Below, piece after piece: positions 1 through 64,000 of a stretch of 64,000 nucleotides of DNA. Both the position numbers and the translations under genes were made by a program. Location: positions 22,615 to 86,614 of the forward strand of contig JAUJNJ010000019.1 of the NCBI GenBank assembly GCA_030448225.1, read 5' to 3'. How positions within the stretch are numbered: the first letter of the stretch is position 1; each line of letters begins with the position of its first letter. This stretch comes from Phycisphaerae bacterium (GTDB lineage: Bacteria; Planctomycetota; Phycisphaerae; Tepidisphaerales; Tepidisphaeraceae). Under the pieces are notes generated by a model. It saw only the letters and a program-made list of their open reading frames with translations, was not told where the DNA came from and did not search any database.

Positions 1-487
1 ATCCTGTTCGTCCGCGGCAAGGTCGACCGCAAGCGCGAGACGCCGAGCCTCCTGGTCAACGAGGTGATCCCGATGTCCGAGGCGGCAGGGCGCGGCTGAC
101 GACCGCCGTCGCGATCACGCTCGACCCGAACCGCCACTCCGGCGAGGTGTGCAAGCAACTCGACGAGGGCGCGAAGCGGCACAAGGGGAACACCGAGGTC
201 TACCTGCACCTGCGCGCGGCGCAAGCCGCGTGGTGATGCGGCTGAACAAGGAGCGGTTCGTGCGGCCGACGAACGACCTCGTGAACGACCTCGATCACCT
301 GCTCGGCTTCGGCTCCGTCCAACTCTGCGGCCTCGGCACGAAGCGGATGAAGAAGAAGCAGGCCCAGGCCCAGCAGCAGCCCCTGTTCAAGGACGAGGCC
401 GCGGGCGCGACGCCGGACGACGCCGACGCGTCGGCGACCGAGCTGGCCATGGCGGGCGACGCGGCGGGCGACGACGACCTCGCGTAG
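1..487 (+). CDS. dnaE: DNA polymerase III alpha subunit, C-terminal end (partial, frameshifted)
   Basis: This is the tail of the replicative DNA polymerase catalytic subunit; the rest lies before the window. The first 32 codons read ILFVRGKVDRKRETPSLLV and NEVIPMSEA, typical of the C-terminal OB-fold region of bacterial DnaE. The frame then stops at 97-99, but the match continues one base earlier (ARLTTAVAITLD, around 90-230). A second one-base step near 230 leads into VVMRLNKERFVRPTNDLV and then LLGFGSVQLCG, the usual end of the domain. The tail after that is Lys/Gln and Ala/Asp rich and ends at 487. Both steps fit single-base deletions in the assembly, because the gene is essential and similarity runs straight through. 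A strong hairpin follows at 516-557. Confidence 0.8.
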
Positions 488-515
488 CTCGAACGCGAAC
501 GCGTGGCGCAAGAAC

Positions 516-557
516 CGGCCGCGGGACAGGTTTCATTCGAAACCTCTCCCGCGGCCG
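516..557. terminator. Bidirectional hairpin terminator between dnaE and the PEP-CTERM gene
   Basis: Perfect 11-bp arms (CGGCCGCGGGA at 516-526 and its complement at 547-557) enclose a second 6-bp stem (AGGTTT 528-533, AAACCT 540-545). It sits between two convergent genes. There is no T-run, so its role as a terminator in either direction is inferred from the stem and position. Confidence 0.6.
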
Positions 558-591
558 TCGTGCGTCTTGGAGTGTGAAGTGGGTGCCGACG

Positions 592-2331
592 TTATCGAGC
601 GACCCGGCGGCGCCGCGCGAGCAGCCCTAGTCCCATGGCGAGGATGCCGAGCGAGGCGGGCTCGGGCACGACGCTCACGACCCGCACCGCCATGTCGTTG
701 CCGCCGGAGAACGAGGCGGCCTCGGCGTTGGCGTCGTAGGTCACTTCCAGCTCGAACGTCTGGCCGCCGAACGTCGGGCTGACCGTGCCCCCTTCGGGCG
801 CGTTGGCGAACTCGCCGCTGATCGGGTCGACGCCGTCGTTGACGATCACGTAATACGTCGAGCCGACCGGGGCATTGTATCGGATGTCGGGCGTGTAGGT
901 GCCGCCGGTGACGTCGATGTTGCCGTTGATGAGCAGCTGATCATAACCCGTGTCCGGGGTGGCGGAATTGATCTCGCTGACGAAGATCCCACCGGGTGCG
1001 AAGTCGGCGGTGAACGTGTCGGCGCCGCCGGGGGCGGCGGTGCCGACGACGGCCCGATTTGCGGTGGTGCCGATCGCGCCGCCGGGATTGATCGCGCCGC
1101 CGGAGTTGACGACCACCTGCGCCGTCGGCGCCAGCCCGATGCTGCCGCCGCCGCCGAGCACGCCCGTCACGTTATTGACGCGGTTGACGGTGTACGTGCC
1201 TTGGCCGGCGGTCGTGCCGTCGATGAGTAGCCGGCCCTGGTTGACCGTGGTGGGCCCGGTATACGTGTTGTTGCCCTGGAACCGGATCCCTTGATCGCCG
1301 TTCTTCACCAGCCCGAACCCGGCGCCCGCGTCGCCGATCGGGGCGGTGAAGATCGCGCCGATCGGCGCGATCCCCTGCGCGGTGATCGTGCGGGTGGCGC
1401 CCACGATCGTCGTGGCGCCGGTGAAGGTGACCGCGTGGACGCTGTCGGTGGTGCCGAACGTGACGTCGCCGCCGATGCGGACGGCGTTCCCGACCGAGCG
1501 CCCGGCGCCCTGCGGCGCGCGGACGACGCCGCCGTTGAGGTTGACCGTGCCGCGGCCGAACGGGCCGACGGTGGCGGTGGAACTGGCCAGCGGGACGACC
1601 TCGCCGCTGGTGAGCGTGAAGTCGCCGGTATAGGTGTTGTTGCCACCGAAGGCGACGGTGGTGCCGCCCCCGGCAGGGATCGGCGTCGCATTGTTGGTGG
1701 CGACGGTAACGCCGCCCGCGCCGCTCGTCGCGCCGGTCGAGTTCTGCACGAACAGCACCCCGCCGCCGTTGCCCGTGAACGTAAGCGTGGTTCCGCCGTT
1801 GAGGGTGATGTTCGTCTGAATGTTCACGTTCCCGCTTCCGGCGCCGTTGAAGGAGATCGACGGCTGCGTCGTGCCGTCGGGCACCATCACGATCGACGGC
1901 GTGCCGGTGGACGCCGGCTGCGCGATCGTGATCGCGTTGGCGCTGGGTACGTCGAACGTCATGCGGTGGACGTTCAGGCCGGCGATGTTGTTCGTCGCGG
2001 TGTAGGAGGTCGCGCCGGCCGTTCCGGTCGCGGGCTGGCGGAACGTGAGCACGCGGTCGGTCGACGAGACCGGGTCGGCCGCGGTGAACGGCTCCGACAG
2101 CTCCGGGTCGCCCGCGCCGCTGGTGTCCCAGACGAGTTCGGTCGCCTCGTCAAACAGCCCGTTAAAGGGAACCTCGACGGTGCCGGTGCCGGTGCCGGTC
2201 CAGTTGTAAGTCTCCCCCCACGCGGGCGTGACGGCCCCGGCGCCCCACACGAGCGAGGCAGCGACAACGGCAGCAAGCGCGGCACGACGGGAAGAACATC
2301 GGCGCGGGAAATCAGAGGCGTGCATTTTCAT
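592..2331 (-). CDS. PEP-CTERM protein with autotransporter-associated beta-strand repeats
   Basis: A secreted surface or matrix protein of 579 residues, intact. The N-terminus is a signal peptide (Arg-rich start, then ALAAVVAASLVWGAGAV, cleavage likely near TPAWGE). The middle is Gly/Thr/Asn rich beta-helix sequence with recurring strand units such as NNTYTGDFTLTSGEV and NNTYTGPTTVNQGRLLI, matching autotransporter-associated beta-strand repeats. The C-terminus holds the sorting tag VPEPASLGILAMGLGLLA followed by RRRR: a PEP motif, a membrane helix and a basic tail, recognised by exosortase in families that carry PEP-CTERM. No exosortase gene is in the window. Passenger function is unknown. 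It converges on dnaE and shares the 516-557 hairpin. Confidence 0.9.
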   Translation of the reverse strand: MKMHASDFPRRCSSRRAALAAVVAASLVWGAGAVTPAWGETYNWTGTGTGTVEVPFNGLFDEATELVWDTSGAGDPELSEPFTAADPVSSTDRVLTFRQPATGTAGATSYTATNNIAGLNVHRMTFDVPSANAITIAQPASTGTPSIVMVPDGTTQPSISFNGAGSGNVNIQTNITLNGGTTLTFTGNGGGVLFVQNSTGATSGAGGVTVATNNATPIPAGGGTTVAFGGNNTYTGDFTLTSGEVVPLASSTATVGPFGRGTVNLNGGVVRAPQGAGRSVGNAVRIGGDVTFGTTDSVHAVTFTGATTIVGATRTITAQGIAPIGAIFTAPIGDAGAGFGLVKNGDQGIRFQGNNTYTGPTTVNQGRLLIDGTTAGQGTYTVNRVNNVTGVLGGGGSIGLAPTAQVVVNSGGAINPGGAIGTTANRAVVGTAAPGGADTFTADFAPGGIFVSEINSATPDTGYDQLLINGNIDVTGGTYTPDIRYNAPVGSTYYVIVNDGVDPISGEFANAPEGGTVSPTFGGQTFELEVTYDANAEAASFSGGNDMAVRVVSVVPEPASLGILAMGLGLLARRRRVAR

Positions 2332-2732
2332 CTCTCTCCTGGGCCCTGCAGTACGTGCGCGTCAAGATCGGTGGCGGACACCGGGACAGGCGTGTGGGTG
2401 TCAGATTAAAGGAAGGGTTCGGTTCGCAAGGTCGCCGGCAGGTCGATACCGTCCGGCGCGCCAACGGATGGCCCCGCCTGCCGCGGCCGATCCGCCCGCC
2501 CGAAGGCGCGCGGCTGTCGGCTCAAGTTACCCTACGCCGACGTATGTTATCGGATCGGCAAATCCGGACCACGTCGTATTCGCGCAGAAATAGTGCGGCA
2601 ATGCGCGGCCCCGCCGCCCCAAGAACCCTTCAGCACCGGGCAACGGACGGGCGGCCGGGCGACTACTAACGGGGCGTCACCGCCCGGTGTGCCGGGCGGC
2701 GCAAGGTCCCCGTACTGCAGAACGAGTTAACG
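2332..2732. other. Divergent intergenic region
   Basis: This 400-bp gap separates the divergent PEP-CTERM and PA14/DUF6797 genes and must hold both promoters. I could not assign -35/-10 boxes. Short reading frames here look like chance products of the GC bias. Confidence 0.4.
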
Positions 2733-5677
2733 ATGCGAACACACGCCCTCACCGCCCTCATCGCTCTCAGCCTGTGGGTTCAGCCCGCCGCATCGCGCGG
2801 CGCCGAACCCGCCAGCGAACCCGGCCTCGTCGGCGAGTACTTCGCCGGCGGCACCGAGATCGCCGAGGGGGCCGAGCCGTTCTACGTCCGCGTCGACGAG
2901 CGGCTCGACTTCGAGGAGCGGACGAGCAATTTCGCCGACAGCAAGCTCAACGAGAACTTCGTCGTCCGCTGGACCGGCGTGCTGCGAATCGAAAAGCCGG
3001 GCACGCACACGTTCTTCGCCGCGTCGGACGACGGCTCGCGCGTCACGATCGGCGACAAGGTCGTCGTCGACCACTGGGGCACCCACCCGCGCTCGGAGAA
3101 GTCGGGCACGGTCGACCTCGCGGCGGGCGACCACCCGATCCGCGTCGACTACCAACAGGGCACCGGCGGCGCGTCGTGCGTGATCTTTTGGCAGCCGCCG
3201 GGCGGGCCGAGAGAGGTGCTGCCGGCGTCGGTGCTGTTCCACGCGAAGGGCGCGGCGAACGTGGCGTACGACGCGTAGGCGTGGGCCAACTTCAAGGTGA
3301 CCGCGGTCGGCAAGCCTGACCTGAACTCCCCGTGGGGGAAAATGGACTCCGGCCCGTTCCTCGCCCACACGAGCGGCGCGCCGTCGCCGAGCGACAACGT
3401 CACCCTGAAGGGCGTCGCCGTGAAGCTCGGCGCCAAGGGCGAGGCGAAGGGCGGCGTGCTGTTCGATACGCAGCCTGGCGCGTCGCGCCGCGGGCTGGAC
3501 GGGCGAGTTCCTTCGCGCTCAAGGGCGTCGCGTTCGACGGCAGCCACGGCCCGAACCCGGAGGTCGGCGGCGACGTGAAGTTCGGCACCGGCCAGGGCCC
3601 CGGCTGGGCCAAGCCCGGCACGACCGACTTCACCGACCCCCGCCCCGAACTTCGGCCCCTCCCCAAAGACTGGCTACGCTACCGCGGCCTCTACGCCCAC
3701 GGCGACCGCGTCGTCTTCGCCTACACGGTCGGCGGCGTCGACGTGCTCGAGACGCCCGGCGTCGAGGCGGCCGGCGAGCAGCAGATCTTCACCCGCACGT
3801 TCCACGTCGCGCCCTCGAAGCAGCCGATGACGATGCTCGTCGCCGAGACCGACGGCGGCGACGGGAAGGTGGCGGGCCCGACGAGGTGAAGCCGGCCGAC
3901 TTCCAGTGGCCCAAGGCCGGCGGGCCCGAACGTCGCAATCCTCACCAGCGGCGAGACGAACGTGGCCGCCGGCTTGGTCGGCGGCCCAGATGGGGCGGCG
4001 TGGAGATCGGACGCGCCGGCAACCGCCCGCGGATCCACCTGACGCTCCCGCCGCACGACCAGCCCCTCACGTTCACGCTCGTCCCTCTGGGGCGGCGACA
4101 AGGCCGCCGCCCCGCGTTCCGCCAGCGCTGACCGCCCGCGCGAACCGGTGGACTTCGACGCCCTCGACGAGGGGCGGCCCCGCGTTACCCGCACGATCGA
4201 GGTGAAGGGCGTCCTCGGCGACCAGGACCCCAATGTCGCCCGAAGGCGCGCGCGCGGCGGGCGCGTACGTCGTCGACACGATCCCCGTCCCGGAGAAGAA
4301 CCCGTACGACGCGTGGATCCGTTTCGGCGGCTTCGACTTCTTCCCCGACGGCAAGTCCGCCGCCCTCTCCACGTGGAGCGGCGACGTCTGGGTCGTCAGC
4401 GGCATCGACGAGAAGCTCGACAAGCTCACGTGGCGGCGATTCGCCACCGGTTTGTTCCAGCCGCTGGGGTTGAAGATCGTCGACGGCGTCGTCCACGTGC
4501 ACGGCCGCGACGATCACGCGCCTGCATCGACCTCAACGCCGATGGCGAGGCCGACTTCTACGAGAACCTCAACAACGACGTCACGATCACGCCCGGCTTC
4601 CACGAGTTCAGCTTCGACCTCCACACCGACCCGGCCGGCGACTTCTACTTCATCAAGGGCGGCCCGGTGAACCCGGGCGGCGGCGGCTTCAGTAAGCTCG
4701 TGCCGCACCACGTGCGCGCTGATGAAGCTCTCGAAGGACGGTTCGACGCTCTCGACCGTCGCCACCGGCTTCCGCGCGCCCAACGGGATGGGCGTCGGCC
4801 CGGACGGCCAGCTCACCAGCGGCGACAACCAGGGCACCTGGACCCCGCAGTGCCGCCTCAACTGGATCAAGCCCGGCGGGTTCTACGGCGTCGTCGACCT
4901 CGCCCAGCGACACGCCGCCGGCCGTCACCGAGAACCCGCTCTGCTGATCCCCCACTCGGGGACAACTCCTCGGGCGCGCAGGTGCGGGTGCCGCCCGGCG
5001 ACAAGTGGGGCCCGTTCGGCGGCGACCTGCTCCACCTCTCGTACGGCCAGTGCCGGCTGTTCAAGGTGATGAAGGAGGAGGTCGAGGGCGAAGTGCAGGG
5101 CGGCGTCGTGGCGTTCCCGCTGAAGTTCGAGTCCGGCATCATGCGGGGCGCAAGCTTCAGCCCCGCCGACGGCCAACTCTACCTCTGCGGCCGCGCGGCT
5201 GGCAGACCAGCCGCCGCGAAGGACGCCTGCTTCCGTGCCGCGTCCGCTACACCGGCAAGCCCGTCCGAATGCCCGAGGAACTGCACGTCAAACCCAACGG
5301 CCTGGAGATCACCTTCACCCCCAGCCGCTCGACCCGGAGACCGCCAACGACCCCGGCAGCTACGGCGTCGAGCGGTGGAACTACCGCTGGACCAGCGGCT
5401 ACGGCTCGTCCGACTTTCGCCGAAGAACCCGGACCAGCAGGGCCACGACGCCGTCGAGGTCAAGAGCCGCCAAACTCGCCGCCGACGGGAAGACCGTCTT
5501 CCTCGAACTCGCCGAGCCGATGGTCCCGTGCATGCAGATGCAGCGTGAACTACCTGCTCGACACCGCCGACGGCGAGGAGATGACCGACCGGATCATCCT
5601 CACGGTGGTCGCCGCCCGGCGGCGGCGGGAAGCTCGTCGTCTCGAAGGACAAGCCGGCGGGCGAAGTGAAGAAGTAG
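2733..5677 (+). CDS. PA14 / DUF6797 / beta-propeller secreted dehydrogenase-like protein (frameshifted)
   Basis: A large extracytoplasmic protein of about 980 residues. A signal peptide (MRTHALTALIALSLWVQPAA) leads into a PA14 sugar-binding domain (GLVGEYFAGG, ASDDGSRVTIGDKVVVDHWG). A DUF6797-type region follows (NVTLKGVAVKLGAKGEAKGG, GVAFDGSHGPNP, LPKDWLRYRGLYAHGDRVV). The last part is a PQQ/sorbosone-dehydrogenase-like propeller (FGGFDFFPDGKSAALSTW, DLNADGEADFYENLNNDV, GFRAPNGMGVGPDG). The reading changes frame at least eight times and has an in-frame TAG at 3276-3278 just after the PA14 domain. Conserved segments stay in order with no missing blocks, so I treat it as one gene with sequence errors. 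In related planctomycetes such proteins usually sit beside cytochromes, as here. Substrate unknown. Confidence 0.75.
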
Positions 5678-5736
5678 GAGCGTTTAACGGTTTGAACGAA
5701 ATTGGTCCGTAACACGTGACTTGACGATTACCCTCA

Positions 5737-5764
5737 CCCTCTTCCCGGTACTCCGGGGAGAGGG
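5737..5764 (+). terminator. Hairpin after the DUF6797 gene
   Basis: CCCTCTTCCCGG (5737-5748) pairs with CCGGGGAGAGGG (5753-5764) around the loop TACT. It lies 60 bases after the stop codon. It lacks a T-run and resembles mobile palindromes of the CTCTCCC/GGGAGAG type, so it may be a repeat doing terminator duty. Confidence 0.45.
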
Positions 5765-5922
5765 CAGGGGAGAGGGCGGAACGTAAGGATGGCGTCCGCC
5801 GCCGCATGGGACGCCGGTACGTCGGGGACAGACTTCATCCTTCATCCCCGCCCTCTCCACAGCGTACTGGGAAGAGGGAGGGGCGCGAGTCGTCAGTCCG
5901 CGTGACGGAGCGATAGCCGCCC

Positions 5923-5997
5923 GTCATCTTGAGCGTAGCGAAGGGATCTCACGTTCCCGGCAGAGGGACGAGAGATTCCTGCGTCGCTCAGGATGAC
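5923..5997. repeat. Family A palindromic repeat, copy 1
   Basis: The left arm GTCATCTTGAGCGTAGCGAA and the right arm TCGCTCAGGATGAC are imperfect inverted copies, with a GATCTC / GAGATT pair inside. Other copies lie at 9605-9682, 13386-13463, 27119-27220 and 37862-37960. Confidence 0.7.
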
Positions 5998-6133
5998 ACA
6001 GGCGGGAGGTGCCGCGCGGCAGGCGATGGTGAAGCCGTCCCAGCGCGGGCACCACCCCCGCCCGCTTCCATCGAATATGAGCAGGCGGCACCCCCGTGGG
6101 TGCCGCCGACTTTGCGGACTGGAGGTTTTTCGA

Positions 6134-8408
6134 ATGCCCCGATCCACCGCCGCCCGTTTCTGACGTTTCGATCGATCCTCGCCCTCGTCGCCCGCGGCGT
6201 GTTCGGCGTCTGCGTCCTGACGAGCACGTTCGCCGCCGATCGCGCGCCGGCCGCCGCGGAGTTTCCGCAGGTACCCGCACTGCCCGAGCCGCCGCCGACG
6301 ATCGTGCCCGGCCTCGGCGCTGACGGTCCAGGGTCTCGACGCCGCCGGCCAACCGATCGGGCGCAAGGCCGACACGCGCTCCGTCCGCCTGCTCGCCCTG
6401 CACGTGCCGCAGGGTCAGCCGGCGTCGTCGTTCGTCCCGGCGGGCCGGTTCCAGCGCGACGTGGACGGGCTGCTGAACCTCAAGCTCCGCGAGCGTTTTC
6501 GCCTTCCCGCGCCGAGGGCGCGGGAAGGTGACGGTGACGATCGGCGGCAAGGAGGTGTTGAAGGTTGAGGGGGATGATTTCGCCAAGACCGTCGGCGAGT
6601 CGGCCCGCCTGAAGAAGGGCGAATCCGATCACCGTCGTCTACGAAAGCCCGCCGACGGCGACGCGTTCGTGCGGGTGTACTGGGAACAGAAGACCGTCCG
6701 CACCGAGCGGGTGCCGCCGCCGGCGTTCTCCCACAACGCCGCCGCCCAGCCCGCCGCCGCGGGCAACCGCGTGCGAGACGGCCGGTTCACGTTCGCGGAA
6801 CTGCGCGCGAAGTGCCACGACGCCGAAGTGCCGCGCCGGCCGCAGTGGCCGCGCCGGCCGCGAACGTCGCCGGTCGCGAACGCCGCCGGTCGCGAAGGTG
6901 GACTTCATGCCGGAACTGGCGATGGACGCGCCGTCGCTGAAGGACACCGCCGCCCGGCTGTACCGCGACTGGCTCGTCGCATGGATCAACGACCCCAAGC
7001 GCGCCCGCCTCGACGCCCATATGCGCGCGTGTTCCACGGCGGCGAGGCCGGCAAGATCGACCCCCGCGCCGCCGACGTGGCCGCCTACCTCGCGGGCCTC
7101 GCCGCCGCGCCCCCCGCCGCCCCCGAGCCGCCCGCCGACGAGAAGACCGGTGCGCGCCGGCGGGCGCGCTCTACGCCGGACTCCCGCGCCACGTGCCACG
7201 TGCGCCCGACGCCAAGGCGGACGCCGACGCGGGCCGGGTGCCGTTGCGGCACGTGGCGTCGAAGTACACGCCGCAGGGCCTGCGGCAGTACCTGTTGAAG
7301 CCTCGAGCGCATTACGCGTGGACGCCGATGCCCAACTTCAAGCTGAGCGAGGCCGAGGCGGCGCGCTGGCGGCGTACCTCGCGTCGTTCAAGCCGAACCC
7401 GATCGCGCTGCCGCCCGACGCACCGGCCGGTGACGCGGCGAACGGGCGAAAGCTCGTGCAGTCGTCCGGCTGCCTCAACTGCCACGCGGGCGCAGACCCC
7501 GCCTCCACGTTGGCCGCCCCGCCGCTGGCCGCCATAGGGGTCGACGGCTGGACGCGCGGCTGCATGTCGCCCAACCCGGCGGGTCACAAGACCGCACCGC
7601 AGTTCGCGCTCGACGAGCAACGCCACCGCGCTGCTCGCCTTCGCCGCGACCGACCGCACGTCCCTCGCCCGCGACGCCGCCGAGTTCTCCGCCCGGCAGT
7701 TCGCCATGATGGCGCTGGCCGCGCGCCACGGCGCGCGACGCCGACGCGCCCGGCGCTCACCACGACGTTCGGCGACGAGACGCAGGCGCTCTACAAGGCC
7801 TTCATCGGCGACGAGGGCGCGCCCACGCGGCCGCCGAGGGCACGACGGAATACCTCGCGCCCGACCAGCGGGCCGTGCCGATCCTGACCTGGGCCGGCGA
7901 GAAGCTGCGCCCCGACTGGGCGGCGGCGTTCGTCGCCGGCAAGATCCCGTACAAGCCGCGCCCCTACCTCCGCGCCCGCATGCCCGCCTTCCCCGCCCGC
8001 GCCGCGGGCTTCGCCCACGGCTTCGCCTCCGAGCACGGCTTCGCGCCCGTCGGCGGGGAGCGCGCCGCGCCGGACGCGGCGTCGATCCCGATCGGCCAGC
8101 GCCTCGTCGGCCAGGCCGGCGGCTTCTCCTGCGTGCAGTGCCACAGCGTCGCCGGCCGCCCGCCGCTGGCGCCGTTCGAGGCGCCGGCGATCGACTTCGC
8201 CCACGTCACCGAGCGGCTGCGCAAGGAGTACTACCACCGCTGGATGTGGAACCCGCTCCGCGTCGACCCCGGCACGAAGATGCCGCAGTTCAGCGACTAC
8301 GAGGGCAAGACCGCCCTGAAGGACGTGCTCGACGGCGACGCGCCGAAGCAGTACGAAGCGATCTGGCAGTACCTGCTGCAAGGCAAGGACGTGAAGCCGC
8401 CGCAGTAG
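6134..8408 (+). CDS. Secreted multihaem cytochrome c with N-terminal PA14-like domain (frameshifted)
   Basis: A periplasmic electron carrier of about 750 residues. ATG at 6134 follows GGAGG (6121-6125); a hydrophobic leader (SILALVARGVFGVCVLT) is reached after an early frame change. The first 200 residues resemble a PA14-type fold (GLLNLKLRERF, VTVTIGGKEVLKVEGDD, PADGDAFVRVYWEQKTV). The rest is a string of cytochrome c units. Two haem sites are intact: CLNCH at 7471-7485 and CVQCH at 8130-8144. Three other expected sites lack the first or both cysteines (AKCH near 6810, ATCH at 7188-7199, AARH near 7720), and two of those lie in indel-affected stretches. The final 180 residues (RLRKEYYHRWMWNPLRVDPG) match the C-terminal cytochrome unit of planctomycete membrane-associated cytochromes. 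It likely accepts electrons from the propeller protein upstream. Confidence 0.75.
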
Positions 8409-8439
8409 ATCGGGCGCCACAAACGGTAAAGGGGAACCG

Positions 8440-9532
8440 ATGAACGCGACGCTTCTTCGTGTGTTCGTCCTGATCGCCGCCTGCGCCACCTGCCGCGTCG
8501 CCGCCCGCGCCGCGGAACCAACGGCACCGCCGAAGAGGCGGCCTCCCGCCACCCGGCCCGGCCGCGACCGGGGCCATCGAGTTCCCGACGTTCGGGGTGG
8601 CGCTGGAGGCGCCGCGCGGGCTGCAACGCATCCCGGAAGGTTCCGCGGGGGACATCGCACGTTGGGCGGTGGTGGACGTCAGGAACGGCGGGTTCAACGC
8701 GATCGTGATGGCCGAGGTTCAGCCGGTGAAAGGGACGACGCGCGACGCGGTCGCGACGTTGGCGCGATCCATCGGCGGCACGGTCGAGGATCGCGGGACG
8801 ACGCTCGGCGGCGACGACGCGCTCCGCGTCCGCGGGCCCGCGGGCGCGGGCGCCGACCGCGGCGGGAACCTCCGCCCCGTCGAGGCCGTCGCCACAGTGC
8901 GTGGCGGATACCTCTACGTCGTCAGCGGGCTGGCCGAGCCGGGCGCGGACGTCGGCCCGGCGGTCGAGGCGCTGCGCAAGTCGTGGAAGTGGGTGCCGAT
9001 CGTCGCGCCGTCGGCGGACCTGTCGTTCCGCGGCGGCGCGGTCCCGCTCTGCGGCGGCCGGATCACGCTCGACGTGCCGGCCACGATGCGACCCTACCCG
9101 GTGAACGACGCGAAGACCGAGGTGCACCTCGGGGCCTACAACGACCTGCGCGGCAGCCAGGACTTCTTCCTGAACGTCTCGCTCCTCCCGGTGGACGCCG
9201 CGGTCGATCACGAGACGCTCGTCGGGCGTTTTCGGGACGCGCTGCGGCAGAAGACGGGCAGCGGCGAGATCGCGTTCCGCCGCGACCCGAAGGCGGTGCC
9301 GCCGCGCTCGACGAGCAACCTCGTGAAGATGCCTCGCCTCCAGCAACTCGCGCCCGGCGCGGTCGCCGGGAAGCAGGAGATCTGGACGCGGTGGGCGATC
9401 GTTGAGGTGTCGCCGACCGATTCGGTCCTGCTCACGATGACGGTCCACAACCAGCCGCCAAAGGAGCGTGACCTGTACGACCAGATGTTCGACAAGATTC
9501 TCGGAACGGTGAAGACGGCGCCGGCGAAGTGA
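8440..9532 (+). CDS. Secreted protein of unknown function (one frameshift)
   Basis: A protein of about 360 residues that I do not recognise. It starts with a signal peptide (MNATLLRVFVLIAACATCRV, then AARA) 31 bases after the cytochrome stop, with AAAGGGGA ahead of the ATG. One frame change near 8570 separates the leader from the body, which then runs unbroken (FPTFGVALEAPRGLQRIPEG to ILGTVKTAPAK). The body has two similar halves, each beginning with a GVALEAP- or RITLDVP-like strand and a stretch on amplitude and error terms, suggesting a duplicated alpha/beta fold. Tight spacing suggests co-transcription with the cytochrome. Confidence 0.7.
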
Positions 9533-9604
9533 TGTTGTGAAGATGCCGGCCCGCTCGCGCCGGGCCAGCTTGGAGTGTCTAACGAGTACTCGCGGTCAGT
9601 GGTT

Positions 9605-9682
9605 GTCATGCTGAGCGGAGCTAATGATCTCTCGCGGTCTTCGCGAGAACCGCGTGAGATGATTCGCTCCGCTCAGGATGAC
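9605..9682. repeat. Family A palindromic repeat, copy 2
   Basis: GTCATGCTGAGCGGAGCTAA and TTCGCTCCGCTCAGGATGAC form the outer arms. The centre TCGCGGTCTTCGCGA is itself a small hairpin. Confidence 0.7.
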
Positions 9683-9730
9683 ACGCCCCCGCAAACCACT
9701 ACTTTTTGAGGCGCTCAGAGCCTATTCGAT

Positions 9731-9770
9731 TCCCGAACAGCGGGCCCTTCGGGCCTGCGGCGAAACGGGG
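9731..9770. repeat. Family C repeat, copy 1
   Basis: The core is CAGCGGGCCCTTCGGGCCTG followed by CGGCGAAACGGGG. The GGGCCCTTCGGGCC part can fold. The same order of elements recurs at 47316-47355, 60081-60113 and, shorter, at 13309-13340. Confidence 0.65.
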
Positions 9771-10006
9771 ACTGGTGGGATCGACCGCGAAGCCCGGTAG
9801 CAGAATTAGCGTCGTGCCGCACGGGAGCTTACGGGCCTCTGACGAAACGTAGCGAACCTGAACCACGGGGCGACGGCGACGCGGAGCAGACGCGGTATTC
9901 TCCGTGATTTCTCTGTGGCTCCGTGGCTCCGTGGTTCAACTCGTCCTCATTCTGTCAGACGCCCTGAGCGCCCACCGCGGAGACCCCCGCCGGCGGCGAG
10001 CGCGGC

Positions 10007-10332
10007 TCACCGCCCCTTCCCCCACTTGCACATCGCGTCGATCACGGGCTTCCAGGCTGCGGCCGCGATCCGTGAGGGAGTATTCCACCTTCGGCGGGAC
10101 CTGCGGGTAGACCTTGCGGGCGACGACGCCGTCGGCCTCGAGCTCGCGGAGTTGCTGGGTCAGCATCTTCTGCGTGACGCCGTTCATCGCGCGGCGGAGT
10201 TCGCTGAAGCCGCTTCGTGCCGGTGAACAGGTGCCAGAGGATGAGCGTCTTCCAGCGGCCGCCCAGCACCTCGATCGTCGCCTCGGCCGGGCAGCAGGGG
10301 CGGGGCGGTGTCTTGGCGGCTCCTGGTATCAT
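10007..10332 (-). CDS. HxlR-family winged-helix transcriptional regulator (frameshifted)
   Basis: A DNA-binding regulator of about 108 residues, the normal family length. ATG at 10332 is preceded by GGAGG on the minus strand. Motifs are those of Hxl[30 protein letters not shown], then [19 protein letters not shown] and [11 protein letters not shown], with the C-terminal [12 protein letters not shown] in a third frame. The first cysteine, which in HypR/QorR-type members can sense electrophiles, is present in PCCPAE. Two indels (near 10190 and 10050) break the frame. It is divergent from the HtrA-like gene with a palindrome between them, so it may control that gene and itself. Confidence 0.8.
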
Positions 10333-10362
10333 TTTGCAAGTATACCTCCAATCCGCAGGTAC

Positions 10363-10375
10363 TTCACTATGTGAA
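10363..10375. promoter_or_regulatory. Candidate operator between HxlR and HtrA genes
   Basis: TTCAC-TAT-GTGAA is a perfect 5-bp-arm inverted repeat lying 31 bases before the HxlR start and 54 before the HtrA start. Spacing and AT content (rare in this GC-rich sequence) suit a winged-helix dimer site. Binding by the neighbouring regulator is inferred. Confidence 0.4.
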
Positions 10376-10428
10376 ATCGAGGTCCTAAGATCGGGCGGAA
10401 CGCGCGGTTCCAGGAAGGACCTTCGCGC

Positions 10429-11545
10429 ATGAACCGAGTTTTGCAACTCATCGGGAATGACATCGAGGACCGGCGTGCCGTCGCGACGCCGCCGGCGGTC
10501 GAGTCGGCGGGGGCGGCGGCGGCGGCGGACGACGCGGACCTGCTCGACGCCTACTCGCGGGCGGTCGTGGCGGCGGCGAAGCCGCGTGAGCCCGGCGGTG
10601 GTGAACATCGAGGTGCGGCACGCCGCCGGCCCGGGGCACCCCCAGCAGCCGCAGGGCCGCGGCGGCCGCGGGCCGGGCGGCGGCGGCGGCGGGGGCGGCG
10701 GGAGCGGGTCGGGGTTCGTCTTTACGCCCGACGGCTTCGTGCTGACCAACAGCCACGTCGTCCACGGCGTGCGCGCCATCGAGGTCACGCTCGCCGACGG
10801 CCGGCGGTTCCCGGCCAAGCTCGTCGGCGACGACCTGGAGACCGACTTGGCCGTGATCGACATCGCCGCGTCGAACCTGCCCCACTCGCAGTTCGGCGAC
10901 AGTTCGAAGATCCAGGTCGGCCAACTCGTGATCGCGATCGGGAGCCCGTACGGGTTCCAGTACACCGTGACGGCGGGCGTCGTCAGCAACCTCGCCCGCT
11001 CGTTCCGGTCGACGCCGGGGCGGCTGATCGAGAACATCATCCAGACCGACGCGCGCTCAACCCCGGCAACTCCGGCGGGCCGCTCGTCAACAGCCGGGGC
11101 GAGGTGATCGGCGTGAACACCGCGATCATCCCGATGGCGCAGGGCATCTGCTTCGCGATCCCCGCCGAGACGCGCAGTTCGTCGCGGCCCGGCTGATCCG
11201 CGACGGGCACATCAAGCGGGCATTCCTCGGCGTCGGCGGGCAGAACGTGCCGCTGCACCAGCGCGTCGTGCGGTTCTTCCGGCTCGACGTCGAGACCGGC
11301 GTGCTCGTGACGAACCTCGAGCCTCGACAGCCCCGCCGAGCGGGCCGGCGTGCGCGAGGGGGACGTGATCGTCGAGCTCGACGGCCGCCCGATCGCCAGC
11401 ATCGACGACCTGCTCCGCCTCATGACCGACGAGCCGCGTCGGCGTGACGATCCCGCTGACGCTCATCCGCCGCACCGAACGGCTGAAGCTCGACGTGACG
11501 CCGGGCGAGTCGCGGCGGCGGGACGGGCGGGGGAACGACAAATGA
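10429..11545 (+). CDS. HtrA/DegP-like trypsin-fold serine protease with PDZ domain (frameshifted)
   Basis: A protein of about 370 residues. A short Ala-rich N-terminus and a poly-Gly linker (near 10675-10710) lead into the protease: [20 protein letters not shown] (His), [10 protein letters not shown] (Asp), [20 protein letters not shown] (Ser). One PDZ domain follows ([26 protein letters not shown]). The catalytic triad is complete. Frame changes occur near 10585, 11055, 11170, 11325 and 11435, each restored within the conserved sequence. Unlike classic DegP there is no visible signal peptide; the start [17 protein letters not shown] is polar, so location is uncertain. Role: protein quality control. 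Confidence 0.85.
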
Positions 11546-11590
11546 CCAAGCCCCAATGACCAACAGATGACCAAGTCCAAATGACCAAGG
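11541..11590 (+). repeat. ATGACCAA direct repeats at the HtrA stop codon
   Basis: Four copies of the octamer ATGACCAA follow one another with spacers of 3-8 bases. The HtrA stop codon is the TGA of the first copy. Confidence 0.6.
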
Positions 11591-11754
11591 CGGCTTTCGC
11601 ACCCGGTGCGGATCGCGCGAGCATCCTTCAACCGCCGCTCGAAGAGCGCGTCCGGCGTGCTGCATCGAGGGATCACCCAGCAGACCCGCGGGAACTTCGG
11701 GGGTTTTTGAAGCCGCGGATTGAAGCGTGGCGGGAACTCTTACGTCGCGACGAT

Positions 11755-11780
11755 GCCGCCGCCGCGAGCGGCGGCTAAAC
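11755..11780 (-). repeat. Family B palindrome, copy 1
   Basis: On the minus strand this reads GTTTAGCCGCCGCTCGCGGC followed by GGC. GCCGCC and GGCGGC arms surround a CGCGAGC-type loop. Other copies: 14595-14620, 19317-19346, 41153-41179, 41370-41389. Confidence 0.65.
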
Positions 11781-11974
11781 GGTGAGCTGGGGACGAACGT
11801 CTCAACCGCCCACGGTACGACGATCGCAACCTTGCGGAACCGTGGTCCTGCTCGTGCCGCGGAACATTGCGTTGAACTGGGACGTGAGCCGCTGTCGAAT
11901 CTCCACCGTTCCGTTCGACTGCGCCGGCACGTCCGTTTCCGCGCTGGCCATTCGACGAGTGCAATAACGAAGCT

Positions 11975-12000
11975 AGGCCCGGACGATCCCGTCCGGGCCT
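11975..12000 (-). terminator. Terminator of greA
   Basis: Perfect 10-bp arms AGGCCCGGAC / GTCCGGGCCT around a 6-base loop, 26 bases beyond the greA stop on the minus strand. The downstream minus-strand sequence is only moderately T-rich. Confidence 0.6.
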
Positions 12001-12025
12001 GCTGCATTGGGTGGAGCGTCACGCC

Positions 12026-12492
12026 CTACATGATTTCCAGGATCTTGAACTTCATCGTCCCCCGCGGGGCCTTCACCTTGATCGTCTCGCCGACGCGGGC
12101 CTTCATCAGGGCCTCGCCCATCGGGCTGGTAGCGCTGACGGGCAGGACGTCGCTGTTGGCGTCGGGGGTCTGGGCCTCGCCGACGAGGCGGACGAGTTGC
12201 TCGCTGTCGTCGTCGAGGTCGAGCAGCTTCACCGTGTGGCCGAGGTAGACCATGTCCTCCGGGACGTGCTCGTTGGAGACGACCGCCACGTGCCGCAGCT
12301 TCAGTTCGAGCTCGGCGAGCTCGCGCTGGATCGTGCGGTTCTCCTCCTTGGCGAAGTGGTACTCGGCGTTCTCGGAGAGGTCGCCGAGGGCCGCCGCCTT
12401 GCGGATGCGTTCCTGGACGTCGAGCTGCATCTTGAACAGCTCTTCCCGCTTCTTCTCCATCGCGCCTTTTCGTCGGCACTGACGATCTGCAT
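12026..12492 (-). CDS. greA: Transcription elongation factor GreA (one frameshift)
   Basis: A secondary-channel factor that helps RNA polymerase cleave backtracked RNA. About 155 residues. ATG at 12492 has GGGAG five bases upstream. The N-terminal coiled coil (MEKKREELFKMQLDVQERI, GDLSENAEYHFAKEENRTIQ) carries the acidic tip motif GDLSENAEY. The C-terminal FKBP-like domain follows (VYLGHTVKLLDLD, SPMGEALMKARVGETIKVKA, MKFKILEIM). A single indel near 12465 splits the first 13 residues (MQIVSADEKAR) from the rest. Family assignment is firm; GreA rather than GreB from the tip sequence and length. Confidence 0.87.
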
Positions 12493-12810
12493 GGCCACTC
12501 CCGGGACGCGCGCGCCGCGATGCCGCGTCTGCTGGTTGAACGATCCGTCGCGAGCGGGCCGCCCGGCGCGGGTGTTGATACCGCTGCCGTCGGGCCGGTC
12601 CGTGAAAGTCGACGACTCCTAAAAACGCCGACCACCTCGCGGGGCTCGCGCGGGTGGGTCGGGGTGATCGACACCCCATCATGATAGTGCGGGTGCCCGG
12701 TTTGGCAACACGGAAACGCGGCCGGGCGCGCGGGGGAAATTGACGGCCCCGGCCGCGTCTTTTACACTCCCGCCCCTGAGTCTTGTCCGTTTCCCGGGGA
12801 GAGCCCGCCG
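12493..12810. other. Divergent greA-atpC intergenic region
   Basis: A 318-bp gap holding the promoters of both genes. GGGTGTCGATCACCC-like symmetry is visible around 12655-12680, but I assign no site. Confidence 0.35.
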
Positions 12811-13207
12811 ATGCCGTTCCAATGCACGATCGTGACGCCCGAGCAGCAGGTCCTGGACGCGTCGCTGACGCAGGCGATCCTGCCGGCCCACGACGGGCTC
12901 GTCGGCATTCTGACCGACCACGCGCCGCTGCTGGTGAAGCTCGGCACCGGCCGCCTGCAGATCGACCTGCCCGGCGGGCAGAGCCGGGCGTTCTTCGTCG
13001 ACGGCGGCGTCGCGCAGGTGAAGGACAACAAGCTGACCGTGCTGACGAACGACGCGATCCCCGACGCCGAGATCGACGCCGACACCGCCCGCGCCCAGTA
13101 CGCCGAGGCGTCCGCCCGCGTCGCCACCGACGAGTTCACCGCCCGCGAGCGGGAGCCGCCAAATGAACCGGGCCCGCGCCAAGCAACAAGTCGCCGCCCA
13201 GCGGTAA
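12811..13207 (+). CDS. atpC: F1Fo ATP synthase epsilon subunit (frameshift near the end)
   Basis: The small rotor-stalk subunit that couples and inhibits F1. About 132 residues with ATG at 12811 and GGGGAG upstream. The beta-sandwich domain is intact: MPFQCTIVTPEQQVLDASL, ILPAHDGLVGILTDHAPLLV, LGTGRLQIDLPGG, FFVDGGVAQVKDNKLTVLTN. The C-terminal helical hairpin runs to AREREPP, where an indel shifts into NRARAKQQVAAQR and the stop at 13205-13207. No atpD or other ATP synthase gene is adjacent; atpC stands alone between greA and repeats. Confidence 0.87.
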
Positions 13208-13308
13208 CACGATTCACGTCAACCGCAACTGGGCGCGTGACGATCCGCGCGCTCGGCGTCTCCGTTGGTCATTTCATTTTTGACCTTCAACGGTTTTCTA
13301 CGCGCACG

Positions 13309-13340
13309 AAGAAGCGGCCCTTCGGGCTTGCGGCTACAAG
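13309..13340. repeat. Family C repeat, shortened copy
   Basis: Contains GCGGCCCTTCGGGCTTGCGGC, close to the family C core but without the GAAACGGGG tail. Confidence 0.45.
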
Positions 13341-13385
13341 GTGGGAAATGATCAAAGCTTCAGGAAATCCTGGTCCGCGAGAGAT

Positions 13386-13463
13386 GTCATCCTAGCGGAG
13401 CGAAGGATCTCACGCGGATGCCGCAGGAACTACGGGGAGATCCTTCGCCGCGCTCAGGATGAC
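13386..13463. repeat. Family A palindromic repeat, copy 3
   Basis: GTCATCCTAGCGGAGCGAAG and GAGATCC / CGCTCAGGATGAC form the arms. It lies between atpC and the porin gene, which converge on it. Confidence 0.7.
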
Positions 13464-13494
13464 GACCTGCTGACCGCGGTACTTTTAGACGCTC

Positions 13495-14434
13495 TCAGTA
13501 CTGGAATCGCACGCCCATGCCGCCCCAGAGTTGGGTGTCGGGCGCGGGAGGCCGCTCTCGATGGCGTCGGTGTAGAAGAGGTAGCCGTTGAGGCTCCACT
13601 GGCCGTAGCGGGCGCGGGATGTTCAGGAGCGAGTTGAGCGAGTAGGTGCCGGTCAGCCCGACGTCGTAGTGCTGGAACCCGTTCTCGCTCGGGTCGGCGG
13701 CCTCGGGGTCGGCGAAGAACGGGTGGCCGGTGACGTAGGCGAGGTCGGCCTGGGCGACGAACGTGATGCCGGTGCCCTCGAGCGTGAACTCGTGGCTCAG
13801 CCCGACCTCGACGTACACGCCGTGGTACAGGTCGTAGTCGTAGGCGGCGAAGCCGTACGGGGAGAGCAGCGGCTGGTCGGTGCCCCAGATGCGGCGAGTC
13901 GTCGAGCGTGACGCCGAGGTAGACCTCGTTCGTGTTGAGGGCCTCGCGCTCGGGGAAGATGAACGTCTGGTACCCGCCGGCGAACGTGAGCGGCCGGATT
14001 CCCACTGGAAGCCGACGTACGGGCGGATCTCCTGGAACTCCGAGACCGGGTCGTCCTCGTAGATGTTGACGAACACGCCGGCGATCGGGTGCGGGAGCTT
14101 GCCGAGGTCAAACTTGAAGAAGCCGTCGAACTGGAGGTTGGGGGCGTCCTCGTTCTCGCCGAGTTCGCTCTGGTCCACGCCGCGGAAGACGTAGTCGGTG
14201 AGGTAGGACACCGTGAGGTCGAAGTTCACGCCGCCGGAGTTGAACCCTTCCTCCGGTCGCGGCGGGCCGACGTCTTCGTAGATGCTTTCCTCGGGGTCCT
14301 GGAGTTGCACGAGTTGCAGGGGCTGCACCTCGCCCCGCGCCGCCGCGGGCAGGCCGGCCAGCCGCACCCGCCGACGCCAACAGCGCCCCGATCACCCCCG
14401 CCGCCGCGTAACGCTTGGACCGTTCGTGGCTCAC
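13495..14434 (-). CDS. TorF-family (Gcw_chp) putative outer-membrane porin (frameshifted)
   Basis: A predicted beta-barrel of about 310 residues. A GTG start at 14434 opens a leader with a hydrophobic core (AAAGVIGALLASAGAA). The mature protein has the family hallmark LTVSYLTDYVFRGVDQSE, alternating aromatic strands (YGFAAYDYDLYHGVYVEVGL, TFVAQADLAYVTGHPFF, YDVGLTGTYSLNSLL) and ends in GVRFQY, a C-terminal aromatic residue as in barrel proteins. Frame changes occur near 14350, 13995, 13890 and 13615-13540. The start is the least certain part, since no clear ribosome-binding site is seen. Substrate unknown. Confidence 0.65.
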
Positions 14435-14871
14435 AGCGGCAGGACGATACCGCTGCCGCCCGCGATTGTCACGAACCGGCCCGCCGGGCGACTCCGCGGG
14501 TCGGGTCGGTCGGGAGATTGCAACCGCGGAGACGCGGAGGTCGGACGAGACGACATCAGCACCCGAGGCGAAAAGCAGGAACGTGGAGTGCTCTCGTTTA
14601 GCCGGCTCGCTTGCGAGCCGCGTCGGGCGACGTGGGCGCGCGGCGAACGTTCTCGCCCTTTCCGCGACCTAGTCTTCTCCGCTTCCGTCTCCGCCTCCGC
14701 GGTTGCCTTTCATGTCCTGCCGCCGCGTCGCGACCGCCACCGTTCGCCTCGTTCTCGGCGGTCTTGAAGTCGCTAAGTGGGCGCGCGGCTGCGGTTCACC
14801 GCTTGCCGCGGTCGGCCGCTACCGCTACACGCGCCGAGCCAATCCGTTCCAATCGATACCGGAGATCGTTC
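14435..14871. other. Intergenic region upstream of the liv operon
   Basis: 437 bp between the divergent porin and livK genes, with AACCGCGGAGACGCGGAGG-type sequence near 14522 and a family B palindrome at 14595-14620. It should contain the operon promoter; no box assigned. Confidence 0.4.
14595..14620. repeat. Family B palindrome, copy 2
   Basis: CGTTTAGCCGGCTCGCTTGC followed by GAGCCG: CGGCTCG and CGAGCCG arms with a short CTTG-type centre. Confidence 0.7.
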
Positions 14872-16084
14872 ATGCGCGCGGGCACGTTCTGCAGGCTGAT
14901 TCTGCTGGGGTTCGTCGCGGCCGTAACCGGGTGCGACAAGGGCGACGACGCCGGCGGCGGCTCGGCCGGGGGCGGCGGGACGGGCGGCGGCGGCGGCCGC
15001 CACGCCGCCGTCGACCGGCGCGGTGGTGATCGGCCACTACGCGTCGCTCACCGGCGACACCGCCACGTTCGGCACGAGCGCCGACGAGGGCGCGCGCCTC
15101 GCGCTCGACGAGATCACCAAGGCCGGCGGCGTGCTCGGCCGGCCGGTCGAACTCGTCACCGAGGACGACCGCTCGCAGTCGGGCGAGGCCCGGGCGGCGG
15201 TCAACAAGCTCATCTCGCGCGACAAGGTCGTCGCCCTGCTCGGCGAGATCGCCTCCAGCCGCTCGATCGCCGCCGCCCCGATCGCCCAGAAGGCCGGCAT
15301 CCCGATGCTCTCGCCCGGCAGCACCAACGCGAAGGTCACGCAGGAGGGGGACTACATCTTCCGCGCCTGCTTCATCGACCCGTTCCAGGGCGAGGCGATG
15401 GCCCGCTTCGCGATGGAGACGCTCAAGCACAAGCGCTTCGCCCTGCTCTGGGCGAGCGACAGCGACTACAGCGCGGGCCTCCGCCAGAGCATCACCGCCG
15501 CCGTCAAGGCCGGCGGCGGCGAGATCGTGGCCGAGGAGAGCTACCAGGAGAAGAGCGACAAGGACTTCCGCGGCCAGCTCACCAAGATCAAGGCCGCCAA
15601 CCCCGAGGCGCTGTTCGTCCCCGGCTACTACACGCAGGCGGGCCTCATCGCCCGCCAGGCGCGCGAGCTGGGCCTGACGGTGCCGATGATCGGCGGCGAC
15701 GGGTGGGACAGCCCGGTGCTCGTGCAGTCCGGCGGCTCGGCGATCGAGGGCAATTACTTCACGAACCACTACTCGCCCGACGAGGACCGCCCGGAGGTCA
15801 AGGCGTTCGTCGAGGCGTACAAGGTCAAGTACGACGGCAAGGTCCCCGACGCGATGGCCGTCCTCGGCTACGACGCGATGAAGCTCATGGCCGACGCGAT
15901 CACCCGCGCCGGCGGCACCGACCCCAAGGCCATCCGCGACGCGCTGGCCGCCACCAAGGGCTTCCCCGGCGTCGCCGGCGCGGTCACGATCGACGAGCAG
16001 CGCAACGCCCAGAAGCCGATCGTCGTCGTCCAGGTGAAGGACGGCAAGTTCACGTACGTCACGTCCGTGCAGCCGAAGAAGTAG
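14872..16084 (+). CDS. livK: Branched-chain amino-acid ABC transporter substrate-binding lipoprotein (one frameshift)
   Basis: The periplasmic receptor of the liv importer, about 403 residues. ATG at 14872 with GGAG upstream; lipoprotein signal LGFVAAVTGC with the lipobox cysteine followed by an acidic and Gly-rich linker. One indel near 15015 sits inside the Gly-rich linker. The mature domain is intact and typical of Peripla_BP_6: GHYASLTGDTATFGTSADEG, AGGVLGRPVELVTEDDRS, LGEIASSRSIAAAPIAQKAG, IPMLSPGSTNAKVTQ, YFTNHYSPDEDRPEVKAFVE. It opens the livKHMGF cluster. The exact ligand (Leu/Ile/Val, urea or other) cannot be told from sequence alone. Confidence 0.88.
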
Positions 16085-16091
16085 GAGCAGT

Positions 16092-16188
16092 GGCTAGTCG
16101 TCAGTTGCTAGTTGCTAGCAAGAAACGAAGCAACGCGTACGGCAGTCCGCGCCTCACTAGCAACTGACAACCAGCAACTAGCAACTCC
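16092..16188. repeat. Inverted repeat of TAGCAACT units inside the liv operon
   Basis: The left arm has CAGTTGCTAGTTGCTAGCAA (16112 region) and the right arm CTAGCAACTGACAACCAGCA plus ACTAGCAACT. It fills the gap between livK and livH and could fold into a long stem, which may lower expression of the membrane genes relative to the binding protein. Confidence 0.65.
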
Positions 16189-16191
16189 CGA

Positions 16192-17094
16192 ATGCAGGTA
16201 TTCCTCCAGCAACTGATCAACGGGCTGTCGGTCGGCGCGATCTACGCGCTGATCGCGCTCGGGTACACGATGGTGTACGGCATCCTGAAGCTGATCAACT
16301 TCGCGCACGGCGAGGTGTTCATGGTCGGCGCGATGTCGTCGCTCCTGCTGGCCACGTGGCTGGGGTGGACCGGGCCGCTGGCGCTGGGCGCGTTCCTCGT
16401 CGGCGCGATCGTCATCTGCGGCGTGCTCGGGTTCGCGATCGAGCGCCTCGCCTACCGCCCGCTCCGCGGCCAGCCGCGCATCACGTCGCTCATCACGGCG
16501 ATCGGCGTGTCGCTGCTGCTCCAGTACGGCGGGCAGCAGGTCTTCGGCCCGACCGACCGCGTGTTCCCCGAGGTGTGGAAAGGGCTCGGCGGCACGTTCA
16601 CGCCCGGCGGGCTCGTGATCAGCTACGTCGACGTCGTCGTGATCGGCCTGACGCTCGTCCTGATGCTCGCGCTGACGTACGTCGTGCTCTACACGAAGAT
16701 CGGCCTGGCGCTGCGGGCCGTCAGCTTCAACTTCGACACCGCCTCGCTCATGGGCGTGAACATCGACCGCGTCGTGAGCTTCACGTTCGTCCTCGGCTCG
16801 GCGCTGGCCGCCGCGGGCGGGCTGCTGTACGCGGTGAAGTACCTGCAGATCAACCCGCTCAGCGGGCTGACGCCGGGCCTGAAAGCGTTCGTCGCCGCGG
16901 TGCTGGGCGGGATCGGCAGCATCCCCGGCGCGGTGGCCGGCGGGATCCTGCTCGGCCTCGTGGAGGTGATGGTCGTCGGGTACGTCGAGGGGGGCAGCCA
17001 GTACCGCGACGGCGTCGCGTTCGTGATCCTCATCGCCATCCTGCTCGTGAAGCCCGCCGGGCTGTTCGGAAGAAGCGTCGTTGAGAAAGTCTGA
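16192..17094 (+). CDS. livH: Branched-chain amino-acid ABC transporter permease LivH
   Basis: Intact inner-membrane permease of 300 residues, standard length. It starts MQVFLQQLINGLSVGAIYAL and has the LivH signature YGILKLINFAHGEVFMVGA; eight or so membrane helices can be drawn. The cytoplasmic loop contacting the ATPases is around the AAGGLLYAVKYLQINP to FVAAVLGGIGSIPGAVAGG segment. It overlaps livM by 14 bases, so translation is probably coupled. Confidence 0.95.
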   Translation: MQVFLQQLINGLSVGAIYALIALGYTMVYGILKLINFAHGEVFMVGAMSSLLLATWLGWTGPLALGAFLVGAIVICGVLGFAIERLAYRPLRGQPRITSLITAIGVSLLLQYGGQQVFGPTDRVFPEVWKGLGGTFTPGGLVISYVDVVVIGLTLVLMLALTYVVLYTKIGLALRAVSFNFDTASLMGVNIDRVVSFTFVLGSALAAAGGLLYAVKYLQINPLSGLTPGLKAFVAAVLGGIGSIPGAVAGGILLGLVEVMVVGYVEGGSQYRDGVAFVILIAILLVKPAGLFGRSVVEKV

Positions 17095-18547
17095 CCCCAA
17101 CCCCCTGCCCCCGCCCCACCCCGGCGCCGGCGCGGCGTCGGAGGCCGGCGGCCTGTCGCCGCGGCTCTGGTCGCTGATCGCGAACCTGCCGGTGCCGTTC
17201 GTCATCGTCGCGATCGTGCTGCTCGGCCGCCTCGTCCTCACGCCCGACCGCATCGGCGGCGACGTGCACGAGATCGTGATGCAGGTCGGCGTCGCGATCG
17301 TGATGGCGGTCAGCCTCCAGCTCATCAACGGCTTCGGCGGGCAGTTCTCGCTCGGCCACGCCGGCTTCATGGCCGTGGGCGCGTACCTGTCGGGGTACCC
17401 GTCGGTCGCCTACTCGCGCGACCTCAGCGACCCGGCCGCCGTGCTGCTGTTCTACGTCGCGCTGCTGACGGCGGCGGGGATCGGCGCGGGGGTTCTCATC
17501 GCGTTCGTCGTGCTCGCCAGCAAGTCGGGGGGGCTGCTACCGTCGCTGGGGGCGGTGCTGATGGAGCTGCTGTTCGCGTGGATCCTCGTCGACGTCTCCG
17601 CCGCCGGCCGCCACGAGCGGCCGCCGGCGTACCTGCTGTTCACGCACGGCGTGGGGCTGCTGACGGCGCTGTTCGGCGGGATGGTCGGGGGCGGCGCCGA
17701 CGCCGCGGCCGCCGCGTCGGCGCGCTGCCGGCCGGGGCGCGCGAGCCGCTCTGCTTCGTCGTGCTGCTCGGCGGCGGCGGACTCAGCGCGGCGGCGGCGG
17801 GGCTCGTCGTCGGCCTGCCGACGCTCCGCCTCCGCGGCGATTACCTCGCGATCGCCACGCTCGGCTTCGCCGAGATCATCCGCATCGCGATCCAGAACGC
17901 CGACCCGCTCGGCGGGCCGCTCGGTCTCGGCGGCATCCCGGCCTACACCGACTTCGGCTGGCTGTACGGGGCGGCGCGTTCGTCACGATCGTCGTGATCG
18001 CCCGCCTCGCCTACTCCGACAAGGGCCGCGCGATCCGCGCCGTCCGCGAGGACGAGATCGCCGCGCCGCCACCGGCGTCGACCCGACGCACCACAAGGTC
18101 CTGGGCTTCGTCGTCGGCTCGTTCTTCGCCGGCGTCGGCGGCGTGCTCTACGCGCACTACACCGGCTTCATCACGCCCTCGCCGCAGGAGTTCGGCCTCG
18201 TCCGCTCGATCGAGTTCGTCGTGATGGTCGTGCTCGGCGGGCTCGGGTCGATCACCGCGCGCGGTGCTGGCGGCGGTCGCGCTCACGCTCCTGACGGTGG
18301 CAACGTCGACGACCTGCTCCCGCCGGCTAGCGCGCCAGGGCTTCCGCGTCTCGGAGTGGCGGATGGTGATCTACAGCGTGCTGCTGATCGCCACGATGCT
18401 CCGCGCCCCCAGGCCTGCTCGGCGGCCGCGAACTGTGGCCGCGGGCGGCGGCGGCGGCACGGCGGCGGCGGCGGCGGCGCGGGGCGGGGCTTCGAGGTCG
18501 TCTCGCCCGTGAAGGACTCGCCCGAGCCGGAGACCGCCGCCCTATGA
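17081..18547 (+). CDS. livM: Branched-chain amino-acid ABC transporter permease LivM (frameshifted)
   Basis: Second permease of the importer, about 488 residues and longer than usual because of an extended membrane region after the first three helices and a basic C-terminus. Signature LINGFGGQFSLGHAGFMAVG near residue 90, then LRLRGDYLAIATLGFAEIIR, GRAIRAVREDEIAA and FVVGSFFAGVGGVLYAHYTG. The reading steps through three frames (near 17715, 17975, 18065, 18265 and 18415). It starts inside livH and ends in an ATGA overlap with livG, so the three are translationally linked. Confidence 0.87.
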   Translation: MRKSDPNPLPPPHPGAGAASEAGGLSPRLWSLIANLPVPFVIVAIVLLGRLVLTPDRIGGDVHEIVMQVGVAIVMAVSLQLINGFGGQFSLGHAGFMAVGAYLSGYPSVAYSRDLSDPAAVLLFYVALLTAAGIGAGVLIAFVVLASKSGGLLPSLGAVLMELLFAWILVDVSAAGRHERPPAYLLFTHGVGLLTALFGGMVGGGADAAAAASARCRPGRASRSASSCCSAAADSARRRRGSSSACRRSASAAITSRSPRSASPRSSASRSRTPTRSAGRSVSAASRPTPTSAGCTGRRVRHDRRDRPPRLLRQGPRDPRRPRGRDRRAATGVDPTHHKVLGFVVGSFFAGVGGVLYAHYTGFITPSPQEFGLVRSIEFVVMVVLGGLGSITARGAGGGRAHAPDGGNVDDLLPPASAPGLPRLGVADGDLQRAADRHDAPRPQACSAAANCGRGRRRRHGGGGGGAGRGFEVVSPVKDSPEPETAAL

Positions 18548-19310
18548 CGCGCCTCGTCGCCCAGGGCGTCTCCAAGCTGCTTGGAGGGCCTCGCGGCCGT
18601 GCAGGGGTTCGGCCTCGCGCTGGGCGAGGGGGAACTCGTCGGGTTGATCGGCCCCAACGGGCGCGGGCAAGACGACGTGCTTCAACCTCATCACCGGCGT
18701 CTACGCGCCGAGCGAGGGGGAGATCCGCCTCGGCGACCGCCGGCTCGACGGCGCGAACCCGGTCGCGATCAACCACGCCGGCGTCGCCCGCACGTTCCAG
18801 AACATCCGCCTGGACCACAACCTCACGGTGCGAGACAACGTCGTGGTCGGCCTGAACCACGCGGCCGAGCACGGGGTCGTCAGCACGATCGTCCGCACGC
18901 CGAAGTTCTCGCGCGAGCAGGCCGCAGGCGAGGCGCGGGCGATGGAGCTTCTGCGCACGCTCGGCCTCGACGCCAAGGCCGACCTGCTGGCCAAGAACCT
19001 GCCGTACGGCGACCAGCGCCGCCTCGAGATCGCCCGGGCGCTGGCGACGGGCCCGAAGATCCTGCTGCTCGACGAGCCGGCCGCCGGCATGAACCCGCAG
19101 GAGAAGGTCGAGCTGATGGCGCTGATCCGCTTCATCCGCGACCGCTTCGGCGTCGGCATCCTGCTCATCGAGCACGACATGAAACTCGTGATGACGATCT
19201 GCGAGCGCATCACGGTGCTCGACCACGGCGAGACGATCGCGACCGGCACGCCCGCGGAGATCCAGAACGACCCGAAGGTGATCGAGGCGTACCTCGGAGA
19301 ACCCGTTTAG
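18544..19310 (+). CDS. livG: Branched-chain amino-acid ABC transporter ATPase LivG (frameshift in Walker A)
   Basis: ATP-binding subunit of about 255 residues. It begins at the ATGA overlap with livM. Walker A (expected GPNGAGKTT) is split by indels at 18575-18680, so the loop appears as GPNGRGQDD in one frame; a single extra C explains it. The remainder is clean: VARTFQNIRLDHNLTV, NLPYGDQRRLEIARALAT (signature), ILLLDEPAAGMNP (Walker B), VGILLIEHDMKLVM (H-loop). The LivG-specific long insert (EHGVVSTIVRTPKFSREQ) is present. Its stop codon TAG is inside a CCGTTTAG string just before a family B repeat. Confidence 0.9.
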
Positions 19311-19316
19311 CGACCA

Positions 19317-19346
19317 CCCCGTTTAGCCGCCGCTCGCAGAGCGGCG
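19317..19346. repeat. Family B palindrome, copy 3
   Basis: CCGTTTAGCCGCCGCTCGCA with GAGCGGCG closing. It sits between livG and livF within the operon, starting 7 bases after the livG stop. Confidence 0.7.
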
Positions 19347-19372
19347 CGAGCCGCGCGCAGACGACCGCACCG

Positions 19373-20128
19373 ATGCTGCTCACCGTTCAAAACCTCGAGG
19401 TCTGCTACGGCGTCATCAGCGCGTTGCAGGACGTGTCGGTCGAGATCGACCGCGGCGAGATCGTCACGCTCATCGGCGCCAACGGGGCCGGCAAGACGAC
19501 GCTCCTCCGCGCGATTAGCGGCCTGCTGAAGCCGGCGCGGGGAGAGATTCACTGGTCGGCGCAGCGCGCCACGCGGGACGGCGGCGTCCTGCAACACGAG
19601 ATCGACTGGCAGGCGATCACGGGCAGACGCCCCCACGAGATCGTCCGCCTCGGCATCTCCCACGTGCCCGAGGGCCGGCAGATCTTCGCGAACCTGTCGG
19701 TGCGGGAGAACCTGCTGCTCGGCGCGTACCAGCAGACGTCGAAGGACCAGGTGCGGCAGGACGTGGAGCGGTGCTACGGATTGTTCCCCGTGCTCGCCGA
19801 GCGGCGGGAGCAGCGGGCGGGGACGCTCAGCGGCGGCGAGCAGCAGATGCTGGCGATCGGGCGGGCACTGATGGCCCGGCCGACGCTGCTGCTGCTCGAC
19901 GAGCCGTCGCTCGGGCTGGCGCCGCTCGTCGTGCGCAAGATCTTCCAGATCATCCGCGAGATCAACGCGTCGGGCACGACGATCTTCCTCGTCGAGCAGA
20001 ACGCCCACATGGCCCTCGGCGTCGCCCACCGCGCCTACGTGCTGCAGACGGGGCGCGTCATCAAGAGCGACCGCGCGTCGAACCTCCTGGAAGACCCCGA
20101 CGTGCGCAAGGCGTACCTCGGGGGGTGA
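19373..20128 (+). CDS. livF: Branched-chain amino-acid ABC transporter ATPase LivF
   Basis: Intact 251-residue ATPase. Walker A GANGAGKTTLLRAISGL, signature LSGGEQQMLAIGRALMA, Walker B LLLLDEPSLGLAP, H-loop FLVEQNAHMAL. The segment HVPEGRQIFANLSVRENLLL is characteristic of LivF. An insert of about 20 residues after the first strands (GEIHWSAQRATRDGGVLQHE) is longer than in enteric LivF. ATG at 19373 lacks a clear Shine-Dalgarno. Last gene of the operon. Confidence 0.94.
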   Translation: MLLTVQNLEVCYGVISALQDVSVEIDRGEIVTLIGANGAGKTTLLRAISGLLKPARGEIHWSAQRATRDGGVLQHEIDWQAITGRRPHEIVRLGISHVPEGRQIFANLSVRENLLLGAYQQTSKDQVRQDVERCYGLFPVLAERREQRAGTLSGGEQQMLAIGRALMARPTLLLLDEPSLGLAPLVVRKIFQIIREINASGTTIFLVEQNAHMALGVAHRAYVLQTGRVIKSDRASNLLEDPDVRKAYLGG

Positions 20129-20772
20129 AAGAACCGGCGCCCGCACGCGACTATGCGCGCGTTATCGCGCCGGCGTGCCGGTCGCGAAGACGCAAGCTCG
20201 ATGGTGACGCGGAGGAGTCGCTCGCGTCTTCGCGACGCGCGAGCGTTCAATCCGCGCCGTCGTGCCAACGGGCGCCGGTCCACCCCGCGGGCGCGGTCGA
20301 CGGTGAAGACGGTTGAACGGCGATCGCCCCCCGCTGCTCCGTCGTGAGGCTCATCGCGGGCATGCCCGCCCGTCCGATCGTGCGGAACATGGGCTGGGCA
20401 GGGACCTGGGTGGCGGGACGCGATTGCTGCCGGGTGATCGTCGGGTTCATGGTGGGCCTCCAAGCGGTGTTAACCTTCTTTGTCGGCAATCGGGCGCGAG
20501 GAAAACCACTGAACCCGCGACGACGTCCGAAAAGAGCAGCGCCGGACACACTGGGAACCGCGACCCACTCCTTCGAGTTTGGCACCGGCGCGCGACAAGA
20601 ACGTGACCGCTAAAGTTGGACACGCCCCGCCGAGGCGGTGACGCACCGAAGGGACCGCAACAACGCGGAATCTAGTGCGGAGTCGCGAAATGCGCAAAGG
20701 CGCACGCGGGAAGATTGCTTCCGCTTGCCCCGCGTCGCCGCCGTAGACCTCTTGGTTCGGAACGCGGAACTT
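20129..20772. other. Intergenic region after the liv operon
   Basis: A 644-bp gap. An inverted repeat with perfect 13-bp arms (GTCGCGAAGACGC 20181-20193, GCGTCTTCGCGAC 20224-20236) may end the operon transcript. Two overlapping 90-110 codon frames around 20250-20610 show no known motif and are not called. Confidence 0.45.
20181..20236. repeat. Inverted repeat with 13-bp perfect arms
   Basis: GTCGCGAAGACGC and its exact complement enclose 30 bases. Position 52 bases after livF makes a terminator or RNA-stability role plausible. Confidence 0.5.
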
Positions 20773-21288
20773 ATGCAGGACTGGTCGAAGGTCATCGTCG
20801 CGGGCGTTGGGCCGATCATCGTGATCTCGGCCTGCGGGCTGCTGTGCCTCGCGTTCTACAACCGGCTGGCGGCCGTCGTGACGCGGCTGCGGGCGTTCCA
20901 TCGGGAGCGGCTGCACGAGCACGAGGCGCTGAAGCGCGCCCAGCGGGCCGACCCGCCGGACGACCTCGCCCTCGTGCGCAGCCAGGAGTTGCTCGGCATG
21001 CTCGACGTGCAGACGCGACACGTGACCGCCCGCGCGCGGCTCATCCGCAAGACGCTCGCCTGCCTCCTGCTCACGATCGCCAGCCTCGCGCTCTGCTCGC
21101 TGCTGCTGGGCCTCGGCGCGGTGTGGCCGCCGCTGAACTACGCGGCCGCCGGGCTTTTTGTGATCGGCCTCGTCCTGCTGATCGCCGGCGTCGGGTTCGC
21201 GCTGGCCGAACTCCGCCGGGCCCTCGACCCGATCGAACTAGAAAGCCGCTTCGTGCGCGACGTCGTGGAGCGGTACGAGCAGCTCTGA
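20773..21288 (+). CDS. DUF2721 family membrane protein
   Basis: Intact protein of 171 residues with DUF2721 layout: an N-terminal membrane helix (VIVAGVGPIIVISACGLLCL), the conserved FYNRLAAVVTRLRAFHRER stretch, a charged helix, then two close membrane helices (LLLTIASLALCSLLLGLG and LFVIGLVLLIAGVGFALAEL). The C-terminal ESRFVRDVVERYEQL tail is cytoplasmic by the positive-inside rule. ATG at 20773 is chosen because it begins the first helix; in-frame sequence upstream is not conserved in type. Function unknown in the family. Confidence 0.8.
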   Translation: MQDWSKVIVAGVGPIIVISACGLLCLAFYNRLAAVVTRLRAFHRERLHEHEALKRAQRADPPDDLALVRSQELLGMLDVQTRHVTARARLIRKTLACLLLTIASLALCSLLLGLGAVWPPLNYAAAGLFVIGLVLLIAGVGFALAELRRALDPIELESRFVRDVVERYEQL

Positions 21289-21453
21289 CCGACTGCGGAA
21301 CACCGAACACTCGAAATCGAATGACCAATCTCGAAGTATAGAGGCCACCGATTCGCGGTTCGATGGCATCTACTACTGTCGGTCTTCTTCGTCCGCTGCT
21401 GAATGTGCAGTGCTGAAGGTTCGACGTTTTCGTTCCTGACGCCCGCCCCCGCC

Positions 21454-24400
21454 CTACGCCGCCTTCTTCTTCAGCATCTCCTGCTTCGGCTGTTTCGCGC
21501 CGGGGCGCTGGGCGGGCATCGGCACGACCTCGACCTCGCCGATCCGCTCGAGCTGCTTCTTCACCGCCTCGGCGGGCGCGACGACGACGATCGCCATCTC
21601 GCCGTCCTTCACGTACTCGTTCATCACCTCGCGCACCTGCGCCGTCGTCACCTGCGCGATGCGCCGGGGGTACTCGTCGTAGTAGTCGATCGGGTAGTCG
21701 TTCAGGATCGCGTCGACCCGGTAGCCGGCCTGCTGGCCGATCGTCTGCATGCCCATGACCATGCTGCCGGCGACGCGCATCTGCGCCTCGGACAACTCCT
21801 CGGGCGTGACGTCCTCGCGCCGCATGTCGCCGAACACCTTCCACATCGCCTCGACCGCGTCGGCGGTGCTCTCGACGGCGGTGTCGGTGGCGGCGACGAA
21901 CGCGCGGCCTGGCGGCCCGGCTGGAACACCCCCTGCACGCCGTAGGCGAGGCCCTTCTCCGCCCGCACGTACCGCCCGAGGCGCGAGTCGATGCCGCTCG
22001 TGAGGATCTGGCTGGCGACCGAGCCGGGGAACTTGTTCTCCGAGCGGATGTCGAACGCGCGGACGCCCATGCGCACCGTCGCCTGTTTCCCGCCCGGCCG
22101 GTCGACCACGAGGATCCGCCGCTTCGCCGGCGCCGGCGGCAAGCGCGTAGTCGGGCGGCGGGAGGAGCATCTTGTCGGTCTTCCACCCCTCCAGCAGCTT
22201 CGACGCCAATTCCTGCCCCCGTGCCTCGGTGACGTCGCCGCTGAGGATCAGGATCGCGTCCTCCGGGCGGAACGCCCCGCGGTAGAACGCCTTCACGTCG
22301 TCGAGCGTGATGGCCGACACGCTCTCCGGCGTCGGCGTGCGGCCGAGCGGCGAGTCGCCGTAGAGCCGCGGCGGACAACTCGTTGCCCGCCACCGTGCGC
22401 GGGTCCTCGCGGCTGAGCCGCGAGCTGGTTGATCGCCTGCTCCTTGAGCTGCTTGAACTGTTCCGGCGGGAAGTCGGGCTGCATCAGGATCTGCCGGCTC
22501 CGCTCGATCGCGTGGGGCAGCTGGTCGCTCGTCGTCGAACCGGACAAGCGGGTGTAATCGCCGCCGTCGCTCACCTCGATCGTGATGCCGCGCTTCGAGG
22601 TCGGCGTTGATCTGCTCGAACGTCATCCCTGCGGCCCCGCGGCGGACCATGTCGCCGGTGAGCGAGGCGAGCCCCTCCTTGCCGGCCGGGTCGCTGTGCG
22701 AGCCGCGCGCATCGTGAGGCTGAAGTTCACAAGCGGCAGCGCGGGTCGGGCATGACGATCACCTGCGCGCGCCGGCCTTGGACTCCGTGCCCTTCTCGAA
22801 CTCCGCGGCCCCCTTGGCCGTGCCCATCGACGGCGCCTTCGGCCAGTCGGCGGGGAACTTCACGTCGCGCGTCTCGACCGGGCGCGCCGCGACCGGCGCG
22901 TCGTTGGCGATCGCGGCAGCCGCGGCGCGCCGGCGGCGCGATCGGCGGCCGCGGCGCGCGGCGCGCCTTGGCTCCCGCGTCGGTCGCGGCGGCCGCGCCT
23001 TGGGGGGTTTCGGCGCCGGTTGGGTCGGGCATGACGTGGAGCGTCGGCGCCCGGGCCGGCTGGAGGTACTTCTTCGCCACCGCCTGCACGTCGGCCGCCG
23101 TGACGGCGTCGAACTTCGCCGCCATCTCGTTGACGCGCTTGGCGTCGTGGCCGAACAGCGCCTCCTCGCCAAGCTGCCCGGCGAGGTCTTCGGCGGTCTT
23201 GCGGCCGTTGATCAGCGTGACGCGGGCCTGCGTCTTGGCCATCGCCAGCTCGTCGTCGCTCACGCCGGATTCGGCCACCTTCGCGATCGCGTCGACGAGG
23301 AACTGCTCGATCGCCTTGGGGTCGCGCCCCTGCATCGCGGTCGCGCTGGCGGTGAAGACGCCGGCGTCCTCGAGCTGCATCGGTCCGGCGCTGACCTGAA
23401 CGGCGAGCGGGCTGGGGCCGTAGACTAGCTCGCGGTCCCGCCGGGCCGATCGCCCGCCGCTGAGGATCGTGCCGAGCAGCGTGAGCGCGTAGTGATCGTC
23501 ACTGCGATAATCGGGCAGCTTGTAGCCGATCATCACGGCCGGCAGTGGCACGCGGTCGGGCGTCTCCACCCGCCGGGGCTCGGCCTGCTCGGGCTCCTTG
23601 GGGATGTCGCGCTGCACCTTCGGGCCCGGCGGGATCCAGCCGAAGTAGCGCCGGACCATTTCCTTGGTCTTGGCGACGTCGATGTCGCCGGCGATGACGA
23701 GGATCGCGTTGTTCGGCAGGTAGTACGTGTTGAAGAAGTCCTGGAGTTCGGCGACCTCGGCGGCCTGGAGGTGCTCCATGACGCCGATCGGGGTCCAGCG
23801 GTAGCTGTGGGCGGTGAACGCGCTTTTCAGGAAGTTCTCGTAGAGCGTGCCGTACGGGCGGTTCTGGCGGATGCGCCACTCCTCGGCGACGACCTTGCGC
23901 TCGGTCTTGTAGATGTTCTCGTCGACCTTGAAGCTCGCCATGCGGTCGGCCTCGAGGTACAGGACCATGTCGAGGTGCTCCTTGGGGACCGTGTTGACGT
24001 AGACGGTCTGGTCGAAGCTCGTGAACGCGTTGGAGTTCCCGCCGACCGTGCCGACGAGGCGCATGTGCTGCTCGGGCTTCACGTGGGCCGAGCCGCGGAA
24101 CATCATGTGCTCGAACAGGTGGGCGAACCCCTGGCGGTCGGGGCGCTCGTCCTTGGAGCCGACGTGATAAATGACCCGCGCGTGCACGACCGGCGCCTGC
24201 CGCAGCGGCGCGTAGATCACGCGCAGCCCATTGTCCAGCGTCTCCTCCTCGAACTCGATCGGCTGCGGCGCGGGGGGCGTGGCGGTCGCGGCGGGTGCGG
24301 CGCCACCGGCGGGGGCGGCGGGTGCGGCCGGGGCGGCGGGCGAGGCCGGGGCGGCGGGTTGGGCTGCGTCGGCGACGTGGGCGGCCGGGGCGAGCAGCGC

Positions 24401-24457
24401 CAGCGCGATCAAGACGAGCAGCGCCGGGCGGGCGGGGCGAACGAGCGTGGGCTTCAT
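21454..24457 (-). CDS. Two-domain M16 zinc metallopeptidase, secreted (frameshifted in C half)
   Basis: A periplasmic insulinase-family peptidase of about 1000 residues. Signal peptide (PALLVLIALALLAPAAHV) and an Ala/Pro linker, then an active M16 half: inverted zinc motif HLFEH at residues 113-117, and YKTERKVVAEEWRIR carrying the distal glutamate. The second M16 half (GDMVRRGAAGMTFEQINADL, YGDSPLGRTPTPESVSAITL, AIVVVAPAEAVKKQLERI) lacks HxxEH and is the structural partner. The first 490 codons are clean; the linker and second half change frame at about 22960, 22775, 22720, 22595, 22430, 22370, 22140 and 21915. Fusion of both halves in one chain matches large bacterial M16 enzymes. Substrate unknown. 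Confidence 0.85.
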
Positions 24458-25215
24458 CCATGACTCCGGTTACAAGAATCGCCGCAGCGGGCGGCGTTGG
24501 GTTCGTTTTGCAAAAAGGCGCGGCGAACGGCGGACGGCTACAACCCGCCGGCGACCTCGCCACTCCAGATTAGACGACCGCCGACTCGGCATCCAACCCC
24601 GCCGGCGTTGGGTTCGTTTTGCACCCGGCGCGGTTGGCTTCGTTCTGCATCATCGCGACTTGGGTTCGTTTCACGCCGACGATGGCTCCGGTCGATTCCG
24701 GCCCGGTGGCTTCGTTTTGCATCCGACGACGATTGGCTTCATTCGCCACCGCCGTGTCGGGTTCGTTCTGCACCGGCGCCATTGGCTTCGTTTTGCACTG
24801 GCGGCGGCGGTGGCTTCCTTTCGTCGGGACGAATGTCGTTTCGTTTCACGACGGCCGCGGCCGTTACTGTCGATCCGGCGCACTGCCGTTGGGTTCGTTC
24901 TGCACCGGCGGCGCGCTGATGGTGCTGCGCTGGACGTGCTCACCGTGCATCCCCGCCTCCTCCGGTGACGGCTGCCGGCGCAGACCGACGCCGCGGAGAA
25001 TGGTATCCGGGCGGCTCGCGAATGTCGGCGGTTTAGTTCCGGGGCCGCGTAGATTTCGCCGCCGTCGATGAAACGCGTTCCGCCGTGCGGCCACTTCGTT
25101 CGGCGTACCGCGTCAGCCGGACGCGGGCTTGACGCCATCGGACGGGGCCAGCCCTTGCTGCCAACGGCCGGGACCGGTTCAATGCTTCGTCGGGGGGACT
25201 TCATCGGGAGGACTC
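24458..25215. other. Intergenic region with the 16-bp repeat array
   Basis: A 758-bp gap between the divergent M16 and cupin genes. More than half is the repeat array at 24497-24904. The rest (24905-25215) has no gene; the cupin ribosome-binding site is at its right end. Confidence 0.5.
24497..24904. repeat. Array of eleven 16-bp degenerate direct repeats
   Basis: The unit is TTGGSTTCGTTYTGCA. Copies begin at 24497, 24608, 24634, 24660, 24706, 24733, 24757, 24782, 24810, 24835 and 24889. Two are exact TTGGGTTCGTTTTGCA (24497, 24608); 24660, 24733, 24810 and 24835 are decayed at the 3' half. Steps are about 24-28 bases or roughly multiples (46, 54, 111), so the true period is near 26 with about 10 variable GC-rich bases between units. 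Read on the minus strand the units encode QNEPN, QNEAN, KTNPT or KRTQ depending on frame, but no consistent protein results. I recall short planctomycete hypothetical proteins with such peptides, which suggests a widespread DNA repeat. Confidence 0.8.
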
Positions 25216-25704
25216 ATGGATCACGAGAATCTCGAACCGCTTGCCCGGGCGCCGGGCGAGGGGCTGTCGATCAACTGCATCGGCGACAACCAGACGGTCA
25301 AGCTCACCGGCGAGCAGACCGGCGGGCGGTTCACGCTCGTCGAGGACGAGAACCCGCCGGGCACGGCCATCCCGCTCCACTACCACACGCGCGAGGACGA
25401 GAGCTTCTACGTCCTGGACGGCACGGTCGACTTCACGATCGGCGGCCGGCGCCTCCTCGCCCTGCCCGGCACCACGCTCTTCGCGCCGCGCGACGTGCCG
25501 CACGCGTGGACGGTGATCGGCGACCGCTCGGCGCGGATGCTCATCATGCTCACGCCCGGCGGCGCCGACCGCATGTTCGCCGAACTCGCCTCCCACTGCG
25601 GCGACCGCTGCGCCGGCGGCCCGATGCCGCCGCCCGAGGTGATCGCCGAAATCTGCGGCCGCTACGGGGTGTTCTTCGGTGCGCCGGCGGAGGCAGAGGG
25701 ATGA
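25216..25704 (+). CDS. Cupin-domain protein
   Basis: Intact 162-residue single-domain cupin. ATG at 25216 follows GGGAGGA, better than an in-frame start 87 bases earlier. Motif 1 is IPLHYHTREDESFYVLDG, with both histidines and the glutamate of the metal site; motif 2 is FAPRDVPHAWTVIGD with its histidine. The C-terminal 40 residues (GPMPPPEVIAEICGRYGVFF) match quercetin-2,3-dioxygenase-like or unknown-function cupins of similar size. Enzymatic role is unproven. Confidence 0.85.
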   Translation: MDHENLEPLARAPGEGLSINCIGDNQTVKLTGEQTGGRFTLVEDENPPGTAIPLHYHTREDESFYVLDGTVDFTIGGRRLLALPGTTLFAPRDVPHAWTVIGDRSARMLIMLTPGGADRMFAELASHCGDRCAGGPMPPPEVIAEICGRYGVFFGAPAEAEG

Positions 25705-25823
25705 ACGCCAAGACTCCAAGGTAAGAGGGAGGAGAATAGAATTGATTGATCGTTCGTTTATTTGTCGCCTCTATCCCAACTCTTCTCTTCCTACCTTGGC
25801 GTCTTGGCGTCTTGGCGTTCATC
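25704..25823. repeat. Inverted repeat of CCAAGACGCCAAGG type
   Basis: The left arm GAACGCCAAGACTCCAAGGT overlaps the cupin stop codon; the right arm CTACCTTGGCGTCTTGGCGT, CTTGGCGTTC ends near 25820. The right arm has one extra CTTGGCGT unit. The enclosed stretch is AT-rich for this genome. It may act as the cupin terminator. Confidence 0.6.
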
Positions 25824-25861
25824 CCCTCCCCGCGTTGAACTTCACCGAGCATTCCCGATAA

Positions 25862-26851
<990 letters not shown>

Positions 26852-27118
26852 GCCGCGGTCGTCACGCCGACGAGAAAGCACCATAGACGAGGACAGAGGA
26901 GCGAAAGCAACATCAACCCGAGCGCGGCGGCGTGGACGCCGCCGCCGTCGGTCGGGGCCGTGCGTCCGCCTCCGTCCTCGTCTCGCTTTCGTAGAGAACC
27001 TCGGCTCGCGTGGAAACTGCGTGCGGAAGCTCGGATTCTTCCGGTGAAGACCGGCGGGCCCCCGCCCGAGGCTCTCAAGAGACGCCGCGGTTCCGGAGCG
27101 GATCATCATCACGTAGCG

Positions 27119-27220
27119 TGTCATTCCGAGGGCAGCGGTAGCGACCTGAGGGATCTCCGGAGGAGTGACGCGCCCCCCTCCTGCCCGAGATCCTTCGTCG
27201 CCGTCGTTCCTGGGGATGAA
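27119..27220. repeat. Family A palindromic repeat, copy 4
   Basis: A longer variant: GTCATTCCGAGGGCAGCGGT, then GACCTGAGGGATCTCCGG, mirrored by CCCGAGATCCTTCGTCGCCG and TCCTGGGGATGA. Confidence 0.55.
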
Positions 27221-27360
27221 GGGTCCGCTCTTTAGACGCTACACCCAAGGTGATCCGCTCAAGGCAGCGCGCTCCCGTCACTTTCAATGATGTCGTTCAC
27301 GCGCCGTTCCATCGTCGTATCCCTTCGTTTTTACCCCCGGGCGGTCTGTCGCTCGCGCAT

Positions 27361-27397
27361 GAAAAGGGCCACGCCGGTCTCGCACCGGCGTGGCCCT
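27361..27397 (-). terminator. Rho-independent terminator of the FG-GAP gene
   Basis: Perfect 14-bp arms AGGGCCACGCCGGT (27365-27378) and ACCGGCGTGGCCCT (27384-27397) with a 5-base loop, followed on the minus strand by TTTTC. It starts 29 bases beyond the stop codon. Confidence 0.85.
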
Positions 27398-27425
27398 GAG
27401 TCAGTGATGAGCTTTCGGTCGCGAG

Positions 27426-30826
<3,401 letters not shown>

Positions 30827-31482
30827 AACGGGTGTCTCCTCGGTTCGCTCCGCCTGGTGCCCGGCCACGTGTGGCGCGCGGCCCGGCCAACCCTCCTTCC
30901 AGCAGGCCCAACGGCGGGCTCTGCCACGGACGGGGTCTCTCGTACGCGCGGAAAACGGTCGCGGCCGCTTCAGCGGAAACGGTCGCGGTCACGCACCGCG
31001 TTGCCTGCTCCGTCCGCAACTTCCAAACCTCATGGCGTTAAATTGCGGATAAACCCCACGACGTGCCGCCCGATCGCCTGACCGCTCCTGTGGATTTGCC
31101 GCTTCACCCCCACGCGCGGCTGGCAGGAGCGCCCGCTGCACCCATGGATTGGGTCGGAGCGGTGAGAAAAATCACATTGCATGCCGACGCACGGGCCGCG
31201 TCGCCCGTCAGGCATCACGGGCGAACGGCGACAGGTCGACGCGTCGTCTGCCGCGGGAACGGCTGACTGGGCCGCTGCGCGGCGTTGGTGCCGGCGATTA
31301 TCGGACCGGTCGCGGGCGCCGACTCCGGTTTGATCGAATTCATCGCATTCATTAAGGTAACGCCGCCCGTCGACCCGCCAACGCGGGGGCGGCGGGCACG
31401 CATTCCACAACGCGCGCGTCGGCGCGGCGGGTGCGGCGCGCGGACGACGGGGGTGGCTGACGGGCACAGGCGGGAGTGGCGT
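30827..31482. other. Divergent intergenic region
   Basis: A 656-bp gap between the divergent FG-GAP and propeller genes. A pair of near-identical GCGGAAAACGGTCGCGG / GCGGAAACGGTCGCGG direct repeats lies at 30947-30988. No gene with motifs is seen on either strand. Confidence 0.4.
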
Positions 31483-33221
31483 ATGAGCGAAGTCGTCGGG
31501 CAGGACGGGGCTTGGGCACGGGGGACCCCCGCCGTCGCCGGCGCCGGGCCCGGCGTCCGCCGGTGTGCCGCCGCCGCCGCCGCCGCGGGCCAGTCGGGAT
31601 CGTCGGAGCGCCGTCCTGCTGGCCGCGCTTGCCGCGCCGCTGCCGGGGTAGTGCGGGGCCGGTCGTGCTGAAGCCCGAGGAGCGCAAGCCGATCGACCGG
31701 TCGATGGTCGAGTACCCGACCGGCTACGAGTTGCAGCCGTTCTTCCGCAAGCTGACGGGGGCGGCCGCGATCGCGTTCGACGACGCCGGCGGGTCGATCA
31801 TCATCGCCGAGGGGGGCGAGGGCGACGAACTGCGGATCTACGGCTTCCACCTCAACGACGGCAGCCGGTTCGACATCTACCCGCGCGAGAAGCGCCTGCC
31901 CGGCCCGCTGGCGTTCTTCAACCGCTCGAAGCGGCCGATGTACGGCCCGGTCGGCGGGCTGGCGGTCCACAACGGCCGGATCTACGTCTCGCACCGCGAC
32001 GCCGACCGGATGGGCCGGATCACCGCCCTGAAGCAGGACGGCACGCCGACCACGATCGTCGCCGGGCTGCCGGCGCGCGGCGACTACGGCGTGACCGACC
32101 TCGCGATCAACCGCCAGGGCCGGCTGTTCTTCGGCGTGGGCGCGGCGACCAACAGCGGCGTGGTCGGGCTGGACAACTGGTCCGTCGGGTGGGTGCGCCG
32201 CTTCCCGACCGTCGCCGACGTGCCGCACGTCAACCTCAAGCTCTGGGGCCTGAAGTTCAACACGCCCAACCCCCGCGCCGGCCTGTTCGGCGGCGCGGAC
32301 ATCGCCGTGACCGGGCCGTTCCAGCCGTTCGAGGTCAACAACCTGATCCGCGTCCCCCGCGCCCGCGACGGGCGGCCCAACGCCGCGATCTACTCCGTGC
32401 CGGCCGAGGGGGGCAGCAGCGCGGACCTCGCCGTCGAGTGCTTCGGCGTGCGCCTGCCCCGCGGGCTGGCGTTCAACCGGTTCGGCCGGCTCTTCATGAC
32501 GAACAACGGCATGGAGCTCCGCGGCACCCGCCCGGTGAAGGACGACCCGGACGTCCTGCTCCGCTTCGTCAGCGGTACGTGGTACGGCTGGCCCGACTAC
32601 AGCGCCGACCTTCGCCCGATCAGCGACGCCCGCTTTCAGCCCCCGCTGGAACTGTTCCTGCCCAAGGGGTACCCCGAGCACTCGTTCCTCGTGAACCACG
32701 AGGAGAGCGGCCTGCTCCGGCCCGACCGCGACCTGCTGCTGCAGGCGGCGTTCCCGTCGCAGTCGGGCGCGGCGAAGATGGCGTTCGTCCCCACCGAGCC
32801 GGCCGGGCCGTTCGCCGACGACTTCGGCGGCAGCGCCATCGTCGCGCTGTCCGGCGACCGCGCGCCGTTCGCGACGAGCGGCCGCAAGCTCATCGGGCCG
32901 GTCGGGTACAAGCTGATGCGCGTCGACTTCGACACGGCCACGCCCCGGGTCAGCGAGTTCGTCCGCAACGTGGCCGGCGTGCCGGCGCACATGATGGACA
33001 AGGACTTCGACGGCGCGGTCGACGCGCTCGAGCGGCCGGTCGACGTGAAGTTCGGCCCCGACGGCGCGCTGTACATCCTGGACATGGGCCGCATGCGGGT
33101 GAAGAACGGCAAGGAGGTCTTCGCGCCGCGCACCGGGCAGGTCTTCCGCCTCGTGCCGGCCCCGCCGTCGGCCGCCGCGTCGCAGCCGCAGGACCCGCCG
33201 CCGCCGCCGCCGGAGGAGTGA
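31483..33221 (+). CDS. Sorbosone/PQQ-glucose dehydrogenase-like beta-propeller protein
   Basis: An extracytoplasmic propeller of about 575 residues. From 31650 on the frame is unbroken: LKPEERKPIDRSMVEYPTGY, ELQPFFRKLTGAAAIAFDDA, YGPVGGLAVHNGRIYVSHRD, GDYGVTDLAINRQGRLFFGV, LPRGLAFNRFGRLFMTNNGM, YGWPDYSADL, VDVKFGPDGALYILDMGRMR. These are repeated NHL/sorbosone-dehydrogenase blades. The start is uncertain: ATG 31483 with GGGAG upstream opens a different frame, and a leader-like hydrophobic stretch (SAVLLAALAAPLPG, then C) lies in a third frame near 31610, so one or two indels likely damage the signal peptide. The tail is Pro/Glu rich. No haem motif. Confidence 0.8.
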
Positions 33222-33321
33222 GCCGCGCGCCCCGCGCGACGGCGTTCGGCCCTCGCGCCGTCCGCCCGCGCCGGCCGCGGCGGTTTCCTGACCACCCCCA
33301 CCGTCCGCCGGTACCGCACCC

Positions 33322-33807
33322 GTGGAATTCGAAGCGACCGAACGTCGATACACGCGAATCCTGCTGACCTGGGCGCTGATCACGCTCGGCGTCGGGGCGG
33401 GTCTGGCGTGGGCGGCGTGGGTCCACGAGCGGTTCGCGGTCATCCGGCTCAACGCGTTCATGTCCGCCCTGGCGATGCAGTTCCTGATCTGGGGCGGCAT
33501 CGACCTGGCGTTCGTGCTCGTCGGCACCTGGACCGCCGCCCGCCGCCGCCGCCACCCGCTCTACCCGACCGCCGAGCGCCTCCGCCGCGCCCGGCTGATC
33601 CGCTTCGTCGAGATCAACGTCTCGCTCGACGCGTTCTACATCCTCGTCGGCTGCTGCCTGCTCGTCGGCTGCCTGCTCGCCCCCGACGGCGACCCCCGCG
33701 CCACGATCGCCGGCCACGGCGCCGGCGTCGTCTTCCAGGCGCTGTTCCTCCTCGTGTTCGACTGGTTCCTCGTCAAGCGCCTCGACGAACACCGCAGCGC
33801 GCCCTGA
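33322..33807 (+). CDS. Four-helix membrane protein of unknown function
   Basis: Intact, 161 residues, GTG start. Helices at about residues 13-33 (ILLTWALITLGVGAGLAWAA), 46-68 (SALAMQFLIWGGIDLAFVLV), 100-125 (NVSLDAFYILVGCCLLVGCL) and 133-152 (HGAGVVFQALFLLVFDWFLV). The cytoplasmic loop RRRRHPLYPTAERLRRAR is strongly basic. I do not recognise the family name; similar DUF proteins occur in Bacteroidota and planctomycetes. It lies 100 bases after the propeller gene and may be co-transcribed. Confidence 0.75.
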   Translation: MEFEATERRYTRILLTWALITLGVGAGLAWAAWVHERFAVIRLNAFMSALAMQFLIWGGIDLAFVLVGTWTAARRRRHPLYPTAERLRRARLIRFVEINVSLDAFYILVGCCLLVGCLLAPDGDPRATIAGHGAGVVFQALFLLVFDWFLVKRLDEHRSAP

Positions 33808-34194
33808 CCGCGCGCGGGGCCGCCCCCGCGCCGACGATCGCGCACGTCCGCGCCCCCGCATTCATCACCCGCAAGAGAGAAAGAAGACGCCTCCCCACCG
33901 CCGGGCCGCCGCGAGTCGGTCCGCGTCTTCGCGATTGCCTCTCGCGCGCGTTCCCGCGTCCCCCGTGCGCGGCGCAGACGCGCACACCAATGCCGAGCGG
34001 TGTGCGACGAGGGACCCTGCCCGAGTCATTCCCGAGCGCGGACTGATGCGGATCTCCCTCGTGTTCGTGGCAAACACGGAAAGTAGGGGACGATTTCCGG
34101 TGTGCGACGAGCAGTTGAGGCCATCGCGCGGACACGCTGGCGGTCCGTGAATGCGATCGGTACGTCCGAGGTACCCGACGCATTTGCCACGAAC
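33808..34194. other. Intergenic region between convergent genes
   Basis: 387 bp. Several overlapping 70-130 codon frames exist on both strands, but none shows a motif, signal peptide or ribosome-binding site. I call no gene. Confidence 0.4.
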
Positions 34195-35376
34195 TTACGA
34201 AGGTGCGATCGCTGCCTCACCTCGCCCGCCGCGCGTGCCCTCCTGGCGGTCGATCGACATCTCGATCATCCGTCCCAGCACCGGCCACCGCAGCCGGTGC
34301 GGGTAGGCGACCTCGCAGAACGCGGTGCCGCCGCCGCCACCGCCACCGCCGCCGCCGGGGTGCGACGTCTCGTAGGCGACGCGCAGGTAGAACGGCGAGC
34401 CGTCGACGACGCGCGGGTTGCGCAGCACCCACGGGCGCCCGAGGTCGATCGTCGCCGGGTAGTCGAGCAGCGTCGGCGTGCGGCGGTCCCACGCGAGGGT
34501 CGGCGCGGCGGCGGTCGTCACCTCGCGCACGCCCGCGGCGTCCGCCTCGACGAGGTGAAACTCCGCCGGCAGCGCCGGGTCCCGCGGCACCGCGAGGTGG
34601 AACGTCTCGACGCGGTCGTCCCGCAGCACGCGACCCCAAATCCACCGGTGCAGGCCGGGGCCGATCGGGCCGGTGCCGTAGTTGTGATCGTGGTACCCCC
34701 GTCCGTTGAACGCGATCGTCCGCGGGCCCGCATCCCGACGCGCCGAACCGTTCTCGCCGTCGGCGCCGCTCGCGCCCGACAGCGTGATCGTGCCGCTCAC
34801 CTCGCACAGCGGGTTGGCGATCACCCAGTGGTGCTCCGCCCCCGCCAGCGCCTTCGACAGGAACACGCGCTCGCTCGCCGCGTGCGGGAACGCCGGCGTG
34901 AACCGCAACTCCGCCGCGAGTCGCTGCGAAGCCAGCAGTTTCGGCCCCTGCCACGTCAACCGCCACGGCGTGCCCGAGACGATCAGCTCGAGCGGCCCGC
35001 CGGCCGTGCCGCCCGACGTCAGCCGGTTCGGCCCGACGCGCACGTCCGGCCGCTCGGCGGACGCGGCGAAGTCGCCGGGCGCGTACTGCTGCATGAACTG
35101 CGCGAGGATCGTGCCGCGCTCGTACACGACGAAGTACGCGCACGGGTATTCCGCCGGCACCGGCGGCGCCGCGCGCGTCGGCCGCCGCCGGTACGCGCCG
35201 TACCGCCGCAGGTAGCCCGGGTGGAACACGAACCCCTGGAACAGGATCACGACGAGCCGCAGGTCGGCCGCGGCGTCCTCGGCGTCGAAGTACCACCACT
35301 CGTACCCGCCGGGTGCGGTCACGCGATGCCAGGCGTCGGGATGGGCGGGCGTCTCGTAGAGCGGGAGTGTCGGCAT
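34195..35376 (-). CDS. CrtC/AttH-like protein (carotenoid 1,2-hydratase family)
   Basis: Intact, 393 residues. Near the N-terminus is the family hallmark GGYEWWYFDAEDAAADLRLV, followed by LILFQGFVFHPGYLRRYG-type strands; the middle has HHWVIANPLCEVSGTITLSG and FNGRGYHDHNYGTGPIGPGL with HRWIWGRV, the second conserved block of hydroxyneurosporene hydratase-type (lipocalin-like tandem) proteins. A poly-Gly run lies near the C-end (codons around 34330). In purple bacteria CrtC adds water to acyclic carotenoids. The phytoene synthase-like gene 1.3 kb away supports a carotenoid role, but AttH-type members act elsewhere, so substrate is inferred. Confidence 0.75.
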   Translation of the reverse strand: MPTLPLYETPAHPDAWHRVTAPGGYEWWYFDAEDAAADLRLVVILFQGFVFHPGYLRRYGAYRRRPTRAAPPVPAEYPCAYFVVYERGTILAQFMQQYAPGDFAASAERPDVRVGPNRLTSGGTAGGPLELIVSGTPWRLTWQGPKLLASQRLAAELRFTPAFPHAASERVFLSKALAGAEHHWVIANPLCEVSGTITLSGASGADGENGSARRDAGPRTIAFNGRGYHDHNYGTGPIGPGLHRWIWGRVLRDDRVETFHLAVPRDPALPAEFHLVEADAAGVREVTTAAAPTLAWDRRTPTLLDYPATIDLGRPWVLRNPRVVDGSPFYLRVAYETSHPGGGGGGGGGGTAFCEVAYPHRLRWPVLGRMIEMSIDRQEGTRGGRGEAAIAPS

Positions 35377-35520
35377 GATGAGGGTCTGCTGCGAAGCGCG
35401 ATCGGATCCACGGGCGCGGCGGCGGCGGCAACGCTCCACCACGGGCCGCGGGATCGTAGTCGCGCCGCCCGCGGTGCGGGAGGATTTAACGCGGAGACAC
35501 GGAGGTAGGTGGGGAGATCG

Positions 35521-35632
35521 AAGATGGAGGATGGAAGATCGAGGATGGAGGAAGATCCGGAAGCCGTATTGCGCGCTCCGTCTTCCTCCATCGTCCGTCC
35601 CCGCATCCTCGATCTTCGCTTTTCCCTCCCCC
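35521..35632. repeat. Family D purine/pyrimidine inverted repeat, copy 1
   Basis: Left side GGAGGATGGAAGATCGAGGA then GGAGGAAGATCC; right side CGTCTTCCTCCATCGTCCGT and CATCCTCGATCTTC. Imperfect arms of about 40 bases enclose a short GC-rich loop. Copies at 54228-54345 and 59219-59335. Confidence 0.65.
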
Positions 35633-35651
35633 TCCGTGGTTCCACTTCCAG

Positions 35652-36508
35652 TTACCCGAACTGGTGATGTGCCGACGCGCCGACGTAGCGGTAGCCGATG
35701 CGCTCGTAGATGGCGTTGGAGGTGGGGTTGGCGGCGTCGGTGTAGAGGAAGCAGAACCGCCGGCCCGCCGCGAACATCGATTGAGTGAGCGTCGCCACCA
35801 GCGCCGTCGCGCAGCCGCGGCCGCGGTGGTGCGGCGGCGTGTAGACGGACCCGATCCGGATGCCGTGCGGCGTGGCGCCGGCCGTGCCGGCCATCGACAC
35901 GGGCTCGCCCGCATCGGTCCAGAGGTAGCGACTCTGCCGCCGCAGCACGAAGTCGACGGACCGCTCGATCTCTTCGCGCGTGCCCGGCAGGCCGCAGTCG
36001 GCGGCGAACGCGAGGCTCCAGTCGATGAGGAGCGACCAATCGGCGTCGGCTGCGAGCCGCATCTCGCCCCGCATTGAAGGGGGCATGACGGCGGTGTGCC
36101 ACCAGCACGCGTTGCTCGACCGTCGCGGCGACGCGGACGCCACGGGCCGCCTACCACAAGTCGCGGAACCGGTCCGCTTCAGCCTTCGGTCCCGCGACGT
36201 CGTGCGGCGCGTCGGCAATCGACAGGCGGGCGACGTGATCGGCGATCGCGTCCACAGCCTTCGGCGGCATCGGCGTGAGTTCGATCGGGTGCGGCGGCGT
36301 GAGCCAGGCCGCTGACGCACGCCCGCCGGCGTCCTCGTCGCCGCCCTCCTCGTGCGCGCCGTCCACAAGTGGAACGTCGGCCACCGGCCGGGTCGTCGAT
36401 CAGCGTGTTCATCACGCCGATGCAGACGCCGTTCCACACCTCGTCGCAGCAGCATCGGCCCGGCGACCGCCCGAACGCGCGCGGATCGGTGTGCGTTCTG
36501 ATTTGCAT
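35652..36508 (-). CDS. GNAT-family N-acetyltransferase (frameshifted N-terminal half)
   Basis: About 285 residues. ATG at 36508. The C-terminal half is a clear GNAT fold: VSMAGTAGATPHGIRIGSVY, TPPHHRGRGCATALVATLTQ (the acetyl-CoA motif R/QxxGxG/A appears as HRGRGCA), then LYTDAANPTSNAIYERIGYR. The N-terminal half (EVWNGVCIGVMNTLIDDP, PPKAVDAIADHVARLSIADA) is an accessory region, broken by frame changes near 36385, 36280 and 36155. It lies between the CrtC-like and phytoene synthase-like genes on the same strand. Substrate unknown. Confidence 0.78.
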
Positions 36509-36690
36509 CGCCACAGAGAATAGTGGCGCGACCGAGCAGCGACGAGCGCGCCGGTGGGATCGCGACCGATGCCCTGGTCAGACCCGGGAGGTCGGAGCGC
36601 TTCCACCTGAGGTGCGGCCGCTCACCGTTCGGGAATCGCTGGCGTGGCCACCTCGGGTGGCCACGCCGCCACACGCGAAGCGAACGTGCG

Positions 36691-37691
36691 CTAAAAGACG
36701 TTCGGCAACGGCTCCCCTTCGCGCGGCGCGCCAGCGCCACACGCCGGGCACCCGGCGGAGTTTCTGCGCGCCGCCGTGAGGCGCGCGAGAGGAGAACACG
36801 TCGTATCCCTGTCGCTCGATCGCGCCGAGGATGCCGGCGTAGATGACGGCCATCGCCGACGCAGTGAGACGCGAGCCGTCGTCGGCGAGCCAGCAGAGGC
36901 CCTCCCCCCCCTCGCGGAACAACGTGCGGAAGCGCGGTCGACCTCGAACCGCATCAACTCGCGGAACGCGTCGTTGACGACGCCGGCGGCGAGGTCCTTC
37001 TCGCCGTATCGGAACCGCGCCATGTCCGCCAGCGGCAGGTAGACGCGGCCGCGACCGAAGTCCTCCTTCACGTCGCGCAGCAGGATGTTCGTCAACTGCA
37101 TCGCATTCCCCATCTTCACCGCCTGCGCGCGCCGCGTCGTTCGTCAGGCCGAAGACGCTGCTCATGATGAGGCCGACGACGCCGGCGACGTGGTAGCAGT
37201 AGTTCTCCAGCGCCGGCCACGTCGCGTATCGCGAGACGACGAGGTCCATCCGACACCCCTCGGCGAGGTCGAGGAAGTGCTGCTTGGGGATCGCGTAGCG
37301 GTGCACGGTCAGCGCGAACGCGTGGAGCGCGAGGTCCGTCTCCGACGCCGTTGGCGACCGGCGCGGGAGACGTGCGGTCGTCGTAGATTTGGTCGAGCCG
37401 GTCGCGGAACAGTTGCAGCCGCGCGTCGAGCCGCCGACGGCGCAACTCGTCCCCCCGACGACGGCCGGCACGTGCTTCGCCGCCGTGGCAGATCGCGTGC
37501 CCTCGATCGCGTCGTCGTCCTGGTCGATCGCGTCGTCGATCATCCGGCAGAACGCGTAGACCGCGTACGACGCGTCGCGCTTCGTTTTCGGGAGGAACCT
37601 CGACGCGAAGAAAAAAACTCTTCGCGTGCCGCCGGCAGATCTCCCCGGCGGCGTCGAACGCGGGGGGCGGCGTCGAGGAGCGCGCGGTCAT
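36691..37691 (-). CDS. crtB: Phytoene/squalene synthase family protein (frameshifted)
   Basis: A prenyl-head-to-head condensing enzyme of about 330 residues. First aspartate-rich motif around YAVYAFCRMIDDAIDQDDDA, substrate site YCYHVAGVVGLIMSSVFGL, second aspartate motif ITNILRDV-type LTNILLRDVKEDFGRGRVYL, and FRYGEKDL. Frame changes lie near 37600, 37475, 37440, 37345, 37130, 36940 and 36775. Length and RVYLP motif fit bacterial CrtB/HpnCD enzymes; distinguishing phytoene from squalene or hydroxysqualene products is not possible here. The CrtC-like neighbour favours carotenoids. Start ATG 37691 has weak upstream signal. Confidence 0.8.
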
Positions 37692-38102
37692 TATTCGCTG
37701 CGGCGAAGACGGGCATCGACCGATCTTTGGGGCCATCTGCGGGAAATCAAACAGCTTCGAGTAGAGAAAGGCACCCGTCCGATTGCGAGTTGCACTCGGC
37801 CATCAGGTGGGGATGAATCAACGGCAGGTCGACTTCAGGTCGCGTAGGCCGGCCGGGGGACGTCATCCCGCGGAGCGACAGCGACGACGGATCTCGATAC
37901 GAAAGACGGGCCCCACCGGCCCGAGATCCCTCAGGTCGCTGTCGCTCCCTTCGAGTTGACAACTCGTACGCGCGGTCGTGTGATTTAGAGAGATGCACCT
38001 TCCGCCGTCTCCCCGACGCACAGGAGGGGCGGGTCCTGAGTGCTCTTTCATCGATCCACCGCTAGTCGGCAAGATGCGTCGCCCGCGGCATCCTCCCGCG
38101 GC
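37692..38102. other. Intergenic region between crtB and dnaA
   Basis: 411 bp, mostly a family A repeat (37862-37960). I saw no TTATNCACA DnaA box and no gene. Confidence 0.45.
37862..37960. repeat. Family A palindromic repeat, copy 5
   Basis: GTCATCCCGCGGAGCGACAG plus CGACGGATCTCG mirrored by CGAGATCCCTCAGGTCGCTG and TCGCTCCCTTCGAG. The centre GGGCCCCACCGGCCC adds a small stem. Confidence 0.6.
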
Positions 38103-39453
38103 TTACCCCGCGTTGCGCTCGATCTGCGTCAGTTGTTCGGCGATGTCGCGCTCGTTGGCGACGTCCGCCGTCACCGTGCGGATCGCGTGAAGCACGGTCG
38201 TGTGGTCGCGGCCGCCGAAGTAGCCGCCGATCTCCTCGAGGCTGTAGCGGGTGGCGGCGGGCAAGGTACATGCAGACCTGCCGCGGAAACGCGATGCTCT
38301 TGTGTCGCTTCTTGCTCTGCAGATCGCTCAGCGCACGTTGTAGTACTTCGTGACGACGTCGAGGATGTTCTGGATCGTCACGCGCTTCTGCGGGTCGCTC
38401 GCGGTGTCGCCGAGGGCCGCCTTGGCCAGTTCGAGGTCGATGCGCCGTTCTGGAGCATCGCCATGCCCTGGATCTTGGTGATGCCGCCTTCCAATTCCGC
38501 GCGTGTTATTCTCGACGCGGGCCGCGATGTAGCAGACCACGTCCTCCGGCAGCGTCAGGCCGCGCATGCGGGCCTTCTTCTGCACGATCGCGACGCGCGT
38601 CTCGTAGCACGGCTTCTCGATCCGCGCCACGAGGCCCCAGTTGAAGCGGTTGATGAGGCGGCTCCTCGAGCTCGGGGATCTCCGAGGGGCGGGCAATCGG
38701 CGCTGAGGATGATCTGCTTGTGCTGCTGGTAGAGCGTGTTGAACGTGTGGAAGAACTCCTCCTGCGTGCGGTCGCGGCCGGCGAGGAAGTGGATGTCGTC
38801 CAGCACGAGCATGTCGACGTGGCGGTAGCGGTGGCGGAACTGGTCTGGCGTCGCCGGTCTCGACGGCGTTGATGAACTGGTTGATGAAGCTGTCGCACGA
38901 CAGGTACAGGATCCGCGCGTCCGGCTGCTTCTCCAGCACCTTCTGCGTCACGGCCTGCAGCAGGTGCGTCTTGCCCAGCCCGACGCCGCCGTGGATGAAC
39001 AGCGGGTTGTACGCGCTTGGCCCGGCTGCTCGGCGACGGCGACGCGCTCGCCGCGTGCGGCAGGCGGTTGCACGGGCCGGTCACGAAGTTGCCGAACACG
39101 TAGTCCGGGTTGAGCGGCAGCGGCTGGTCGCTCTCGTTGAACACCCCGCCGCGCGGGAGGTTGTCGCAGTGGAAGCTGACGGCGACGAGGCCCGGTCACC
39201 TGCTGGGCGGCGGCGGTGAACGGGGACTGGCACTGGCCCTGGCAGAAGTTGAGCTGCCGGCGTCTGACCGTCACCTGGATGACGCCGTTGGTGAGTTGCC
39301 GCGGCACCATCAGGTCGAACCAGACGCGGTTGAGCGTCGGGTGCTGCTGCGCACGGTGGTGAGAATGCGCTGCCACGCGGCCGCGTCGAATGCGGCGAAG
39401 CCGTTGGCGCGGCGGGCCGCCTGACGCGGCACGGGCGTTTGGGTCGTCAGCAT
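38103..39453 (-). CDS. dnaA: Chromosomal replication initiator DnaA (frameshifted)
   Basis: The origin-binding AAA+ initiator, about 450 residues. Domain [31 protein letters not shown]. Domain [23 protein letters not shown] (Walker A, recovered across frames near 38970), [40 protein letters not shown] (Walker B), [20 protein letters not shown] (box VII arginine). Domain [39 protein letters not shown] with the DnaA signature. At least ten frame changes, mostly one- or two-base losses (e.g. near 38250, 38335, 38450, 38510, 38665, 38850, 39015). The gene cannot be dead, so these are errors. No dnaN or origin motifs flank it. Confidence 0.9.
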
Positions 39454-40159
39454 GGCGTTGTCAGTCGTGCGAGTCGGGCGGACTTGAGGTCCCCGGTTCG
39501 CGCGCCCGCCGCGTGGGTCGCGCGGCCGGGCGGTCTCGAAGTAAACGGTCACCTTAGCGGTCACCGGGGTGCGTCCAAACAAAAATCCGCGCGCCACCTC
39601 ATCCAGACGGCCTGGCGCGCGGAGGCCTGAAGCCCCGTTAACATCGGCGCGCGCGCCACGTCCGATTCGAGATTCGCCCGCCCGCCCCGCGGCCTCACGA
39701 TGCAGCATGTGGGGCCGGCCCCGGAGAGGCACAAGGGGTAGACGCTACGTGCGACGCAAGGTTGCTTCGGAACGTCAATCTTCTGTGTCGGGGATCTGGT
39801 GGCACGGAACAACGTGAAGAATGCGCGTTACGCACCGGGAGATCTCTTGAGCGCGGAAGATGGGAAGAGCGTGCAGGAACGCGATGGAGGGCACCCCCGA
39901 CCTCCACTCGTCGCGTGGACGATCAGCCGCTTCCTCGTGCGGCTCGCTACTGGTTATGAATTCCGTCGGCTGAGACGGGGCCGCGCGGAGTGGTCGGTGA
40001 CGGTCGCTCTGACACGTGGTCCTGTAGTGGCGACGCCTGCGTCGCGGTTGTGACGCAGCCACAATTCTGTCCGTTCAAAGGACTCGCCGCTGCGCGTCGA
40101 CCGGGACGCAGGCGTCGCCACTACACTTCGGATGAAGCGTCACCAACCACCAGAAAGTG
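39454..40159. other. Intergenic region between UDG and dnaA genes
   Basis: A 706-bp gap. It holds the inverted repeat at 40023-40125. Reading frames of 60-95 codons overlap on both strands without motifs. No AT-rich unwinding region or DnaA boxes seen. Confidence 0.45.
40023..40125. repeat. Inverted repeat with 21-bp perfect arms
   Basis: The left arm starts TGTAGTGGCGACGCCTGCGT (40023-40043) and the right arm is its exact complement (40105-40125), 61 bases apart. It has the look of a small palindromic mobile element or long terminator. Confidence 0.75.
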
Positions 40160-41087
40160 CTACGAGCCCTTGCGCGGCTCCGGCAGGCCGAGGTCCGCCA
40201 TCACCATTTTCAGATCGCTCCATACCGCCGCCCGCGTCTCGTAGGTGCAAGCGCGCAGCACGCGCCGGGTGGTAGGTGGGCATGAGCGGAATGCCGCGCC
40301 ACGCGCGTGCCAGCGGCCGCCAAGCTTTCCCATGGCGAGGTTGCTCTGGAGCATGTACTTCGCCGACGGCAGCCCGAGCGTGACGATCACCCGCGGCCGG
40401 ACGATCTCGAGTTGCCGCTGCAGGTACGGCGTGCACGTCGCGACCTCGTCGGGGCGCGGGCACGCGGTTGTTCGGCGGGCGGCACTTGACGATGTTCGCG
40501 ATGAAGACCGCGTCGCGCTTCAGCCCCATCGCAGCGATCCACTTGTCGAGCTGCGCGCCCGCCCGGCCGACGAACGGGCGGCCGGTGAGGTCCTCGTTCT
40601 CGCCGGGGCCCTCGCCGATGAAGAAGACCTGCGCGTCGGGCGACCCCTCGCCGAAGACGGTGTTCAGCGCGTCTCGCAGAGGCGGCACTTCGTGCAGCCG
40701 CGGACCTCGTTGTCGTCGCCGCGAGGAGGTGGCCCGCTTCGTCCGTAGAGAGCACCGGCGTGTCGAACGCCGGCGCGTCGGCGTCCGGTGGCTGGAGATC
40801 AGTGGCGGCGTACGGGTCGGCGTCGGTGAACAAGGCGGCGACGGCAGCTTCGCCGCGGCCGGCGCGGAGTCGGGCTCCGGCGGACGCGGGGCGGCGACAG
40901 AGGCGGCGGCGGCGGGTCGGGCGGCGGCGCGCCGGCTGACGAAGCTGCGGCGGGTCGGCGTCCGCGGTCTCGGGAGTCGGCAACTCCCCGCCGCCGGGCG
41001 CGTCGAACGCGGCCGCCGGCACCGACGGCAGGCCGAACGCTCGCCGCGCAGCCACAGGCGGGCGCGGTTCTTCGCTTTGCTGTCCAT
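40160..41087 (-). CDS. Family 4/5 uracil-DNA glycosylase (frameshifted)
   Basis: Removes uracil from DNA. About 305 residues, with an extra 100-residue Ala/Pro-rich N-terminal stretch, as in many actinobacterial and planctomycete homologues. Active-site block FFIGEGPGENEDLTGRPFVG and RAGAQLDKWIAAMGL, then AVFIANIVKCRPPNNRVP, IVTLGLPSAKYML and the C-terminal histidine block (expected MPTYHPA; seen in the frame reading GIPLMPTYHPARA). The 4Fe-4S ligands lie in another frame near 40680-40715 (RGCTKCRLCETR). Frame changes near 40290, 40340, 40465, 40700 and 41000. Confidence 0.82.
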
Positions 41088-41152
41088 CGGACCGGCATCC
41101 TAGGGCGCGCCGTGCGGAAAATCCGCGGCCCCTCCGTCGAACGCGACTCTCC

Positions 41153-41179
41153 CCGTTTAGCCGGCCCGCTTGCGGGCCG
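41153..41179. repeat. Family B palindrome, copy 4
   Basis: CCGTTTAGCCGGCCCGCTTG then CGGGCCG; GGCCCG and CGGGCC arms. Confidence 0.7.
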
Positions 41180-41369
41180 CGTACCCGGTGCTCGGGCGGG
41201 AGAGGACCAACCGAGACGGTGACACGTACGTTCGGCAACGGAGATAGCAAGACCGATAGATCGCTTTCTCGGGCCTTGTCCTCGACCCGTTCCGTCGACA
41301 CAGCGAAACAGTGACGTGCCCCGCGTCCCCCCTTTCGCGAGCGTCAATCGAGCGCCCGGGCGCGCTGCG

Positions 41370-41389
41370 CGGCTCGCAAGCGAGCCGGC
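41370..41389. repeat. Family B palindrome, copy 5 (reverse orientation)
   Basis: CGGCTCGCAAGCGAGCCGGC: the same stem as copy 2, without the GTTTAG end being conserved. Confidence 0.55.
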
Positions 41390-41629
41390 AAATCGATCGG
41401 CCGCGCCACAAACACGCCTCTAATTTTCAGGTCCTCTCTCGCACATTTTCACGCCCGCGGGGAACTTTCGCTTGACCCCCGCGTATCACTTCTCACAATA
41501 CGCCCTGCCACCAAGGCCCGCAATGGCGGGTGTCCTGATCTCCCGGGCACACCGTAGCGGCCCTGAGGTGGCTTTTTCGTTTTCGAGTTTTCCGCCGCGT
41601 CCCCCCCGAGCACCCGAAGGAGGTTGCCC

Positions 41630-42761
41630 GTGAGCCAGCATGAAACGACCGTCAACACCACGCCGATGAAGGCGCGCCACACCGCCGAGAAGCAGAAGTT
41701 CCTGCAGCTCGGCACGATCAAGCAATATCGACGTCACGAAGAACCCGGGGATCCTCCCGGTCGTCGACGCGATGAAGGACATGGCCTTCAGCGCCCGCGA
41801 CCTGCACCGGGCGGCCGACATCTACGACATGATGCTCCGCGACACCGAGTGCGGCGTGATCCTCACGCTCGCCGGCTCGATGGTGTCGGCCGGGCTGAAG
41901 AAGGTCTTCGTCGACATGGTCCGCAACAACATGGTCGACGCGATCGTGAGCACCGGCGGAACATCGTCGACCAGGACTTCTTCGAGGCCCTCGGCTTCAA
42001 GCACTACATCGCCGAGGACAAGCTCAAGAGCGGGCTGTTCGACGGCGAGCTGCGCGGAGCACGAGCGCTCGACTGGATCTACGACACGCTGATCGACGAG
42101 GAAGAGCTGCGCCTCTGCGACGAGACCACGCAGAAGGTCTTCGAGGAGATGGAGCCCGGCCAGCACAGCTCGCACGTTCATCCGCGCGCTGGGCGAGTAC
42201 CTCGACAAGAACGGCGGCCCCAAGACCGAGGACAGCCTCGTCTACGAGTGCTGTAGCCGCGACATCCCGATCTTCTGCCCGGCCTTCAGCGACTGCTCGG
42301 CCGGGTTCGGGCTGGTGGCGCACCGAACCGCGGCGACGGCCCCTGCGCCAGCTGGGACGGCGGGAAGGACTTCTACGAGCTGACGCAGCTCAAGATCAAG
42401 AACCCCCACGACCGGGCTGTTCATGATCGGCGGCGGCGTGCCGAAGAACTTCACGCAGGACATCGTGGTGTGCGCCGAGGTGCTCGGCCACGACGCGCCG
42501 ATGCACAAGTACGCCGTGCAGGTGACCGTCGCCGACGTGCGCGACGGCGCGCTGGAGCAGCTCCACGCTGAAGGAGGCCAGCAGCTGGGGCAAGGTCGAC
42601 ACGGTCTACGAGCAGATGGTCTTCAGCGAGGCCACGCTCGCCGTGCCGCTCATCATCGGCTACGGCTACCACAAGCAGGGGTGGAAGGCCCGCCAGCCCA
42701 AGCCTGGAACCAGCTCCTTGAGCCGGCCACGGTCGGCCGAGCGAGTTCGGGGTGGACTTGA
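41630..42761 (+). CDS. Deoxyhypusine synthase-like protein (frameshifted)
   Basis: About 375 residues, GTG start at 41630 with a strong AAGGAGG. Motifs follow the DHS fold: GILPVVDAMKDMAFSARDL, GVILTLAGSMVSAGLKKVFV, VDAIVSTGGNIVDQDFFEAL, PIFCPAFSDCSAGFGLV, LFMIGGGVPKNFTQDIVV and EASSWGKVDTV, the last carrying the lysine that forms the enzyme-intermediate bond in DHS. Frame changes near 41730, 41960, 42050, 42175, 42325, 42415 and 42570. Eukaryotic and archaeal DHS modifies eIF5A/aIF5A, absent from bacteria; bacterial homologues are thought to make homospermidine or related polyamines using NAD. A terminator follows at 42770. Confidence 0.85.
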
Positions 42762-42769
42762 CGAGACGA

Positions 42770-42793
42770 GGGCGGCACCGGGCGGTGCCGCCC
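42770..42793. terminator. Bidirectional terminator between the DHS-like gene and a small membrane protein gene
   Basis: Perfect 10-bp arms GGGCGGCACC / GGTGCCGCCC with a 4-base loop, followed on the plus strand by CTCTTGTC. It lies 8 bases after one stop codon and 7 bases after the convergent one. Confidence 0.7.
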
Positions 42794-42799
42794 CTCTTG

Positions 42800-42969
42800 T
42801 CATTCGTCGTCCGGCTCGGCGGCGTGGGCCGCCCGACGACGTCGAACCCTCGCCGGTCACGCGCTCCGCGCCGTCTGGACGCGACGCCGGCGACGACGAG
42901 CCACACCATCAGCCCCGCCGGCACGCCGATCACGATCAGGAAGATGACGACGGCGTACGCGGTGAGCAT
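42800..42969 (-). CDS. Small single-helix membrane protein (probable, one frameshift)
   Basis: About 56 residues. ATG at 42969. An N-terminal helix (LTAYAVVIFLIVIGVPAGLM, VWLVVAGV) is followed by a basic, Arg-rich tail. In the start frame no stop occurs before the convergent gene; one indel near 42830 gives the ending AAHAAEPDDE and a stop at 42800-42802, right at the shared terminator. That fit is the main support. Function unknown. Confidence 0.45.
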
Positions 42970-43115
42970 GGCCGGTGATGCGTGTGTCCCCGCGCGGTGA
43001 CAATCGGCGCGCGGTTTCACTCGGCTGCGCAGAGACGGGCGTGAAACAGGCGGGCGGCACTGCGCCGGGGCCGTTGGTGTATGACCACTTCACCGGGAGG
43101 AGCGGAGCCAGCCGC

Positions 43116-43457
43116 TTACGCCGTCGCCAACTGCCGCTCGACCTGCGCGACGCGGAGGTGGGCCAGGGCGTAGACGGCCGCCTCGCGTTCATGCAGTCGC
43201 CGACTACGGTGCCGTGGCGGTCGTCGGCGGCGCGCGTGTCGTCGAGCGGTTCGCCGGCCGGCGCCCACGTGGGCGCGGTAGCAGTTGAAGATGAGGTTTT
43301 GCTTCATCGCCAGTTCGAGCCCCGCACGGGCGAACTCGCGCTGTACGGCCAGCACCGAAGGGAACGGGCGGCCGTCGGGAGGCGGTCGAGGTCCATCTGG
43401 TAGTCGGGGGTCCAGCCGGTCTCGAGCAGGCGGCTCGACTGCGTAGGTCAGGTTCAT
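43116..43457 (-). CDS. Hypothetical protein (frameshifted)
   Basis: About 113 residues. ATG at 43457 with AAGGAG eight bases ahead. It begins MNLTYAVEP, then a middle segment VLAVQREFARAGLELAMKQN and LIFNCYRAHVGAG that looks like an amphipathic helical bundle, and ends REAAVYALAHLRVAQVERQL. Frame changes near 43430, 43375 and 43260-43190. No family recognised; no signal peptide or membrane helix. Confidence 0.55.
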   Translation of the reverse strand: MNLTYAVEPPARDRLDPRLPDGPRPPPDGRPFPSVLAVQREFARAGLELAMKQNLIFNCYRAHVGAGRRTARRHARRRRPPRHRSRRLHEREAAVYALAHLRVAQVERQLATA

Positions 43458-43825
43458 CGGATGTCGCTCCTTCCGCCGCAAGGTCGGTGCCGGCCGAACG
43501 CGGCCGCCCCGCCCGCCACGAGTCATCGGGGAGACGCGGACGACGGCGTGCGGGGCCGGCGGTGATGGCATGCGCCTGTCAGTTTACGGTTTGTTGCCCG
43601 GCCGACAAGGAGTGTCGCCTTTAGCCCGACCGTTGAGCGGGCTCTGCGATAACCGCACCGCTGGCGTGTCGCCGAGTGAATCGTTGCCGCAGAGCGCGCG
43701 TACGCGTCCAACGGTAATCAATCCGCCGGTGGCGCGTTCACTCGTTTTGTTGGAGTTGATGGCGGATCAGATTGCCTCACCGCCTGGCAGCAGAGGGCGC
43801 GATGTTCGGCTAGGGCGGCGGGCGC
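43458..43825. other. Intergenic region
   Basis: 368 bp with no supported gene. GTTGCCCGGCCGACAAGGAG and GCCCGACCGTTGAGCGGGC (a small hairpin near 43626-43644) are the only structures noted. Confidence 0.4.
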
Positions 43826-44233
43826 TCAATGCAAGGGTTGTCGTTCGTTCATGAGGACCAGCAGGCGGTCGAAGTCGATCGGCTTCTGCATGTAGGCGAC
43901 GCCGCGGTCGCGGAGGATGTCGCCGAGCGTCTCGCTGCCCTGGGCGGTGATGAGCACCGGGAAGACGCCCGGCTCGAGGCGTTCGAGCTGCTCGATGAGG
44001 TCGAGGCCGTTCATCCCGGGAAGATTGAGGTCGACCAGCGCGACGCGGGGGTGCCCGCCGTGGTCGATCACGTGCAACGCCTCCTCCGCCGACGCCACGG
44101 CCTGCGTCTGGTAGCCGCTGGCGGCGAGCAGGGCGGCGAGTGCCCGGCGGGACACGCGCTCGTCCTCGACGAGCAGCACCAATGGGCGCTGCCGCGTCAG
44201 GCCGTCGGTTGCGAATGTCTCCTGGGTGAACAT
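43826..44233 (-). CDS. Single-domain response regulator (CheY-like receiver)
   Basis: Intact, 135 residues. Receiver features: acidic pair in LVLLVEDERVSRRALAALLA, phospho-acceptor aspartate in VALVDLNLPGMNGLDLIEQL, the Thr in VLITAQGSETL and lysine in YMQKPIDFDRLLVLM. There is no output domain, so it acts by protein contact or phosphate transfer. The ATG at 44233 is preferred over a TTG 18 bases upstream. No histidine kinase is nearby. Confidence 0.88.
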   Translation of the reverse strand: MFTQETFATDGLTRQRPLVLLVEDERVSRRALAALLAASGYQTQAVASAEEALHVIDHGGHPRVALVDLNLPGMNGLDLIEQLERLEPGVFPVLITAQGSETLGDILRDRGVAYMQKPIDFDRLLVLMNERQPLH

Positions 44234-44555
44234 ATGACACACGATTCGCAAACATCATGCCCGTACGTCCGCGGCTGCCGCATCGCCGCTACTTTCAGAT
44301 CTGAACGTGTGCTGGACTCTGACTCGTGTGAGGCGTATCCCACGAGTTCACGGATGAGATCGGCGATGTTCGGGCGCCGGGGGTGTCAGGGAGTCCCTGA
44401 TACCGCGACAAGGGATGACGACGTATGCAGCCTCATCCATACCCGCTATGCGAGCATCGAATCGGGTCGACACGCCCCAACGGGCGGCCACTCGTTTATG
44501 TCGCGCTAGCCGCTATAGTCGCACCCCCCGTTACTTCTTCTGGAGCACAGCACGG
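44234..44555. other. Divergent intergenic region
   Basis: 322 bp between the receiver gene and rnd, presumably with both promoters. Nothing further recognised. Confidence 0.4.
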
Positions 44556-45890
44556 ATGGCCACCCCAGCAGATCGACCCCAGCCGGAGACGAACAAACCG
44601 CCGCGACACGGCGGGTACTCGCGAACGGCCCACCGCGCGCGGAGCCACGAAAGCGCCCACGGCGAGGGCGTGACCGAAACGGTGCACGCCGCGCCCCACC
44701 CGGACGTCCCCGGCGGGCCCGCCCCGCTGCTGACGAGCGACGGGCAGCTTGCCGAGCTCATCGATCATCTGCGAGAGGCCGGCAGCTTCGCGTACGACAG
44801 CGAGTTCATCGGGGAGCTCACGTACTCGCCGAAGCTCTGCGTCGTGCAGGTCGCCTCGCGGCATCGCGTCGCGCTGATCGACCCGCTGGCCGACGTCGAT
44901 CTCACGCCGTTCTGGGAACTGCTGACCGACCCGGCGGTCGAGAAGATCGTTCACGCGGGCGAGCAGGACATCGAGCCGGTCGTGCGCCACCTCGGGCGGC
45001 CGCCGGCGAACGTGTTCGACACGCAGATTGCCGCCGGGTTCGCCGCGCTGCCGTACCCGCTGTCGCTGTCGAAGCTCGTGCAGGAGGTGGCCGGCGCGAA
45101 GTTGGGGAAGGGGCTGACGTTCACCCACTGGGACCAGCGACCGCTGACGCCGATGCAACTGAAGTACGCCGCCGACGACGTGCGGTACCTTCCCCGCGTG
45201 CGGGCCGAACTCGCCCGCCGGCTCGAGCAGACCGGGCACGCGGCGTGGGCGATGGAAGAGTGCGACGCGCAGTGCAACCCCGCGCTCTACACGTTCAACC
45301 CCGAGACGGCGTACCTGCGCGTGCGCGGCGCCGGCTCGCTCCAGCCGCGGAACCTGGCGGTGCTGCGGGAACTGGTCGTCTGGCGCGACGCCGCCGCCCG
45401 GCACCACGACGTGCCGCCGCGGTCGTTCCTGAAGGACGAGATCCTGATCGATCTGTCGCGCAACCCGGTGAAGTCGGTGGAGAAGCTGGACCGCGTCCGC
45501 GGCCTGCCGAGGCCGGTGGAGCACGAGCACGGCCAGACGATCGTCGACATTACGCAGCGCGCGATGAGCCTGCCCGCCCCGAAGCTGCCCGTCGTGCGCG
45601 ACAACGAGTTGCCGCCGCCCGACCGCTTCCGCTCCGACGCGCTCTGGACCGCCGCGCAGTGCCTCTGCGCCGGCCAGCGGATCGACCCGGCGATCGTCGT
45701 CAGCCGGCAGGACCTGTCCGACTTCTACCGCGCCATCAAAGGCGGCGGCGACGGCTCCGAACTGCCCATCATGAAAGGCTGGCGCCGCCAGGCGATCGGC
45801 GAGCCACTGCTGAAGCTGTTCCGCGGCCAGACGGGCGCGGCGCTGAAGTTGGACGAGGGGCTGTTGCGCGCGGACATCGGGAGCGTATGA
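44556..45890 (+). CDS. rnd: Ribonuclease D
   Basis: A 3'-5' exoribonuclease for tRNA and small RNA maturation. Intact, 444 residues with a 60-residue polar N-terminal extension. ATG at 44556 with TGGAG upstream. DEDDy exonuclease residues: FAYDSEFIGELTYSPKLCVV (D, E), IVHAGEQDIEPVVRHLG (D), YAADDVRYLPRVRAEL (Y, D). An HRDC domain follows (RELVVWRDAAARHHDVPPRS, FLKDEILIDLSRNPVKSVEK) and a second HRDC-like stretch near the C-end. Extension function unknown. Confidence 0.93.
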   Translation: MATPADRPQPETNKPPRHGGYSRTAHRARSHESAHGEGVTETVHAAPHPDVPGGPAPLLTSDGQLAELIDHLREAGSFAYDSEFIGELTYSPKLCVVQVASRHRVALIDPLADVDLTPFWELLTDPAVEKIVHAGEQDIEPVVRHLGRPPANVFDTQIAAGFAALPYPLSLSKLVQEVAGAKLGKGLTFTHWDQRPLTPMQLKYAADDVRYLPRVRAELARRLEQTGHAAWAMEECDAQCNPALYTFNPETAYLRVRGAGSLQPRNLAVLRELVVWRDAAARHHDVPPRSFLKDEILIDLSRNPVKSVEKLDRVRGLPRPVEHEHGQTIVDITQRAMSLPAPKLPVVRDNELPPPDRFRSDALWTAAQCLCAGQRIDPAIVVSRQDLSDFYRAIKGGGDGSELPIMKGWRRQAIGEPLLKLFRGQTGAALKLDEGLLRADIGSV

Positions 45891-45960
45891 CGGCCCAACC
45901 CTTCTGATTCGTCGGTGGAACCTCTCACGACATCTTCGTGCCGTGCAACGCCGATCAACG

Positions 45961-46004
45961 CGGTCAACGTTGACCGGTCATCTTATGTTGACCGGTCATC
46001 TTAT
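45961..46004. repeat. 16-bp palindrome joined to an 18-bp tandem duplication
   Basis: CGGTCAACGTTGACCG (45961-45976) is a perfect palindrome. GTTGACCGGTCATCTTAT occurs twice, back to back (45969-45986, 45987-46004). Half-sites GTTGACC recur, as in an operator with repeated half-sites. Confidence 0.7.
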
Positions 46005-46162
46005 ATGGCCCGGCCCCTCTCCCGCGTCCGGACATACAGCACGGAATCCCACGTCCCATGCTGATGCGTCCATCGCCAGCCCAGTACATAACCATGACCC
46101 CCGGTGGGTTCGATCGGCTCGGCATTTTCGTCCGCCGCACGGACGCTTGGCATCTTCGATGC

Positions 46163-47238
46163 TCACCGCCCATTGAGCCGCCGTAGCTCGTCCAGTCTCT
46201 CGCGGCGGTTCACCACCTCGATCTCGTACTGGTACGTCTTGCGCCCCGCCGGGCGGGATCTCGTCGAGCAGGCCGCGGCTCGCGGTCCTTCGTGCGGCCG
46301 TCGACGGTGCAGTTCATCGGCTCCAGCGCGGTCACGTACTCGCCGGGGCCGAAGTGCTGCCAGTTGCCGCAGCGGGGAACTCGTTCGTGCGGTAGTGGAT
46401 GGCGACGCCGAGGCTCAGCTTGCGGTTGACGATCGCGACGGTGGCGTTGCCGGCCTTGTCGGTCGGTCGGGGCGTGAGGTAGGCGAACGTCTCGGTGCCG
46501 CTGCGGTGGGCGTCGAGCACGTCGGGGATCTTCTTCGCCGCCGCGGCGTTCCTGAAGCGGGCGATCGAGCCGGGCTCGTCGCAGGCGGCTCCACGGTCTC
46601 GGCGTCGTAGCACAGCTCGGCGCCGGCGTCGACGAGCGGGTAGCCGAAGTTGATGTGCAGCAGCCACGCGCGTGCGGCGCCGGCACGTTGCCGACGTTCG
46701 TGAACTCGTCGACGATGCCGATGAGGTTCCAGCCCAGCGCGCCGACGAGATCGTGCGGCTCAGCTCGAGGCTCGGGCCGAACAGCCGCCCGTAGCGGAGG
46801 CGGGCGACGATCTTCATCTCGAGGCGGCCGGCGTGCGGCTCGGGCTGGGCGATCGTCTCAACCGCCGCAGGCGTGTTGGAGTGGACGCCGTGCAGCGGCA
46901 AATCCTCGCCGGCATCGGTGACCGGCGGGCCGGCGTTGAACGGCCCGCAGCTCGTCAGCAGCCCGCCGGGGAACGTCTTGAGCCAGTCGACGCCCCGCTC
47001 CAGCCCGTGCGCCCGGCGGCGTGACGCCCTTGTGCGTGAGGAACGCCAGGCCGCGGTCGTTGAAGAACGCTTGATCGATGTCGAGCCCGCGGTCGACGAG
47101 CACGCGGTAGCGCAGCCCGCCGCCGGTGTTGACGCACAGCGCGCACGCCGCGGCCCGCGCGTCGTCGATCACGTACTGCTCGATGCCGCCGATCTGGTGC
47201 GGGTTGATGAACTTGCCGGTGTCGAGGCTGTTGAACAT
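46163..47238 (-). CDS. DUF4432 / aldose 1-epimerase-like protein (frameshifted)
   Basis: About 358 residues, ATG at 47238. Galactose-mutarotase-like fold: IGGIEQYVIDDARAAACALC, GGGLRYRVLVDRGLDIDQAF, LLTSCGPFNAGPPVTDAGED, LPLHGVHSNTPAAVETIAQP, VIDEFTNVGN-type segment, LHINFGYPLVDAGAEL, and GNWQHFGPGEYVTALEPMNC. The LHG histidine and the C-terminal glutamate block are family features. Frame changes near 47020, 46955, 46760, 46675, 46590, 46375 and 46260. Related DUF4432 proteins act on sugars but few are characterised. Confidence 0.8.
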
Positions 47239-47315
47239 GACTTGTTTGCGTTGAGGTTACCGTCCGAGATGCGACCGTGGGGGCGCGGAGGGGACCGGTT
47301 CGAAGCCAATTCAAG

Positions 47316-47355
47316 TTCCCGGCAGCGGGCCCTCCGGGCCTGCGGCGAAACGGGG
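47316..47355. repeat. Family C repeat, copy 2
   Basis: TTCCCGGCAGCGGGCCCTCC then GGGCCTGCGGCGAAACGGGG, nearly identical to 9731-9770. It lies between the divergent epimerase-like and FmdB genes. Confidence 0.7.
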
Positions 47356-47457
47356 TCGGAGCGAAGACGCCCGCCGCCGCGTCGACCGGCGCGTGCCCGC
47401 CCAGCCGTCGCGGCGTACAATAGCGGAGAGCGTTACGCAGACAAGGAGTGCCGCCCC

Positions 47458-47689
47458 GTGCCGATCTACGAGTACAGCTGCAAGTCGTGCGAGAAGAAGT
47501 TCGAACAACTCGTGCAACCGATGAGGCGCGCGGCGAATCGATCGTGAAATGCCCCGCGTGCGGCTCGCCCGACACCGCGCCGGGCGCTGAGCGTGTTCGC
47601 CGTCAGCTCCGCCTCCGCCAAGAGCGGCGGCGGCTCCGACGACCCGATGTGCGGCCGCTGCGGGGGCGCCGGGGTCGTGCGGGATGTAG
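47458..47689 (+). CDS. FmdB-family zinc-ribbon protein (frameshifted)
   Basis: A small regulatory-type protein of about 77 residues. GTG start at 47458 with AAGGAG upstream. VPIYEYSCKSCEKKFEQLVQ gives the first CxxC, KCPACGSPDT the second; the tail MCGRCGGAG then SCGM reaches a stop at 47687-47689 after one more indel. This ending is typical of the family. Frame changes near 47525, 47580 and 47672. Confidence 0.8.
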
Positions 47690-48347
47690 CGGTCGCTCGC
47701 GGCAGTCGTCGCCGGTCCTCCCAATGCGGGGCATCTCGCTCGACCAGCTGCCGCGGATTCTTCGCAAGGCGGGACTCCGGCGGCAGGAATCGCCGCGCGA
47801 GGTGATCCACCTCGGCCCCGCCGGCCCCCTCCCTTTCGGTTTGTACGGATCTTGAGGGCCGGTCGAGCCGGGACTGGTGGTATCACTGGCGTCGCCCCAG
47901 GGCCGCCGGCTCTACCTGCTAGGCGTTGCTCAGCCGCCGCTGCGCTTTCTCACCGAAGCGAGTTGCGAAGCACCTGCCGTTGCTCGCGGCACCGCCTCGT
48001 CCACCTCACTTCTGCCACCGACGCGATTCGAGCCGTCGACGCGCTGCTCGCGTGCAGTACGGGTCAGGACGACGACGCCTACCTGTTCGGCGCCACCGGC
48101 GGCTGGGCACTGTTCATCAGCCACCACGGTCAGTTGCGGCTCGAGGTCGCCGTCGCGCCCCGGCGGGCCGCGACGGTCGGGCCGGGCGCGTCATCCCCTC
48201 GCCCCGTGAGCGTTGACCCTCACGCGTAAGACCGACAGGGCCTCGCCCTGCCAATGAAGAAAGGGCGGCGCGCTTTCGGCGCGCCCTTCCCGGTGTCTAC
48301 GTTCCTGTCGCGGAGGTCTGCGGTCCCCGCTGGCGGCGACGCGATGA
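47690..48347. other. Intergenic region, possibly with an unrecognised short gene
   Basis: A 658-bp gap. On the plus strand around 48010-48225 a frame reads VHLTSATDAIRAVDALLACS and DDAYLFGATGGWALFISHHG, which looks protein-like, but no start with ribosome-binding site or second segment could be fixed. The flagellin terminator is at 48261-48288. Confidence 0.35.
48261..48288 (-). terminator. Flagellin terminator
   Basis: AAGGGCG and CGCCCTT arms extend through GCGC with one bulged G; on the minus strand the stem is followed by TCTTCATT. It starts 60 bases past the flagellin stop. Confidence 0.7.
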
Positions 48348-49754
48348 TCAGCCGAGCAGGCTCAGGACGTTCTGGGGCGAGCTGTTCGCCTGGGCGAGGA
48401 CGGACGTGTTGGCCTGCACGAGGATCTGGGCGCGTGAGCTTCGCGGTCTCCTCGGCGAAGTCGGCGTCGCGGATCGCGCTCTCGCTGGCCGTCACGTTCT
48501 CCAGCGACCGACAGGCTGTTCACGTTCGTGTCGATCACGTTCTTCTGCAGCGCACTTCCCAGCCGCCCGCGGAGCTGGCGACCTGCTTGATCGCGGCGTT
48601 CAGCACCTTCTACGCTTCGACGGTGTTCCCGCCGACGAGCGAGTTCTCGCCGCCGCTGCCGAGGCTCGACAGGTACCCGACGACGTTGTCGCCGAGCTTC
48701 GTGGTCGCGACCGAGCCGATGCCGACCTGCACCTGCCCCTGGCGGTTGACCTCCGAGCCGAGCTGGAACCGCGCGCCGCCGCTGGTGATCTGGAACGTCG
48801 TCACGCCGCTGGCGGCGGACGTGTCCTGCGAGGAAGTCGGTGCCGAGCGTGAGGCTGACGTCGAGGTCGCCCGTGCGGACCGACGCGACGAGCCCGTCGA
48901 CCTCGGCGGCCGAGCCGTTGATGTTAACGCTGGCGTCGACGCCGAAGTCCTTGCCGTCGACGAACGTGCCGTTGATCGCCTGCACGCTGACGAACTGCCG
49001 CGACGAACGACGTCGAGGTAGAGCTCGAGCGACCCGCCCGCCATGACCGACGCTGGCACGACGCCGGTCGACTCCTTCAACTGGTTGATCGCGACCGCGA
49101 CCGCGGCTGTTCTGCGCGCTGGCGGCGAACGAGATCTGCTCGGTGCCGACGTTGCCGGCCACCTCGATCGTCGTCGGCGCCCGCCGATGCCGCTGGCGGC
49201 GAACGAGCGAGCCGACCTGCGCGCTGGCCGTCACCTGCACGGCGATGTTCACCGTGCCGTTGTCCGGGATCTTGGCCGCGTGGATGTTGACGACGGCGAG
49301 CTTGGCGTCGTCGACGCTGCTGGTCGTGTAGTCGAGCGACCCGTTGAGCAGCTTCACGCCGTTGAACTGCGTCGTGTTGCTGATCCGGTTAATCGAGTTG
49401 AGGATCGCGTCCGTCTGGAGCTGGTTGGCCTTGATCTCCTCGGGGCTCAGCGCGCCGGTGTTGGCGACACTGGTTCGTCAGCCCTGGACCTCCAGCAGCA
49501 GGGCCGACACCTCCTGCAGCCTCGGCGGTGTTGACGACGTTGTTGGCGCGCTGGCTGTTGTCGATCGCCTGGTTGATGCCGTTGATCTCGCTGCGGAGCG
49601 TCTCGCTGGCGATCAGGCCGGCCGGCGCGTCCTTGCCGGCGTTGATCTTCAGGCCGCTGCTGAGGCGCTGGAGCCGGGTCGAGAGCTCGGTGTTGTTCTT
49701 GTTGAGGCGGTGGTACGCCTGCAGCGCCGAAATGTTGGTGTTGATGCGACTCAT
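48348..49754 (-). CDS. fliC: Flagellin (frameshifted)
   Basis: The filament subunit, about 468 residues. ATG at 49754 with GGAGG upstream. D0/D1 N-terminus: MSRINTNISALQAYHRLNKN, LSTRLQRLSSGLKINAGKDA, PAGLIASETLRSEINGINQA. D1/D0 C-terminus: ESAIRDADFAEETAKLTRAQ, ILVQANTSVLAQANSSPQNV, LSLLG. The central 300 residues form variable D2/D3 domains with FDVDASVNI-type strands (GKDFGVDASVNINGSAAEVD, VRTGDLDVSLTLGTDFL). Frame changes near 49520, 49465, 49180, 49120, 49005, 48830, 48565 and 48430. No other flagellar gene is close, so it is a lone filament gene. Confidence 0.9.
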
Positions 49755-50468
49755 GTATCCTCCGTGAGGACGCCGGCCGCTTCGCCGCCGTTGCCGCGTC
49801 ATGCGGCGATCGGGGCGAATGGCGACGTAAAAGATCCGCGGCGGGTATCCGTGCCCGTGCCGCTCGGTGAAACGCGTGGCCGAAAATCGTCGCCAGCGGC
49901 GCGGTCGTTTCCTCGACCGGACGCCCCCTGGCGCGGACCACTTTGCAAACACGTTGAACTGGGAGAACGACTGAGCCGGCGCTCCGCCCGGCGGGGCGTG
50001 GGGAGAGGGCGGGGCGCTCGCGGGCGCCCCGGCGTGGACGTGGAACCTCCGTGTCGGATCGAGTGCCCGGCCGCCGAATCCGTTCGGCCGCCGCGGCTCG
50101 CGTCGTCGTCGTCGTCGACATCGTGTCGACCGACGTGCGTGCCATCTGACGCCCATTTGTTCGGGATACGAGTCGCGCAAACTTTAGCAGCGGCCGTCGC
50201 AGGACTTGCGCGTCGTCGCGGTGCCGATAATAAGGCCGGGCGTCACGGACGCGGGGGCGGGGGCGGCGGTGCGGCAGGAAGTGCGCGTCGCCTCGGACAC
50301 GGCTACACGTTCGTTGCTTTCCCGCCCCGGCCGCCAGAAGGACCGCTTCGTTTCGTTCCTGGCCAACCCGTCGGTCGCCGCCGCCCGTCGGTCGCAATCC
50401 GGACGCGGGTCGCGCCGCGGACTGCGAAGGCCACGCGCGCGTGCGGGCCGGGTCGCATCCACCCGCCC
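49755..50468. other. Intergenic region upstream of flagellin
   Basis: 714 bp between two minus-strand genes. A possible sigma-28 promoter is at 50158-50186. The CGTCGTCGTCGTC microsatellite near 50103 is chance-like. No gene supported. Confidence 0.4.
50158..50186 (-). promoter_or_regulatory. Candidate sigma-28 (FliA-type) promoter for flagellin
   Basis: On the minus strand TAAAGTTT (50186-50179) is identical to the FliA -35 consensus. CCCGAACA (50165-50158) partly matches GCCGATAA at slightly long spacing. It lies about 400 bases before the ATG, so the leader would be unusually long. Weak support. Confidence 0.3.
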
Positions 50469-52438
<1,970 letters not shown>

Positions 52439-52506
52439 GCGGAGAGTTTAGGCACGAACGACGAAAGTGAAAGCCCCGCCGCCCGCCGTATCCTCAGGTC
52501 CACACG

Positions 52507-53041
52507 ATGATGGTGCTGTTGAACCTGATCTTCTTGCTCGTGCTGGCCGTGGTCCTGTACGGCGTGTTCTTCGTACTGTGGATCGCAGTGCTGTACGTGT
52601 TCCGGCTGAAGCACTGGCCCACCATCGTGCTTTCGCTGCCCGTGTACGTCGTCCTGCTGATCGGCTGGTTCCAATGGAACACGCGGCCGGCGGCGGCGTT
52701 CGAGCAGGCGTTCGGGTTCGCGCCCACGGCGGACGTGACGGCGCTGCATCGCGCATCTGGGTGCTGGGCGACAGCGGCGAGGTCTACCTCCGCTTCAAGG
52801 CCGGCCCGCAGACGGTGCAGCCATCGCCGCCCGCGGCCTCGCCCCCGCCGACGTCAACGGCTGGGACGACCACGCCGGCGGCGGCGACCCGCCGCCGGAC
52901 TGAGTGGCAGCGCCCCGCCCCCCCACGGCGACCGCCTACGCCGGCCAGTTCACCGGCCGGAGTTTCGGCAACGAACTCGAGTTCCTGGCCCACGACCCCA
53001 AGACCGGCGACGTCTGGTATCGCTTCAACGGCGTCGATTGA
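52507..53041 (+). CDS. Membrane-anchored protein of unknown function (frameshifted)
   Basis: About 178 residues, ATG at 52507. Two N-terminal helices (VLLNLIFLLVLAVVLYGVFF with VLWIAVLYVF, and TIVLSLPVYVVLLIGWF) precede an external domain: FEQAFGFAPTADVTALH, VLGDSGEVYLRFKAGPQTVQ, GQFTGRSFGNELEFLAHDPK, TGDVWYRFNGVD. Frame changes near 52755, 52820, 52905 and 52925. No family recognised. It ends 18 bases before the convergent lpxD stop. Confidence 0.6.
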
Positions 53042-53058
53042 CCGCTGCCAACGCGGCA

Positions 53059-54162
53059 CTAACCCGAAGGCGGCGACGCGGCGGGGGCGTCCCACCCTCC
53101 CGGCGGCTTTGCCGAGCGGCACAACCAGTTGCCGGCCGCGGCGGCCACCCTTGCCGTCGGGTCCCGCGGCATAGTCGGAGCATTTGCGCCTCCGTCGCCG
53201 CCGCTCGACAGTTCGCCAATCTCCCCCTCCAGTTTCTTCACCCGGTCGAGAAGGTCGGGCAGTTGCGTGAAGATCGCGTAGACCCGCCGGGCGTGGGCGG
53301 CGGGCATGGCGGGCGTGCCGATGACGACGGTCTGGTCGTCGAGGTCGGCCATCACGCCGGCCTGGGCGGCGATCGTCACGTTGTTGCCGATCTTCAGGTG
53401 CCCGGCGACGCCCACCTGCCCGGCGAGCGTCGCGTGGTGGCCGACCGTGACCGAGCCGGCGATGCCGACCTGGGCGACGAGGAGCGACCCCTCGCCGACC
53501 TTCGTGCCGTGGCCGATCATCACGAGCGCGTCGATCTTCGTGCCCCTGGCGACGACCGTGCTCCCCAGCGCGGCCCGGGCGATGCAGGTGTTGGCGCCGA
53601 CCTCCACGTCGTCCTCGAGGACCACGTTGCCGACTTGGGGGATCTTGTGGTGCACGCCCTTGCTCGACGCGTAGCCGAAGCCGTCCTGGCCGATCACCGC
53701 GCCGGCGTGGAGCGTGACGCGGTCGCCAAGGAGGCAGTCGTCGTAGACGACGGCGTTGGGATAGAGCGTGCACCCCTGGCCGAGTCGCGCCCGCGGGCCG
53801 ACGAACGCGCCGGGGTAGAGCGTGCACCCGTCGCCGAGCGCCGCCGTCGGGTCGACGTGGGCCCTGGGGTGGACGCCCTCGTGCGGGTGGGCGCGGTGGC
53901 CGTGCAGGTGGACGACCGCCCGGGCGAACGCGAGGTACGGGTCGCTCGTCTTCAGGAGCGTGACGCGCGGGTGCGCGATGCCGGGCGCGGCGATCACGGC
54001 CGACGCGGCGGTGGTGTCGAGCTGCTTGGCGTACTTGCGGTTGGACAGGAAGCTCACCTGCCCCGGCCGGGCCTCGTCGAGCGTGGCGACCGACGACACG
54101 TCCGCCGCACCGTCACCCGTGACCTCCGCCCCGATCGCCTCGGCCAGTTCTTTCACCGTCAT
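53059..54162 (-). CDS. lpxD: UDP-3-O-acylglucosamine N-acyltransferase
   Basis: Lipid A biosynthesis: adds the amide-linked acyl chain to UDP-3-O-acylglucosamine. Intact, 367 residues. N-terminal uridine-binding domain (MTVKELAEAIGAEVTGDGAA, DEARPGQVSFLSNRKYAKQL), then a left-handed beta-helix of hexapeptide repeats (HPRAHVDPTAALGDGCTLYP and similar). The catalytic histidine region is VVYDDCLLGDRVTLHAGAVI, GQDGFGY, KIPQVGNVVLEDDVEVGANT. A coiled-coil end (IFTQLPDLLDRVKKLEGEIG) is followed by about 50 extra residues. Evidence that the cell makes lipid A. Confidence 0.95.
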   Translation of the reverse strand: MTVKELAEAIGAEVTGDGAADVSSVATLDEARPGQVSFLSNRKYAKQLDTTAASAVIAAPGIAHPRVTLLKTSDPYLAFARAVVHLHGHRAHPHEGVHPRAHVDPTAALGDGCTLYPGAFVGPRARLGQGCTLYPNAVVYDDCLLGDRVTLHAGAVIGQDGFGYASSKGVHHKIPQVGNVVLEDDVEVGANTCIARAALGSTVVARGTKIDALVMIGHGTKVGEGSLLVAQVGIAGSVTVGHHATLAGQVGVAGHLKIGNNVTIAAQAGVMADLDDQTVVIGTPAMPAAHARRVYAIFTQLPDLLDRVKKLEGEIGELSSGGDGGANAPTMPRDPTARVAAAAGNWLCRSAKPPGGWDAPAASPPSG

Positions 54163-54837
54163 GCGGGTGCCTTCCTTGCTGTTGGCCCGAAGTCTGTTCG
54201 GGATCGGATAACGGGACACGGGGGGAAAGACGAGGATTGAGGATGGCGGATGGAGGAAGAGGTTGGAGGGCCCGAAGCGTGTCCCTTCATCGTGGAACTT
54301 CGATTCGTCATCCTCCCCTTCGTCTTCCCTCCGTGCCTCCGTATTCTGACGCATTCTCTTCACGCGGAAGCGTACTTCGCCGGCGGCGACGACGCGGGGA
54401 GCGATTCGACCCCGGTAGCACCTCCGACAACGTCCGCGCGTCGGTGGCCCAAGTCGGCCGGAGGAGCGAACGACCGGTGCAGCCGCCATTGCGGCGTCGA
54501 CGCCGCCCGAGGTTGATCCGCTGCAACGGCTCCAAGGCGTCCGGCCGGCAAGGCGGGCATTGTAGCGGTCGCGCGCGACGTTTCGAGACGCCCGCGAGGT
54601 TGGCCGATGCCGTGTACGTATATTTCCACGTATTACCGGACGTTCACCCGGAATCCGGTTCTGCCGTCGAGCCGCCGCCGCCGCCGTCCCGCCGCCGCCG
54701 CCGACTCGCCCGCCGCCACTAACCACCGCCCCCGCCGTTTGTCCTTGATTGCGGCTACCGCCCCTGCCGCCCCTCGCGCGTTTCACCGCGGGGCCGGCGG
54801 CGAAGCGAGGCTCGGCCGTGGGTTCAAGGAGCATCGT
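54163..54837. other. Intergenic region upstream of lpxD
   Basis: A 675-bp gap between divergent genes. A family D repeat fills 54228-54345. GCCGCCGCCGCC-type runs near 54670-54715 are compositional. No gene supported. Confidence 0.4.
54228..54345. repeat. Family D purine/pyrimidine inverted repeat, copy 2
   Basis: GAGGATTGAGGATGGCGGAT plus GGAGGAAGAGG on the left; TCATCCTCCCCTTCGTCTTC plus CCTCCGTGCCTCCG on the right. Confidence 0.6.
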
Positions 54838-55527
54838 ATGACAGCGCGATTTGCCCGTCTGACGTCCGCATCCCGCCGCCGCACGTTCGCCCTCGCGCTG
54901 GCCGCGGCCGGCGCGTGTTTCGCCGTCGGCGCGTCCGACGCGCGGGCCGGCGAGCGCCGCGGGCGTGACGAGGAGCGCGTGGTCTTCAACTTCGACTGGG
55001 GCGTCCGCTACGACGAGGTCACCGAGGCGCCCCGCCGCCACCGGGCGCCGGCCCACGAGGTGCGCGAGCACCGCGTCTGGTGCGAGCCGGTCTACCGCAC
55101 GGTGTGCGAGAAGGTCTGGATCGAGCCGGTGTATCGCACCGTCTGCGACCGCGTCTACGTCCAGCCGGTCGTGCGGCGGGTGTGCGACAAGGTGTGGGTG
55201 CCGGACCGGTGGGAGGAGCGGACGATTGTCCGCCGCGACCGCCACGGCCGCACGTTCCGCGCCTGCGAGCGCGTGCTCGTCGAGCGCGGCCACTACGACA
55301 CGATCGAGCGCGAGGTCGTCGTCTCGCCGGGGCGCTGGGAAGCCGTCGAGCACCAGGAACTCGTGCGCGAGGGGTACTTCAGGACCGTCGAGCGCAAGGA
55401 ACTCGTGAAAGCCGGCTGTTGGGAGACGCGCTCCGAGCGCGTCGCCCTCGGCCGCGGCGGCCATGAGCACCACCACCACGACTACGAAGATCGCTACGCC
55501 CGCTTCGAATCCCGCGGCCGGCGGTAG
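54838..55527 (+). CDS. Secreted protein with tandem aromatic/cysteine repeats
   Basis: Intact, 229 residues. ATG at 54838 begins a signal peptide (FALALAAAGACFAVGASDAR, A). After a short charged region, a repeat of about 15 residues recurs three to four times: VWCEPVYRTVCEK, VWIEPVYRTVCDR, VYVQPVVRRVCDK, VWVPDRWEERTIV. Each of the first three carries one cysteine after a V-x-x-V core. A second related set follows (VERGHYDTIEREVVVSPGRW, EAVEHQELVREGYFRTVERK, ELVKAGCWETRSERV). The tail is His-rich (HEHHHHDYEDRY). Similar YRTVC-repeat proteins are common in planctomycetes, function unknown; a cell-surface structural role is likely. Confidence 0.8.
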   Translation: MTARFARLTSASRRRTFALALAAAGACFAVGASDARAGERRGRDEERVVFNFDWGVRYDEVTEAPRRHRAPAHEVREHRVWCEPVYRTVCEKVWIEPVYRTVCDRVYVQPVVRRVCDKVWVPDRWEERTIVRRDRHGRTFRACERVLVERGHYDTIEREVVVSPGRWEAVEHQELVREGYFRTVERKELVKAGCWETRSERVALGRGGHEHHHHDYEDRYARFESRGRR

Positions 55528-55754
55528 TCTTGCGCGACGGGCGATGACGTGACCGTCGATCAGAGTCGATCATTTGCGGCGGCGCGACGACCTCCGGGTC
55601 GTCTCGGCTGCGCGTCGAGGCGGGACACGAGACTTGGAACTTGGCGGGCATCGAAGCCCTTAGGGACGCGCTCGCACCGTTCTCCGGAACACAACTGCCG
55701 CACGCCCGCGGTAGCACCAAAAGATCGCCGTTGCCGGGTGGGTGGGCGGCCACG

Positions 55755-56171
55755 TCACTTCTCCGCCGGCTTCCGCTCCATCACGATGCACTGCGACGCG
55801 TCCTCGAAGAGCACGCGCCGCTCGCCGTCGAAGCTCACGTCCGTTTCGGTGGTCTTCGGGTCGGCCGTGTCGGAGGGGAACTTGCGGGTGACGTGATACA
55901 GGTCTTTGCCGTCCTTCTGCCCGCGATACGTCCAGCTGATCTCCGATACGGCCCCCTTGAAGCCGCACGTCAGCTTGCCGGTGACGACCTTCAGACCGCC
56001 CTCGATCTTCGCCATCGTCAATCGGCAGTTGCTCCCCGAGCCGTCCTTCCCGTTGAAGCACACGAGCGACGCCTCGAACGCCGGCGGCGGCAACGGGTCG
56101 CCGTCGGCGGCCGCTAACACGTTGCCCGCGGCAAGGAGAAGAACGACGCCCAGGTATTTCGATCGCAGCAT
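55755..56171 (-). CDS. Small secreted protein of unknown function
   Basis: Intact, 138 residues. Signal peptide MLRSKYLGVVLLLAAGNVLA. The mature part has three cysteines (SLVCFNGKDGSGSNCRLT, KLTCGFKGAV) and alternating strands ending FEDASQCIVMERKPAEK. It may fold as a small beta-sandwich. No family recognised. Confidence 0.75.
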   Translation of the reverse strand: MLRSKYLGVVLLLAAGNVLAAADGDPLPPPAFEASLVCFNGKDGSGSNCRLTMAKIEGGLKVVTGKLTCGFKGAVSEISWTYRGQKDGKDLYHVTRKFPSDTADPKTTETDVSFDGERRVLFEDASQCIVMERKPAEK

Positions 56172-56301
56172 CGGCGGCTCTCCGTTAGGCAATTCGAACT
56201 GAAACGTTGCGGCCGGCGGCGTCGCGCCGGCCGCCGACCCGTCGATGAACTTACCCACCGACACGGCCCGCCGCATCGGCGGATCAGGCCCCGTCGGCGG
56301 A

Positions 56302-56622
56302 TCACGCCGCCGGCGTTTCGCCAACCGGCGGCCCCGTATCGGAACTCACCGACCGGCCGCGCCGCCAGCCGATGGCGACGAGCGCCGCCGCCGTCAGCAC
56401 GAGCAGCCCGGAGGACGCGAACACATCGCCCATCCAGTAGCGGCGGACGTGCTCGATCGACTCGAGTTCGACCCGACGCGCCGCATCCGACGCCGTGTGC
56501 CGCGGAGCGACCGTGACGCCCATCAGCGAGGCTAGGTTGAAGGCGACGACGGTACAAAGGCAGAACCACGCAACGAGGATGACGCGCCGCCAGCGTCGCA
56601 TCGAGCGAAGTCCGTATCGCAT
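56302..56622 (-). CDS. Two-helix membrane protein of unknown function
   Basis: Intact, 106 residues. ATG at 56622 starts a basic lead (MRYGLRSMRRWRR), then helix 1 (VILVAWFCLCTVVAFNLASL), an external loop, helix 2 (VFASSGLLVLTAAALVAIGW) and a polar tail. Similar in layout to small planctomycete membrane proteins; role unknown. Confidence 0.65.
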   Translation of the reverse strand: MRYGLRSMRRWRRVILVAWFCLCTVVAFNLASLMGVTVAPRHTASDAARRVELESIEHVRRYWMGDVFASSGLLVLTAAALVAIGWRRGRSVSSDTGPPVGETPAA

Positions 56623-56749
56623 GCTCACACCCCGCGCGGGCCGCTCCGGCCTAAGTACGGACCGATGTTCAATCACCGAGGTAACGCCCAACCGGCGAAT
56701 CGATCAAATTACGATACCCGCCGCCGCCGTCGTCCCCCGTGGCATGTGG

Positions 56750-57190
56750 TCAACGTGCATGCCCGGGCGGCCGGCGCGCGGCGACCAGCGTCTCGTATGA
56801 ATCGCTGATGATCTGGACGGGATCGGGCTCCTCGTCGTACCGCTCTCGGTTCCACTCCCCGCGAACCACCGTCGCGAGATCGATCGGCTCGGAATGGCTG
56901 GATGGGCCACGGCAAGATGCCATCGGCCGTCGCGCCGCATCATGACCCACGAGAACCCGTCACGCTCGACGAGTTGTTTGCCCAGCGCGGCGGGGCGGCG
57001 TTCTCCAGGACGGGCCGGCAGTGCTCGGCGGCGCTGCACCCCTCGTAGATCGCGAACTTGATCAGCTCGTGTTCACTGTCGTACTGAGCGGCTTCCACTC
57101 TTGAAAGTGCTGCCGTAGCTCGCGCAGGACGAGATCGATACCGGCCTCCTCGGCTGGCGTCAGTCCACGCGTTGTCGCCAAGTCGCTCAC
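56750..57190 (-). CDS. Hypothetical protein (frameshifted)
   Basis: About 146 residues. GTG start at 57190. Segments in order: LTPAEEAGIDLVLRELRQHF, EHELIKFAIYEGCSAAEHCR, LGKQLVERDGFSWVMMRRDG, RWHLAVAHP, LATVVRGEWNRERYDEEPDP, QIISDSYETLVAARR. The LG-x-x-LVERDGFSWV pattern is faintly like DUF3806, not enough for assignment. Three frame changes (about 57095, 57005 and 56900). Confidence 0.5.
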
Positions 57191-57411
57191 GTTCGCTACC
57201 TCGTCGTCGCCCGTGCGTCGGCCGGCGAGCAACGCGGCTCGCGGAACGGCGGATGAACTCAAGCTACCGTGGGCTGCGCTTGCCGTTCGGCGAGGCGGCA
57301 ACAACACCGCATCGCCCGACGGTGCGCGGTCGTCGGACGCCCGCGGGCCCCCTCGCGGGTGCGGCGGCCGGGCGGCCACGCGGTCGGGGCGGTGACGGCG
57401 GCCCGCGCGCC

Positions 57412-58399
57412 TGCTCAATACGGCCCGCGGATGTGGGCCGCAACGCGGTCGAGGTAGAACGACCGCAGCCTCGCGTGCAGGTCGTCGCCGAGCGGCGCGT
57501 GGTCGCTGGCGGCGGCGTTGGCCTTGGCCTGCTCCGGGTTGCGCGCCCGGGGATTACGGTCGTCACCGCGTCGTGGTCGAGGCACCAGCGCAGGGCCATC
57601 TGGGCCATCGTGGTGCCGGGGGGACGAGCGGCTTGAGCGCGTCGGTCAGTTCGATGCCCTTCTCGAACGTGAGGCCGGCGAACGTTTCGCCGACGTTGAA
57701 GGCCTGGCCATCGCGGTTGTAGTTGCGGTGGTCGTTCGCGGCGAACTGCGTGCCGCGCGACATCTTCCCCGACAGCAGCCCGCTCGCCAGCGGCAGGCGG
57801 ACGATCAGGGCCACGCCGCGGTGCTTGGCCTCGCGGAACAGTTCCGTCAGCGGCTTCTGGCGGAAGATGTTGAAGATGACCTGGAGCGACGCCACGCCCT
57901 CCTGCCGCACGCACCAGAGCCGCCTCGTCCATCGATTCGACGCTCGCGCGAAGTGGCGGATCTTTCCCGCTTTCTTCAGGTCGCGCAGCCATTGGAACGG
58001 CCCGCCGCTCTTCAGCACGTCGGGCGATGCAGTGGAGCTGCGTGAGGTCGAGCGCGTCGACGCCGAGGCGCTCAGTGACGCCTCGGTGTGAGCCCGGAAC
58101 GACTCGGGCGTGAGGTTGGCCGCCCCGCCGGGCTCGGGGAAGCGGCCGAGCTTCGTGGCGACGAAGATCTTCTTGGGCTTATCCGCCTTGAGGAACCGCC
58201 CGATGAGCGACTCGCTGCGGCCGGCGCCCGTAGACGTCGGCGGTGTCGAAGAACGTGACGCCCCCTCGACGCTGGCGCGGAGGACGCTCATCGCCTGCTC
58301 GTCGCTGACGTCGCCCCAGTCGGCCCCGCCGAGTTGCCAGCAGCCCAGGCCGATCTCGGAAACCTCGGCGCGCGTGCTGGCGAAGCGGCGGTGGTGCAT
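57412..58399 (-). CDS. Aldo/keto reductase (frameshifted)
   Basis: NADPH-dependent oxidoreductase with a TIM-barrel, about 328 residues. ATG at 58399. MHHRRFASTRAEVSEIGLGC, then TFFDTADVYG (Asp, Tyr), GRSESLIGRFLKADKPKKIF, VATKLGRFPEPGG (Lys), LTQLHCI (His) complete the AKR tetrad. C-terminal AQMALRWCLDHDAVTTVIPG is the cofactor-binding end. Frame changes near 58260, 58230, 58030, 57915, 57625 and 57550. Physiological substrate unknown. Confidence 0.87.
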
Positions 58400-58475
58400 C
58401 CGCAAGATGATAACAGCGGCCGCCCGGCGCGGGCACCGCGAAACAGGCGGCGCGGCGCGCGTCCCGACGAAGCGA

Positions 58476-58729
58476 TTACCGGAATAGGCTCGGGGCGAGG
58501 ACCCAAAGGACGAAGATCGCCCCGCCCGAGACGAGGGGACCACGACCGACACCGCCGCGGCGACGGTGACGGCCCGGAGGAGTTGGCGTGCCGCGGCTCG
58601 GCCGCCGCGGGGCGTCGCTCGACGACCGGCCTGCCGTACGGCAGCACAGGCGTTTCGGGGCGGTGGAGAGGGCTGTTCCGCCCTCGCATCGCCGCCAATC
58701 GAGCCCGGCACGTCTCCTCGATCACTCAT
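58476..58729 (-). CDS. Small membrane protein overlapping the PNPOx-like gene (one frameshift)
   Basis: About 84 residues. The ATG at 58729 lies inside the end of the upstream gene (8-base overlap, ATGAGTGA), so translation is likely coupled. A polar N-terminal 45 residues leads to a hydrophobic C-terminal part (LLRAVTVAAAVSVVVPLVSG, GAIFVLWVLAPSLFR) after one indel near 58540. Stop at 58476-58478. No family recognised. Confidence 0.5.
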
Positions 58730-59201
58730 CAGTCGTGGCCCGTCCATCGTCGGGGGCGGTGGTGTCGAACGGCACCTCGTAATACTCCAGTGCCCACTCC
58801 CGCATGAACCGCACGCCGTCGGCGTGATGCGGTAGAGGACGAGTTGCGGGTTGTCGACGCTGCCGAGGTACTGCCGCATGAGCGGGTTGGCCGCCCAGAT
58901 CTCATCGAGCAGCGGGCGGTCGGTCACGACGCGGGCGACGCCGGTGAGGCGGACCTGGTCGTGGGCGTCGTCGAGGTAGCAGAGTTCGACGTTCGGGTTG
59001 GCCTCGATCTCGATCGTCTTGTGGTACGCGGAGGTTGGCGACGTAGACGACGAAGCCGTCGGTCCGCACGGGCGACACGGGCCGCACGCGCGGCGCGTCG
59101 CCATCGATCGTCGCGAGGTGGGGAAGCGGTCGGCCCTGATCACCGCCGCGGCGAGCGGGCAGTTCGGACGGGTCGATCGGCTTCGGCTGCGGCTTGGGCA
59201 T
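58722..59201 (-). CDS. Pyridoxamine 5'-phosphate oxidase family protein (frameshifted)
   Basis: A flavin (FMN or F420) binding split-barrel protein, about 160 residues. ATG at 59201. FPHLATIDGDAPRVRPVSPV, RTDGFVVYVANLRAYHKTIE, IEANPNVELCYLDDAHDQVR, LTGVARVVTDRPLLDEIWAA and YLGSVDNPQLVLYRI match PNPOx-like general stress type proteins. Frame changes near 59130, 59030 and 58830. True PdxH activity is unlikely given the short length. Confidence 0.82.
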
Positions 59202-59518
59202 GATGCGGGTCCTCGATCGGGGCGAGGAGGAAGGCGAGGATGGAGGGTGGAGAATGGCGGATGGAGGAAGAAACAGCAGTCAGCGGCACGCCTCGTCTTC
59301 CTCCATCTTCCATCCTCCATCCGCTCTCCTCGTCTCATTCCCCTATCCGTGCCCCGGGGGCGCCTGGCTTCTACTTCGCGAAAGTCGTCGAAGCGGCGCG
59401 GGCGCCCCTGCCCTTACTCCTACGCGGAATGCCGGGCGCCGCGGTTTGCGGCGCGCGGCATTCGGATACGGTCGGGTGCATGCGCCGGCGTTCATGGCCG
59501 GACGTCAACCGGGCGCGA
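59202..59518. other. Intergenic region
   Basis: 317 bp, about a third of it a family D repeat (59219-59335). A GGCGCCGCGG palindromic stretch lies near 59430. No gene seen. Confidence 0.45.
59219..59335. repeat. Family D purine/pyrimidine inverted repeat, copy 3
   Basis: GAGGATGGAGGGTGGAGAAT, GGCGGATGGAGGAAG on the left; CTTCCTCCATCTTCCATCCT and CCATCCGCTCTCCTCG on the right. The best-paired of the three copies. Confidence 0.7.
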
Positions 59519-59878
59519 TCAGCCTTCGACTTTGATGTCCGAGACCTCGACCTCGGCGTACTCCTTGCCGGCCTTGTCCTTCTTGATCGTCGGCTTGCCG
59601 CTGTAGGTCACGACCATCTTCTTGCCGCTCTTGCGGACGGCCTTGGCCTCGTCGTACATCGGGCCGCTGCCGTTGAGCACCCAGCGGCCGCCGTTGGCGG
59701 CCTTGATCATGATCTGGTGCCCGCCGGCGGTCACGCCGTCGCACTCGGCGCAGGACGAGACGCCGACGACGCGCGACACCTTCGGGGCCTTCTTCTTGGC
59801 GGCGGCCATCGCGGGCACGGCGGTGGCGCTGAACGTGAAGAGCGCGAGCACGAGCGTGAGCAGGGTTCGACGAGACAT
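59519..59878 (-). CDS. Small secreted protein of unknown function
   Basis: Intact, 119 residues. ATG at 59878 with GGAGG upstream. Signal peptide MSRRTLLTLVLALFTFSATA, then a Lys-rich lead, GVSSCAECDGVTAGGHQIMI (a CxxC), and a small beta domain ending KEYAEVEVSDIKVEG. The CAEC pair could bind metal or form a disulphide. No family recognised. Confidence 0.8.
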   Translation of the reverse strand: MSRRTLLTLVLALFTFSATAVPAMAAAKKKAPKVSRVVGVSSCAECDGVTAGGHQIMIKAANGGRWVLNGSGPMYDEAKAVRKSGKKMVVTYSGKPTIKKDKAGKEYAEVEVSDIKVEG

Positions 59879-60080
59879 AATCAGGATCCTCCGGGGAGAC
59901 GCGCGCCCGAGCCCCCACTTTCGGACCGGCCGCCGAGCGACCGGATTCCTGACGACGGGCAATCGACTCGAACGACGGAGCCCCGACTATACCGCCGGCC
60001 CACGCGTTCGCAATAAAAACCTGCAAGCGCCCCGGCGCGGAAGGCGATGCCCCGAACCCCAAACAATCCGGTTCGCGCCC

Positions 60081-60113
60081 CGGAAAACGGGCCCTACGGG
60101 CCAGCGGCGAAAC
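60081..60113. repeat. Family C repeat, copy 3
   Basis: CGGAAAACGGGCCCTACGGG then CCAGCGGCGAAAC. It is followed by a pyrimidine-only run (about 60118-60168) of CCCCACTC units up to the AsmA-like stop codon. Confidence 0.6.
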
Positions 60114-60169
60114 AAACTCCACCACCCCCCACTCTTCCACCCCCCACTCCCAACTCCCACCCCCACTCC

Positions 60170-63100
60170 TTACTTCCCCTTCGCCGCCTCGGCCCAGCGG
60201 CGGTCCTGGGCGTCGCCGGCCATTTGGCCGAAGAGCGCGGCGCCGGCGTCGTCGAGGATCGGCACGGGCACGGTCTCCAGCGCGGGGTCGCTCGTCGTGC
60301 CGCCCACGCGGAACTCGTACAGCAGCGTGCTCGTCGCGGCCGTCAGCAGGCTCTGGACGGCGCCGGCCACCTCGGCGGCGGCGTCGGCGACGGCCGAGTC
60401 GTTCCCGCGCTTCATCCGCGCCCGCCAGTCGCCCAGCGGCGCGGCCACGACCTTCAGGTCCAGCGTCTTGTCGAACCCGATCTTGCCCGACCCCAGCAGC
60501 CCCAGCGCCGGCGACGACACGACCGCGTTGCGGAGCACGAGCGTGCGGCGGGCGATCTCGAACCGCCCGGCGGCCTCGCCGATCGTCAGGTCGTGCGCCT
60601 GCTTGGTCCCCTCGGCTAAGTGCGTGAACACCGGCAGCCGCCAGAAGCTCCCGCCGAAGATCTCGAACTGACCGGCCGCGGCGAGCGCGTCGAAGACCGA
60701 CTCGTCGTCGTCGGGGAACTCGCCCTCGTACTTCATGTTGACGAACGCCTTGCCGCCCAGCCGCTCCCGCTGCTCGGGCGACAGGTCCAGCGCCGCGCCG
60801 ACCGCCGCCAGGTCGACGTCGCTCAGGTACGCCTCGCCCTCGTAGACCACCGGCTCCTTCGGCGTGATGTGCACGCCGCACAGCAGCGAGCCGCCCAGCG
60901 CCGTCGCCTGCAACCGCTCGATGTGGACCGACAGCGGCGAGATCTCCACGTCGCCGCGCATCTCGGTCAGCGGCAGGCGTCCGTCGAAGAGGTCGAACCG
61001 GCCGCGGTCGGTGGAGACCGAGATGAAATAGTCCGACCGGCGGCGCGGCCGCGACGCCGCCGCGGTCGTGGGAGCCGCGGCGGGCGGCACGGCGGCCGCC
61101 GCAGTCTGTGCCGCGTCGGTCGGCGTCTCGCCCCGCGCGCGGGCGAGGGCGGCCGCCTCCTCGGCGGCCACTTCGGCGGTCTCCGCCGCGGCCTCGGCGT
61201 CCTCGCGCCGCTCCGCCGCGACCCGGGCCGCCCGGTCGTCCGGCGACTCGTCGGGCGGCGGCTCGACCTTCGTCAGCGTGAACCAGCTCCCGCCGCCGAA
61301 GTTGAACCGCCCCGACGGCGAGAGCTCGGCGATGATCCGCCCGACCTTGCCCGGGTACGGCGTGTGGGGCAGGCCGAAGTCCGCGACGGCCGCCAGCTCG
61401 TCGAGACGGAACGCGTCGCCGATCGCCCGCACGTCCGCCGGCAGCTCGAGCCGCACCCGCCGGACGCGCAGGCGGTCGGCGGCGTAGGCGAGCGACGTGT
61501 CGGTCAGCGCGACGACGCGGGCGCCGGCCTCCTTGCGGACCGACCCGGTGACGTGGTTCAGCGGGACGTCGAACCCCGGCGGCAGGACCGTCAGCGCCTC
61601 GGCGCGGAGGGCGGCGGAGAGCCCGATCACGTCGAGCCCGCCGTCGAGCATCGGCCGCCCGATCCGCCCGCCGCAGGACAGGTCGAGCTCGATCCGCCCC
61701 GCGCTGCCGAGCGGCGCGAAGAGCGACGGCCGCCGCGCCGCCCCCGCCGCGGGCGACCTCGGCCGCCCGCCCCCCGCCGGCGCGGCGGCCGGCGTCGTGC
61801 CCGCACCGGCACTGTTGGTTCCGCGGCCGGCCTCCGACGTCGGGGCGACACGGGCGACCGGCACGACCCCCCCGCCCGGCGCGGGCGCGGCGACCGGCGC
61901 CGCCGCCGGCGAAGCAGCGGGCATTGCGGCGGGCGTGACCGCCGCGGACGCACGGGGGGCCCGCCCCGCACCGGGCGCCGGCTCGGCGGCGGGCGTCGTC
62001 GGCGCGGCTTCGGGCGGCACCGTCGCGGCGCCGGCGGGCGGCGCGGGGGCGAAGACGGGCGGCGCGGCCTCCGCGTGGGCGAACTGCAGCCGCGCGCCGA
62101 GGCCCTCGACGGCCCAGGTGCCGGCGGCGCGGTTGATCGTCGCGGCCCCGCCGGTCAGGTCGAGGCGGTCGCCGCCGCTGTCGAGCGAGAAGTGTTCGAG
62201 CTTCACGTGCATCGGCGCGGCCGGATCGATCGGGCCGTCCGGGGAGGCGGGCTGGCGAGAGAAGGCGACGCGCGCGGCGACGCGGTCGATCGCCCCGCGG
62301 GCCTGTGGCACGAGCGCCGACGCGCCGGACAGCTCGATCGTCCCCGCGAACCGGCTCGCCGGCAGGTCGCGCAGCTCGATCCGGCCGGCCGCGTCGAGCG
62401 CGGTGTTCCCCCTCACCTCGTAACGCCTCAGCACCGACTGCACCTGCGCCGGCAGCGCGCTGTGCTCGCCGGGATCGGTCCGGCAGGCGACGTGCAGCTT
62501 GGTGACGTCAATCCAGAGCGCGTCGAGGTCGAACGCGCCCGCGGCCTCCATGCGGCCGGGCCCGGTGCCGTCGGAGTCGAGGCGGAACTCGTAGGCCGAG
62601 CCGGACTTGGGCGCGGTCTGCATCGCCACGCCGAGGTCGCCCCACACCATCGGCGGCAGGTCGGGGCGGGTGCGGTCCTCGACCGCGACCCGGCCGCCCT
62701 CGATGCCGAGGTGGCGCAACAGGAACATCGCCGACAGCTTCGTCTCCGGCAGGTTCAGCTCGGACGGGATGAGCGGCTGGCCCGGGCCACGGTCGGGGTC
62801 GCCGTCGCCGTCCCGGTCCTCGCGAACGAGGCGGCCCTGCCCGACGACGCGGCCGCCCCCGACGCGCACGATGCGGACCTCCGGCTCGCGCAGCGTGATG
62901 TTCTCGATCACGAGCGGGCCGTCGCCGAACGGCAACTTCGCCAGTTCCAGGTCGAGCACCGCCACCTTCAGCAGCTCGACGTAGCCGTGCTCCGGGTCGT
63001 TCGTGATGAGACTGACGTCGCGCGCCCGCAGCCCGTACGGCGGCGAATAGGCGAGGCGGCCGATGCGCAGCTCGGCGTCGAGCTGGCTCGACAGCATCGC

Positions 63101-63235
63101 CTGGAGCTTGCCACGGATTTTCGGCACGAGGAACGGCGGGACGACGAACCACGCGATGGCCGCCAGCGCCATCCCGATCAACAGGACGCGGAGCCATCGG
63201 TTGCGGGGCCAGAATCGGGACATGCGGGTCGTCAC
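60170..63235 (-). CDS. AsmA/TamB-like envelope protein
   Basis: Intact, 1021 residues; the longest unbroken gene here. One N-terminal membrane helix (WLRVLLIGMALAAIAWFVVP) anchors a large periplasmic part. N-terminal LVPKIRGKLQAMLSSQLDAE and LRIGRLAYSPPYGLRARDVS are typical of AsmA-like DUF (strand-rich lipid-groove) proteins, as is the C-terminal LLGSGKIGFDKTLDLKVVAA. The middle (residues about 385-510) is an Ala/Pro-rich low-complexity linker splitting two beta-rich parts, and another Ala/Glu-rich segment lies near residue 690-740. Start could be 63235 or the ATG at 63223. By family, a role in phospholipid or outer-membrane assembly. Confidence 0.85.
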   Translation of the reverse strand: MTTRMSRFWPRNRWLRVLLIGMALAAIAWFVVPPFLVPKIRGKLQAMLSSQLDAELRIGRLAYSPPYGLRARDVSLITNDPEHGYVELLKVAVLDLELAKLPFGDGPLVIENITLREPEVRIVRVGGGRVVGQGRLVREDRDGDGDPDRGPGQPLIPSELNLPETKLSAMFLLRHLGIEGGRVAVEDRTRPDLPPMVWGDLGVAMQTAPKSGSAYEFRLDSDGTGPGRMEAAGAFDLDALWIDVTKLHVACRTDPGEHSALPAQVQSVLRRYEVRGNTALDAAGRIELRDLPASRFAGTIELSGASALVPQARGAIDRVAARVAFSRQPASPDGPIDPAAPMHVKLEHFSLDSGGDRLDLTGGAATINRAAGTWAVEGLGARLQFAHAEAAPPVFAPAPPAGAATVPPEAAPTTPAAEPAPGAGRAPRASAAVTPAAMPAASPAAAPVAAPAPGGGVVPVARVAPTSEAGRGTNSAGAGTTPAAAPAGGGRPRSPAAGAARRPSLFAPLGSAGRIELDLSCGGRIGRPMLDGGLDVIGLSAALRAEALTVLPPGFDVPLNHVTGSVRKEAGARVVALTDTSLAYAADRLRVRRVRLELPADVRAIGDAFRLDELAAVADFGLPHTPYPGKVGRIIAELSPSGRFNFGGGSWFTLTKVEPPPDESPDDRAARVAAERREDAEAAAETAEVAAEEAAALARARGETPTDAAQTAAAAVPPAAAPTTAAASRPRRRSDYFISVSTDRGRFDLFDGRLPLTEMRGDVEISPLSVHIERLQATALGGSLLCGVHITPKEPVVYEGEAYLSDVDLAAVGAALDLSPEQRERLGGKAFVNMKYEGEFPDDDESVFDALAAAGQFEIFGGSFWRLPVFTHLAEGTKQAHDLTIGEAAGRFEIARRTLVLRNAVVSSPALGLLGSGKIGFDKTLDLKVVAAPLGDWRARMKRGNDSAVADAAAEVAGAVQSLLTAATSTLLYEFRVGGTTSDPALETVPVPILDDAGAALFGQMAGDAQDRRWAEAAKGK

Positions 63236-64000
63236 GATATCAAGAACCGCGCCGAGGCCCGAAAGTTAGGAAGTTTGTCAAGGTCGTACGGGTTGGGAGA
63301 TCGTTGATGCCGGCAGCCTCGGGTGTGACGGGAGAAAATCACAGCGTGGGGCGTGGGACGTCCGGATGCGCCCCCTGCACTCGCGCGAGCAGGCCCCCGC
63401 GGGCAGTCTTCACCCGCGGCGATCGGCCCGTCAGCAGTTGTACGAACACATGAACGTGAGCAGGGCCGCGGCCGCCGTGAAGACGGCGAGTTCCCAGAGG
63501 CGAACGAACAGCCTGATCGTCCGACGTGACACGACAGCACCTCCGCCAGGAGTTGCGATGCGCCCCCATCAGGCCGGTCGCCTCGCGCGTCCGTGGAGGC
63601 GTTGTGCTGACGTGTCATCCGTGATGCCGGGCCGGCCGAGCAGTCCACTGCAACGGCCGTGCCCGGTTTTTGGCCGGGAGGTGAAACCCGGGCCGGTCGC
63701 CCGGGCTCGGAGCTGCGTGGCGGTGCGGCCGGTAGTGACTGGATAGATTAGCCTGCCTGCGCGCCTCGACCCGCTGACGCGACGAAGCCCCAAGCGCCCG
63801 CTGCGCCGTTCGAGCGCGCTGGCCGAGCGGCTTGCATATGGGCTTGCCCGGTCCGCTCGGAGAGGAAGCGGTACCGTTTTAGGACATTCGCCCGACGCGC
63901 AGGAGGGAGGGTCACCAGCCCGGTTGCAGGGGCGCGTTTAGCGCCTTACCGGTCGGCGCGGCGGGCGCATACGTGCGACAGGTCGGCGGTGGCGTGGCGG
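63236..64000. other. Window end: intergenic sequence with one microprotein
   Basis: Apart from the 33-residue gene at 63431-63532, I see no supported gene in 765 bp. GCCCGG/CCGGGC inverted pairs at 63660-63710 could fold into a compact RNA. No tRNA or known riboswitch motif recognised. Confidence 0.35.
63431..63532 (-). CDS. 33-residue single-helix membrane microprotein
   Basis: GTG at 63532 has GGAGG seven bases upstream, one of the best ribosome-binding sites in the window. The product starts VSRRTIRLFVRLWELAVF, continues TAAAALLTFMCSYNC and stops at 63431-63433. Basic start, one hydrophobic helix, then two cysteines at the C-end. It lies 200 bases upstream of the AsmA-like gene on the same strand. 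Unknown function. Confidence 0.55.
   Translation of the reverse strand: MSRRTIRLFVRLWELAVFTAAAALLTFMCSYNC

Follow-up and report, generated by a model that had tools for sequence, protein, structure and literature searches.

In the window, as the whole 64 kb stretch of analysed DNA is called here, an array of short direct repeats occupies the intergenic region between an M16 peptidase gene and a divergent cupin gene (Table 1). Eleven copies had been noted there in a preliminary description, and they were recovered as nine copies of the 16-mer TTGGSTTCGTTYTGCA with at most three mismatches and two decayed ones, all on one strand. The 16-mer had been written as it reads on the plus strand; on the strand that is sense for the M16 gene it reads TGCAAAACGAASCCAA. 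At up to three mismatches, TTGGSTTCGTTYTGCA has 11 matches in the 64 kb, nine of which fall, all on the plus strand, inside 24497-24904, while the remaining two lie outside the array with three mismatches each; shuffled versions of the window had 0.74 matches on average, and none of 100 reached 11. The steps between copies, 111, 26, 26, 46, 27, 24, 25, 28, 25 and 54 bases, were recomputed as originally given (24-111), and parts of the array were called by TRF as period 26 and period 24. The setting is divergent, and the array is closer to the M16 gene, at which it points, than to the cupin gene about 311 bp away.

Table 1. Coordinates of the repeat copies and adjoining features in the window, and of the head element in other loci
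Feature	Locus	Position	Strand	Basis or remark
Whole array	window	24497..24904	-	pattern matches; strand reading TGCAAAACGAASCCAA, gene-sense for the M16 gene
Core copy, 0 mismatches	window	24497..24512	-	pattern match; ~40 bp upstream of the M16 start codon
Core copy, 0 mismatches	window	24608..24623	-	pattern match
Core copy, 0 mismatches	window	24634..24649	-	pattern match
Core copy, 3 mismatches	window	24660..24675	-	pattern match
Core copy, 1 mismatch	window	24706..24721	-	pattern match
Core copy, 3 mismatches	window	24733..24748	-	pattern match
Core copy, 1 mismatch	window	24757..24772	-	pattern match
Core copy, 0 mismatches	window	24782..24797	-	pattern match
Decayed core copy, 5 mismatches	window	24810..24825	-	pattern match
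Decayed core copy, 6 mismatches	window	24835..24850	-	mismatches counted by hand
Core copy, 0 mismatches; array end farthest from the M16 gene	window	24889..24904	-	pattern match
M16 (insulinase-type) peptidase gene, target of the array direction	window	22727..24457	-	Pfam PF00675, PF05193 (Peptidase_M16, M16_C)
Cupin gene (Cupin_2), divergent, beyond the far side of the array	window	25216..25704	+	Pfam PF07883; ATG at 25216
Weak, speculative promoter candidate TTGGAT-16-TCTAAT	window	24569..24596	-	by eye; 8/12 consensus bases
Head element, TTCGTGCAACA pair	L306	9123-9239
Head element, TTCGTGCAACA pair	L308	9290-9405
Head element, TTCGTGCAACA pair	L303	8573-8688
Head element, TTCGTGCAACA pair	L302	9368-9483
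Head element, TTCGTGCAACA pair	L304	2721-2836
Head element, one motif	L309	9741

A promoter scan at the window array returned no consensus promoter or site above the thresholds, and the candidate listed in Table 1 sits in the 111-bp gap between core copies 1 and 2. Rfam 15 gave no match in 24300-25300 at E up to 1, no inverted repeats of at least 12 bases were found in 24300-25100, a tRNA search over the whole window found none, and no head like those described below for genomes G003 and G354 was seen by eye at the array. Terminator-like sites around the array numbered 4 versus 1.3 in shuffles and were not used as support.

Two neighbouring minus-strand M16 peptidase ORFs occupy 21454-22650 and 22727-24457; the reading frame of the upstream ORF is apparently broken near 22900, and several more genes in the window have a fragmented look that would fit frame errors in the assembly. 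Other repeats are also present in the window. Short tandem repeats at 25795-25818, 9911-9934 and 11538-11588 consist of CTTGGCGT three times, CTCCGTGG three times and the 25-mer ACAAATGACCAAGCCCAAATGACCA twice, and resemble in kind the 7-8 bp repeats of relatives (CCGCAATC, CTTCTGT and ATACG types), which occur upstream of genes as well as within spacers. Long GC-rich hexamer-type and 12-54 bp tandem repeats, partly open for proline-valine repeats, extend over 27551-30229, and about two copies of an 18-bp direct repeat, GTTGACCGGTCATCTTAT, are found at 45969-46013.

Distribution and orientation of the arrays

The reverse complement of the 16-mer contains a 12-bp core, AAACRAASCCAA, which forms same-strand arrays in some planctomycete genomes and is absent from most sampled relatives. 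A first scan of genome contigs with a loose two-site pattern gave 82 stretches (80 of them listed), 12 of which held at least two matches when recounted with the 16-mer at up to two mismatches; the remaining stretches were taken as chance. Six loci were read in all, and five of them (L002, L005, L075, L011 and L014) are similar to the window array, with L007, L008, L041, L051, L062, L069 and L077 left unread. The sixth, L036 from a planctomycete bin, had 0 matches in the recount and was rejected as an array; the tandem repeat that it carries at 790-980 is a different one, with a 39-bp unit and an inverted repeat of 7 bp (TTAGTGG TTCGTTCTGCA CCACTAA). The loci leading to genomes G001, G002 and G003 bear the titles of planctomycete metagenome bins.

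Copies of the exact 15-mer TTGGSTTCGTTTTGC were counted per genome, with its reversed string as the control. Among the 12 genomes reached from the first scan, six contain it (G001 17, G002 36, G003 94, G004 5, G005 12 and G012 2), and the control was found in none of the 12. The element is also present in other planctomycetes, as had been anticipated. In the phylum of G003 (294 genomes), five genomes have the 15-mer, namely G003 and four with a single copy, and such single copies are at chance level because five genomes have one control match each. In the family of G003 it is present in 21 of 60 genomes, with at least two copies in 12 and one control match, the highest counts being 94 (G003), 75 (G354), 28 (G355) and 17 (G319). 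In the order of G002 it is present in 9 of 45 genomes, again with one control match (G002 36, G406 18, G001 17, G402 4, G378 3, G366 2, G374 2 and two genomes with 1). The malate dehydrogenase of the window matched 197 of 392 sampled genomes of G003's phylum at E<=1e-60, with best matches 66-68% identical, and the order holding these best matches, that of G450, has one copy of the 16-mer TTGGSTTCGTTYTGCA in 251 genomes. The idea that many Acidobacteria carry the array was dropped, since in the phylum of G005, Acidobacteria by record title, the array pattern was found in 1 of 297 genomes, the query genome itself. Viral contigs gave 0 matches for two array patterns. The element is abundant in some lineages and absent from most, a patchy distribution.

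Multi-copy arrays and, in G354, exact-core sites were shown to lie upstream of genes and in gene sense in three genomes. For this comparison, 20 regions each from G003, G002 and G354 were picked from 94, 36 and 75 exact places, with long contigs preferred, and clusters were scored with a purpose-made simple gene finder, random intergenic points serving as the null. The 17 G003 clusters of at least three copies were divergent in 10 cases, tandem sense in six, tandem antisense in none, convergent in none and at an edge in one, compared with 43% divergent, 22% sense, 22% antisense and 12% convergent for the null. Eight G002 clusters of at least two copies were divergent (5), sense (2), antisense (0) or inside a called gene (1), and 25 single exact cores of G354 were divergent (6), sense (10), antisense (2), convergent (2), inside a gene (1) or at an edge (4). 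Pooled over the three genomes, tandem cases were 18 sense versus 2 antisense (two-sided binomial by hand, about 4e-4), and in divergent regions the array was closer to the sense gene in 20 of 21 (9/10 in G003, 5/5 in G002 and 6/6 in G354; about 2e-5). Lone G002 copies are without a tandem signal, because all 20 G002 clusters, single copies included, comprised three sense and three antisense cases, besides 10 divergent, one convergent, one inside a called gene and two at an edge. One eight-copy G002 array (L236) lies within a called ORF of the opposite strand, four G406 clusters were mixed with no polarity, and 12 of 16 acidobacterial clusters were inside called genes. The target genes in G003, named by eye, include those for thioredoxin, ClpX, GAPDH, glutamate kinase and a trypsin-like protease, and look unrelated in function.

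Core, steps and modules

Retrieved DNA from six sets was used to score each position of AAACRAASCCAAT with all others matching. G003 has 139 matching copies; single-base departures number 11 over the ten non-degenerate positions among the first twelve, and another 13 affect the final T. In G002, 36 copies match, 19 have G for A at position 1 and 2 depart otherwise, while in G354, 66 match and departures number 14 at position 2, 18 at position 3, 36 at the final T and 5 elsewhere in the core; the rplM relatives, the Acidobacteria and the window have 27, 17 and 1 matching copies, respectively. At S, every one of the 286 copies from the six sets has C or G. The core is therefore near-invariant in G003 and less fixed in G002 and G354, and in G003 this contrasts with copies of the conserved head beside the arrays, which are only 78-91% identical to the query copy, and with modules, 49 of 133 of which have no similar partner. 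In 127 of 146 G003 cores (19 with C before AAAC being excluded), the base before AAAC (A or G) is linked with R (odds ratio 5.2, p 1.6e-5), and two core subtypes are therefore indicated.

A 26-bp rhythm equal to 2.5 helical turns had been proposed, and it proved to be limited to the window array, as other genomes prefer other steps. Among steps of up to 120 bases, those of G003 range from 27 to 118 (commonest 52-53) and those of G002 from 33 to 87 (commonest 84-85), and in G354 the commonest are 90 and 10-11; the full range in G003 is 27-254. Helical phasing at 10.5 bp was R=0.77 in G002 (n=35; a hand calculation with each length used once gave about 0.5), 0.52 in the window (n=7), 0.21 in G354, 0.18 at rplM loci and 0.10 in G003, and a general helical-phase rule was rejected.

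Modules, defined as core-to-core stretches, were compared at a similarity threshold of 0.30 (99.9% of shuffled pairs are below 0.21), using 133 modules from 17 arrays of one genome, G003. A similar partner was found for 84 of the 133, and 110 of 116 similar pairs are in different arrays. Neighbours of similar modules were themselves similar in 2 of 187 comparisons, with very different lengths counted as not similar; under whole-array copying or tandem duplication, neighbours would be expected to stay together. The base states of the flanking cores (132 modules, 107 pairs) were concordant with the module up to R at the 3' core (z=2.9), and this concordance was gone at S (z=0.5); the 5' core was less clear, with z=2.0 at R, z=2.6 at the base preceding the core and z=1.0 at S. 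This pattern suggests an exchange point inside the core. In addition, 70 of 131 G003 spacers match another spacer (176 same-strand and 23 opposite-strand matches), and 23 spacer matches in unmasked DNA of the same loci are partly two-copy arrays missed by the mask and partly short repeats. With one 741-bp array as the query, G003 gave 173 matches (40 regions scored out of 150 candidates), and many of these matches are short pieces on core-carrying contigs.

Promoter-like sites and conserved heads

At clpX and rplM, a promoter-like site conserved among relatives was shown to separate the array from the gene. In five genus loci with the full clpX upstream region, a promoter-like TTGC..-TACAAT is present at -75/-76 in 5/5. 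With up to two mismatches allowed, G003 has 11 cores there (-1004 to -206), G730 has a single one at -166 and the other three have 0, and the upstream regions of the relatives are not collinear. For rplM, among the 30 best loci of 56 matching genomes (G354 included), cores within one mismatch occur in 12, all 12 upstream and in gene sense. A TTGACA-16-TAAAAT-like promoter was seen by eye just 5' of the gene in 19 loci viewed, and where an array is present, this promoter separates it from the gene; in core-free loci, the array position is taken up by different sequence or by different short tandem repeats (e.g. L203 and L208). A location of all arrays in the 5' UTR of the gene was dropped in view of these conserved promoters. 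Consensus promoters were also seen by eye above two rplM arrays (L205 and L207) and above the lone core that G730 has at clpX.

In 15 of 20 G003 loci, the array has a conserved head at its far side, and at least 40 copies of this head were found in the genome (40 of 76 candidates scored). About 143 bases of this head match in relatives; it is present in 6 of 8 genus relatives in one to five copies, with full-length matches 69-72% and partial ones 80-91% identical. In 11 of 12 head loci read in relatives there are no cores, and L273 has three matches at two mismatches. The same element of about 145 bp occurs in many copies beside G003 arrays and, in relatives, directly upstream, in sense, of prophage portal operons (portal gene by Pfam in L306 and L308 and by eye in L309, followed in L306 by an SU10-type capsid gene by Pfam), of a primase-helicase gene (L279/L303) and of two HNH endonuclease genes (L273/L302 and L283/L304). 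At L307 the next gene is not phage-like and more than 500 bases off, and L305 ends with the contig. The non-coding element has two TTCGTGCAACA motifs 115-116 bases apart, with only one in L309 (Table 1). Two patterns of the G003 head gave 0 matches in viral contigs, its consensus structure as RNA was weak (-2.8 kcal/mol), and a sigma-54 or sigma-70 reading made by eye only was set aside.

In G354, the roughly 313 kb of DNA retrieved around cores contain 16 copies of a different head, most commonly AGCGGAGAACCGCA..GTATCAGCAGATACACGC. All 16 are followed by a same-sense core, at distances of up to 500 bases in 14 copies and of 556 and 736 bases in the other two, and 11/16 are preceded by a sigma-70-like TTGAAC-N16-18-TATAAT. 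From the side of the cores, 11 of 25 lack a head within 500 bases, and 16 of 25 lack such a promoter within 600. This head looks like a conserved stretch of two hairpins (L155-L174, e.g. L157 7968-8027, minus strand). Rfam 15 at the gathering threshold found nothing over the arrays of six G003 and eight G354 loci, and nothing over the G354 head in its eight loci. The arrays themselves may be transcribed. A fluoride riboswitch (Rfam RF01734) adjoins the L150 array locus at 8721-8783.

Possible nature of the arrays

The reading tentatively preferred, with somewhat less than even confidence, is that of a dispersed, lineage-restricted repeat whose core is read by a putative factor, whose modules are moved singly and which is kept upstream of promoters, pointing at the gene. 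It is ranked ahead of the others on the grounds that relatives differ in carrying the element and that the genes appear to share nothing. The unit would be the 12-bp core AAACRAASCCAA, usually TGCAAAACGAASCCAAT, recognised by a sequence-specific factor; arrays would be built and rearranged by the transfer of single core-to-core modules between loci, with an exchange point in or near the core, and would be retained where they lie upstream of the promoter of a gene and point in its direction. Such a factor is proposed because the core is nearly fixed while spacers vary, modules appear to be exchanged at the core and orientation is directed at genes; it might be a recombinase, an insertion machinery or a DNA-binding regulator. 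The polarity might be due to targeting or to selection against other positions, and transcription of the downstream gene may be affected. Against this reading, no recombinase or transposase was tied to the element; terminal inverted repeats, target duplications or an empty site at single-base resolution were not shown, and the ends of the G003 element are not defined to the base. The module evidence comes from one genome, the 5'-core breakpoint is ambiguous and the core is less fixed in G002 and G354, while polarity is absent in G406 clusters and G002 singles, and acidobacterial clusters are mostly inside called genes. A RAYT transposase (PF01797) gained no support as the driver, being as common without the element in the genomes compared (10 of 12 carriers versus 13 of 14 genomes lacking the exact 15-mer, three of which, G311, G317 and G348, have near cores at rplM).

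It is possible, if rather doubtful, that the arrays are cis-regulatory, consisting of direct-repeat regulator sites or phased A-rich curved DNA upstream of a promoter, with copy number tuning expression and spread representing the growth of a regulon. The protein-binding array first suggested still stands as a candidate here, and the position of arrays upstream of promoter-like sites (sites seen at clpX in 5/5 genus loci and at rplM, by eye, in the 19/30 loci viewed), the near-invariant G003 core, the phasing in G002 (R=0.77, n=35) and the 10-11 bp units in the G354 family are all consistent with it. However, the target genes, judged by eye, have no common function, presence at the same gene differs among relatives (12/30 rplM loci; 11, 1, 0, 0 and 0 copies at clpX), and steps are unphased in G003 (R=0.10) and over all steps in G354 (0.21), with the 26-bp steps of the window alternating faces. 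Judged unlikely is an element acting as RNA, in which a distal promoter would drive transcription through the array and a protein would bind the UGCAAAACGAASCCAAU repeats of the resulting leader or ncRNA (a post-transcriptional regulator, Rho or a sponge), as proposed for the TAACTGA repeats considered below. The strand polarity, the G354 heads (16/16 with a same-sense core, 11/16 with the TTGAAC-N16-18-TATAAT site), the consensus promoters seen by eye above the L205 and L207 rplM arrays and the G730 clpX core, and the G003-type head upstream, in sense, of prophage and other genes in genus relatives would agree with transcription, and promoter-like heads indirectly suggest the small-RNA source also mentioned earlier. 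Yet 11/25 G354 cores are headless within 500 bases and 16/25 lack such a promoter within 600, the head is absent at 5/20 G003 loci, scanned loci have no Rfam match over arrays, the G003 head structure is weak (-2.8 kcal/mol), and the window array has no consensus promoter around it.

A neutral satellite, in which short repeats expand by slippage in long promoter-upstream intergenic DNA like other 7-8 bp tandem families, appears improbable. Other short tandem repeats do occur in the same position in relatives (L203, L208) and also in the window, whose array units are partly tandem, and 10-11 bp tandem units are found in relatives; but the G003 core hardly departs while spacers differ, single modules are alike between arrays without their neighbours, which is not slippage, and gene-sense polarity is also unexplained. 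The expanding satellite of the preliminary description thus does not account for the near-invariant core and shuffled modules. A CRISPR array or a protein-coding repeat is highly improbable: near-fixed repeats with differing spacers and open frames across arrays recall them, whereas the repeat has 12-18 bp with spacers of about 10 to more than 200 bp, and a coding repeat is opposed by spacing that changes the reading frame between copies. CRISPR had also been set aside at the outset; the core is short and the steps are uneven, and among the families listed for ten of the 60 window ORFs compared with PADLOC there was no Cas family (for one ABC-type ATPase, 25 of 35 families were shown).

Several known systems share features with the arrays. 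In integron attC cassette arrays, modules are joined at a conserved site and exchanged one at a time, as G003 modules appear to be (2/187 neighbour pairs similar, 110/116 between arrays); unlike attC arrays, the window array has no inverted repeat, modules are tens of bases long and dozens of loci are involved. REP/BIME and RAYT elements are likewise dispersed short intergenic repeats in clusters, but their unit is palindromic, whereas no inverted repeats of at least 12 bases exist in 24300-25100, and RAYT genes did not appear carrier-specific in the genomes compared. Mobile promoters and MITEs are dispersed non-coding elements, like the present one with its promoter-like head upstream of genes; MITEs have terminal inverted repeats and target duplication, while here no terminal inverted repeats were shown and the array body varies in length around a near-invariant core. 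CRISPR arrays have near-identical repeats of about 23-50 bp and differing spacers of near-uniform length, in contrast to a core of 12-18 bp, very uneven steps (24-111 in the window, 27-254 in G003) and spacers common to different arrays. The closest described system is that of the TAACTGA heptamers (MacGregor 2015, PMC4679880), which are short intergenic direct repeats, mostly forward, upstream of functionally unrelated genes, patchy in distant lineages (Beggiatoaceae, Cyanobacteria and Bacteroidetes) and without a known factor. The arrays share with them forward direct repeats upstream of genes (in three genomes, and in the window at M16), but those repeats are tandem 7-mers, in the main genome mostly a few bases from the start codon (PMC4679880), whereas the planctomycete arrays have a core of 12-18 bp, spacers that are longer and shuffled, and a position upstream of the promoter at clpX and rplM.

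A bolder and quite unlikely version of the module reading is a non-coding cassette system, in which an enzyme would recognise the 12-bp core and move single spacer modules, oriented with transcription, among dozens of arrays upstream of promoters; cells could then assemble and reassort the upstream regions of genes from a shared module pool. If the module reading is right, some planctomycetes would build promoter-upstream DNA from interchangeable pieces via an almost invariant site, so far unrecognised. The core AAACRAASCCAA gives a concrete target, namely a protein that reads it and might move modules, control promoters or do both. Literature searches on the translated peptides and on planctomycete or intergenic repeats, with most subscription papers outside their scope, found no description, and of the core DNA strings only the 11-mer AACGAACCCAA occurs, in papers unrelated by title.

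Conservation had been placed at the DNA or RNA level, not the protein level, in the preliminary description, and conservation at the DNA level was supported. A search with one translated array ORF of a relative matched 65 of 69 candidate proteins at E<=1, the query being one of the 65; none has a precomputed Pfam domain, and every name shown is 'hypothetical protein', which agrees with the earlier idea of mistranslated copies. The window's own 70-aa minus-strand ORF finds itself only (1 of 3 candidates). A real protein family across the array was rejected, the 65 hypothetical-only matches being read as mistranslated arrays, and if this reading is right, a set of 'hypothetical proteins' in databases would be misread array copies.
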